Positions 1-39,073 of a stretch of DNA of 39,073 nt are shown one piece after another. Positions within the stretch are counted from its first letter, which is position 1. The number at the start of each line of letters is the position of its first letter. Made by a program: the position numbers and the translations under genes. The DNA comes from a virus. Location: IMG/VR virus record IMGVR_UViG_3300042914_004718, positions 1 to 39,073 of that record. One strand, 5' to 3'. The notes under the pieces are model-generated. The model had not been told where the DNA came from, ran no database searches, and saw nothing but the letters and a program-made list of their open reading frames with translations.

Positions 1-152
1 TATTGGGTGGGTGAACACCCTATTGAAAAAAAATTAGAGTTTGCAGTTGACGGGTGTCAGACACCCGCCGCATATTGCATCCATGCCAGACAAACGAGCC
101 TCCAATAAAGTCCGTGTCACCGTTCCGATGGAAGACACATTGTTGGAAAAAA
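1..152. repeat. left copy of terminal direct repeat
   Basis: These bases recur at 38923-39073. The only difference is a run of eight A (26-33) here against seven A (38948-38954) there. The repeat covers the control region and first codons of the first gene. It shows that the sequence is a circular, or circularly permuted, genome opened at an arbitrary point. Because the copies differ by one base in a homopolymer, they are probably two independent consensus reads of the same locus. Confidence 0.93.
47..76 (+). promoter_or_regulatory. putative early promoter with palindromic operator
   Basis: A -35-like TTGACG (47-52) and a -10-like CATATT (71-76) are 18 bases apart. The spacer is almost filled by the perfect inverted repeat CGGGTGTC-A-GACACCCG (51-67). 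A shorter relative, GGGTG-AA-CACCC, lies at 9-20, and GGGTGTCAGACACCC recurs at 380-394. A palindrome between -35 and -10 just before a ribbon-helix-helix-like gene fits autorepression. The boxes and the palindrome are visible in the sequence. The regulatory role is inferred. Confidence 0.5.
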
Positions 153-262
153 TCGAACGATTCGCTGCGGAACAAGGAATAGACAGGGTGGCCGCAATGA
201 AAATGATGTGCAGCTCCTACCTCACGGGGAAAACCAAAAAGAAAGGGAAAAAAACAATATGA
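83..262 (+). CDS. small ribbon-helix-helix-like regulator
   Basis: This 59-residue protein has a basic N-terminus, a short beta-like stretch (KVRVTVP, residues 9-15), then two helices (about 17-29 and 32-46) and a Lys-rich tail. That order of strand, helix, helix is the Arc/MetJ/CopG fold, whose dimers bind palindromic DNA. ATG 83 is chosen over the in-frame TTG 41 because 41 would place the promoter/operator inside the gene and the residues before 83 look non-coding. The stop overlaps the next start (ATGA). The palindromes at 51-67 and 380-394 are natural candidate targets. The family is judged by pattern only, and its role could be repressor or activator. Confidence 0.6.
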   Translation: MPDKRASNKVRVTVPMEDTLLEKIERFAAEQGIDRVAAMKMMCSSYLTGKTKKKGKKTI

Positions 263-435
263 CCAAAATCACATTCCCGATTGAGCGGGAAATGAGGGAC
301 CAACTGGCGTTGATCGCCAAGGAAGAGCGCCGGAGTCTGGCGTTCATTATGCGGGAGGCGGCGTCTATTTTTTTGGACAGGGTGTCAGACACCCCCGCCA
401 ATAAGGCGCACAAAAAGAAACGGAGGGCCGCGTGA
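259..435 (+). CDS. second small ribbon-helix-helix-like protein
   Basis: This 58-residue protein starts with a strand-like TKITFPIE (2-9), followed by helices at about 10-22 and 25-41 and the tail KKKRRAA. It resembles its upstream neighbour in plan (strand, helix, helix, basic tail) and may be a divergent paralogue. The start is ATG 259, overlapping the upstream stop, behind a GGGAAA-type ribosome site. Its 3' end contains a second copy of the GGGTGTCAGACACCC palindrome (380-394), so protein and putative operator share sequence. The last codons also carry the Shine-Dalgarno GGAGGG for the next gene. DNA binding is inferred from fold only. Confidence 0.55.
   Translation: MTKITFPIEREMRDQLALIAKEERRSLAFIMREAASIFLDRVSDTPANKAHKKKRRAA
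380..394. promoter_or_regulatory. second palindromic operator-like site
   Basis: GGGTGTCAGACACCC is a perfect 15-base inverted repeat (7-base arms around A) identical to the centre of the site at 51-67. It lies inside the 3' end of the second ribbon-helix-helix-like gene, about 40 bases before the HTH gene. An identical palindrome twice within 350 bases is unlikely by chance. The binding protein is unknown. The two small regulators encoded here are the obvious candidates. Confidence 0.5.
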
Positions 436-635
436 CACCCATAATGATGAGTGTGGACGAGGCGGCGCAGGTGACGGGGTATTGCGCCTGGACGATCCGT
501 GAATTGTGCCGCCGTGGCGAGTTCACCGCCGAGAAACCGCGTGGCAACAAGGGGGGCTGGAGGATTCTCCGGCCCTCGCTGGAGCGGTGGTGGAGCGACC
601 GGCGGCGGGCAACAACGAACAGGAGGGCCGCGTGA
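432..635 (+). CDS. MerR/excisionase-like HTH protein
   Basis: The protein has 67 residues. The segment SVDEAAQVTGYCAWTIREL (about 7-25) followed by a short basic wing (GWRILRPSLERWW) fits the HTH_17/AlpA-type winged helix of excisionases and small transcription factors. GTG 432 overlaps the upstream stop (GTGA) four bases after GGAGGG. ATG 444 or 447 are alternative starts. In a temperate phage with a tyrosine integrase it could be the excisionase or an early activator, although int is about 3.5 kb away across the circle junction. It ends in NRRAA, whose codons encode the ribosome site of the next gene. Confidence 0.65.
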   Translation: MTPIMMSVDEAAQVTGYCAWTIRELCRRGEFTAEKPRGNKGGWRILRPSLERWWSDRRRATTNRRAA

Positions 636-838
636 TCCGGGAAATCGTTGCATTGCCCGCCGCCTTGGTTGGGGCGTTCACGCCGACCGAGATGACGGTG
701 GCGATCGTGCTGTCGTTGATCTTGTGGTGGTTCCTGTTCGACTCGCTGGCCGTGCGGGTGCGGCGGGCGCGGGAGCGCAGGGACATCGAGCGGTTCTTTG
801 ACCGCCAGCGCCGGCGGAGGTTCCAGTTCCGGGGATGA
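632..838 (+). CDS. small membrane protein
   Basis: This 68-residue protein begins at GTG 632, which overlaps the previous stop (GTGA) and follows AGGAGGG. A hydrophobic segment MTVAIVLSLILWWFLFDSL (about 21-39) gives one clear membrane helix. A weaker hydrophobic N-terminus (IVALPAALVGAF) could be a second. The C-terminus is strongly Arg-rich, predicting that end to be cytoplasmic. I do not recognise the family. Small early membrane proteins of temperate phages often affect superinfection or membrane potential, but nothing here proves that. Confidence 0.6.
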   Translation: MIREIVALPAALVGAFTPTEMTVAIVLSLILWWFLFDSLAVRVRRARERRDIERFFDRQRRRRFQFRG

Positions 839-999
839 CTATTGAAATGGCCATTGTTTTCGGGGCGCTTGTTTTCGTCAGCCTCGTGCTGGCGTTCTGG
901 GCTGGGCAGGCATCGGTCTGGCACCGGCTGCGGCTGGAGGACGAGCGCGAGGACGAGCGGCGCAGGCGCTGGCGCGAATTTAAAGATTTCGAGGACTAA
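835..999 (+). CDS. small membrane protein, 54 residues
   Basis: ATG 835 overlaps the upstream stop (ATGA), and GGCGGAGG lies a dozen bases before it. The product has one hydrophobic helix (AIVFGALVFVSLVLAFWAG, about 6-24) and a highly charged C-terminal tail of Glu/Asp/Arg that looks like a short coiled coil. It pairs with the preceding one-helix protein, and the two may act together, for example as a membrane pair. The family is not recognised. The gene is supported by overlap, ribosome site and a well-formed membrane topology rather than by homology. Confidence 0.5.
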   Translation: MTIEMAIVFGALVFVSLVLAFWAGQASVWHRLRLEDEREDERRRRWREFKDFED

Positions 1000-1012
1000 C
1001 GATCCTCAACCC

Positions 1013-1040
1013 AAAAAACCCCGGGGCGCGAACCCCGGGG
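1013..1040 (-). terminator. strong hairpin, intrinsic terminator on the - strand
   Basis: CCCCGGGG (1019-1026), loop CGCGAA and CCCCGGGG (1033-1040) form an 8-pair all-GC stem. Read leftward it is followed at once by six T (complement of A 1013-1018), the classic terminator layout for a - strand transcript. Read rightward there is no T run. It lies between the early small genes and the recombination operon, and faces the - strand copy of the TTGACTGATACC motif at 1085-1096. Confidence 0.6.
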
Positions 1041-1067
1041 AAACAAAAACCATAAATACAACACACA

Positions 1068-1952
1068 ATGAGTAGCACACAATTGGTATCAGTCAACACA
1101 CAATCTCCGGTCGCCTTTGGCGAGATGGAGCGGATGGCCGAGGCGTTCGCCAAGAGCGGACTTTTCGGGTTGAAGACACGGGACCAGGCGCTCGCCTTGA
1201 TGGTGGTCGCGCAGGCCGAGGGGCGGCATCCCGGCAGCGTGGCCACCGAGTATCATGTGATACAGGGCCGCGCCTCGCTGAAGGCCGACGCCATGCTGGC
1301 GAGGTTCCAAGCGGCGGGCGGCAAGGTCGAGTGGAAGGACTACACCGACACACGGGTGAGCGGGGTTTTCTCGCATCCGCAGGGCGGGACTCTGGAGGTG
1401 GATTGGGACATGGCGCGGGCGAAGGCCGCGGGCCTCGGGACCAAGGACAATTGGCGCACCTACCCACGGCAAATGCTGCGGGCGCGTTGCATCTCGGACG
1501 GCATCCGCGGGGTCTACCCCGGCGTGCTGCAAGGGATGTATACGCCCGAAGAAGTCGGGGAGTTCAAGCCCGAGCCGCGGGTGGCGGTGGCCGCGATGGT
1601 GACAGCGCCTGTGGTGGAGGTATTACCCGAGCCGGAGGTGGAGGCGGTTGCCGAGGCGCCGAAAAAGAAGGTGCGCTACAAGCACATTCCGAACCCGCCG
1701 GAGCAGGAAGGCGAGGTGGTGGCTGCGGAACCCGCGCCCGCGCAGGAGGCCGAGTGGGCGAAGGAACTGGAGAAGCGGTGCTTTGAATACGAGCCGCGGG
1801 TGAATTCGTTCCTTGTGGCGAAGGGATTGGTCGGGGAGGGGCAGACCTTCCGCGACATCAAGGATCAAGCCTACATCCAGCGGGTGCTGGCAAACACGCC
1901 ACGCTTCATCGAAGCCGTCGTAAAGTTCACCGAAGTGAAGGAGGCGGCATGA
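1068..1952 (+). CDS. putative single-strand DNA annealing protein (RecT-like)
   Basis: The product has 294 residues. The N-terminal 170 residues carry the pattern of phage RecT-type recombinases: a motif around DQALALMVVAQAEGRHP (39-55), then YHVIQGRASLKADAMLARF and a late YPRQMLRAR segment. Such proteins anneal complementary single strands exposed by a partner exonuclease. Residues 170-230 are a Pro/Ala/Glu-rich linker before a short helical tail. The next gene, overlapping by four bases, encodes a Cas4/AddB-like nuclease, the expected partner, so the pair forms a RecE/RecT-type system. No ribosome site is visible before ATG 1068. The leader is A/C-rich. The SSAP assignment rests on pattern and neighbour and needs a profile search. 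Confidence 0.65.
   Translation: MSSTQLVSVNTQSPVAFGEMERMAEAFAKSGLFGLKTRDQALALMVVAQAEGRHPGSVATEYHVIQGRASLKADAMLARFQAAGGKVEWKDYTDTRVSGVFSHPQGGTLEVDWDMARAKAAGLGTKDNWRTYPRQMLRARCISDGIRGVYPGVLQGMYTPEEVGEFKPEPRVAVAAMVTAPVVEVLPEPEVEAVAEAPKKKVRYKHIPNPPEQEGEVVAAEPAPAQEAEWAKELEKRCFEYEPRVNSFLVAKGLVGEGQTFRDIKDQAYIQRVLANTPRFIEAVVKFTEVKEAA
1085..1096 (-). promoter_or_regulatory. copy of the TTGACTGATACC element (- strand)
   Basis: The 12-base core of the dispersed element is present without mismatch on the - strand (the match extends to TTGACTGATACCAA), inside codons 6-10 of the annealing protein gene. Downstream on the - strand there is no convincing gene, only about 45 bases and then the hairpin with T6 at 1013-1040. 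If the element is a promoter, this copy would make a very short leftward RNA. Confidence 0.5.
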
Positions 1953-2962
1953 GCGCGACGATCCGGCACTCCGCGCTTCCCAAGCTGGCGCAATGCCCGT
2001 GCTACGAATCCAACCCGGTCGCGGGACCGGCTGCGGAGCGGGGCACCCGGATGGACGGGGCGTTCCGGGCTTTGCTGCAAGGCAAGCCTGTGACGGCGGA
2101 ACTCACGACCGAGGAGTTGGAGGCGGTCATGTGGGCGGTGGACACGGCCCGCGACATCGCGGACGGCGCGGACATCGAGGCCGAGGAGGTTAACTTAAAG
2201 GTTAACACTCCCGGCATAGATCACGAGGGGACCGAGGATGCCCGGTGCGCGAGCGAGGCGATCAGTTTCGATCTCAAGTCGGGGTCTCTGCGCTCGTATT
2301 ACGAGCAGGCCGCGGCCTACGCGTTGGGCAACATGGAGCGGACTTTTGAGGAGAACTGGACTTTTGTCCTTCTCTTCTGCGACCAGCGGGAGTTCACGCG
2401 CTTGGAGTTCACCCACGCGCAGGCATCGGCGGTCGTGGCGGATGTGGTGGCCTCGGCGACCGATCCGAACCGCCAGCCGACCGCTTGTGAATACTGCTCC
2501 TGGTGCCGCAAGGCAGATACTTGTGTTGCCCGCACCGTTCCGGCGACCGACACGCTGGCGGTGGTAGAGGGCGTCAAGTCGCTCCAGGCGCTGCGGCAGG
2601 AGATCGCCGCGGACCCGAATCGGCTGGGCAAGTTCCTCGCGGCGGCGGCGGTTTTTGAGGAGGAGTTGTGGAAGCCTTTGAAGGACGCCGCGAAGGTCAG
2701 CCTCGACCTCGGGGACGAGGTGCCGGGCTGGAAGCTCGTGCGCCAGAGCGGCAGCGAGTATTTCGACCGGCTGGCGATCGTCTCGGCGGCGGTCGCCGGC
2801 AAGAGCGGGCTGGACGATCTGGTCGAGGCGCTGGGCGGGAAGATGAGCGGGAAGAAATTCCGCGAATGGGCTGGAAAGCTCGGCGTGCCCGTGCGCGAGG
2901 AGCAAGCGCAGCGCGGGGCGGAAATCTTGAAGCTGACCCAAGCCAAAAGGAGGGCCGCGTGA
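1949..2962 (+). CDS. PD-(D/E)XK exonuclease, Cas4/AddB-like
   Basis: This 337-residue protein has the hallmarks of the iron-sulphur PD-(D/E)XK nucleases: an N-terminal Cys-containing entry (LPKLAQCPCYE), an ERGT motif near residue 29, the metal-binding core in ISFDLKSG with the downstream QAAAYA motif, and a C-terminal cysteine cluster C-x2-C-x2-C-x5-C (CEYCSWCRKADTC). It resembles the DUF2800 group. It would resect double-stranded ends so that the overlapping upstream annealing protein can recombine them. The ATGA start follows GAAGGAGG, and the final codons (AKRRAA) encode AGGAGGG for the next gene. Confidence 0.78.
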   Translation: MSATIRHSALPKLAQCPCYESNPVAGPAAERGTRMDGAFRALLQGKPVTAELTTEELEAVMWAVDTARDIADGADIEAEEVNLKVNTPGIDHEGTEDARCASEAISFDLKSGSLRSYYEQAAAYALGNMERTFEENWTFVLLFCDQREFTRLEFTHAQASAVVADVVASATDPNRQPTACEYCSWCRKADTCVARTVPATDTLAVVEGVKSLQALRQEIAADPNRLGKFLAAAAVFEEELWKPLKDAAKVSLDLGDEVPGWKLVRQSGSEYFDRLAIVSAAVAGKSGLDDLVEALGGKMSGKKFREWAGKLGVPVREEQAQRGAEILKLTQAKRRAA

Positions 2963-3222
2963 TGAGATTGACCACAGAGAACACAGAGGGCACAGAGGCG
3001 GTCACACCAGAGACAGATGCTCGAGCCGTCTCGCACATTGGCTTTTTTTCCTGCGCCACCGTCCCCGCCCAATTCGCCCGCAAATTGGAACGCGAGCGCG
3101 ACGAGGCGAGAAAAGCTGCCGAGCAATGGCGAAAAGTGTTTTTCCTTTATCACGCTTGCATAACACATGAACCTTTAGCACCCGTCGGCAATCACCCATT
3201 CCCTTGGGAGGACGGCAAATGA
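2962..3222 (+). CDS. small coiled-coil protein with TTENTEGTE start
   Basis: This 86-residue protein starts at ATG 2962, or GTG 2959. AGGAGGG lies seven bases before the ATG. The first codons are three tandem nine-base units of the CACAGAG type (2973-2999) and yield TTENTEGTE. A charged helix follows (FARKLERERDEARKAAEQW), typical of small phage coiled-coil proteins. The family is not recognised. The start overlaps the exonuclease stop, and its stop overlaps the next ATG, so it is translated within the operon. Confidence 0.55.
   Translation: MRLTTENTEGTEAVTPETDARAVSHIGFFSCATVPAQFARKLERERDEARKAAEQWRKVFFLYHACITHEPLAPVGNHPFPWEDGK
2973..2999. repeat. tandem CACAGAG nine-base repeat
   Basis: Three consecutive units, CACAGAGAA, CACAGAGGG and CACAGAGGC, start right after the start codon region of the gene at 2962. 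Short CACAGAG-type strings are known to me as dispersed repeats in some bacterial chromosomes, so this may be a piece of host repeat captured at a gene start. The repeat is visible. Its origin is conjecture. Confidence 0.5.
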
Positions 3223-3335
3223 AATGGGTGTGCGACAAGTGCCGAAAGGGCAAAACGCCGCAGGAACTCTACGGGCGCTGCAACAAGTGCCAGCGGAACG
3301 GCTGGGTGGTCGCTGTTCAGAAGGAGGCCAAATGA
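3219..3335 (+). CDS. tiny zinc-ribbon protein
   Basis: Thirty-eight residues contain two CxxC knuckles, C5-D-K-C8 and C21-N-K-C24, spaced as in a treble-clef or zinc-ribbon fold. ATG 3219 overlaps the upstream stop and follows GGGAGGA by a normal distance. The end of the gene (QKEAK) encodes AAGGAGG for the next start, again overlapping. It probably binds one zinc ion and acts in nucleic acid or protein contacts during replication. The precise role is unknown. Confidence 0.6.
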   Translation: MKWVCDKCRKGKTPQELYGRCNKCQRNGWVVAVQKEAK

Positions 3336-3628
3336 CCGGCGTGGAACTGCGCGACCGCGGCATCCTTGCGGTGGATGGGAACACGCCCGAGGATTGGAAG
3401 GCGAGCGCCGACCACATCATCGGCTGGCTGGCGCGGAACGGAGCTGAGTTCACCGCCGAGGATGTGCGGCCTTGGATACCCGAGCCGCCGCACCCGAACG
3501 CGATGGGGGCGAGGTTTTCGGCGGCGGTGAAGGCCGGCGTGATCCACCATCTGTGCTATCGCAAGGCGAAACGGGCGCAGGCCCATGCCCGGGTGCTGGC
3601 GGTCTACAGGGGGGCGGTCCATGCCTAA
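3332..3628 (+). CDS. small winged-helix-like protein of replication operon
   Basis: This 98-residue protein contains DHIIGWLARNGAEFTAEDV (about 27-45), then a Pro-rich turn with HPNAMGARFSAAVKAGVI and a basic C-terminus. Small phage proteins with an xPNAMGAxFxxAxxxGxI segment are common in replication regions and look like winged helices, but I know of no assigned function. The ATG overlaps the upstream stop behind AAGGAGG, and the gene overlaps the following one by eight bases. Confidence 0.55.
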   Translation: MTGVELRDRGILAVDGNTPEDWKASADHIIGWLARNGAEFTAEDVRPWIPEPPHPNAMGARFSAAVKAGVIHHLCYRKAKRAQAHARVLAVYRGAVHA

Positions 3629-4316
3629 CCGCATCCTGCGCGAGGGAATTTTGACGAGCGAGCGCATCAACTCGCTCAAGCCGCAGGCCGAGCTGTTTTT
3701 CCGCCGGCTCATGTCGGTGGTGGATGATTTCGGGCGCTACAGCGCGAATCCGGCATTGCTCCGGGCGCATTGCTACCCGCTTAAACTCGATGAGGTCCGC
3801 GAGGCCGACATCTCCCGTTGGCTCACAGAGGTTGAGTCAGCCGGATTGATCGCTCTCTACGCCGTTGAGACAAAGCGGTATCTGGAGGTGTTAGACTTCC
3901 GGCAGCAAGTGCGAGCAAAGGATAGCAGATACCCGCAGCCGAATAGCGAACGCATAGCAGATGCTATGCAGGCGAGTGGCACAAGCCCAGCAGGCGAGAA
4001 GCCTCTGCAAGCAAATGCTCACTTAGACGGAGACGAAGACGAAGACGGAGTCGTAGACGAAGACGAAGGCGGTGTTGGTCGCGTCACCGCGCCCCGGCGC
4101 AAGTCGGGCTATCTGCTCGACGAGGAGTTTTGGGCGGAGATGCGCCGGCACTACCCGGACATCGATGTCGAGGCCGAGTCGCGCAAGATGGACGCCTGGT
4201 TGCTGACGAGGCCCGGGCGCAAGAAGACCCGCCAGTTTTGCGTCAACTGGCTCAACAAGGCCGAACCCGCGCTGGCCGCGGCGGCGCCGAAGGAAAGGGA
4301 TTTGTCATGGTCATAG
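3621..4316 (+). CDS. replication initiation / replisome-organiser-like protein
   Basis: The protein has 231 residues. The N-terminal 110 residues (ILTSERINSLKPQAELFF, then FGRYSANPALLRAHCYPL) match the winged-helix start typical of phage replication proteins that read DNA at the origin. Residues about 130-155 are an extremely acidic linker. The C-terminal domain (GYLLDEEFWAEMRRHYP onward) is helical with a basic end. It immediately precedes a DnaC-like loader, the usual order for an O/P-like pair that recruits host helicase. The DNA of the acidic linker (4025-4070) is a run of imperfect GACGAAGAC units, as seen for some phage origins lying inside the initiator gene. Confidence 0.65.
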   Translation: MPNRILREGILTSERINSLKPQAELFFRRLMSVVDDFGRYSANPALLRAHCYPLKLDEVREADISRWLTEVESAGLIALYAVETKRYLEVLDFRQQVRAKDSRYPQPNSERIADAMQASGTSPAGEKPLQANAHLDGDEDEDGVVDEDEGGVGRVTAPRRKSGYLLDEEFWAEMRRHYPDIDVEAESRKMDAWLLTRPGRKKTRQFCVNWLNKAEPALAAAAPKERDLSWS

Positions 4317-5035
4317 AGGAAATCGTTGAAAACCAAGAGCCGGTGGTGGAAATCCGCGCCTGCTCGGAATGTTTCACGCCGATGGAGTGCCGGGTGGTCG
4401 AGGTGTTTGGGCGGCGCCTCAATTTCGAGGTGCTGTGCGAGTCGTGCGCGGAGAAAAAGCGGTTGGAGTGCGAAGCGGAAGAGGCCCGCATTTGCGCGGA
4501 AAGGCTGCTCAAACGCTTTGAATCACTCTGCCCGCCACTTTACCGCTCCAGCGACCCGCAACGCATTCCTGCGGCATTCCTGCGCGAAATAGAGGCATGG
4601 CAGGTTTCGCCCCGGGGGCTGGGCTTTGTGGCGGTCGCGGGCCGAGGGAAGACGCGGGCGGCTTGGATGCTGCTCCGGCGGCTGCATTTCGCGGGGCACC
4701 GGGTGCATGGCATCACGGCGACCCAGTTCGCGAAGGCGTGCGCGGACCAATGGCACGACGATCCGGCGGTCAAGGCCGCGGCGCTGTCGCGCATGGAAGC
4801 GTGCCGGGGCGCGGAGGTGTTGCTCCTTGATGATCTCGGCAAGCAGAAATTCACCGAGCGGGCGGAAACCGAGCTGTTCGATTTGTTGGAACACCGGACG
4901 AGCCACGAGCTGCCCATCGTTTGGACAGCGAATGCCGGGAAGGACGAGCTGAAAAAAATGCTCTCGCCCGACCGCGGCGAGCCGATCGTGCGGAGGCTTG
5001 TGGAGTTTTCCAAGGTGGTGGGGGAGGGGAAGTGA
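4307..5035 (+). CDS. DnaC-like AAA+ helicase loader
   Basis: This 242-residue protein has an N-terminal zinc finger (C19-x2-C22 and C44-x2-C47) followed by an AAA+ ATPase: Walker A VAVAGRGKT (108-116), Walker B VLLLDDLG (171-178), a sensor-1-like IVWTANA (204-210) and paired arginines near 229. This is the architecture of IstB/DnaC-type loaders that place the replicative helicase on DNA. The P-loop is slightly unusual because the first glycine of GxxxxGK[T/S] is replaced. ATG 4307 lies within the previous gene (10-base overlap) behind AAGGAAAGGGA. It is expected to act with the upstream initiator-like protein and host DnaB. Confidence 0.82.
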   Translation: MVIEEIVENQEPVVEIRACSECFTPMECRVVEVFGRRLNFEVLCESCAEKKRLECEAEEARICAERLLKRFESLCPPLYRSSDPQRIPAAFLREIEAWQVSPRGLGFVAVAGRGKTRAAWMLLRRLHFAGHRVHGITATQFAKACADQWHDDPAVKAAALSRMEACRGAEVLLLDDLGKQKFTERAETELFDLLEHRTSHELPIVWTANAGKDELKKMLSPDRGEPIVRRLVEFSKVVGEGK

Positions 5036-5376
5036 ACATCCAACTCGACCTATTCGCTCCACCACCGAAAGACCCGGTGCAGGAACACCGCAGAATGTGG
5101 AAAATTTGCTGGGATTGGGAGGGGCCGGAAATCGGTGGCCGGTGCCAAGTGAGCGGATGCATGGCATTCAATGTCACGCACGGTCGCGCCAGCTATCATG
5201 CCGGCGCCCCCTGCGAAATCATTGCCCAAGATGGTAAAGATTGGCTTTGCCGGGTTGATTACTGGCCGGAATCTTGGTGTGCCGCCGTTTACAACGGACA
5301 AATCCTGCGCCTCGGCGTCATGGATATCTGGCCGCCGGTTCGCGATTTGATTCTTCAGAAAAAGGAGGCCGCATGA
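5032..5376 (+). CDS. unknown protein with N-terminal clamp-binding-like QLDLF
   Basis: This 114-residue protein starts at GTG 5032 (GTGA overlap) after GGGAGGGG. Residues 4-8 are QLDLF, identical to the consensus pentapeptide by which many bacterial and phage proteins bind the DNA polymerase sliding clamp. The rest is Trp- and Cys-rich (seven cysteines), compact and not recognised. The next gene has the related QLELF at the same place. Clamp binding is inferred from the motif and its exposed terminal position. Function is unknown. Confidence 0.55.
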   Translation: MNIQLDLFAPPPKDPVQEHRRMWKICWDWEGPEIGGRCQVSGCMAFNVTHGRASYHAGAPCEIIAQDGKDWLCRVDYWPESWCAAVYNGQILRLGVMDIWPPVRDLILQKKEAA

Positions 5377-5651
5377 CCCAACTGGAACTTTTTTCAAGTC
5401 ACCCTCGGGAACATTTGTTTCCCTACTGGCGCAAGCGCCTGGCCGCATGGCCCCGCGAGGTCTGGGAAGCGCGCCGGCATCCGCATTCCTCGGGCTGGAG
5501 CATGGCCACACAGGCCGGGTGGTTCGCCGATTTCCTTTTCAACGCCGGCGAAATGACCGCCCGCGAATACAGGCGCTGGCAAAAATTTGAACAGCGTGTC
5601 CTGCAATACAAAGTTTTGACTGATACCAACCAACACACCACCAACACATGA
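5373..5651 (+). CDS. unknown protein with N-terminal QLELF
   Basis: This 92-residue protein starts at ATG 5373, overlapping the upstream stop and following AAGGAGG. Residues 3-7 read QLELF, close to the sliding-clamp consensus. The middle is Trp-rich and basic (PYWRKRLAAWPREVWEARRH). It reads like a small adaptor that could couple replication proteins to the clamp. Its last 14 codons run through the TTTTGACTGATACC element (5614-5628) and look appended: the peptide LTDTNQHTTNT is unlike the rest. Confidence 0.5.
   Translation: MTQLELFSSHPREHLFPYWRKRLAAWPREVWEARRHPHSSGWSMATQAGWFADFLFNAGEMTAREYRRWQKFEQRVLQYKVLTDTNQHTTNT
5614..5628 (+). promoter_or_regulatory. copy of the TTTTGACTGATACCA element
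   Basis: This is an exact 15-base match to the element. It lies 20 bases before ATG 5648 and is preceded by TGCAATACAAAG. Downstream is the SD-less leader CAACACACCACCAACAC. It separates the initiator/loader group from a second replication group. A promoter or operator role is inferred from recurrence and position. Confidence 0.6.
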
Positions 5652-6115
5652 CAACACATGAACTGGCCGCGAAGGCCAACAAATACATCGACCAGGCCGG
5701 AACCTACCTTTGCAAGGTGAAGAACCCGGGCAACGGCTGGCTGGACAAAACCAAGACCACCGGAACCCCGTTTGTGCGGGTGCCCTGCATCGTGGACGAT
5801 CTGGAGTCGCCGCAGCACGGGCGCGAGATCGTCTGGCGGGGATACCTCACCGAGGCCGCGGAGCGGAAGACCCGGGAGCGGCTCGAGCGGGCCTTTGGCA
5901 TCAATTGGGACTACGCCTCGCTCTGCGACGGGCGGGCCTCGTTCGCGGGCCAGCGGTGCCGGATCACGGTCGAGGAGGAGGAGTGGAAGGGCGAGGTGCG
6001 CTTCAAGGCGAAGTGGCTCAACCCCGAGGGCGACGACCGGCCCGCGAAGCGGCTGATCTCGGTGGAGGAACTCAACGAACTCGTGGCCCGACTCGATGCC
6101 GAGGAGAACTTCTAA
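5648..6115 (+). CDS. DUF669-like, possible single-strand DNA binding protein
   Basis: The product is 155 residues long, mostly beta-like, beginning AGTYLCKVKNPGNGWLDKT and continuing with TPFVRVPCIVDD. The order (tight N-terminal strand pair, GREIVWRGYLTE, then a helix ERLERAFGINWD and a C-terminal strand pair) resembles DUF669-type phage proteins, which lie beside recombination and replication genes and are suspected single-strand binding proteins. ATG 5648 overlaps the previous stop, and ATG 5657 is an alternative. No ribosome site is visible. The TTTTGACTGATACCA element is immediately upstream. Confidence 0.5.
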   Translation: MTTHELAAKANKYIDQAGTYLCKVKNPGNGWLDKTKTTGTPFVRVPCIVDDLESPQHGREIVWRGYLTEAAERKTRERLERAFGINWDYASLCDGRASFAGQRCRITVEEEEWKGEVRFKAKWLNPEGDDRPAKRLISVEELNELVARLDAEENF

Positions 6116-6278
6116 ACGCAGCCAGGTCGCCGGGGGCAAGCAGACCTGCGGGAGCGACCGGGTGGAAGCCTGGTGGCTCCTGCTCTCGCGGGAGATCGGC
6201 GAGGCCAGCCGGAGGTTCTGGTCGGCCACGCCCGAGCGCCGGGAGATCGAGGCCAAACGGAGGAAAAATGATTTTTAG
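6096..6278 (+). CDS. small basic protein, unknown
   Basis: Sixty residues, Arg/Lys-rich at both ends, with one amphipathic helix around AWWLLLSREIGEASRRFW. It overlaps the previous gene by 20 bases in another frame, so the start is uncertain. The codons remain GC-rich at third positions and its end contains GGAGG, the ribosome site for the next small gene. No family is recognised. Confidence 0.4.
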   Translation: MPRRTSKRSQVAGGKQTCGSDRVEAWWLLLSREIGEASRRFWSATPERREIEAKRRKNDF

Positions 6279-6363
6279 ACCTTCGCGCAGGTGCGCGGAG
6301 CGCGGCGCCCCGCGGTTCAATGAAGCGGGCTGCGGGGACCGCCGCGTGTTTTTCACACCATGA
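6268..6363 (+). CDS. very small protein, 31 residues
   Basis: ATG 6268 follows GGAGG at the ideal spacing and the stop overlaps the next ATG (ATGA at 6360). The peptide is basic with two cysteines and no recognisable fold. It is kept because the ribosome site is among the best in the region and the overlap fits translational coupling into the next gene. It may serve as a coupling leader rather than as a functional protein. Confidence 0.35.
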   Translation: MIFRPSRRCAERGAPRFNEAGCGDRRVFFTP

Positions 6364-6926
6364 CACACCACTACTCTGGACCGCCCCCCGGGGGGCACCG
6401 ATACATTCACGCGGACACCCATTTCACGCACTCGCCGCCGTGCGGGTTCACACGGGCCGTCCTCTACGGCATCGAGGCGATCCCGAAGCAAGCCTACGGG
6501 TTCCATGTGCTGCTCCCGACCCCGGACGGCGGGGCGACCTACCGCACGCTCCCGCTCCACGCCCTCGCGCACGATCCGCACCCGGAGCCAAACTGGACTG
6601 CGAAACAGGCGCAGACTTGGGATTGCTATTCGCCAGCCTTCACCACGCCGTCCTACCCATATCTGGAGGGACTTTACTGCAAGGTCCGCGCCGGCGGGCA
6701 GGATCATTACGGGCACCTGTGGTTCACGATCAAGCCGGTCCTCGACCAGTATTCCGCGGCGCCCGACCAGGCGAAGGAGTTCTACCTCGTGGCGCTCGAC
6801 AACGGGCGGTTCACTTTGCAGCCGACGAACCATGTGCTTTTCGAGGAGCTTTCCTTCACCGAACCGCTCGGCCCCTGCTGGCCGCGCAACCTCAAACGCA
6901 ACACCGAAATCCACAGCGCGGAATGA
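6360..6926 (+). CDS. unknown phage protein, 188 residues
   Basis: The protein is rich in His, Pro, Tyr and Trp, with a soluble beta-rich look (HYGHLWFTIKPVLDQY; FYLVALDNGRFTLQPTNHVLF). No catalytic motif or family is recognised. It lies in the last part of the replication/recombination operon between a tiny coupling ORF and a RusA-like resolvase, overlapping the former by four bases. Confidence 0.6.
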   Translation: MTHHYSGPPPGGHRYIHADTHFTHSPPCGFTRAVLYGIEAIPKQAYGFHVLLPTPDGGATYRTLPLHALAHDPHPEPNWTAKQAQTWDCYSPAFTTPSYPYLEGLYCKVRAGGQDHYGHLWFTIKPVLDQYSAAPDQAKEFYLVALDNGRFTLQPTNHVLFEELSFTEPLGPCWPRNLKRNTEIHSAE

Positions 6927-6935
6927 ACTGGACCC

Positions 6936-7300
6936 ATGAACAACTCAAACAACTCGGATACACCGAATCCAGCCCGGGAATTTACTCTCACTCTTCAGTT
7001 GCCGGGATACCTCACCCCGAGCCTCAACCGGCTGCTCGGCCAGCATTGGACGGTCCTCGACCGGGAGAAGCGCCGCGCCCGCCGCGCACTCGACTCCGCA
7101 TTGAGAGAAAATCCGTTCGTTTACTTGATCCAGACAACTTCGCGGGCGGTTGCAAGCCGCTCATCGACCAAATCCGCTACGCGCACCTCATCCCGGACGA
7201 CGACCCGGAGAGCGTCGAAATCATCTTTGTCCAAACGAAGGTCCAAACGAAAAAAGAAGAATGCACGGACATCCAAATAACAACCACAGGGGGAGTATGA
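6936..7300 (+). pseudogene. RusA-like Holliday junction resolvase, frame interrupted
   Basis: Two frames together make one RusA-family protein. The N-terminal half (ATG 6936) reads FTLTLQLPGYLTPSLNRLLG, a standard RusA opening. The C-terminal half is in the -1 frame and reads LLDPDNFAGGCKPLIDQI followed by LIPDDDP, containing the DxDN and DD catalytic acids. The crossing point is near GAGAGAAAATCC (7103-7114). Adding one A to the AAAA run (7108-7111) joins both halves as ...LREKSVRLLDPDN. Either the consensus lost an A, as in the terminal repeat, or the phage uses a -1 frameshift. RusA resolves recombination intermediates and debranches DNA before packaging. Downstream lies the terminase. Confidence 0.75.
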
Positions 7301-7350
7301 GGGGGAAAATCAGAATCCTTGTCAAGACAATTTTGACTGATACCTTGTGA
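7297..7350 (+). CDS. 17-residue leader/coupling ORF through the element
   Basis: ATG 7297 follows AGGGGGAG, overlaps the upstream stop (ATGA), and ends in TGA overlapping a GTG at 7347 in frame with the terminase small subunit. The peptide MRGKIRILVKTILTDTL is encoded across the TTTTGACTGATACC element. It may be a leader that couples translation into the terminase gene. It may equally be chance around a regulatory site. Confidence 0.3.
   Translation: MRGKIRILVKTILTDTL
7331..7344 (+). promoter_or_regulatory. copy of the TTTTGACTGATACC element before terminase
   Basis: This is a 14-base exact match, followed by T instead of the usual A. It lies nine to ten bases before ATG 7353 and is preceded by TTGTCAAGACAA. 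GTCAA (7321-7325) and TTGAC (7333-7337) form a small inverted repeat here. It marks the start of the packaging and structural genes. Confidence 0.6.
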
Positions 7351-7352
7351 AC

Positions 7353-7748
7353 ATGGCAACGAAGCCGAACAGAAAGCAGGGCAGGCCGACGAAGTTCACC
7401 CAAGAACTCGCCGACACGATTTGCGAGCGCATGGCCAATGGCGAGACGCTCCGCGCCGTGTGCCGGGACATCCGGCTCGCGCCTTCCACGGTGATCGAGT
7501 GGACGATGAACAACAAAGAGTTTTCCGAACACTACACGCAGGCGAGGCAGAAGCAGGCCGATGCCTACGCGGACATGATCCTCGACGAGGCGTTCAATTC
7601 GCACGACGCACAGATCGGGCGGCTGCGGGTCGACGCGCTCAAGTGGGTCGCGAGCAAGCTCGCCCCGAAACGCTACGGGGAAAAGGTCGAGGTCGAGCAG
7701 ACCGGGACAACGGAAGTGGTGGTTCATATCGGCGGGCAAACCAAATGA
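7353..7748 (+). CDS. terS: terminase small subunit
   Basis: The protein has 131 residues. Residues about 10-55 form a helix-turn-helix of the phage terminase small subunit type: GRPTKFTQELADTICERMA, then ETLRAVCRDI and STVIEWTMNN. The remainder is helical with a C-terminal KRYGEKVEV segment as in many Nu1/TerS-like proteins. It recognises the packaging site and hands DNA to the large subunit, which overlaps it by four bases. GTG 7347 is a possible earlier start through GTGA coupling. No ribosome site is evident for either. Confidence 0.82.
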   Translation: MATKPNRKQGRPTKFTQELADTICERMANGETLRAVCRDIRLAPSTVIEWTMNNKEFSEHYTQARQKQADAYADMILDEAFNSHDAQIGRLRVDALKWVASKLAPKRYGEKVEVEQTGTTEVVVHIGGQTK

Positions 7749-9061
7749 TCCGGGTCCATATCGAGGCCCGCGATCCGTTTTTGCCATACCTTGAGCGCAC
7801 GCAACGCTGGGCCTGCATGGTGGTGCATCGGCGCGGAGGGAAGACCTTTGCCTGCATACAGGATTTGATCGCCCGCTCGTTCACGCACAAGCGCCCGGGG
7901 CCGGCGCTGCGCTACGCCTACCTCGCGCCCACCCGCGACCAGGCGAAGGACATCGCGTGGGGCTACCTCAAAAATTTCCTCGGTCCGATTCCCGGCGTGA
8001 AGATCAACGAGGCCGACCTCATGGCCACGCTGCCCAATGGCGCGATGCTGCGACTTTACTCGGGCGATGCCTACGAGCGGCTCCGCGGGCTTTACTTGGA
8101 CGGGGTCGTCATCGACGAGTATGCCGACATCGATCCGGCGGCGTGGCACTCGGTCATCCGGCCCTGCCTTACCGACTACAACGGGTGGGCGACCTTTATC
8201 GGCACACCCAAGGGGCGGAATGCCTTTTGGCGGCTCTGGAACGAGGCGTGCGCGGACACCGATTGGTTCACGCTCCTGCTCAAGGCAAGCGAGAGCGGGA
8301 TCATCCCCGGGGGCGAACTCAAAGACATCCGCAAGGGGACTCCAGCGCACATCTACGAGCAGGAATACGAATGTTCGTTTGCCATTGGACGCCCGGGGGC
8401 GATCTACTCGCGCAACATCGAGCAGGCCCGCAGCGGGAAAAGGATTTCCAACGATGTCCTGTGGTTCAAGGAGGTGCCTGTCTACACCTCGTGGGATGTC
8501 GGCGCCCCGCTCAACCAAAAGGTGTGGGTGTGGCAGATGGTCGGCGACCGGCTCAACTATCTGGAATCCCTCTCCGGGGATGACGAGTGCAAGACGCCGG
8601 CGGATTGGGCGGCGCGGCTCAAGGCCAAGCAGTATGCCTACGGCGCCCACTTCCTTCCGCACGATGCCTGCGCGGAGAACGGGGGACTCTGGCAGGAGGC
8701 GCTCGGCACCGCGGGACTCACGGGCGTGGTGCCTGTGCCCCGGCAGTTGAGCGTGTGGGATGGGATCAATCTTGCGGTCGATGCCTTTCCCCGGGTGTAT
8801 TTCGCGCTCGAGGGCTGCGCGGACGGGCTGGAGGCGCTCGACGCCTACCACGCCAAGGAGGAGCGCGATGGGGTCACCATCAAGGATGTCCCGGTCCATG
8901 ATTGGTCGAGCCACTTTGCCGATGCGTTCAGCCTCTCGCACCAGGCGATCAAGCGCGGGCTGGTTATCGACCGTTCGGCCATCGCCAAGAAGCCTTCCAC
9001 CGGCAACCCCGTGAAGGTGGTCGCCGGGTTCCGCGGGTCGTTTGCCAAGGTCCGACGATGA
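7745..9061 (+). CDS. terL: terminase large subunit (packaging ATPase/nuclease)
   Basis: The protein has 438 residues. ATPase motifs: Walker A HRRGGKT (28-34), Walker B DGVVIDEY (119-126, with D124 and E125) and the coupling motif TFIGTPKG (150-157). The C-terminal RNase H-like nuclease starts at SWDVG (D251), with a further acidic site in LPHDACAE. This is the motor that cuts concatemers and pumps DNA through the portal. Length and motif spacing are normal for podovirus-like TerL. ATG 7745 overlaps the small-subunit stop. Its own stop overlaps the next start. Confidence 0.95.
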   Translation: MIRVHIEARDPFLPYLERTQRWACMVVHRRGGKTFACIQDLIARSFTHKRPGPALRYAYLAPTRDQAKDIAWGYLKNFLGPIPGVKINEADLMATLPNGAMLRLYSGDAYERLRGLYLDGVVIDEYADIDPAAWHSVIRPCLTDYNGWATFIGTPKGRNAFWRLWNEACADTDWFTLLLKASESGIIPGGELKDIRKGTPAHIYEQEYECSFAIGRPGAIYSRNIEQARSGKRISNDVLWFKEVPVYTSWDVGAPLNQKVWVWQMVGDRLNYLESLSGDDECKTPADWAARLKAKQYAYGAHFLPHDACAENGGLWQEALGTAGLTGVVPVPRQLSVWDGINLAVDAFPRVYFALEGCADGLEALDAYHAKEERDGVTIKDVPVHDWSSHFADAFSLSHQAIKRGLVIDRSAIAKKPSTGNPVKVVAGFRGSFAKVRR

Positions 9062-9444
9062 ACGCGCTCGACAAGGTCGCCGAACTCTACCGCCGCTATC
9101 CGCAGCCGCGGACCTTTGCCGAGGATGTCGAACTCCACGCCTGGCACGGGGTCGCGATCGTCCTGCCCGAGTTTGTCATGCTGGCCCGCCCGGTGGACAT
9201 CCACGACCCGGACATCCGCTGGCACGACCCCGTCCACAGATACAACCCGTTGTGTTGGGACTGCTGGTTCATCCATCTATTTTGTGGTATCAGTCAAAAT
9301 AATCCTTGCAATTTTGCGCCGATAGAGTTGCCTTGGATCGCGTGGGCACGCCGCGATGGCGTGGTCCGCGTTTATCCAACCCATAAACTCAAACACAAAT
9401 GCGAATTTCTGACCCGGTCGACAACCCGATCCTCGCTCCCGTGA
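9058..9444 (+). CDS. unknown podovirus protein between terminase and portal
   Basis: The product is 128 residues long. It has the feel of a small conserved protein found beside podovirus terminases (AWHGVAIVLPEFVMLARPVD, later ELPWIAWARRDGVVRVYP), with no known function. An AT-rich patch (9270-9310) in the middle encodes FIHLFCGISQNNPCN and contains the - strand copy of the TTTTGACTGATACCA element, as if the element had been placed inside the gene. The last 15 codons overlap the next gene by 46 bases. The natural end may be earlier in related phages. Confidence 0.6.
   Translation: MNALDKVAELYRRYPQPRTFAEDVELHAWHGVAIVLPEFVMLARPVDIHDPDIRWHDPVHRYNPLCWDCWFIHLFCGISQNNPCNFAPIELPWIAWARRDGVVRVYPTHKLKHKCEFLTRSTTRSSLP
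9285..9299 (-). promoter_or_regulatory. copy of the TTTTGACTGATACCA element (- strand)
   Basis: This is an exact 15-base match on the - strand inside the gene at 9058, preceded (reading leftward) by TTGCAAGGATTA. It sits in a local AT-rich patch unlike the surrounding coding sequence. An open - strand frame begins 10 bases downstream (ATG ending at 9276), but it is antisense to the terminase and looks like a shadow. Confidence 0.5.
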
Positions 9445-9830
9445 CCGCTTGGCTCGGCGGGGGGAGTCGCGGACCCTCTCAAGCGCAAAGGGACGCCCAA
9501 GCCCGCCAGCAGGCCGAAGCCCAAGCCGCCGCCGCACGGCAGGCCGAGCAGGCCCGCCAACAACAAGCCGCAGCGCAGGCCGCTGCCGCCCAACAAGCCG
9601 AAAACCAAAGGCGCCAACTGGAAATCTTGGAAAAGCAACGCGCCGAGGCCAAGGCCGCGCAGGAGGCCCAAATGGCTGAAATGGTCCGGCAGGCCGAGGC
9701 CAACAAGCCCGCGCCCGCCGCGCAGACCGATTCGGTCCAGCGCAAATCTACCTTCCGGCGGCGGCGCAGCATCTTGGCTGGCGAGGCGAACCAAGCCCCC
9801 ATGACCACCGGAGACACCACGCTCGGGTAA
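9399..9830 (+). CDS. Ala/Gln-rich coiled-coil protein near portal
   Basis: This 143-residue protein opens MRISDPVDNPILAPVTAW. A long Ala/Gln/Glu-rich helix spans about 28-105, then a basic stretch (RKSTFRRRRS) and a short tail ending GDTTLG. Podovirus genomes often carry such a protein directly before or after the portal, and the terminal RRRxSILxG...GDTTLG pattern recurs there. Its role in head assembly or ejection is not established. It ends one base before the portal start. Confidence 0.65.
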   Translation: MRISDPVDNPILAPVTAWLGGGSRGPSQAQRDAQARQQAEAQAAAARQAEQARQQQAAAQAAAAQQAENQRRQLEILEKQRAEAKAAQEAQMAEMVRQAEANKPAPAAQTDSVQRKSTFRRRRSILAGEANQAPMTTGDTTLG

Positions 9831-11507
9831 ATGAAGCCCAAGACCGAACTGGCCGACCGGATCATGCAGCGGCACATGGAGCTGGTTCACCAGCGGGCCG
9901 TGTGGGAAACGCTGTGGGAGGACATCGCCCGCTATGTGATGCCCCGCAAGGCGGGCCTCTTCACGCGGGAAAGCCAGCCCTCGGTCGAGGACGAGACGGT
10001 CCTGCATGATGGCACCGCGGTGCGGGCGAACATGATCCTCGCCAACGGCCAGCTCGCGTGGATGACGCCCATGGAAAGCCGCTGGTTTTCGATGGACCCG
10101 CCCAAAGAAATGGAGAGCGAGGACGCGGTCGAGCAATGGTTCTCGCGCTGCACCGAGGTCGTGCAGGCCGAGCTGTCCCGCTCCAATTTCTACACCGAAA
10201 TCCACGAGCTGTATCTGGACCGCGGGGCGTTCGGCACGGCGGCGATCCTTGTCGAGGCGGGCCGCAGTTCCTCGCTCAATTTCACCAAGCTCGACATCGG
10301 CACCTTCGCGGTCAGCGAGAACGACGAGGGCTATGTGGACACGCTTTCCCGCGAATACGAGATGACCGCCCGGCAGGCCGCGCTCAAGTTCGGCGCCGAG
10401 GCGTTGCCCGAGCCGATGCGGAAGGAACTCGACGCCGCCAAATCCTCGCGCAAATACCAGATCGTCCACACGATCTACCCGCGGGGTCCGGGCGAGATCG
10501 ATTTCGGCAAGCGGGACGCCGGCAACAAGCCCTACGCCTCGGTCTATGTGGAGAAATCCACCAAGCACATCCTGCTGGCGAGCGGGTTCGACGAGCAGCC
10601 GTTCTTCGTCACCCGCTACCTCAAGTGGAAGAACGCGGAAGCCTACGGATACTCCCCGAGCTGGACCGCGCTGCCGGAGGCCCGCCAACTCAACTTTCTG
10701 GAAAAGCAACTCGACGCGCTTGCGGAACTGACCGCCTTCCCGCGCATCTTGATCCCCGCCGGATTCGACGGCGACATCGACCTCCGCGCCGGCGGCGTGA
10801 CCTACTTCGACCCCAACAACCCCAACGCCACGCCGAAGGAATGGGGAACCCAAGGGCGCTACGACATCGGCATCGCCCGAGCGGAAACCAAGCGCAACGC
10901 CATCAACGAGGCGTTCCATGTCGACCTCTTCAAGATGTTCGCGATGCTGGAAAAGCAGATGACCGCCCGCGAGGTCATGGAACGCAGCGCCGAAAAGCTC
11001 ATCCAGTTCTCGCCCACCTTCGCCCGGATGACGACTGAGCTGTTCAATCCGCTCCTGCGCCGCACCTTTGCGATCCTCGCCCGCCAGGGCAAGTTCCCGC
11101 CGCCGCCACAGCAACTCGAAATGGTCGGGTTCATCCCCGAGCCGGAGATCAACTACAACTCCCGGGTCGCCCTTGCGATCAAGCAACTGGAGAACGCCGC
11201 CTTCATCCGCACGAGCGAGATGCTCCTGCCCTACGCGCAGATCAAGCCTGAGATGCTCGACAACTTCGACTTCGACGAGATCACCCGCGACATGGCCCGC
11301 AACGACGGCCTGCCCGCCCGCTGGCTCATGGACGAGGAAATGGTCGCCCAGCAACGCGCCGCCCGGGCGCAGGCCCAGCAGCAGGCCATGCAGGCCGAGC
11401 AGATGGAGCGCACCGCCGCGGCCCTCGGCAAGGCCGGCGCCGTCAAACAGGATTCCATGCTCGCCGGCCTGCTCCCGGGCATGGCGGGAATGGCGGCGGC
11501 GGCATGA
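9831..11507 (+). CDS. portal (head-to-tail connector), T7-like
   Basis: The protein has 558 residues and an opening typical of T7-type connectors (ETLWEDIARYVMPRKAGLF). Conserved internal segments include LANGQLAWMTPMESRWF, ELYLDRGAFGTAAILVE and an AYGYSPSWTALPEARQLN region. A Gln/Ala-rich helical barrel-like C-terminus ends in GMAGMAAAA. Twelve copies form the ring through which DNA enters, and the tail tubular proteins encoded downstream dock on it. The length is close to the family norm. Confidence 0.92.
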   Translation: MKPKTELADRIMQRHMELVHQRAVWETLWEDIARYVMPRKAGLFTRESQPSVEDETVLHDGTAVRANMILANGQLAWMTPMESRWFSMDPPKEMESEDAVEQWFSRCTEVVQAELSRSNFYTEIHELYLDRGAFGTAAILVEAGRSSSLNFTKLDIGTFAVSENDEGYVDTLSREYEMTARQAALKFGAEALPEPMRKELDAAKSSRKYQIVHTIYPRGPGEIDFGKRDAGNKPYASVYVEKSTKHILLASGFDEQPFFVTRYLKWKNAEAYGYSPSWTALPEARQLNFLEKQLDALAELTAFPRILIPAGFDGDIDLRAGGVTYFDPNNPNATPKEWGTQGRYDIGIARAETKRNAINEAFHVDLFKMFAMLEKQMTAREVMERSAEKLIQFSPTFARMTTELFNPLLRRTFAILARQGKFPPPPQQLEMVGFIPEPEINYNSRVALAIKQLENAAFIRTSEMLLPYAQIKPEMLDNFDFDEITRDMARNDGLPARWLMDEEMVAQQRAARAQAQQQAMQAEQMERTAAALGKAGAVKQDSMLAGLLPGMAGMAAAA

Positions 11508-11800
11508 TGGCCCCCGAGGACAAGGCCGTGGCGCTCCAGCGCGAGCGCGAGCGCCAGAAGACGATCAACACCTACCACCGGGTCTTTGCGACCAAGGACG
11601 GCGCGTTTGTGATCGACGACCTCAAGCGCCAGTTCGGCACCGAAAGCCAGATGTTCCTGCACGGGTTTGACTACAACCCCGTGGTCGCCGCCCTGCGCGA
11701 CGGCCAGCGCGGCGTTGTCCTTCACATCGAGGCCATGCTCAAGCGCCCGGTCATCGCGGACGGCAACATCGAAGCCCCCAAGCGAAAGGTTAAAAAATGA
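11504..11800 (+). CDS. Bbp19-like phage protein
   Basis: This 98-residue protein contains NTYHRVFATKDGAFVIDDLK (21-40), the pattern of the small Bbp19-type proteins of podoviruses such as BPP-1, found between portal and scaffold. Function is unknown. ATG 11504 overlaps the portal stop by four bases, and a second in-frame ATG follows at once. The C-terminus is basic (PKRKVKK). Confidence 0.65.
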   Translation: MMAPEDKAVALQRERERQKTINTYHRVFATKDGAFVIDDLKRQFGTESQMFLHGFDYNPVVAALRDGQRGVVLHIEAMLKRPVIADGNIEAPKRKVKK

Positions 11801-11979
11801 AACGCCCGACCAAGAAAAAAGAACAACCCGAACCCAACATCCCCGCCGGCGCCCCGGACCTCGACCCCATGCTCGGCGACAAGACGCCGGCCTATGTCGA
11901 GTGGCTGCGCGACAACGATCCCGAGGAGTTCGCCCGCCGCTACTCCGGGCGCCGGACACACCTCGGATTCACCCCGTAA
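11797..11979 (+). CDS. small protein between Bbp19-like gene and scaffold
   Basis: Sixty residues, basic N-terminus (MKRPTKKKEQ), a Pro-rich stretch, then one helix (AYVEWLRDNDPEEFARRYSG). ATG 11797 overlaps the upstream stop, with an AAAGG ribosome site nearby. No family is recognised. Its position in the head-assembly block suggests an accessory morphogenesis role. Confidence 0.55.
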   Translation: MKRPTKKKEQPEPNIPAGAPDLDPMLGDKTPAYVEWLRDNDPEEFARRYSGRRTHLGFTP

Positions 11980-11982
11980 TTT

Positions 11983-12870
11983 ATGGAAGAAACCACCATC
12001 GACACCCCCTCCGAGACATCGCTTCTCGACACAGGGGCCGACACCAGCGCCGCGCCCGCGGCACCAGCGCCACCATCCCCGGCGGCGGAAACCTCCACGC
12101 AACCCACAACGCCCCCGACTGGATGGGTCAACCCGGACGGCACCTTCGGCGACAAGTGGCTCGACGCCCTGCCTGGGGACGCCAAGGACTACAAGGACAC
12201 GCTCGCGAAATACAAGAGCGTGCCCGAGATGGCCAAGGCGCTGGCCAACGCCAACCAACTCATCGGGAAAAAGCTCGGCGTGCCAAACGAAAAATCCTCG
12301 CCCGAGGAGATCGCCGCCTTCCGCAAGCAGCTCGGCGTGCCCGAGTCGCTCGACGACTACAAATTCGCGCCGGACCAGTTGCCCGAGGGCATGACTTGGA
12401 GCGACGAGTTCGCGAAGCCCTTCGCCGAGATCGCCCACAAGCACCACATCCCGCCCGGGGCCATGAAGGCGCTCGCAAACCAGTTCACCAACTATGAAAA
12501 GTTCAAGGTCGAGGCGATCCAATCCACCTTTGAAAAACAGCGCACCGAGGCCGTGCAGACGCTTCAGAAGGAGTGGGGAGGGGACTACGCGAAGAACATC
12601 GAGGTCGCCAAGCTCGCCGCCAAGCGCGTGGGCGTGGACGCGAATTCCCACGGGTTCAGCGATCCCGAGGTGGTCCGCGGCTATGTGCGCCTCGCCCAGA
12701 TGATGAGCGAGGACAAGGTGGGCCGCGGCGCCGAGCCGCAGGGATTCCTCACCGGAAAGGCCCGCGCCAACGACATCATGACCAATCCCGAAAACCCGTG
12801 GCACAAACGCTACCACGACGGCGACCGCGAAGCCGCCACGCTTGTGACCAGCCTCATCAAACAAGGCTGA
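11983..12870 (+). CDS. capsid scaffolding protein
   Basis: The protein has 295 residues. Residues 1-48 are disordered and Pro/Thr/Ala-rich. The rest is almost entirely helical and charged, including YKSVPEMAKALANANQLIG (about 71-89) and LPEGMTWSDEFAKPFAE, features shared with T7 gp9-like scaffolds. The helical C-terminus (GDREAATLVTSLIKQG) is where such proteins usually touch the coat. It lies directly before the tRNA and major capsid gene, the standard order. Confidence 0.8.
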   Translation: MEETTIDTPSETSLLDTGADTSAAPAAPAPPSPAAETSTQPTTPPTGWVNPDGTFGDKWLDALPGDAKDYKDTLAKYKSVPEMAKALANANQLIGKKLGVPNEKSSPEEIAAFRKQLGVPESLDDYKFAPDQLPEGMTWSDEFAKPFAEIAHKHHIPPGAMKALANQFTNYEKFKVEAIQSTFEKQRTEAVQTLQKEWGGDYAKNIEVAKLAAKRVGVDANSHGFSDPEVVRGYVRLAQMMSEDKVGRGAEPQGFLTGKARANDIMTNPENPWHKRYHDGDREAATLVTSLIKQG

Positions 12871-12881
12871 CACCCGCTTGC

Positions 12882-12952
12882 CGCAGGATGGAGAAACGGT
12901 ATCTCGCCAGGTTCATACTCTGGAATTCCGGGTTCGATCCCCGGTCCTGCTA
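12882..12952 (+). tRNA. phage tRNA with CAU anticodon (Met or Ile2)
   Basis: A 71-base cloverleaf can be drawn. The acceptor is 12882-12888 with 12945-12951 (six pairs, position 1 C opposite U) and discriminator A 12952. The D stem is GAGA/UCUC with GG in its loop, and the anticodon stem is CCAGG/UCUGG with loop UUCAUAC. The variable loop is four bases, and the T stem is CCGGG/CCCGG with loop UUCGAUC. The anticodon is CAU. The unpaired first base recalls initiator tRNA, but the three GC pairs of an initiator anticodon stem are absent, so an elongator Met or a lysidine-modified Ile tRNA is more likely. CCA is not encoded. A T8 run follows. Confidence 0.82.
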
Positions 12953-12969
12953 ATTTTTTTTGAAAAAAG

Positions 12970-12984
12970 TTTTGACTGATACCA
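12970..12984 (+). promoter_or_regulatory. copy of the TTTTGACTGATACCA element before the capsid gene
   Basis: An exact 15-base match lies 17 bases after the tRNA. Directly downstream GGGCGC (12988-12993) and GCGCCC (13001-13006) make a tight hairpin, and the capsid gene starts about 143 bases later behind AGGAGG. Because the capsid unit ends in a terminator at 14595, this copy is well placed to drive a separate capsid transcript. Confidence 0.6.
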
Positions 12985-13127
12985 CGGGGGCGCTAATGTG
13001 GCGCCCGTAGAAGCAGACACCTCCTCGCGGAGCCTGCTCCCGCAACACCCGCAGCCGCAGACCCCGCACGGGACACTCGGAAGGCGAAGGGAGCAACCGC
13101 AACTCAACTCAACAGGAGGACACTCAA
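12985..13127 (+). other. long untranslated leader of the capsid gene
   Basis: There is no credible gene in these 143 bases. They hold a GC hairpin (12988-13006), a C-rich middle and a textbook ribosome site AGGAGG about nine bases before ATG 13128. It is the only long leader in the genome. It may set capsid mRNA stability or translation. Confidence 0.45.
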
Positions 13128-14030
13128 ATGTCTGCCATCACTCAAATACCCGAACACTACACGACCCAGTTCGACACGAACTGGAAACACCTCGTTCAGC
13201 AGAAAACATCCAAGCTGCGCGAATATGTCACGGTCGATTCCATCCAAGGGAAGGAAAAGTCCTACAACCAACTCGCGGAAGCCGCCATGCAGCTCATCAC
13301 GAGCCGCTCCGGTGAAACCCGCATCTCCGACCAGGCCACGGCCAAGCGTTGGATTCGCCCGAAAGCCTACGACACCGCCAAGCTCTTCGACGAATTCGAC
13401 GAGCAGCTCCTCGGCGAGGTCGTCCTGCCCACGAGTCCCGTGGTGCAGTCGCACGCCGCGGCCTATGCCCGCACCTGCGACTCGCTCATCATCGACGCGC
13501 TCGGCGGCACAGCCTACACCGGCGAGTCCGGCACCACCGCCACCGCGCTTCCCGCCGGCCAGAAGGTCGCCGTGAACTATGTCGAGAGCGGTTCCGCCGC
13601 CAACTCCGGCCTCACGATCGCCAAACTCCGCGCCGCCAAGTTCATCTTGGACAGCAACGATGTGGACGAGGAGGAGGAGCGCATCATCGTGGTCAGCGCC
13701 AAGCAGCTCCAAGACCTGCTCCGCACGACCGAGATCACCTCGATCGACTACAACAGCGTCAAGGCGCTTGTCGACGGCACCGTGAACACCTTCATGGGGT
13801 TCAAGTTCCGCCGCACCCAGCTCCTGCCGCTCGTTTCGGCGACCGATGTCCGCAGCATCTATGTCTATGTGAAGTCCGGCGTCATCCTCGCCGAGCGCGG
13901 CCTCAAAACCCACATGGACATCCGCACCGACCTCTCGCACTCCCTGCAAGTCCGCTCCGTGGCCAGCCTCGGCGCGACCCGCAGCGAAGAGAAGAAGGTC
14001 GTCGAAATCGCCTGCGACGAAAGCCCGTAG
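13128..14030 (+). CDS. major capsid protein
   Basis: This 300-residue protein follows the scaffold and carries the pattern of a podovirus coat family: an opening TQFDTNWKHLVQQKTSKLRE, a KSYNQLAEAAMQLITSRSGE loop and the central RWIRPKAYDTAKLFDEFD. A C-terminal domain includes VSVRSVASLGATR-like strands. The HK97-type fold is assumed from the family. It has the strongest ribosome site of the window and its own putative control element and terminator, as expected for the most abundant virion protein. Confidence 0.88.
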   Translation: MSAITQIPEHYTTQFDTNWKHLVQQKTSKLREYVTVDSIQGKEKSYNQLAEAAMQLITSRSGETRISDQATAKRWIRPKAYDTAKLFDEFDEQLLGEVVLPTSPVVQSHAAAYARTCDSLIIDALGGTAYTGESGTTATALPAGQKVAVNYVESGSAANSGLTIAKLRAAKFILDSNDVDEEEERIIVVSAKQLQDLLRTTEITSIDYNSVKALVDGTVNTFMGFKFRRTQLLPLVSATDVRSIYVYVKSGVILAERGLKTHMDIRTDLSHSLQVRSVASLGATRSEEKKVVEIACDESP

Positions 14031-14066
14031 TCGAAACCTCAACCACACAAATAGGAGAACCACACC

Positions 14067-14540
14067 ATGGCTACATTCTACACGGCGCAAGCCACCACGC
14101 AGAACACCGGGGAACTCAAGTCCCGGGTGGACGGCAACCTCGCGAGCGGAGACATCCGCTACGCGGAGTTCACCTACACCTTCGACGGCACCGAGGCCGC
14201 TTCGGGCGACACGATCGAGATCGGGGACATCCCGGTCGGATCGGTGGTCATCCCCGAGCTGTCCAAGATCGCCAACGAGGCCAGCATGGGCGGATCGGCC
14301 CTCGCCATCACCAAGATCGGTGACGCGAGCGACGACGACCGCTACAGCGCGACCTCGATCTCGGTCAACTCCTCCACCGCTGGCATCAACAATGTCACCG
14401 CGGCGGTCGGAGCCTCGGTCATCCCGCGGTTTGTTGTGACGAGCGCCACCAAGCGCCTTGTCGCCACATTCACCCGCACCAATGCCGCCACAGCCGGCAA
14501 AAAGATCGCCTTCATCATCGCCTACCGCATCGGCGGTTGA
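14067..14540 (+). CDS. probable capsid decoration or head-associated protein
   Basis: This 157-residue, Ala/Thr/Ser/Gly-rich, beta-like protein (ATFYTAQATTQNTGELKSRV at the start, AFIIAYRIGG at the end) has no enzymatic motif. It is the only other gene of the capsid unit, has AGGAG before ATG 14067, and is followed by a terminator. That context favours a highly expressed structural protein such as a decoration protein or head fibre. Direct homology is not recognised. Confidence 0.6.
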   Translation: MATFYTAQATTQNTGELKSRVDGNLASGDIRYAEFTYTFDGTEAASGDTIEIGDIPVGSVVIPELSKIANEASMGGSALAITKIGDASDDDRYSATSISVNSSTAGINNVTAAVGASVIPRFVVTSATKRLVATFTRTNAATAGKKIAFIIAYRIGG

Positions 14541-14558
14541 ACGGTCTGAAAACCCCGC

Positions 14559-14595
14559 TGGCAGGCCGGGACCAATAGCCTGCCACCCATTTTTT
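14559..14595 (+). terminator. intrinsic terminator after the capsid unit
   Basis: TGGCAGGC (14559-14566) pairs perfectly with GCCTGCCA (14578-14585) around an 11-base loop, and six T follow at 14590-14595. The next gene begins only three bases later. Partial termination here would keep capsid mRNA abundant and tail mRNA lower. Confidence 0.7.
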
Positions 14596-14597
14596 CC

Positions 14598-15893
14598 ATG
14601 ACCACCGATGTCGATGTCTGCAACCTGGCCCTGGCCCGCTTGGGCGATGCGCGGATCAGCGCCATCGACACCTCGACCGCCCAAGGCACCTACTGCGGGA
14701 TTTTCTACTCGCACACCCTCAAGGAACTCCAGACCGACTACGATTGGCAGTTCTGCCGCAAGCTCGCCACGCTGACCGCCACCACGGCCCCGGCATTCGG
14801 CCATTCCGCCGCCTACACCCTGCCCGCCGATTACCTGCGCCTCCTCCGGGTCAACGGCATCGACGAGGACGAGAACTTCGGCAAGTGGGAGATCATTGGC
14901 ACCACGCTCCACACCTCGCTCTCCGCCCCGATCCAGGCCGACTACATCGCCAATGTGACCACGGTCACCCAGTTCCCGCCCGTCTTCACCGAGCTGCTTT
15001 CGCTCAAGCTCGCCGCGAACCTCGCCATGCCCCTCACCGGATCGAAGGAACTCTTCGCCCAGATCGCCGAGGCATTCGCCGCCACACTCCAGCGCCCCGC
15101 GGTCAAGGCGCTCATCGCCGCCAATGCCAAGGAGCGTGCCGCCGCCACGATCAGCGTGGACGAACTCTGCCGCCAGGCGATCCTGCGCCTCGGCACCAAC
15201 GAGCAATTCGGCACCTCTTCCCAAGCCCAGCTCCTCGCCCAATCCCTCTACCCGCAGGTGCGCGATGCCCTGCTCCTCGCCCACCCGTGGACATGGGCCA
15301 TCAAGGCGACCACCCTCACCGCAGACACCCTCGCCCCGGAATTCAAGTGGGACAACCGCTTCGCCCTTCCCTCCGATTGCCTGCGCGTCACCCGGGTGGA
15401 CGACACCCTCGCCGAGTCGAACGAGGAGGACTGGGAAATGGCCGGCGACCACCTCCTCACCGACGCCACCTCCACGGCCCCCAATTGGACGACCGGGCGC
15501 ACCTACGCGATCGGCAACGCCGTGACCCAATCCGGAACCACCTACCGCTGCCTTGCCGCCCACACCGCGGGCACCTTCGCGACCGACCTCGCCGCCTCCC
15601 GCTGGGCCGCGTTCACCGGCGATGTCCTCTGCATCGAGTATGTCGCCCGGATCACCGATCCCGCGAAATTCGACTCTCTTTTCATCGACCTCCTCACCGC
15701 CTCGCTTGCCGCCAAGCTCGCCACCCCGCTCCTCGGCGACGACCAAAAGACGAGACTCCTCACCACCGAGGTCGAATCCCTCCTTCGCAACCCCGCCATG
15801 CGCCGCGACTCGACCGAGCGCCGCTCCCGCGTCCGCCCCGCGTGGCTCAACTCCCGCCTCGTTGCCCAGCGCAGCGTCGGCGGCATCCCGTAA
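14598..15893 (+). CDS. duplicated, fused tail tubular protein A (gatekeeper)
   Basis: At 431 residues it is about twice the length of T7 gp11. Residues 3-180 and 187-431 are two copies of the same fold: NLALARLGD / QAILRLGTN starts, DYDWQFCRKLATLT / AHPWTWAIKATTLT cores, YTLPADYLRLLRVNG / FALPSDCLRVTRVDD, and matching ADYIANVT / CIEYVARIT ends. The second copy contains an insert at about 295-339 (WTTGRTYAIGNAVTQSGTTY, then a late Trp) resembling a small carbohydrate-binding module of the CBM5/12 kind. The protein connects the portal to the nozzle. No ribosome site is present and the ATG abuts the terminator. Confidence 0.82.
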   Translation: MTTDVDVCNLALARLGDARISAIDTSTAQGTYCGIFYSHTLKELQTDYDWQFCRKLATLTATTAPAFGHSAAYTLPADYLRLLRVNGIDEDENFGKWEIIGTTLHTSLSAPIQADYIANVTTVTQFPPVFTELLSLKLAANLAMPLTGSKELFAQIAEAFAATLQRPAVKALIAANAKERAAATISVDELCRQAILRLGTNEQFGTSSQAQLLAQSLYPQVRDALLLAHPWTWAIKATTLTADTLAPEFKWDNRFALPSDCLRVTRVDDTLAESNEEDWEMAGDHLLTDATSTAPNWTTGRTYAIGNAVTQSGTTYRCLAAHTAGTFATDLAASRWAAFTGDVLCIEYVARITDPAKFDSLFIDLLTASLAAKLATPLLGDDQKTRLLTTEVESLLRNPAMRRDSTERRSRVRPAWLNSRLVAQRSVGGIP

Positions 15894-15899
15894 TCCAAC

Positions 15900-16145
15900 A
15901 TGAGAATCGCCGACTACAAACCCATCGTCACCGACATCGTCGCCACCGCCGTCCGCTCGGATGGAACGCCCACGCTCCTCCCGGCCAACATCCCCGCTTG
16001 GGACTACCGCGCCTTCACCCGCGCCGGAGGCAACATCACCCAGATTGTTTACAAGAAAGGTGGCGCCGCCGGCACCATCGTTGTGACGCAAAACTTCACC
16101 TACACCGGCAGCGACATCGACACAGAAGCCCTCGTCTACCCTTAA
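15900..16145 (+). CDS. small structural-region protein, unknown
   Basis: Eighty-one residues, beta-like, ending with a strand pair (GTIVVTQNFTYTGSDIDTE). No family is recognised. It sits six bases after the tail tubular gene and four before the tail fibre gene, so it may be an adaptor between them. Confidence 0.6.
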   Translation: MRIADYKPIVTDIVATAVRSDGTPTLLPANIPAWDYRAFTRAGGNITQIVYKKGGAAGTIVVTQNFTYTGSDIDTEALVYP

Positions 16146-16149
16146 TCTT

Positions 16150-17646
16150 ATGGCCTACCGATTCAACCCGTTCACAAGTCAGCTTGATTTTTATCAAGAG
16201 GACACCCAGTTCGTCTCCTCCGGGGCGATCGCCAATCTCACGAGCGGCCAGCAGGACGCGATCCGCGAAGGCAGCATCGTCACCACCACCGATGGCCGGC
16301 GCTGGGCCTACTCCGGCACCGGGTCGAAAACCGCCGAGGCCAGCTATGTGGAACTCGCCGACATTACCCCCGAGTGGTCCGTCATAGCTGGAAAACCCAG
16401 CACCTTTCCTCCCAGCGCCCACGCCTCGTCACACTTTACCTCCGGCACCGACGCCCTCAGCCCCGCCGACATCGGAGCCGCAGCCGCCAGCCACACCCAT
16501 GCCGACGCCACCACCACCGTCGCAGGCTTCCTCTCCGCCACCGACAAAACCAAGCTCGACGGCATCGCAGCGGGCGCGGAAGTCAATGTCCAGGCAGATT
16601 GGAACGCCACCTCCGGCGACGCCGCCATCCTCAACAAACCCACCCTCGGCACCGCCGCCGCCGCCAATACCGGCGACTTCGCCGCCTCCTCCCACACCCA
16701 CGCCGCCGCCGACATCACCAGCGGCACCTTCGGCATCAGCCTTATCCCCACTGGCACCACCTCCTCCACCGTCGCCATCGGCGACCACACCCACACCCAG
16801 CTCCACGACCGCAGCCACGCCATCACCAGCACCTCCGACCACACGGCGGGCAACCACAAAGTCTTCTACTCCGACGGCTCCGGCAACATCCAAGAATTAG
16901 CCCTCGGCTCCAGCGGCCAAGTCCTCACCTCCAACGGCACCAGCAGCGCCCCATCCTTCGCCACCGCATCCGGCGGCATCACCGCCATCGGCACCTCCGC
17001 CGCAGACGCCCTCTCCATCTCCGGCTCCGACCTCGTAGCCGACGACCCCGGCGCAGACCGGATTTTGTTCTGGGACGACTCCGCCGACAAGCTCACCCAC
17101 CTCGAAGTCGGCACCGGCCTCTCCATCTCCGGCACCACGCTTTCCGTCACAGGCGGTGGATCAACCAACATTTGGATTCCAGCCAGCGCATGGATTCCCC
17201 GCACTACTACCGGAGCGGGAGTAGATAGCCGTGAGACTACCACAAACGACCAGAACTTTGACGAGCTTCTCTTCGACGCTGGCACAGACGAATTTGCCCA
17301 AGCTCTTACCATCCTGCCGAACAACTACAATCTCGGAACCATTACTGCACGATTCTATTGGACTGCTGCATCTGGTAGCGGAGCCGTAGTGTGGGCAATT
17401 CAAGGCCGGGCATTCGCAGATGACGATGCTTTGGACACCGCATTCGGAACAGCACAAACCGTGACAGACACATTGTTAGCAGCAGACGATATGCACATCT
17501 CTGCCGCCACCAGCGCAGTAACGATTGGCGGAACCCCAGCAGCCAACCGCCCCATCCAGTTCCAAGTTTATCGTGATGCTGATGCTGGAGGAGACACACT
17601 CGCCGTCGATGCCCGACTCCTCGGCGTGGAAATCCTGTTTAACTGA
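16150..17646 (+). CDS. tail fibre protein
   Basis: The protein has 498 residues. The N-terminal 30 (MAYRFNPFTSQLDFYQ) are a typical virion attachment segment. The shaft has repeated tail-fibre units: SHTHADATTTVAGFLSATDK, IAAGAEVNVQADWNATSG and SHTHAAADITSGT. A Ser/Gly/Thr-rich stalk follows, then a distal domain (about 335-498) that is richer in aromatic residues. DNA after about 17170 is less GC-rich and codon use shifts, consistent with exchange of the receptor-binding tip. Expected role: host recognition. Confidence 0.85.
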   Translation: MAYRFNPFTSQLDFYQEDTQFVSSGAIANLTSGQQDAIREGSIVTTTDGRRWAYSGTGSKTAEASYVELADITPEWSVIAGKPSTFPPSAHASSHFTSGTDALSPADIGAAAASHTHADATTTVAGFLSATDKTKLDGIAAGAEVNVQADWNATSGDAAILNKPTLGTAAAANTGDFAASSHTHAAADITSGTFGISLIPTGTTSSTVAIGDHTHTQLHDRSHAITSTSDHTAGNHKVFYSDGSGNIQELALGSSGQVLTSNGTSSAPSFATASGGITAIGTSAADALSISGSDLVADDPGADRILFWDDSADKLTHLEVGTGLSISGTTLSVTGGGSTNIWIPASAWIPRTTTGAGVDSRETTTNDQNFDELLFDAGTDEFAQALTILPNNYNLGTITARFYWTAASGSGAVVWAIQGRAFADDDALDTAFGTAQTVTDTLLAADDMHISAATSAVTIGGTPAANRPIQFQVYRDADAGGDTLAVDARLLGVEILFN

Positions 17647-18323
17647 TGAGAGCGCGGCAAAGACATTTTAATCCCAAAAGCGCAGGGGCCGTAGCAGCCT
17701 ACGATGCGCGATTTATTAGCGGACTCTCGGATGGCGACAATGTTTCCACATGGGCCTCCCGCACAGGAACAAACGATGCCACGCAAACGACTGTTGGAAA
17801 CCAACCAAACTACGAGACAAACGAAATCAACGGCCAGCCAGTTGTAAATTTTTTGCCGGTAAACAGTGATAGTCTTGTAATTAACATAACAATTCCAAAC
17901 AATATATCAATAATAAAAGTCTTTAGAAGAAACACATCTGGAACAAATAGTTCTTTTTTTACAAGCTCTTCCAGTGCAAGATATGATTCTTGGTGGTTTT
18001 CTGACAATATAACATATACGGCGCCCGCGTCTGGATTTAATACGCACGGCACAGCAGATACATCAACTGGTTCATTTGTGGAATCTTGGATTAAAAATGG
18101 AACAACTTCATCTCAAGTTTGGAGGAATGGATCAACAGTTGGAACATCTCAAATACCGACGACATCAAATGGGTCTTACAATGCATTGGGCAGAGGAGCT
18201 GGGGGGACAGTTATGAACGGTGCTGTTGGATGTGCATCCCTGTTGGATTCTGCATTATCCGACTCTGCCCGCCGTCGCCTTGAACACGCCGCTGCCTATT
18301 CTTTCAAAATCGCCTGCAACTAA
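17646..18323 (+). CDS. lectin-like (concanavalin A-type) tail accessory protein, AT-rich
   Basis: The protein has 225 residues. YDARFISGLSDGDNVSTW followed by NDATQTTVGNQPNY is the opening of LamG/ConA-like sugar-binding domains in many phage and bacterial surface proteins. The rest is a beta-sandwich-like sequence ending in a helix (SDSARRRLEHAAAYSFKIA). The middle (about 17820-18210) is strikingly AT-rich compared with its neighbours, a sign of recent acquisition. The ATG shares a base with the fibre stop (TGATG). It probably extends the host-binding apparatus. Confidence 0.68.
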   Translation: MRARQRHFNPKSAGAVAAYDARFISGLSDGDNVSTWASRTGTNDATQTTVGNQPNYETNEINGQPVVNFLPVNSDSLVINITIPNNISIIKVFRRNTSGTNSSFFTSSSSARYDSWWFSDNITYTAPASGFNTHGTADTSTGSFVESWIKNGTTSSQVWRNGSTVGTSQIPTTSNGSYNALGRGAGGTVMNGAVGCASLLDSALSDSARRRLEHAAAYSFKIACN

Positions 18324-18325
18324 TT

Positions 18326-18697
18326 ATGAAAACTCACCTCCGATACCTCGATCAAACCCGCACCGAAACCGACCAAAGCGTCATCGAAACTCTCGTCCGC
18401 AAAGGCTGGGAAATCTACACGCCCGATCCAGAGCCAGTTATTCCGCCGACATACACGGCAGACCAATGGCTCTCTAAAGAAGGTTACGGCCCCACCCAGT
18501 TGGTCACACTTCTCGACCTTGCCGCGCAACTCCAAGCCGCAGGCAAGGTAAGCCCAAAGCTGAACGCGGTGAAAGCGTGGACGAACACAATCCTCGCGGA
18601 GTATGTGCAGTCACCAGCGCCGAAATCCGGTTGGGATGCCCCCCCGCACACCTTTGACGCCACCGTGGCCGAAGCCTTCGGCCTCCTCGCCACATGA
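18326..18697 (+). CDS. fibre-associated protein, possible assembly factor
   Basis: The protein has 123 residues. The N-terminus (THLRYLDQTRTETDQSVIET) and the YTADQWLSKEGYGPTQLVTL segment suggest a small helical protein. Its position right after the fibre and lectin genes is that of tail-fibre assembly chaperones. The family is not firmly recognised. Codon use returns towards the GC-rich norm along the gene. Confidence 0.5.
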   Translation: MKTHLRYLDQTRTETDQSVIETLVRKGWEIYTPDPEPVIPPTYTADQWLSKEGYGPTQLVTLLDLAAQLQAAGKVSPKLNAVKAWTNTILAEYVQSPAPKSGWDAPPHTFDATVAEAFGLLAT

Positions 18698-18744
18698 CCG
18701 ACCACCTCTCCACCCTTAAAACCGGCCTCCTCGGCGTCCGATGA
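18694..18744 (+). CDS. 16-residue coupling ORF
   Basis: ATG 18694 overlaps the preceding stop (ATGA) and its own TGA overlaps the next ATG (18741), so ribosomes could pass through all three frames. The peptide is MTDHLSTLKTGLLGVR. It could be a remnant of a gene or a coupling device. No function is claimed. Confidence 0.3.
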   Translation: MTDHLSTLKTGLLGVR

Positions 18745-19073
18745 TTTTCGAAATCAAAACCACCATTGCCAGCCTCGCCACCGGCACCGTGGGCCTGCTC
18801 GCCACCAACACGCTGGAAGCCGAGAGCCTGGTCAAATCCATCGCCGAGTTCGGCAGCTTCGGCCTCATCGCCTTCGCCACGATCATGCTGCTCGTGAAGG
18901 TCGCCCCGGCCTTCATCGCCCACCTTGACAAGGCCCGCGACTCGTTCCTCGCCGAACTGAAGGAGGAGCGCAACACCCGCGAAAAGCATTGGCAAGCCCT
19001 CGACTCCAAGCTCGACCGCATCGACCACTCGATCAACCGCCTCGGCTGCTCAAAAACCAACCCGAACCCGTGA
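18741..19073 (+). CDS. one-helix membrane protein with coiled coil
   Basis: The product has 110 residues. A hydrophobic N-terminal part with one clear membrane helix (FGLIAFATIMLLVKVAPAFI, about 40-59) is followed by a charged coiled coil (HLDKARDSFLAELKEERNTR). The layout recalls holin-like or inner spanin-like proteins, but it lies in the tail block, far from the lysis cassette. It may instead help membrane penetration. No ribosome site is evident. Confidence 0.55.
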   Translation: MIFEIKTTIASLATGTVGLLATNTLEAESLVKSIAEFGSFGLIAFATIMLLVKVAPAFIAHLDKARDSFLAELKEERNTREKHWQALDSKLDRIDHSINRLGCSKTNPNP

Positions 19074-19074
19074 G

Positions 19075-21795
19075 ATGCCACGCTTCGATTTCTACCCATC
19101 GTTCAATGCCGGCGAAGTCAGCCCGCTCATCGACGCCCGCACCTCGCTGGAGAAATACCGCAGCGCCTGCCGCACGCTGGAGAACTTCCAAATCCTGCCC
19201 TACGGGGGCGTGATCCGCCGCCCGGGCACCGAGTTCCTCGGCCCCGTCAAATCCCCCACCGCCTCGAGCGCCGTCCGCTTGATCGGGTTCAACTTCAGCA
19301 CGACCACCCGCTATGTGCTGGAACTCGGCAACCTCTACATGAGGTTCTGGTCCGGCGCCACCGGGGCGCTCATCAACGGCGGCGGCGGCTCGCCCTTTGA
19401 GGTCGCCACCCCCTACGCCGCAGCCGACCTGCGCGAACTCCAGTTCGTCCAGATCAACGACATCATGTATTTCGCCCACGCGAGCTACCCCGCCTACAAG
19501 CTCTCCCGGCTCGCCGACAACAACTGGACATTTGCCGCGGTCGATTGGGAATACCCGCCCACCGTGGAAATCGACCCCGAAATCCAGATCAAGGCGAACG
19601 CCAGCAAGGGCGTGGTCACCCTCACTTCCAACACCTCGTTTTTCACCGCCAACGATGTCGGCACCCAGCTCGCGCTGACCTTTGGAAAAAGGGTGTCCTT
19701 TGCCGAGGGGGCCATTGCCGCCAACGGGTTCAGCGGCATCCTGCCCATCAGCGCCGGCGGCAAGTGGACATTCCAGACCTCGGGCACCTGGTCGGCAACC
19801 ATCACGATTTTCCGCAAAAACCCGGAGACGATGAACGACATCCTTTCCACGATCGGCGCCCCGATCGTCCGCTCAGGCACCACCGCGACCATCACCGTCC
19901 CGAACCACGGATACGATGCCGGCGACACCGTCCATCTCTATGCCACCGAAATTCCCGTGACCCGCTCGGGAACCACCGCCACCGCCAAGTTCAGCGCCCA
20001 CGGGTTCACCACCGGAAACACCATCACGACCACAGGCATCGCCCCGTTCGCGGTCACGGGCGCATCGGTCACCCGCGTGGACGATGACACCTTCACTTTC
20101 CCCGTGGCGAATTCCGGGGCCACCCGCGGCACCATCTTGATCCCGGCCCCGTTCGCGCCGACCGCGGCCCCGTTTGCCACCAGCTACACAATCCAGACGG
20201 TCCCCAACGCCAACACCTTCACCATCACGGTCGCCAACAGCGACAATGCCCGCAGCCTTGTCAATGTCAGCAATGTCACGCGCATGGAAACCGTGCGCGT
20301 CTACGATGCCGATTCCAACCGCAATGTGGTCGCCGATGGCGAGGAGGCTTACGCCACCGAACTGCTCGTGCAGGTGTCCAACTATGTGTCCAACAGCAGC
20401 GCCAGGTATTTGCTGGAAACCCGCGACTTCACCGAGGGCGGGCGCGTGCAGATTTCCGCCGTGGCCAGCGGCACCTCGGCCACAGGCACCGTGGTTTCCT
20501 ATCTGGGACTTTGGGCCGGGGAGCGCCTCGCCACCTCCGCCCGCCAGACCGCCTTCAATGCCCGCTATGGATACGCCCGCTCGGTCAGTATGCACGAGCA
20601 GCGCCTGTGCTTTGGCGGCACCTCCAGCTACCCGAACACGATCTGGGCGAGCGAAACGGAAAATTTCGAGAATTTCCAGATCGGCACCACCGCCGCTTCG
20701 GCATTCCAGTTCACCCTCGCGGCTTCCGAGGGCAACCGCATCAACTGGCTCCACAGCCAGACCCGCCTGCTCATCGGCACCAGCGGCGACGAATGGGCCA
20801 TCGGCAGCGCCGACACGGCCCAATCCCTCTCGGCCACCAATGTCGAGGCCAAGCGCCAATCCTCCTACGGGTCGAAGTATATGCGGGCGCAAATCGTCAA
20901 CGATGTCCTGCTGTTTATCCAACGCTCCGGGCGCAAAGTCCGCGAGCTGGTCTACGAACTCAACAAGGACGGCTGGGTCGCGCCAGACCTCACTCTCTTG
21001 GCCGAACACATCACCGCGGGCGAGATCGTGGAAATCGCCTACCAGCAGCAGCCGGACGCCATCCTGTGGTGCGTGCGCGGGGACGGCGCCCTGCTCGCCA
21101 TGACCTACGAGCGCGACCAGAAAGTTGTGGGCTGGCACCGCCACCTCATCGCCGATGCCGAGGTCGAGTCCGTAGCCACCATCTACGGCAACGGCACGGA
21201 AGACGAGTTGTGGATGGTCATCAAGCGCACGATCTCCGGCAATCCCTACCGCACCGTGGAGCGGTTCCCGCTCCTCTGGCGCAAGCGGTTCGACGACTCC
21301 ACCACCGCCGACTACCGCTACTTGGATTCCTTTGAAACCTTTGCCTCCGGGTCCGCAAACCGCTCGGTCACCGGACTCGCCCACCTCAACGGAAAAACCG
21401 TCACGATCGTGCAGGGCACCAATGTCGCCACCGCCACCGTGAGCGGCAATGCCGTCAATGTCCCCCAAGCCTCCGCCGGCTACCTCGGCCTTCCCTTCAC
21501 CTCCACCCTCCGGCCCATGAAGCTCGAGGCTGATTTTGAAAATGGCACCGCCCAGTCCCGCAAAAAGCGCATCCACCAGATCGTTGTCCGCACCCACAAA
21601 TCCCGCGGCGGCGCGGTCCGCACCAACAACGGCCCGTTCTACGACCTTTCCTCCACCCTCACCACCGGCGACCAGAAGCTCGTCCTCGGCGGCGCGTTCG
21701 GCATCGATGCCGATGTCGATCTCCGCGTCACCACCCCGGACCCATTCTGCTGCATCGCCATCCTGCCCAAATGGGACGCCTATGGAAACGAGTGA
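19075..21795 (+). CDS. tail nozzle protein (tail tubular protein B)
   Basis: The protein has 906 residues. It opens FYPSFNAGEVSPLIDARTSL, then CRTLENFQILPYGGVIRRPG, the family hallmark of T7 gp12/podovirus nozzle proteins. Conserved propeller pieces follow (LQFVQINDIMYFAHASYPAY, MHEQRLCFGGTSSYPNTIWA, WHRHLIADAEVESVATI). Residues about 260-385 hold two Ig-like repeats, each starting RSGTTAT, that appear inserted. It forms the hexameric exit of the tail below the gatekeeper and carries the fibres. Confidence 0.9.
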   Translation: MPRFDFYPSFNAGEVSPLIDARTSLEKYRSACRTLENFQILPYGGVIRRPGTEFLGPVKSPTASSAVRLIGFNFSTTTRYVLELGNLYMRFWSGATGALINGGGGSPFEVATPYAAADLRELQFVQINDIMYFAHASYPAYKLSRLADNNWTFAAVDWEYPPTVEIDPEIQIKANASKGVVTLTSNTSFFTANDVGTQLALTFGKRVSFAEGAIAANGFSGILPISAGGKWTFQTSGTWSATITIFRKNPETMNDILSTIGAPIVRSGTTATITVPNHGYDAGDTVHLYATEIPVTRSGTTATAKFSAHGFTTGNTITTTGIAPFAVTGASVTRVDDDTFTFPVANSGATRGTILIPAPFAPTAAPFATSYTIQTVPNANTFTITVANSDNARSLVNVSNVTRMETVRVYDADSNRNVVADGEEAYATELLVQVSNYVSNSSARYLLETRDFTEGGRVQISAVASGTSATGTVVSYLGLWAGERLATSARQTAFNARYGYARSVSMHEQRLCFGGTSSYPNTIWASETENFENFQIGTTAASAFQFTLAASEGNRINWLHSQTRLLIGTSGDEWAIGSADTAQSLSATNVEAKRQSSYGSKYMRAQIVNDVLLFIQRSGRKVRELVYELNKDGWVAPDLTLLAEHITAGEIVEIAYQQQPDAILWCVRGDGALLAMTYERDQKVVGWHRHLIADAEVESVATIYGNGTEDELWMVIKRTISGNPYRTVERFPLLWRKRFDDSTTADYRYLDSFETFASGSANRSVTGLAHLNGKTVTIVQGTNVATATVSGNAVNVPQASAGYLGLPFTSTLRPMKLEADFENGTAQSRKKRIHQIVVRTHKSRGGAVRTNNGPFYDLSSTLTTGDQKLVLGGAFGIDADVDLRVTTPDPFCCIAILPKWDAYGNE

Positions 21796-22198
21796 CCAAA
21801 TCCACATCCGCCACTACGCGCCGGAAGACTACGAGATGCTTTGCGGTTGGGTTTCCATGCACGGCAAAAATTGGTTGCCGGAGGCTTTGTTGCCAAAGTG
21901 CGGCGTGGTCTGCGAAATCGACGGCCAGCCTGTTTCCGCGCTGTTCCTCCACATGGACAACTCGTGCGGAGTGTGCATGGCCGACCACGCTGTTGCCGCC
22001 CCGGGCCTTCCGCTCAAAACCTCGCTCCTTGCGTTCCGCCATTGCATGGCTTGCCTTAAAAAAATTGCCGCCGGGTTTGGATACCACACCGTGGCGGTCT
22101 ATGTTTACAAGGGAATCGCCCGCGTGCTGGAGCAGCAGGGATTTCAAAAAGCCGAAAACAACTTGATCCAGATGTTTTCACCAACCGGAGAAATATAA
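21782..22198 (+). CDS. GNAT-like acetyltransferase in the virion block
   Basis: This 138-residue protein fits a GNAT fold: IRHYAPEDYEMLCGWVSMHG at the start, a central CEIDGQPVSALFLHMDNS strand pair, a helix after PLKTSLLAF, and the closing VYVYKGIARVLEQQGFQKAE. GNAT-like genes between nozzle and internal virion genes are common in podoviruses, and their target is unknown. It overlaps the nozzle gene by 14 bases. The acetyl-CoA loop is not textbook, so activity is uncertain. Confidence 0.65.
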   Translation: METSDQIHIRHYAPEDYEMLCGWVSMHGKNWLPEALLPKCGVVCEIDGQPVSALFLHMDNSCGVCMADHAVAAPGLPLKTSLLAFRHCMACLKKIAAGFGYHTVAVYVYKGIARVLEQQGFQKAENNLIQMFSPTGEI

Positions 22199-22199
22199 A

Positions 22200-23183
22200 A
22201 TGCCACAAGGAATCCTTATCGGAGTAGCTGTTGCCGCCACGGTGGCTTCCGCGGGCATCGCCCTCTACAGCGCCAACGAGCAAGCGGCATCCCAGCGTTC
22301 GATCGCCGAATACAACCGCATGGCCGCGGAGCAGAACGCCATGTGGCAAAAACTCGCCTCCGAACGCGCCGCGCAGGCCGAGCAATACAACGCCCAGATC
22401 GCCATGTTCAACGCCGAGGCCGCAGCCCGCCAGGGCGAATTTACGGCACAGATTTCCCGCTACCAGAACGAACAGCTTCGCCAGCAGGCATCGTTCACCG
22501 ATATGCAGGCGCAACTCCAGCGCAACACCGCCGCCATGCTGCGCCAGCAGGCCGATGGCGAAAACCTCCAGGCCCGCGAGCAGGCCGAGCGCATCCGTTC
22601 CGAAAAAGCCCGCATCCTCGGACTCCAACGCTCCCAATACGCCAAAGGCGGCGTCACTACCGAAGGCTCGCCGCTTGCTATTTTGGCTGATACCGCCACG
22701 CTCTACGATATGCAGGTCGCCGACACATTGCTCTTGGGAAGCCTCACGGGCGAGCGCCGCCGCTACGAGGCGGGAGTGGCCGATACCAATGCCGGGATCA
22801 CCGCGCTGGAGGCCAACCTCAAGCGCGACCAGGCGCGGATCAACGACCAAGCGATCGGATTCAACCTTTCCGAAGACCTCTTCCAAGCCAACATGAACCT
22901 CGGCAGCGCCCGGGTGGCGTTTGATGACGCGAAATTCGCGGAGGAAATGGCCGGCGCCGGATACCGGATCAATATGCGCCAAGCCGCCATTGAGCAAATG
23001 GCCGGCAACGCCACCGCCCGCGCCACCCAACTCGGCGGCTATGCCGACTTCGCCTCGGGAATCGCCAGCGCCGCCAGCATGGCAGGGAGCGCCTACCGCA
23101 GCGGTGGCGGCAGCGGGAAAAACCTTCGCGGGGAATTTCAATACTACACAGGCACCGTGCCTAAAGCCACAGCCATTTCCTAA
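22200..23183 (+). CDS. internal virion protein (gp14-like)
   Basis: The protein has 327 residues: a hydrophobic N-terminal segment (GILIGVAVAATVASAGIALY, 4-23), then a very long Ala/Gln-rich coiled coil, a G(S)PLAILADTATLYDMQVAD segment, and a Gly/Ser-rich C-terminus. This matches the T7 gp14-type ejection proteins that form the outer-membrane part of the trans-envelope channel. It precedes two further internal proteins, as in T7-like gene order. Confidence 0.75.
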   Translation: MPQGILIGVAVAATVASAGIALYSANEQAASQRSIAEYNRMAAEQNAMWQKLASERAAQAEQYNAQIAMFNAEAAARQGEFTAQISRYQNEQLRQQASFTDMQAQLQRNTAAMLRQQADGENLQAREQAERIRSEKARILGLQRSQYAKGGVTTEGSPLAILADTATLYDMQVADTLLLGSLTGERRRYEAGVADTNAGITALEANLKRDQARINDQAIGFNLSEDLFQANMNLGSARVAFDDAKFAEEMAGAGYRINMRQAAIEQMAGNATARATQLGGYADFASGIASAASMAGSAYRSGGGSGKNLRGEFQYYTGTVPKATAIS

Positions 23184-23186
23184 CCC

Positions 23187-24878
23187 ATGCCCGCCATACG
23201 CCTCGCAGACATACCCAATGCCGGACCCCGCTCGGTCGCCGCCAGCACCGCCATGACCGGCGTGCCCAGTTCCCCGGGACTCGTCATCGAACCCCGTGTC
23301 GCCCAGCTCGGCGGCGCGGCCATGCTGGACTCCCAATCCATCCGCCGCGGCGCCGAAAGCATGGTCACCCAGACCTTGGAACTCGACGCCTTCTCGCAGG
23401 AGGCCGGAGCCGCCGGCAAATTCGCAAAAGCCATTCAAAGCATCGCCGGGGTTGCCGCCGATTGGGGGCAGAAATTCGCCGATGCCAAGGATACCGCCGA
23501 CCTCGCCCGGGCCGAAACACTCATGCAGACCGCCCGGGAGAAACAAAAAACCGAGCAACTTTCCCTGCCCCCGGAAAAATGGGGCGAGAACTGGACCCGC
23601 AACGCGGAGCTGACCAAAAAAGCCCTGTCCGAAATCCGGTTTTCCCGCAATGCCACCGACCGCCTTGCTCCCGCCTACGAACGCTGGACCGCTCTTTCCG
23701 CGTTGCAAATCGACAACGAAAGCCAAAAACAAAAAATCGCCGGGTTCCGCCAAGATGTGGAGGCGAATTTTCTGATGAAGGCGGCTGCGGAGGATTTCGA
23801 CGGCGCGATCGCGATCGTGGACGAGTCGGTCGCCAAACAAATCCATTCCGCCGAGGAGGGTGGCTTGCTCAAGGCCCGGCTCACAGACAACATGACCCGC
23901 AAAGCCAAGGCCGAGCGCAACGCGGAAGCGGCATCCTTTGCCATGCAAAGCCCGCTGGAGGCCGACGAGGATTCCTCCAAGGCGCTCAAAAGCGGCAAAA
24001 GCGAAATGTTCCCGTGGATGGACGGCGCGGACCTCGTGCGCTACCGCGAATCGGCCCGCCGCGAAGCCGCCAACTACCGCCGCGACTACAACGATGCCAC
24101 GGTGGACTTGGTTCTCTCGGGGCAATTGTCCAGCGAACGGGACATCCGCAACCACACAAAGGGCATCCTGCCGGAAAGCGACACCCAATCGATCCTCAAC
24201 ATCTTTTCCAAAACACCGGCCCAAATTGAAATGGGCATGGCGGCACGCCCTGCGGCCTACGCGCTCGCGTCCAGCTACGACCCCGCCAACGACGATCAAA
24301 ACATGACCGAGTATTTCCGCATCCGCGACACGATTCTCATGCTTCCCGCGGGCGAAACCGAGGAGCCTCTCGCGATCCTTCGCAAAGCCAAGGATGGCGC
24401 ACGCGATTCCACGCCCATGAATGTCGCCACCGACCAGCTAAAGGAAATGTTCAAGGCCGGGGAATTCGGCGAGTGGACTGAAAACGACGAGGGCAAGCCA
24501 GCCGATGACGCCGAGTGGGACAAATACCTGGCCGCGGGAAAAAAATTCGCCGGCTACAAATCCGCTTTGGAAACATGGGCGAAAAACAATCCCCGGGACG
24601 CCGCCGACCAGAACAAGGTCTACGAGCATTTCACCACCCTGCTTTCCTACGACCGGGAACTCCAGCGGCTCCAGCGCGAACGCACCCGCTGGCGCTGGCC
24701 GTGGGAAGGCGCACCGCCCGCCGCCGAACCCCTGCCGCCAATCACCCCGTCCGATGTCCGGCGCAAGCTGGAGGAAACCAAATCCAAATCTTCCAAGCCG
24801 TCCAAGGGATCGCTGGAAGAACAAATCCGCCAAATCGATTTTGAAACACCCTTGCCGGAAATGTCCGGCGCTTCCTAA
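23187..24878 (+). CDS. internal virion protein (gp15-like)
   Basis: This 563-residue protein is almost wholly helical and charged, with an N-terminal segment PAIRLADIPNAGPRSVAAST that resembles the start of other podovirus internal core proteins. No enzyme motif is seen. By position (between a gp14-like protein and a giant gp16-like protein) it is the middle ejection protein. Its stop shares a base with the next ATG (TAATG). Confidence 0.7.
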   Translation: MPAIRLADIPNAGPRSVAASTAMTGVPSSPGLVIEPRVAQLGGAAMLDSQSIRRGAESMVTQTLELDAFSQEAGAAGKFAKAIQSIAGVAADWGQKFADAKDTADLARAETLMQTAREKQKTEQLSLPPEKWGENWTRNAELTKKALSEIRFSRNATDRLAPAYERWTALSALQIDNESQKQKIAGFRQDVEANFLMKAAAEDFDGAIAIVDESVAKQIHSAEEGGLLKARLTDNMTRKAKAERNAEAASFAMQSPLEADEDSSKALKSGKSEMFPWMDGADLVRYRESARREAANYRRDYNDATVDLVLSGQLSSERDIRNHTKGILPESDTQSILNIFSKTPAQIEMGMAARPAAYALASSYDPANDDQNMTEYFRIRDTILMLPAGETEEPLAILRKAKDGARDSTPMNVATDQLKEMFKAGEFGEWTENDEGKPADDAEWDKYLAAGKKFAGYKSALETWAKNNPRDAADQNKVYEHFTTLLSYDRELQRLQRERTRWRWPWEGAPPAAEPLPPITPSDVRRKLEETKSKSSKPSKGSLEEQIRQIDFETPLPEMSGAS

Positions 24879-27800
24879 TGGCCACCATCTCCGACGAAAC
24901 AGCCTCGCTGTATTACGCCGAACTCGACACCGCGACCGGACCCGACCTTGAGGCCCGCCGCAAGGCGCTCCAAGAATGGGCCACCGCCAAGGAGGTCGAG
25001 CAGGAGTCGTCCCAATGGGACCACCTCACCCGCGTCTACGGAGATTTCGACAACTACATCAAAAGCGAAGGCTACGCCGATCTCGACGAGGAGTCCCGCT
25101 ACCGGGTCGCCAACCGTCAATTCATCGCGTGGCAGCTCCGCGAAACCCCCGAGGAGCAGGCGACCATCTATCCCACCCGCCGCGAAATCTACAACCAGCA
25201 AACTTTCGGCAAAAAAAACCTGTCCGAGGCGGAAACCTTCAACCTCATCCGCGACAGCGTGGCCGCCCGCAAGGCCACCGAGGACGCCCTGCGCGAAATT
25301 CCCGGCACCCTCGCCAAAGGAATGTTCCAATCCGTCGCCGCCGGAAAGCCCATTGAGGATTCGGACGGGTGGTTCCTGCTCCAAAACTGGAAGGAACGCC
25401 ACGCCGACAAGCTCGCCTCGCTCCCCGATGGCTGGGAGTCCGCCATGCTCGACCGCGCCACGAAACTCCTCGTGCGCTCGGACAACATGATGCGCGACCT
25501 CGCCCCGGAATCCAAACGCGCCTTCGACACCCTCCTCGCCTTCAGCCGCCCGGAGGACGCCGCCGGCCTCCCGCCCGCCGACCGCGCCGATGTCGAGAAC
25601 CTCGCCAAGGAATTCGCCAAGCTCGACCCGGAGCAACGCCAGGACATCTACTCGACCCTCTATTACGCCGCCGAGGCCGATGGCGCTGGCATGGGCAAGG
25701 GATTTTTTGAAAAGGTAGGCGAGGGACTCGCCCGCGGCGGCGTCAATATCTACGACGATGCCATGATGGCGACCGAGGACAGGCAAATCCGCGAAAACCT
25801 GCGCCGCCTGCGCTCGGGCGATCCGGTCTACCCGGGGCCGAACGACACCGTGCGCCTGGACCGCGAGATCGTTGCCCCCTCGGGCGAGCTGGTTGCCATG
25901 CCGCAAGCCGTCCCGTTGCAGGAGGATTTCGGCACCCCGCTCACCGAGGAGCAAAAAACCGAGCGCCTCGCCCAAAACGAGCAACGCCTCGCCGAACTCA
26001 AGGCGCTGCGCGAAATTCGCGACATCTCCCAAGGCACCATCGACCCCATCAAAACCGAGATGGACGGCGTCATGGGGTCCATCGTGCAAGGTGCCTACGA
26101 CTTTTCGCAATCCGCCGCCTACACGGGCATGGCTATGATCCCTGTTGTCGGCCTGCCCGCGGTGATGGGCGCCCTTGCCAGCAGCAACTACCTGCGGATG
26201 CTCGACGCCTACCCGGACATGGACCCCGATGCCGCCATGACGATCAGCTACGCCATTGCCGGCCCACAGGCATTCATCGAGCGGTTCCAAGCCAACGCCC
26301 TCATCGGAAAATCCCCGGCACTCAACGCGCTCATGCGGAGAATGACCGATGTTCGCATCCCCATCGCCGGTCGCCTTGCCATTGGCTACGGGGCCAATGT
26401 CGCCTACCAGACCGGGCAGGAGTTTGTGCAGGAGGCCATGCCAGTTGTTGCCGACCAGATTGCCGCAGCGATTAGGCAGGATATGTCGGAGTTCGACTCC
26501 GAAAAAGCATGGGGCGCCTACAAAGACCAGATGCCCGAAATTTTCTACTCCATGCTCTGGGCGGGACTCATCGGCACCGGAGCCAGCACATTCCGCGAAC
26601 TCAAGCGCAACGGCGCCTACGAACGCTCGCTCGGCGAACTGGAAATGGTCGGCATCACCGGCGAAGCCGCGCAGGACATTGCTGCCGAGCAAGACCCCGA
26701 TGCCGCCACCGCCAAGTTCCGCGAGGCATGGGACAAGCGCACGCCGGAGGACATCCAAGCCGGCATCCGCAAACGCGCCGCCCAACTGGAAGCCGCCCGC
26801 TCCACCCAGCAAAACCCCGAACTCCCGACCCGCCGGATCGAGGAGAACCCGGACGGCACACTCACCCACATCATCGAGCGCCCGGACGGCACCGCCCTCT
26901 ACCGCACCAACGATTCCGACGCCGCCGACATGGCGTTCGTCAACATCACCCGCATGGTCGAGCGCGGTCAGATCACCGGCACCACCACAGGCATCGTCGA
27001 ATCCCTGCAATTCATCGACCAGGTCAACCAAGCGGTCGCCCGCGGCGAGGACATCCAGCAGCTCGTCATCGAGGGCGCTCCGCGCACCCTCCTCGACGAA
27101 TACGAGGCGAACCCCACCGAGCAAAACCTCAACAACCTTTTTGAAACCGTCCGCGCCTTCGGCATGGACATCAACGAACCCGCCGAACTCGCCCAGTTCC
27201 CGGTCCTCGCCAGCAACCGCGGGGCGCTCGCCGAGGGCATCTACAAATCCGTGATCCGCATCCAAGAAGGCGCGACCGGCGTCGAGGTCATGCGCGATTT
27301 CTCGCAGGACAACCTCAAACGCGCCATCGCCGAGAACCGGATCACGATGGATTGGGTCCGCGAACAGCTCAACCAGGTCATCCCTCTCATTGAGAGCGAG
27401 CGCACCGAGCGCAGGCTCCGCACCGAAACCGATACCGATGTCATCGAATCGTTCTCCGATGTCGCCGTGGCCTACCTCAACGGCAAAATCCGCGACGAGC
27501 AAATCCCCGCCGGCCTCCGCGGATTCCTGCGCCGGATCGCCATCGTGGTCCGCGACATCTTCCGCCGCGCCTACCGCCTCAAGCGGGCCATCGCCGAAGG
27601 CAAGGTCAGCGGCGATTTCGAGGCATTCCTCGCCGAGTCCGTGGGCATCAACCAGCAGACCATGGTGGACACCACCCGCGAGCGGGTCGTTTCAAGCATC
27701 GCAGGCAATAATTTCTCCATTGACTCCCGCGCCACTCCAGACAACGACAATATTGTCGTGCAGGCCAGCAACGCCACAATCATCGGTCCTGCAAATTTCA

Positions 27801-30800
27801 GCATCGGAGCATTCCACGGCACCCCGCACAAGGTGGACCGCTTCAGCACCGAGAAGATCGGCACCGGCGAAGGAGCGCAGGCTTATGGCTGGGGGCTGTA
27901 TTTTGCACAAGCAAAAGCGGTTGGAGAAGGATACCGAGATCAACTCGGCGGCATTCGGTTGATGACCGCAGACGGGCAGATGGCAGACAACATTGTGTCT
28001 ACACTGGGGGCGAAAAAAATACTCAAAGAAGCTCGCGTTTTCTGGAAGCAAACAAAATCGCTTGATGGTTTTGTAAAACAATTGGAGTCATCAAAATCCC
28101 AATCAAAGGTTTGGGCAGCGCAAGGCGATAATGTCGAATCCAACTCGCAATATGTAAAAGATGTAGACGAGGTTTTGTCAGTAATTAAAGACACAACCCC
28201 AACCCCAACAGGCAACCTCTACACCGTCGAACTCGATGTGGACGATGCCGACCTGCTTGATTGGGACAAGCCGCTTTCCGAGCAGAGCGAGAAGGTTCAA
28301 AGAGCCATTAAAAACGCAACTGCTGATATTTGGAAAACCGATAAAGCTAAATATGAAGGTAGTGTTGTATACAATGGGCTTGTTGAGGATTTGCGAAACC
28401 TTGACCGAAACAATGCAGAAAAAATGGCCAGCGAGCGCCTTCTTACCGCAGGCATCCCCGGCATCCGCTACGCCGACCAAGGCAGCCGGCAATTCAACGC
28501 CACGGACGAGCGACTCTTGGAGCTTGCCACGAAGAATAACGGCAACAAGGAAGCCGCTGTCGATGAGTTCATGCGAAGTGTCTATGACACTCCAAAGGCC
28601 AAGGAGAAAATGCGAAGCGACCTTCTTCGCAACTTTCCAGAGCGCACCTACAACTATGTGGTCTTCGATGAAAACCTCATTCGCATCACCGAGGAGAACG
28701 GCAACCGCATCCCCGCATCGGAAGCTCTCGCCGCGCCAGCCACCGGCGCAACCAACTACAGCATCGGCACAAAGCAATCAGCCGGCGGCATCCGCTTTGA
28801 CGAAATCGCCAAGGAAGACCCGAAGCATGACGGGAGCCGGGTCGGCACCGCGTGGCAGGGCAAGGTCAAGCCGACCACACAAGACACCAATGATGGCATC
28901 GCCACGGTCAAGCCCGACGAGCTGGAGAAGCAGATGGCCATGCTCACGCAATTTGTCGATGGCGTGCCGCTGCCGAAATACATCACCAAATTCAAGGATG
29001 CCCAAAAACGGATGCGGGCCTTCCTTGATTTCCAAAAGGGAAACCTGTTGGCGCTCTACGATGCCTTCAATGCGCTGTCCGCTGATTTTGTGATCCGCTC
29101 CACGCATTGGTATGACGGCGCCCGGTTGCTGGCGGAGGGGGTCCGCGACAACTACCGCCTCACGATTGAGCAATCATCCGCCATCATCGCGGTCTTCAGC
29201 CCGATGAAGGATTGGTTCCAAAATGTGGCGATGGGCCAGCGGTTCGCCGATGTCATGGCGAACCACAAAAACAAGAAAATCACCAAGGCAAAGATGGGCG
29301 GGGCCATGCGGGAAATGCTGGATGCCGCCGAGGATGACAAGGCCATCCGCAAGGCATTCAAGCAAATCGAGGGCCGCTCCATTTCGCAACTGCTGAAAGA
29401 CAAGTCCAAGGAAGGAAGAAAGCTCGCCGCGGTCGCCACCCGGCTGATGTCCACCCATGTGCATGGATTGACTCACGATGTGCTGTCGCCGGAGGGCGAA
29501 TCGTTGGGAATCCGCAAGAACATCGACGGCACAAACAAAAAACTGGTGTGGCAGTCCTACACCTTCATTGAAAAAGCCATTTCCATCTACGAGGACGGGA
29601 GCGCCAAGAACATCTCCAAGGTGCTGGGCACCGAACACAAGATTCGGAACTTCTACAACAACATCGTCGCCCCCACCTCGCCATTCGGGGACGCCACCGT
29701 GGACACGCACGCTGTCAACGCCGCCGTGTTGTATCCGATGGGCAACAAGGGCTATCTGGTGGGACTCAATTTCGGCCAGGCCGGGGTGGCCGGCGGCGGG
29801 AATTCCGGCCTCTACTGGCTATTCCACGAAGCCCTGCGCGAAGCGGCTGCGGAGCGCGGCGTCATGCCCCGGCAAATGCAATCCATCACATGGGAAGCCA
29901 TCCGGGGGCTGTTCACCGATGTGCGGAAGCGCGACAAAAACTTCGTTGCTGCAATCACAAAAATATGGGAAAATTCTAAAAATGCTGACTCTGCAAGAAC
30001 TCAAATCATTGGATTGGGAATCACTCCCCCCGAGTGGGCCAGAGTGGCTGGAGGCAATCCGGGAAGCCAAGGAGGCGTGGGAGAAGATGCTCGGCAAACT
30101 CCTGTCTCCGCTGGAAGTGTTCAACTTGGAGTTCGACAAGGACGCGAAGGCGGAGATCGAAGAGCAGGAGTAGCCGACTACTCCATCTCCAGCCAGCGCG
30201 AGATCGACCGCGTCAACCGGGCACTTTCGGGCGTGACCCGCGGCCCCGGCGAGCGGCTCGCCACCTACGAGCGTGCGCGGGCGAGATTTCTCGGCCTCAT
30301 GGATCGCAATCGCGAGGCGTTGGAATCCCTCAACAAAAACACCGCCAAATTCCGCCGCACCCAAATCCTGCAAGGACTCGGCGAACTCGACGCCATCCTC
30401 TCGGTCTTCCCGCCAGACATCCGTGGACGAGTGGGTGGCTACACCCGCCTCGCCAACATCGCGCCGATGGATGTCTTCAAGGACGGCGAAAAGGTGAGCG
30501 AAGTGAGTGGAATGGAGGGGGCGATCATTTCCGCATGGATGCGCCAAGGAATGAGCATCGGGCAGGCTGGAAAACAGACCGAGCTTCCCCCCGGCTACAC
30601 GGCCAAGGAAAACCTCGCCACGGCCCGCGCCGACAAGGCCATCGCTGATTTTTTCAAAAAGCGCATCGAGATGATCGACCGCGAAGTCGAGAAAACCATG
30701 CGCCGCGAATACGACGAGGCGTTTAAAAAACTACTTGAGCGCACCAAGCCCAAGCGGGCCAAGCCCGGGGAAAAGCCAAAAGGTATCGGCGCGGACATCC

Positions 30801-33109
30801 AAGACCTGTTCGCCGTGTTGCGCGATGCCGTGGACATGAGTGCCACAGATGTCGCCGCCCACATTGCCGGCCTGGATGCCAAGATCGCCAGCGGGGAACT
30901 CACCGCGGAGCAGGAGGCCCGGGCGCAGATTGAGGCCGCGCTTGTCTCATTGGTCGGCGATTGGCGCAATGCCAATGCGGATCGCCGCCGTTCGGCCTTT
31001 GTTGAGGCGAATCGAATTTGGTCCGGTGCCTACGCCGCCCACACTCAAAAGGTGCTGGAACAAAAAGCCCGCCGCGAATCCGAGCGCCTTGATGCCATTG
31101 CTGCCACCGGCAAGTCCGGCGAACTTGCGGGCCGCAAGGACAAGGCGATCCGCGACTCGGGCCTCAAGGGAAGCTGGAAGGACTACATTCTCAATCTTCT
31201 TAACTTCGACCAAGTCACCGGCATTTTGTTTGGCGAAAACTCCGAGGTCGCCAACAAACTCATCGACGCCCAGCGCATGGCGGAAAACGCCAAGGAGGAC
31301 GGGGCGCAGGCGAAGATGCAGGAGATCGAGGATTTCTTCACCGACCTCGCTGGCGGCGATCTGCTCGCGGGTGAGCGGCTGCGCTACGAGCTGGCCCAGC
31401 CAACGATGGAAGTCCAAGGCATCCAGATGTCGCAACTGGAGGCATTGTCCGCGGTGATGATGTGGGCGCAGGAGGATGGCCGCAGGCACATGACCGGGGA
31501 GTTGGACGAAAACGGCAGGCCGTCCGGCGCTTGGCACTACGACCAGGTATTCATTGACGAGATTCTTCAAAACCTCTCCGACGAGGCGCTCGCGCTGCGG
31601 GCATGGCTCACCCGGAACTACGCGGACGAATACCTTAAAATCAACGAGGTCTACGCCGAACTCAACGGGGTCAACCTGCCGCAGATCAAATCCTACTCGC
31701 CCATCACTGTGCAGCCCCTGTCCGCGCCGACCGGCCAGGTTCTTGATCCTGTCAGCGGATCGGCGATGTCTGGCGCCAGCGCCAGCCCGGGCGCACTCCG
31801 CACCCGCGGGACCGCCATTGCGGAACCCCGTTTCGCCGATGTCTTGCAAACCTACATTTCCCACACACTCCAGATGGAGCATTGGAAAGCCTTTGCCCCG
31901 TTCATCGCCGAGGCCAACGCCGTGCTGCGGAACCGCGATGTGCAAAACTCGGTCGAGGAAAAAGGCGGGGCCGAAGCGAGGAAAATCCTCAATGCCTGGC
32001 TGGACTACTTCGCGCAGGGCGGCACCCGGGATGCCGGCGCCCACTTGGCGCTGAACCAAGGGCTATCCAATGTGCTGGGCCGCGCCTCGCAGGTCGCCCT
32101 TGTCGGCAGGATTTCCACGATCCTCATTCAGTCCACCCAGCTCGGAGCGGCTATGGCCGAGATGCCCGTGAAAGCCTACCTCAAGCGGATGGGCCAACTT
32201 CTCACCGGGCAGCTCGGTTGGAACGAGGCGCTCAACTCGCCCTACATCCAGCGCCGGATCGCGCAGATGCCTCCGGTTGTTCAAATGGCCATGCAGGGAC
32301 TCAAGGGCGCAAAGCCCACCGCCATTCAGCAAGCAGGCAAGCGCCTTGGAATGCTGCTCTCCGGGGCGGATGGATTGTTTACTGCGGGCACCTACGCGAT
32401 CACTTACGACTACCACCTTACCAAGGCAAAGGAACTTGGATTAGCTGGCGCCGAGGCCGAAACCTATGCCCGCAACATTGCCGAGCGGGTCACCGACCGC
32501 ATCGCCCAGCCGACACGCCCCGGGGCGCGGAGCCTTTACGAAAACACATCCACCAATCCGCTGGCCCGCGCCGGGTGGGCATTCGCTTCTGAGGCGAGAA
32601 AAAACCTCGCGCTCGTCGCCTATTCATTCGCCAAGCGGGACACCGCGACCAAGATGCGGACGCTGGCATATGTCGTTGCGATCAATTCCATCGGCGCCTC
32701 GATCCTGCGCTCTATTTGGCGCGACATCCTCGATGATGATGACGATGAACTTTTCGACGAAAAATATTGGTCGGCAAAACGCATTGCGATGGCCGTGGCC
32801 ACAGAACCTTTCTACGGATTCCCGGTGCTTGGCAGCGTGGTGCAGGAGGCGGTCTACAAATCTTTCGGGGAATACAGGCCGCAAGGATCATTGTTTTCTG
32901 TGGACAATGCCGTGGGTCCGATCAAGCGCCTGCCCGAATATATGGAAGGCGATTTCGAGATGCGCGATGTCATGCGCGACATAGACATGATCGTGTCAGC
33001 CCTTGGACTTGCTCACCCGAATATCGCCGCCGCTGCCTCAATCACGCACCTCGCAAAAGACCTGTTCAACATCGGCGATTCCGCGGTCGATGCCGCAACG
33101 AACGAATGA
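24878..33109 (+). CDS. giant polyvalent ejection protein with ADP-ribosyltransferase-like module
   Basis: The protein has 2743 residues. 1-940: helical internal-virion region with hydrophobic patches (GMAMIPVVGLPAVMGALA). 979-1285: ART-like module of polyvalent proteins (FHGTPHKVDRFS, GAQAYGWGLYFAQ, GIPGIRYADQGSR, NYVVFDENLIRI). About 1300-1720: domain resembling DUF7178 (KIRNFYNNIVAPTS, ATVDTHAVNAAVLYP). 1768 onward: coiled-coil region, hydrophobic patches and an acidic DDDDDELFDE stretch. The motif [DN][FY]SI occurs at 945-948, 973-976, 1293-1296 and 1767-1770, at module borders, so it may be a linker or cleavage site. The protein is likely packaged and ejected, with the ART acting on a host target. 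Confidence 0.85.
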   Translation: MATISDETASLYYAELDTATGPDLEARRKALQEWATAKEVEQESSQWDHLTRVYGDFDNYIKSEGYADLDEESRYRVANRQFIAWQLRETPEEQATIYPTRREIYNQQTFGKKNLSEAETFNLIRDSVAARKATEDALREIPGTLAKGMFQSVAAGKPIEDSDGWFLLQNWKERHADKLASLPDGWESAMLDRATKLLVRSDNMMRDLAPESKRAFDTLLAFSRPEDAAGLPPADRADVENLAKEFAKLDPEQRQDIYSTLYYAAEADGAGMGKGFFEKVGEGLARGGVNIYDDAMMATEDRQIRENLRRLRSGDPVYPGPNDTVRLDREIVAPSGELVAMPQAVPLQEDFGTPLTEEQKTERLAQNEQRLAELKALREIRDISQGTIDPIKTEMDGVMGSIVQGAYDFSQSAAYTGMAMIPVVGLPAVMGALASSNYLRMLDAYPDMDPDAAMTISYAIAGPQAFIERFQANALIGKSPALNALMRRMTDVRIPIAGRLAIGYGANVAYQTGQEFVQEAMPVVADQIAAAIRQDMSEFDSEKAWGAYKDQMPEIFYSMLWAGLIGTGASTFRELKRNGAYERSLGELEMVGITGEAAQDIAAEQDPDAATAKFREAWDKRTPEDIQAGIRKRAAQLEAARSTQQNPELPTRRIEENPDGTLTHIIERPDGTALYRTNDSDAADMAFVNITRMVERGQITGTTTGIVESLQFIDQVNQAVARGEDIQQLVIEGAPRTLLDEYEANPTEQNLNNLFETVRAFGMDINEPAELAQFPVLASNRGALAEGIYKSVIRIQEGATGVEVMRDFSQDNLKRAIAENRITMDWVREQLNQVIPLIESERTERRLRTETDTDVIESFSDVAVAYLNGKIRDEQIPAGLRGFLRRIAIVVRDIFRRAYRLKRAIAEGKVSGDFEAFLAESVGINQQTMVDTTRERVVSSIAGNNFSIDSRATPDNDNIVVQASNATIIGPANFSIGAFHGTPHKVDRFSTEKIGTGEGAQAYGWGLYFAQAKAVGEGYRDQLGGIRLMTADGQMADNIVSTLGAKKILKEARVFWKQTKSLDGFVKQLESSKSQSKVWAAQGDNVESNSQYVKDVDEVLSVIKDTTPTPTGNLYTVELDVDDADLLDWDKPLSEQSEKVQRAIKNATADIWKTDKAKYEGSVVYNGLVEDLRNLDRNNAEKMASERLLTAGIPGIRYADQGSRQFNATDERLLELATKNNGNKEAAVDEFMRSVYDTPKAKEKMRSDLLRNFPERTYNYVVFDENLIRITEENGNRIPASEALAAPATGATNYSIGTKQSAGGIRFDEIAKEDPKHDGSRVGTAWQGKVKPTTQDTNDGIATVKPDELEKQMAMLTQFVDGVPLPKYITKFKDAQKRMRAFLDFQKGNLLALYDAFNALSADFVIRSTHWYDGARLLAEGVRDNYRLTIEQSSAIIAVFSPMKDWFQNVAMGQRFADVMANHKNKKITKAKMGGAMREMLDAAEDDKAIRKAFKQIEGRSISQLLKDKSKEGRKLAAVATRLMSTHVHGLTHDVLSPEGESLGIRKNIDGTNKKLVWQSYTFIEKAISIYEDGSAKNISKVLGTEHKIRNFYNNIVAPTSPFGDATVDTHAVNAAVLYPMGNKGYLVGLNFGQAGVAGGGNSGLYWLFHEALREAAAERGVMPRQMQSITWEAIRGLFTDVRKRDKNFVAAITKIWENSKNADSARTQIIGLGITPPEWARVAGGNPGSQGGVGEDARQTPVSAGSVQLGVRQGREGGDRRAGVADYSISSQREIDRVNRALSGVTRGPGERLATYERARARFLGLMDRNREALESLNKNTAKFRRTQILQGLGELDAILSVFPPDIRGRVGGYTRLANIAPMDVFKDGEKVSEVSGMEGAIISAWMRQGMSIGQAGKQTELPPGYTAKENLATARADKAIADFFKKRIEMIDREVEKTMRREYDEAFKKLLERTKPKRAKPGEKPKGIGADIQDLFAVLRDAVDMSATDVAAHIAGLDAKIASGELTAEQEARAQIEAALVSLVGDWRNANADRRRSAFVEANRIWSGAYAAHTQKVLEQKARRESERLDAIAATGKSGELAGRKDKAIRDSGLKGSWKDYILNLLNFDQVTGILFGENSEVANKLIDAQRMAENAKEDGAQAKMQEIEDFFTDLAGGDLLAGERLRYELAQPTMEVQGIQMSQLEALSAVMMWAQEDGRRHMTGELDENGRPSGAWHYDQVFIDEILQNLSDEALALRAWLTRNYADEYLKINEVYAELNGVNLPQIKSYSPITVQPLSAPTGQVLDPVSGSAMSGASASPGALRTRGTAIAEPRFADVLQTYISHTLQMEHWKAFAPFIAEANAVLRNRDVQNSVEEKGGAEARKILNAWLDYFAQGGTRDAGAHLALNQGLSNVLGRASQVALVGRISTILIQSTQLGAAMAEMPVKAYLKRMGQLLTGQLGWNEALNSPYIQRRIAQMPPVVQMAMQGLKGAKPTAIQQAGKRLGMLLSGADGLFTAGTYAITYDYHLTKAKELGLAGAEAETYARNIAERVTDRIAQPTRPGARSLYENTSTNPLARAGWAFASEARKNLALVAYSFAKRDTATKMRTLAYVVAINSIGASILRSIWRDILDDDDDELFDEKYWSAKRIAMAVATEPFYGFPVLGSVVQEAVYKSFGEYRPQGSLFSVDNAVGPIKRLPEYMEGDFEMRDVMRDIDMIVSALGLAHPNIAAAASITHLAKDLFNIGDSAVDAATNE
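29982..30173 (+). CDS. nested reading frame inside the polyvalent gene
   Basis: In the frame offset from the big gene, ATG 29982 opens 63 codons ending TAG 30173. The product (opening LTLQELKSLDWESLPPSGPE, later PLEVFNLEFDKDAKAEIEEQ) is an ordinary acidic helical protein. From about 30040 its codons end mostly in G or C, like real genes here, while the main frame becomes Gly/Arg-rich (GGNPGSQGGVGEDARQT) with poor third positions. It ends one codon before the DYSIS border. It may be an overlapping gene, a captured small gene or a double frameshift. Confidence 0.45.
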   Translation: MLTLQELKSLDWESLPPSGPEWLEAIREAKEAWEKMLGKLLSPLEVFNLEFDKDAKAEIEEQE

Positions 33110-33129
33110 AAAACCACTTGCATTTCCCG

Positions 33130-33144
33130 TTTTGACTGATACCA
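33130..33144 (+). promoter_or_regulatory. copy of the TTTTGACTGATACCA element before lysis genes
   Basis: An exact 15-base match lies between the giant gene and the holin-like gene, ten bases before ATG 33155 and preceded by TTGCATTTCCCG. It is the only intergenic gap near the lysis genes, so transcription control here is plausible. Confidence 0.6.
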
Positions 33145-33154
33145 TCAGAAGCCT

Positions 33155-33334
33155 ATGAACAAAGCACTCAATTACCTGTTGGATCGCTTGTCAGAATCGT
33201 CGACCTGGAGGGGCATAATTTTGGTAGCCTGCTCACTTGGTGCGACCCTGTCGCCGGAACTTCAAGGCCACATCGTGGCAGCGGGCCTGGGCGCGGTCGG
33301 GGCGATCAACATTCTGCGAAAGCAGAAGAAATGA
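33155..33334 (+). CDS. holin-like small membrane protein
   Basis: Fifty-nine residues. A charged start (MNKALNYLLDRLSES) is followed by two short hydrophobic segments (GIILVACSLGATL, 20-32; HIVAAGLGAVGAINIL, 39-54) and a basic end KQKK. This is the build of a compact two-helix phage holin. It heads the lysis cassette, overlaps the lipoprotein gene by four bases (ATGA), and is followed by the endolysin. A holin would permeabilise the inner membrane at a set time. Confidence 0.65.
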   Translation: MNKALNYLLDRLSESSTWRGIILVACSLGATLSPELQGHIVAAGLGAVGAINILRKQKK

Positions 33335-33579
33335 ACCGCTCCAAATTCATTTCGCTTGCAATCGTGGCGCTGCTTTTCGGGGCGGCGCTTTTTCTTTTGA
33401 CCGGATGTGTGACCGTGCCGGTCCCGCCGTTCGGCGACCGCCGCGGCGAACTCGGCAACCTGCAAGTCGCCGTCAGCGTGAAATACATCCCGCTCCAGAA
33501 CCCCGACATCCCCGGGGATAGGAACCTGCAATATGCTTGGGAGCAGTTCGGCCTCGCGAAGGCGCTCAAAGACAAATGA
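33331..33579 (+). CDS. small lipoprotein of the lysis cassette
   Basis: Eighty-two residues with a classic signal peptide (MNRSK, hydrophobic core, lipobox LLTGC with C26) and a Pro-rich start of the mature part (VPVPPFG). An outer-membrane lipoprotein between holin-like and endolysin genes suggests an outer spanin, but no partner with an inner-membrane helix overlaps it, so this is tentative. It overlaps both neighbours by four bases. Confidence 0.65.
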   Translation: MNRSKFISLAIVALLFGAALFLLTGCVTVPVPPFGDRRGELGNLQVAVSVKYIPLQNPDIPGDRNLQYAWEQFGLAKALKDK

Positions 33580-34157
33580 CCCGCGAGGAAATCCAATCGA
33601 TCCAGCGCCGCATCGGCGCCGAGCCGGACGGCTGGTGGGGTCCGAAAAGCATGGAATCCCTCCAGCGCCACCTCCGCTCACTCCTCCCGCATCCCTCGCC
33701 ATTCCCAAAGCCTGACACCGCCAGCATGACGGCATTCTACGGCCCGCCCGGGAATGTTCCGCTCGTCCGGGTGCCGGTGCCATTCACCATGAAACTCTAT
33801 GACGGCGAGGAGCGGGTCGGCGGCATATCCATCCATGAGCGCCTGGCCTTTTCGCTGGAGGGCATCCTGCGCGAAATCTTGTCGGTTTTCCCAACCCCGC
33901 AGGACCGCGACCACGCCGGGATCACCAGATTTTTCGGGTCGTTTGTGAACCGCCCGCAGCGCGGCGGCACCCAGCCAAGCAAACACGCGTGGGCCGCAGC
34001 CATTGATTTCGACGCCACCCGCAACGGACTCCACACCCCGTGGCCGACAAAAAGCGCCATGCCGCTGGAAGTCTTTGAAATCTTCGCCCGCGCCGGCTGG
34101 ATCAACCTCGGGTGGGTGATCTGGCGGGACGCCATGCATTTTCAAGCCACACAATGA
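33576..34157 (+). CDS. endolysin, M15-type peptidase with N-terminal binding motif
   Basis: The protein has 193 residues. Residues 5-33 (IQSIQRRIGAEPDGWWGPKS) resemble a peptidoglycan-binding repeat. The catalytic part holds the zinc site of M15 (VanY/DD-carboxypeptidase-like) enzymes: S135-x-H137 ... D144 (KHAWAAAIDFD) and H188 (DAMHFQ). It would cut peptide crosslinks in the cell wall. No signal peptide is visible, so release through the holin is expected. The glycine of the usual SxHxxGxAxD motif is replaced by Ala. Confidence 0.85.
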   Translation: MTREEIQSIQRRIGAEPDGWWGPKSMESLQRHLRSLLPHPSPFPKPDTASMTAFYGPPGNVPLVRVPVPFTMKLYDGEERVGGISIHERLAFSLEGILREILSVFPTPQDRDHAGITRFFGSFVNRPQRGGTQPSKHAWAAAIDFDATRNGLHTPWPTKSAMPLEVFEIFARAGWINLGWVIWRDAMHFQATQ

Positions 34158-34600
34158 TGATGAAAACAGAAACACAACGAATCCGCGATGCCGGCACCCG
34201 CCTCAACAACGATGTTGAGCGCATCTCCAAAAACCTCCGAATCCCCCGGGCGCGAATCCGCGCCGTGCTGGGCATCGCCCACCAGGCACCCGCACCCGCG
34301 GCACCGAAGCCCGCCCGGGCAAAGCCGAAGATCCGCGTGAGGTCGCTGGCGGAATTTGAGGAGGCACACGACTACACGGCGATCCTGCGCGAGGCGATCA
34401 AGGGGCACCTTGCCGAGGGCTACCTCACCGAGGGCGAGCTGCGGTCGCTATTGAGCGAGAAAATCCCCGCACGCTACTGGCGCGAAACCGCCGATGCCGA
34501 TGAGTTTGATCCCTGCCATTTCCGCCACGGCGACAAAACGCTGTGGTCCGCAGCAAGCAACATCAAAGCCATGAAACGGGCTATCGGACTCGCCACATGA
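34154..34600 (+). CDS. unknown late protein
   Basis: This 148-residue protein has a basic N-terminal helix (RLNNDVERISKNLRIPRARI), a Pro/Ala/Lys linker (60-70), and a helical C-terminal domain with EFDPCHFRHGDKTLWSAASN. No family is recognised. It overlaps the endolysin by four bases and the metallophosphoesterase by four. The basic linker suggests contact with nucleic acid. Confidence 0.55.
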   Translation: MMMKTETQRIRDAGTRLNNDVERISKNLRIPRARIRAVLGIAHQAPAPAAPKPARAKPKIRVRSLAEFEEAHDYTAILREAIKGHLAEGYLTEGELRSLLSEKIPARYWRETADADEFDPCHFRHGDKTLWSAASNIKAMKRAIGLAT

Positions 34601-35442
34601 AAACCAAGCGCCGCACCAAAAGCATCGACTCGTTCAAAGAGGAATTCTTTTCCTCGCCCGCGGGCAGGGAGCGCATCTCGGGCATGGCCCGCGTGCAGGA
34701 ACACCTGTCTACGATCCGCCGGACAACCAAGCTCCGGGTTCCCAACGAAACCATCCGCATCGGCATTTTCGGCGACACCCATTTTGGGAGCCACTACGAG
34801 GACATCGAGGCGCTCAATGCCTACGCCGCGGCGTGCCGAGCCGCCAAGGTCACCGCCATGCTCCACGCGGGCGATATTTTGGAAGGGCATCGCCTTTACC
34901 GCGGGCAGGAGTTTGAAGTTCGCGATCTCGGTTGGGAGGCGCAGAGCAAACGGTTCGCCAAGATCGCCCCGGATTTCGGTTGCCCGGTCTATTTCATCAC
35001 CGGCAACCACGATGTTTCATTCAAGCGGGCGGGCGGAATCGCGGTCGGCCCAGAGCTTCAGCAGCTCCGCCCCGATTGGCTGTTCGTCGGCGAGGACGCC
35101 GGCGATGTCACTCTGGAAACCCCCGACAAGCGCAAGATCACCTTCGGCCTGCTCCACCCCGGCGGCGGCAGCAGCTACGCCTTGAGCTACCGCCCGCAGA
35201 AAATTGTCGAATCCATCGAAGGCGGCACCAAGCCCGACATTTTGTGCATCGGCAACTACCACAAATCCGAGTGGCTCCCGAGCTACCGGAATGTGAGCGT
35301 TCTCCAAGTCGGCTGTTTTCAACGCCAGACCCCCTTTATGAAAACCAAGGGGCTGTCCGCAATGGTCGGCGGGTGGATCATGGAAGTCGGATTCGGCGAT
35401 GGATGCTCGCGCCAGAAAGCAGAGTTCTTCCCATTCTATTGA
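34597..35442 (+). CDS. calcineurin-like metallophosphoesterase
   Basis: The protein has 281 residues and the standard metal ligands of the family: GDTHFGSH (D60, H62), GDILEGH (D93), GNHD (136-139), then LLHPGGGSS and a GNYHKS histidine. The first 50 residues are a charged extension. Substrates of phage-encoded members range from nucleic acids to small phosphoesters, so specificity cannot be read. It lies after the lysis genes, before a zincin-like gene, rather than in the replication operon where phage phosphoesterases often sit. Confidence 0.85.
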   Translation: MKTKRRTKSIDSFKEEFFSSPAGRERISGMARVQEHLSTIRRTTKLRVPNETIRIGIFGDTHFGSHYEDIEALNAYAAACRAAKVTAMLHAGDILEGHRLYRGQEFEVRDLGWEAQSKRFAKIAPDFGCPVYFITGNHDVSFKRAGGIAVGPELQQLRPDWLFVGEDAGDVTLETPDKRKITFGLLHPGGGSSYALSYRPQKIVESIEGGTKPDILCIGNYHKSEWLPSYRNVSVLQVGCFQRQTPFMKTKGLSAMVGGWIMEVGFGDGCSRQKAEFFPFY

Positions 35443-35445
35443 ACT

Positions 35446-35700
35446 ATGGCTCGGCGAAAAAAACAGCCGACCTTGACGATTGTGTATCGCAAGCTGGGCC
35501 GCGAAAAAGCGAGAGGCCAATACTGCGAAGCGACCGCTACAATCGAGCTGGACGAGCGGTTGAAAGGCGAGGAACACTTGGAAGTTTTGCTGCATGAATC
35601 GATGCACGCCTTGCAGCCGCACCACATTGAATCCATAGTCGAGCGGGATGCCAAAAACCTCGCCACCATTCTCTGGGCAGAGGGCTACCGGCGGGTGTAA
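35446..35700 (+). CDS. short zincin-like metallopeptidase
   Basis: Eighty-four residues with the zinc signature HESMH (50-54) in LLHESMHALQPHHIE and a downstream Glu-rich helix that may give the third ligand. The N-terminal half is two beta strands. The size matches tiny phage zincins of unknown target. It is the last gene before the attP region. The stop is five bases before the first arm repeat. Confidence 0.7.
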   Translation: MARRKKQPTLTIVYRKLGREKARGQYCEATATIELDERLKGEEHLEVLLHESMHALQPHHIESIVERDAKNLATILWAEGYRRV

Positions 35701-35705
35701 AAATC

Positions 35706-35732
35706 GGACAACAAGGACAACAACGGACAACA
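35706..35732. repeat. left attP arm repeats, 3 x GGACAACA
   Basis: GGACAACA occurs at 35706-35713, 35715-35722 and 35725-35732, spaced nine to ten bases apart, close to one DNA turn. Two further exact copies lie on the other side of the core (35944-35951, 35956-35963). The arrangement is that of arm-type binding sites for the N-terminal domain of a tyrosine integrase. Confidence 0.65.
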
Positions 35733-35770
35733 TCGCCGTAAAGCGTTGTCAGTAAACAGCCGAAATCCGA

Positions 35771-35826
35771 CTCGAAATCGAGCGATCGGCAACGATCCGG
35801 GGGTTCGAATCCCCCCCCTTCCGCCA
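35771..35826 (+). other. attP core: 3' half of tRNA-Ser(CGA)
   Basis: The sequence begins in an anticodon loop CTCGAAA (CGA anticodon), continues through a class II variable arm (GATCG-GCAA-CGATC), a T arm GGGGG-TTCGAAT-CCCCC and a 3' acceptor strand CCCTTCC-G-CCA. No 5' tRNA half precedes it. A 3' tRNA fragment next to a tyrosine integrase is the usual attP core. Integration would restore the host gene. The expected attB is the 3' end of a host tRNA-Ser gene with CGA anticodon. Confidence 0.85.
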
Positions 35827-35943
35827 CCCCATCACCTCTTGTAGAGGCTTTATTTATGCGGTTCTGCGGGTGATTCCTTTTGTGGGTTGATGTTTTTTGT
35901 TGTTGTGCAATGTTGGGCTTGCGGGGCAGGTTTTGAACAACAC

Positions 35944-35963
35944 GGACAACAAACCGGACAACA
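35944..35963. repeat. right attP arm repeats, 2 x GGACAACA
   Basis: Two exact GGACAACA copies (35944-35951 and 35956-35963) lie between the attP core and the integrase start, 12 bases apart. A run of TGTTGT-like sequence at about 35898-35906 may be an inverted imperfect copy. They also lie just upstream of int, so integrase binding there could repress its own gene. Confidence 0.6.
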
Positions 35964-35972
35964 ACACCCAAC

Positions 35973-36974
35973 ATGAAACAACTCTTCTTGGTGTCTCCAT
36001 ATCCCTCGAGGCCGAAGTCTCCTTGGAAATTGGAGATCAAAGAATCCTTTGCTGGGAAAAAAATCCGGCGGTTTTTCGGGACTGAGCAGGAGGCTTGGGC
36101 CGAGGGACAGCGTTTGGTGGATGCCATTCGCGAGAAGGGGACGACGAATGCCCTGCACGGGGAGGACGGGATGGGAGTCTCGCAGGCGTTGCGAATGTGG
36201 GCCGGGTCGATCAATGCCAATTCAAAATCCCACCGGGACAAGGTGCGGGCAACCGTGAAAGAATTGTCCGAGGCGTTGAGGGGGCCGGTGCGCCGCGTGG
36301 AACCGTTGGATGTGGATCGGTGGCTTGGTCGGTTGGGTGGATCGGAGACTTCGCGGGCGATGTGGTTCCGGTATGCGCGGATGTTTTTCCGCTGGGCGGC
36401 GCGGATGCGGCTCATTGACAGGTCGCCGCTGGAGGGGCTGCGGGCGCCGCGGGCGACTCCGGGCAGGAATATTCTGACGCCTTCGCAAATGCGGGAGCTG
36501 TTGAATGTGAAAATGGATGACGATGTGATGGCGCTGGTGCTGCTGGGCGGGTTCGCGGGACTGCGGACGATCGAGGTTGCGCGGATGGATTGGGAGGACA
36601 TCGATGCGAAGACCGGGCAAATCCATGTGAGGGCCGAGGTGGGCAAGCAGACGAGCGGGATGCTGGAGCGGGTGGTGGACTTTACGGAACCGCTGGTGAA
36701 GCGCAGGAAGTTTTTCACGGGGAAGACCGGGCGGATCGTGACGGGATCAACGGAGGCGCTGCACGAGCGGCGCAGGAAGGTGGCGCTGGGGCTGGAATGG
36801 GGCGGCTGGCCAGAGAACGCGCTGCGACACTCGTTCGCGACCTACCATCTTGGGCGGTGCGGGAACCCCGGGTTGACGGCATTTCAAATGGGGCACACCT
36901 CGGCGGCGATGGTGCAGCGGGTCTACGCGGTGCCAGCGAAGCGGGCGGATTGGAAAGCCTGGTGGAGGATTTGA
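35973..36974 (+). CDS. int: tyrosine integrase
   Basis: The protein has 333 residues. The N-terminal part is a basic arm-binding/core-binding region (SYQALRMWAGSIN-like helix at 70-80). The catalytic domain has GLRTIEVARM (R198), a beta-hairpin Lys near 225, ALRHSFATY (R285, H286), QMGHTS (H308) and the nucleophile Y318 in VQRVYAV. Asn takes the usual first position of the HxxR motif. It inserts the phage at the adjacent attP core, a tRNA-Ser target. It lies about 145 bases after the core. Confidence 0.93.
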   Translation: MKQLFLVSPYPSRPKSPWKLEIKESFAGKKIRRFFGTEQEAWAEGQRLVDAIREKGTTNALHGEDGMGVSQALRMWAGSINANSKSHRDKVRATVKELSEALRGPVRRVEPLDVDRWLGRLGGSETSRAMWFRYARMFFRWAARMRLIDRSPLEGLRAPRATPGRNILTPSQMRELLNVKMDDDVMALVLLGGFAGLRTIEVARMDWEDIDAKTGQIHVRAEVGKQTSGMLERVVDFTEPLVKRRKFFTGKTGRIVTGSTEALHERRRKVALGLEWGGWPENALRHSFATYHLGRCGNPGLTAFQMGHTSAAMVQRVYAVPAKRADWKAWWRI

Positions 36975-36975
36975 T

Positions 36976-37170
36976 ATGCCTTACGCCGACAAAAAGACCC
37001 AAAAGAAATTCATGGCGCGGCAATACCGGGTGCGCTACCAGACCGACGAAAAATTCAAGGAGGCCGAGCGGGAGCGCAAGGCGGATTGGTATCGGCGCAA
37101 CCGCGAGAAAGTGATTGCCAAGGTGCAGGCGAACAAGTCAAAGAAAGTCAAAATTCCTCCCAAAAAATGA
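36976..37170 (+). CDS. small very basic protein after int
   Basis: Sixty-four residues, over one third Lys or Arg, helical (RYQTDEKFKEAERERKADWY). It resembles the basic, repeat-like N-termini of some phage DNA-binding proteins. No family is assigned. Its ATG is one base after the integrase stop and its stop overlaps the next ATG, so it could be co-expressed from int and might assist recombination. Confidence 0.5.
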   Translation: MPYADKKTQKKFMARQYRVRYQTDEKFKEAERERKADWYRRNREKVIAKVQANKSKKVKIPPKK

Positions 37171-37865
37171 AAAAAAATCTTTCTGCTATAGCTGCTCTTG
37201 GGTGCTTTCTTGCATTGTTTGAAATGCCCGATGAGTTTTACAAAATTCTTCGCTTCGCCGTTGTTGCCGCCTGCGGGTTTATCATTTTCGATATTCAAAA
37301 AAGCACAGCAACCGACAAGGCCAAGTCATGGAAAACTATCGGATACGGGCTTTTGGCAGTCATATTCAACCCGATCCTTCCATTGGAGATGCATCAAAGC
37401 GATTGGGTTTGGTTCAATATCGCTGGCGCATTGATTTTCGGATGGTTTGTTTTTGGAAACAAAATCAAAGCTATATTCCCAAAACTTATTGAAATATTTG
37501 TTAGCTTTAAAAAACTTAACGAAAATATAATTAAGAAAAATAAATTCACCATAATTTTGGCTTTAATTTGTGTTGCAAGTTTTTTTGCAACCTTGCAGAT
37601 TTCAAAATATTCAAAAGAAATAGCTACAATTTTTGGAGTATTGTTTTTTGTATCGCTTGCCTTGCTTACAATACTTATGTGGGCAAATATGGAATGCGAT
37701 TATCTTGAAGAAAAAGACAACGAGAAAAAAAGGAAGGAATTCAGTCGGAAGTTAAAGGAACTTTCAAAGTGCACCTCCATTGAGGCGCAAAATGAAATGG
37801 TGAAAAACTGGGGGACTGAAAAATCTCCCACCTTGCGCTGCAGGGAGGGTGCGGACATATATTGA
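37167..37865 (+). CDS. multi-pass membrane protein, DUF6804-like N-terminus, AT-rich
   Basis: The product is 232 residues from ATG 37167 (ATGA overlap). An upstream in-frame GTG at 37086 lies in the previous gene and gives non-hydrophobic residues. Four hydrophobic segments in the first 110 residues (FYKILRFAVVAACGFIIFDI, GLLAVIFNPILPL, VWFNIAGALIFGWFVFG) match DUF6804-type small membrane proteins. Two more helices follow, then a charged tail (KRKEFSRKLKELSK). The gene is clearly AT-rich compared with the phage core, like foreign cargo. Possible lysogenic conversion or superinfection role, not shown. Confidence 0.65.
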   Translation: MKKNLSAIAALGCFLALFEMPDEFYKILRFAVVAACGFIIFDIQKSTATDKAKSWKTIGYGLLAVIFNPILPLEMHQSDWVWFNIAGALIFGWFVFGNKIKAIFPKLIEIFVSFKKLNENIIKKNKFTIILALICVASFFATLQISKYSKEIATIFGVLFFVSLALLTILMWANMECDYLEEKDNEKKRKEFSRKLKELSKCTSIEAQNEMVKNWGTEKSPTLRCREGADIY

Positions 37866-37963
37866 GGGCATGAGCGACTCCGAGTTGATCCCCGCGGCCC
37901 CAATGGAGAACCCTTTTCGGTTGACGCCTTGCCAGGCCAATGCCTAACTGAACTACATTCCCA

Positions 37964-38209
37964 ATGAAATCTCCTTTACAAAAAGCCTTCCAATTTTACT
38001 TGGATAACCAAAAGGATTTCGTTCGCAAATACGAAGGCAAACACATTGTCATCAAAGACATGGATGTCCTTGGAGCCTATGACAGCGAGATGGCTGCCAT
38101 TAGCGAAACCTGCAAGAAGCACGAATTGGGAACTTTCCTTGTCCAGTTTGTCGAGCCGGGACAGGAATCCTACACCCAGACATTTCATTCCAGAGTCGCA
38201 TTCGCATAG
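37964..38209 (+). CDS. DUF5678 family protein
   Basis: Eighty-one residues with the DUF5678 pattern: an N-terminal FQFYLDNQKDFVRKYEGKHI, the IVIKDMDVLGAYDSE segment and the closing GTFLVQFVEPGQESYTQTF. In other bacteria, as I recall, such genes are often followed by a retropepsin-like protease gene, and the same happens here six bases downstream. The function of the pair is not known. A conserved adaptor or antitoxin-like role has been a natural guess. It lies in the cargo region after int. Confidence 0.75.
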   Translation: MKSPLQKAFQFYLDNQKDFVRKYEGKHIVIKDMDVLGAYDSEMAAISETCKKHELGTFLVQFVEPGQESYTQTFHSRVAFA

Positions 38210-38215
38210 GCTCGG

Positions 38216-38755
38216 ATGATCACCAAGGCCCATTGCTTCACGGTCAATGCAAACGGGCGTCTGCACACCCTTTCCACGGAAGCCTTGGTGCGCTCATCCG
38301 TGAATTCGGAAAAGAGCGCCACCCATCAAGCCAAAGCGATCTGGGATACAGGAGCCACTGGTTCGGTGATTACCCAGCAAATCGCGGCAACCTGCGGGCT
38401 GAAACCCATAGGCATGACGAAAACATCGACCGCCAACGGCGAGAGGGACAGCGAAGTGTTTTTGATCGATGTGATGTTGCCAAACAATGTCGTGTTTAAC
38501 CAACTGCGTGTGACCTGCGGTGATCTTGGCGCAAAAGGACCGGACATGCTTATCGGGATGGACATCATCGGTCATGGGGATTTCGCGGTGACATGCCATG
38601 GCGGGAAGACCACTTTTTCCTTCCGGCTGCCATCCATGGATCGGATCGATTTTTTGAAAGCCGAGAAAAAACATGTCGGCAGGAACGACCCTTGCCCGTG
38701 CGGCTCCGGGAAAAAATTAAAGAGCTGCTGCAATCTAAAACAATCAAATCTGTGA
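38216..38755 (+). CDS. retropepsin-like aspartyl protease with SEC-C zinc motif
   Basis: This 179-residue protein has an aspartyl protease domain of the retropepsin type with the active site AIWDTGATGSVI (D44-T-G-A) and the flap/fold signature MLIGMDII (111-118). One such domain would dimerise to form the enzyme. The C-terminus carries a SEC-C zinc module (GRNDPCPCGSGKKLKSCC, with C160, C162, C171, C172), which often marks proteins that bind translation-related or other targets. Coupled to the DUF5678 gene, it looks like a self-contained cassette carried by the prophage. Substrate unknown. Confidence 0.82.
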   Translation: MITKAHCFTVNANGRLHTLSTEALVRSSVNSEKSATHQAKAIWDTGATGSVITQQIAATCGLKPIGMTKTSTANGERDSEVFLIDVMLPNNVVFNQLRVTCGDLGAKGPDMLIGMDIIGHGDFAVTCHGGKTTFSFRLPSMDRIDFLKAEKKHVGRNDPCPCGSGKKLKSCCNLKQSNL

Positions 38756-38922
38756 TTCTGATTTATGCCCATAGAGCCAGAATTCATGCGGGTTGGCGGG
38801 TGGGTGGGGGAGTTTGACACGCGGGATTGAAAAAACGATGCCGCCCGCGGAGCGTGTGTTTATGCGGGTGAAAATATTTTTCGGTCTGCGGAGCCAGTAA
38901 TCATGGGCTTGTCAAGTGTTTT
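38756..38922. other. non-coding control region before the circle junction
   Basis: No credible gene is seen. Visible items: a weak hairpin (CCCGC 38844-38848 with GCGGG 38864-38868) followed by an AT-rich AAAATATTTTT, which could end the cargo transcript, and repeated ATGCGGGT words (about 38789, 38862). It joins position 1 in the circle and so forms the upstream part of the early control region. Confidence 0.4.
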
Positions 38923-39073
38923 TATTGGGTGGGTGAACACCCTATTGAAAAAAATTAGAGTTTGCAGTTGACGGGTGTCAGACACCCGCCGCATATTGCA
39001 TCCATGCCAGACAAACGAGCCTCCAATAAAGTCCGTGTCACCGTTCCGATGGAAGACACATTGTTGGAAAAAA
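38923..39073. repeat. right copy of terminal direct repeat
   Basis: Identical to 1-152 except for one missing A in the homopolymer at 38948-38954. It includes the operator palindrome, the early promoter and the first codons of the first gene. Confidence 0.93.
39004..39073 (+). CDS. truncated second copy of the first gene
   Basis: ATG 39004 begins the same ribbon-helix-helix-like protein as at 83, cut by the end of the sequence after 23 codons. It is the same gene seen again because the ends overlap. It is not a paralogue. Confidence 0.85.
   Translation, partial: MPDKRASNKVRVTVPMEDTLLEK

Follow-up and report, generated by a model that had tools for sequence, protein, structure and literature searches.

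Integration that rebuilds the target tRNA gene from an anticodon-centred attP is standard (PMC4383910), and arm-binding integrases are the usual type in phages (PMC8138268). In tRNA-dependent lysogeny, the common core is only about 10 bp long and the phage brings a tRNA of the same isotype (PMC10865867). Matching of attP to tRNA genes has also been used before to assign a phage to Verrucomicrobia (PMC3861242). Here, we analyze a recombination site in an uncultured virus record from IMG/VR (IMGVR_UViG_3300042914_004718, 39,073 nt, hereafter "the window"). Judged from the sequence of this site and its relatives, it is almost certainly a complete attP, by which a temperate, podovirus-like Verrucomicrobiota phage would integrate into the host tRNA-Ser(CGA) gene.

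The closest described system is class A of the Islander scheme with its anticodon-loop subsite (PMC4383910). The window shares with it an attP of about 250 bp that contains a tRNA 3' fragment and adjoins a tyrosine integrase gene; the rebuilding of the tRNA gene is seen in relatives, and the crossover probably falls in the anticodon loop here as well. There is no difference in kind, but the host phylum and the integrase family were not found described there. With lambda Int and its attP, the site has in common a three-part integrase and a core flanked on both sides by repeated arm sites. It differs from lambda in that the core is half of a tRNA gene, that the arms are tandem GGACAACA octamers, that an Asn takes the place of the first catalytic His, and that the N-terminal domain of the integrase has no detectable sequence kinship to that of lambda Int. 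Group G11 of marine Verrucomicrobia phages (Mizuno et al. 2013, PMC3861242) averages 38.9 kb in length and has one member tied to its host by an exact attP-tRNA match, but it differs from the window phage in its average GC content (45.2%); no G11-named record was returned when the phage collection was queried with the integrase. The attP as such is thus ordinary in kind. The new part, and the part worth following, is the comparative series of arm sites and integrase N-terminal domains described in the last section.

Layout of the attachment site

As the sequence-only reading had stated, five copies of GGACAACA flank a piece of tRNA-Ser(CGA), three on the left and two on the right. All are exact and on the plus strand, starting at 35706, 35715 and 35725 on the left and at 35944 and 35956 on the right (Table 1). 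The piece is indeed a tRNA-Ser(CGA) 3' half, although its length is about 59 nt and not the 56 bases given before. Repeats and tRNA fragment adjoin int, as had also been claimed; the product of this gene matches PF00589 (E 8.6e-8) and the phrog_1 integrase family (E 9.4e-30).

The octamer is more densely clustered here than any 8-mer elsewhere in the window. Within 35701-35972, the most frequent 8-mer occurs five times, whereas in 5,000 dinucleotide shuffles of this stretch no 8-mer occurred more than three times, a count reached in 8 shuffles. In the rest of the window, the densest 272-nt stretch holds four copies of any one 8-mer, and GGACAACA itself recurs exactly only once, at 25480. The sole other comparably dense octamer is GCAGGCCG, with four copies inside 272 nt (about 9441-9770). 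The third left copy, together with the degenerate sixth copy that lies 9 nt 5' of the right exact pair, makes a 3+3 arm plan possible.

Table 1. Features of the attP region and adjoining genes (window coordinates)
Feature	Positions	Strand	Basis and remarks
Left (P) arm sites, three direct GGACAACA	35706..35732	+	Exact matches, spaced 9 and 10 nt; relatives have two copies at the equivalent place
attP core, 3' half of tRNA-Ser(CGA) from anticodon stem to CCA	35768..35826	+	Sequence; phage/host and attL/attR identities in relatives
Anticodon loop CTCGAAA, inferred 7-nt crossover region, with inverted CGA/TCG on either side	35771..35777	+	Phage core and host tRNA are identical from just before the loop onward
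Variable arm (35784-35797) and T arm (35799-35815)	35784..35815	+	Pairing kept across 11 distinct cores
Hairpin with T-rich tract that probably acts as terminator of the rebuilt tRNA gene	35835..35857	+	Consensus scan; many relatives have both at this position
Right (P') arm sites, degenerate GAACAACA at 35935, exact GGACAACA at 35944 and 35956	35935..35963	+	Sequence; tandem pair before int in nearly all relatives
Tyrosine integrase gene int, 333 aa	35973..36974	+	Family matches
Small basic protein, 64 aa, directly 3' of int	36976..37170	+	Same position and 64-80% identity in relatives

Searched with the integrase, IMG/VR yielded 38 loci; a second search, based on a broader alignment, yielded 80, most of the first set among them. 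Nearly all of these roughly 80 related contigs follow one plan: a left pair of arms, a tRNA 3' half, a right pair of arms and then int, with the right arms spaced 9-13 nt apart and int beginning 25-65 nt past the first of them. This recurrence, together with the attL and attR sites of integrated relatives, bears out the earlier reading of the site as an attP. Between core and right arms, the window has a G/T-rich spacer (35848-35934) with TTGTTG and TGTTG motifs, which looks similar in relatives of differing arm types; it is a possible candidate site for a bending protein or an excision factor.

The tRNA core

The core runs through the anticodon loop, a long variable arm and the T arm to the acceptor strand CCCTTCC, the discriminator G and CCA; the window's allele reads GCGATCGGCAACGATCCGGGGGTTCGAATCCCCCCCCTTCC. 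ARAGORN makes no call here because the 5' half of the tRNA is missing. A gap-free alignment with 14 relatives spans the 55 nt that precede CCA, and the Ser(CGA) cores of the relatives all begin at one and the same position of the anticodon stem and keep their 3' stems intact. In a set of 11 distinct cores, every one of the 110 cells in the variable and T arm stems is paired, with 21 double changes. The covariation score of 0.54 compares with 0.10 for shuffles and no more than 0.04 when the partners are slid. Such compensatory change fits cores that are obliged to rebuild a functional tRNA and that track the alleles of their hosts.

Comparison of phage cores with host tRNA genes shows that identity begins just 5' of the anticodon loop, and the 7 nt of this loop would be the region of crossover. 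The hairpin and T-rich tail 3' of CCA occupy an equivalent place in many relatives, so that the phage probably supplies the terminator for the rebuilt tRNA gene as well. Elsewhere, the window encodes a tRNA of its own, a tRNA-Met(CAT) at 12882-12952, between a protease-like gene and the gene for the major head protein.

Integration in host genomes

A genome scan found relatives in two Verrucomicrobia MAGs, REEB449 (G001) and nzgw610 (G002). In REEB449, the phage contig carries an intact attP, the core of which is identical over 63 nt, including the unusual variable arm, to an uninterrupted tRNA-Ser(CGA) gene on another contig. Around the site, this contig is syntenic with the window, and the two have tail, 2,743-aa and endolysin proteins in common (41-83% identity). 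As REEB449 is a MAG, the link between phage and host rests on binning and on the 63-nt match.

Integrated forms are seen in nzgw610 and in a further Verrucomicrobiota genome, G043. In nzgw610 (L041/L077), int lies about 160 nt past a complete tRNA-Ser(CGA) gene, which itself follows accA, and only right arms are present. In G043 (L080), one contig (C2) has the attL, a complete tRNA-Ser(CGA) gene with int about 160 nt past it and without left arms, and another (C3) has the attR, left arms of the GGACACA type with a displaced tRNA 3' half; the two sites have 61 identical nt in common. Throughout, the chromosomal attL loci lack left arms, as expected, and left arms occur on the attR side only. 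These loci uphold the predicted insertion into tRNA-Ser(CGA), and among near relatives no prophage of the same type was found at another locus, the observation that the sequence-only reading had named as counting against it.

The G043 prophage cannot be read through in one piece, since its attL and attR are on separate contigs. C3 terminates in prophage sequence that is 92% identical to part of C2, which suggests that the Ser(CGA) prophage was probably split when it recombined, or was misassembled, with a related one. In all, C2 and C3 (L095-L100) contain a pair of related podovirus-like prophages; tRNA-Asn adjoins one of them, and the other sits at tRNA-Ser(CGA). In nzgw610, nine matches to the integrase family, some of them broken (L077, L084, L086-L092), lie mostly beside different tRNA genes (Ser CGA, Leu TAA, Leu TAG, Arg TCT, Arg ACG, Thr TGT), and their arm octamers vary from copy to copy.

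Together, the data suggest a model for the integration of the window phage. The integrase would contact the arm sites (GGACAACA) through its N-terminal domain and the core through its remaining domains, and strands would be exchanged within the anticodon loop of the tRNA-Ser(CGA) gene of the host. Insertion would join the host 5' half to the phage 3' half and so rebuild the tRNA gene, forming attL beside int, while the displaced host 3' half and the left arms would form attR at the far end. In relatives, both the rebuilt gene and the displaced fragment are observed (attL and attR in G043, attL in nzgw610).

Competing explanations

The tRNA piece might instead be the remnant of a decayed phage tRNA gene, with the repeats acting as operators or replication iterons. 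Phages do carry tRNA genes, the window with its tRNA-Met (12882-12952) included, and direct octamer repeats can serve as operators. We consider this very improbable, because the Ser(CGA) cores of the relatives have a shared start position and 3' stems kept intact by compensatory change, and because the same kind of core forms chromosomal attL and attR sites in G043 and an attL in nzgw610, with left arms on the attR side only. Tying the site to lysogeny in another way, tRNA-dependent lysogeny would have the host tRNA destroyed and replaced by a phage copy, a mode known in actinobacteriophages (PMC10865867), and the window phage does encode a tRNA. Here, however, the core is about 59 nt long and rebuilds the tRNA, and the tRNA that the phage encodes is of the Met and not of the Ser isotype, which makes this mode exceedingly unlikely.

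A further reading takes the window not for the carrier of a free attP but for the border of an integrated prophage (attL or attR), as the contig is linear and has no terminal repeats. Left and right arms flank a single core, though, with phage genes on both sides (upstream of 35700 these encode an endolysin, a metallophosphoesterase and a small peptidase-like protein; they are not host genes), and the tRNA 5' half is absent; chromosomal attL loci, moreover, have no left arms. A prophage edge is therefore highly unlikely, and a complete, free attP remains by far the better description of the site.

Host assignment

It had been proposed that the core would lead to the host. It does so as far as the phylum: through the relatives, Verrucomicrobiota can be assigned as host phylum with high confidence, and the order is probably that of REEB449. 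It does not lead to a species. BLAST with the window's exact tRNA allele against 197 genomes of the REEB449 order gave 90% as the best identity. Allele patterns with up to three mismatches had no match in 26 genomes of the REEB449 family or 388 of its phylum, nor did patterns with up to two mismatches in 384 genomes of its class, and an exact scan of IMG/VR also returned no match. As the exact allele was not found, the host is placed to phylum only. The proposed search for genomes that combine this exact 3' half with prophages yielded relatives' prophages at tRNA-Ser(CGA), but not the allele itself. An uncultured phage group is thereby linked to Verrucomicrobiota, and its insertion site is predicted precisely enough for PCR or read-mapping tests.

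The integrase and neighboring genes

The integrase consists of an N-terminal domain (about residues 1-62, b-b-b-a), a core-binding domain (about 63-165) and a catalytic domain (about 166-333). Its catalytic positions are R198, K225, N282, R285, H308 and Y318. R198, K225, R285 and Y318 are present in 87 of 87 aligned integrases and H308 in 85; in all 87, Asn282 replaces the first catalytic His (of HxxR). The integrases of L079 and L083 lack the second His as well. Annotated phages have only distant integrases, with less than 35% identity.

The N-terminal 62 residues are modeled confidently (pLDDT 92) as three strands and one helix. This b-b-b-a order is the topology of known arm-binding domains. 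The domain found no match by sequence in Pfam or PDB and none by fold in Foldseek, where the hits, mostly retroviral integrases and all with E 0.15 or worse, were taken as chance. For the full-length model, which is poor past residue 160, the best fold match is lambda Int (1z1b, E 3.6e-4).

The 64-aa basic protein (MPYADKKTQKKFMARQY...) begins 1 nt after the int stop codon, with a GGAGGA ribosome site within the last codons of int. Almost all Ser(CGA) and Leu(CAA) relatives have a homologue with 64-80% identity at the same place, directly 3' of int, and family searches gave no match. The protein is a candidate for a directionality or excision factor, or for another accessory factor. The portal protein is about 33% identical to portals of HTVC010P-type Pelagibacter podoviruses, and the head-tail and tail families of the window fit a podovirus. 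At 38216-38755, a single protein combines a SEC-C metal-binding motif with an aspartyl protease domain of the retroviral type.

Arm sites and integrase domains

Arm sequences and tRNA targets combine in several ways among the relatives. Arms of the GGACAACA type and of the TTGGCACT type both pair with Ser(CGA) cores, TGGCACAA or TGCCACAA arms pair with Leu(CAA) cores, and GGGCAACA arms occur with Leu(TAA) and Leu(CAA) cores and in a single case with Ser(CGA). Integrases at a greater distance use other tRNA genes, and each of them has a core of its own. Comparison of the integrases is suggestive of arm sequence following the N-terminal domain and tRNA target following the core-binding and catalytic domains. 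The case is made by domain trees and by natural chimeras. Arm type changes 6 times on the tree of N-terminal domains (the minimum for seven types), 7 times on that of core-binding domains and 9 times on that of catalytic domains, and tRNA target changes 3, 2 and 2 times, respectively (minimum 2), all these counts resting on few independent events. Among 21 representatives, nearest neighbors by N-terminal domain predicted arm type in 16 cases, as compared to 18 by core-binding domain. Because the independent events are few and this test does not favor the N-terminal domain, modularity is suggested rather than proven.

To the stronger proposal, that the N-terminal domain represents an undescribed arm-binding family, swapped as a unit with its arm sites and independently of the domains that choose the target, we give about an even chance. 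Inspection of the N-terminal alignment by eye revealed no simple residue-to-base code for the arms. If the proposal is true, the series of GGACAACA, GGGCAACA, TGGCACAA, TGCCACAA, TTGGCACT, GGACACA and other arms would become a readable and testable arm-recognition code. The related sites, chimeras included, are a natural experiment on how the reading of arm sites is paired with the choice of target.

Three of the chimeras (L111, L115 and L116, on the same contigs as L008, L012 and L013) have GGACAACA arms on both sides. Their N-terminal domains are 61-70% identical to those of the GGACAAC group and 41% identical to those of the TTGGCACT group, whereas in the core-binding domain they share 85-95% identity with the TTGGCACT group and 45-56% with the GGACAAC group. 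In L121, GGGCAACA arms and a matching N-terminal sequence are found with a Ser(CGA) core very near the window's allele.
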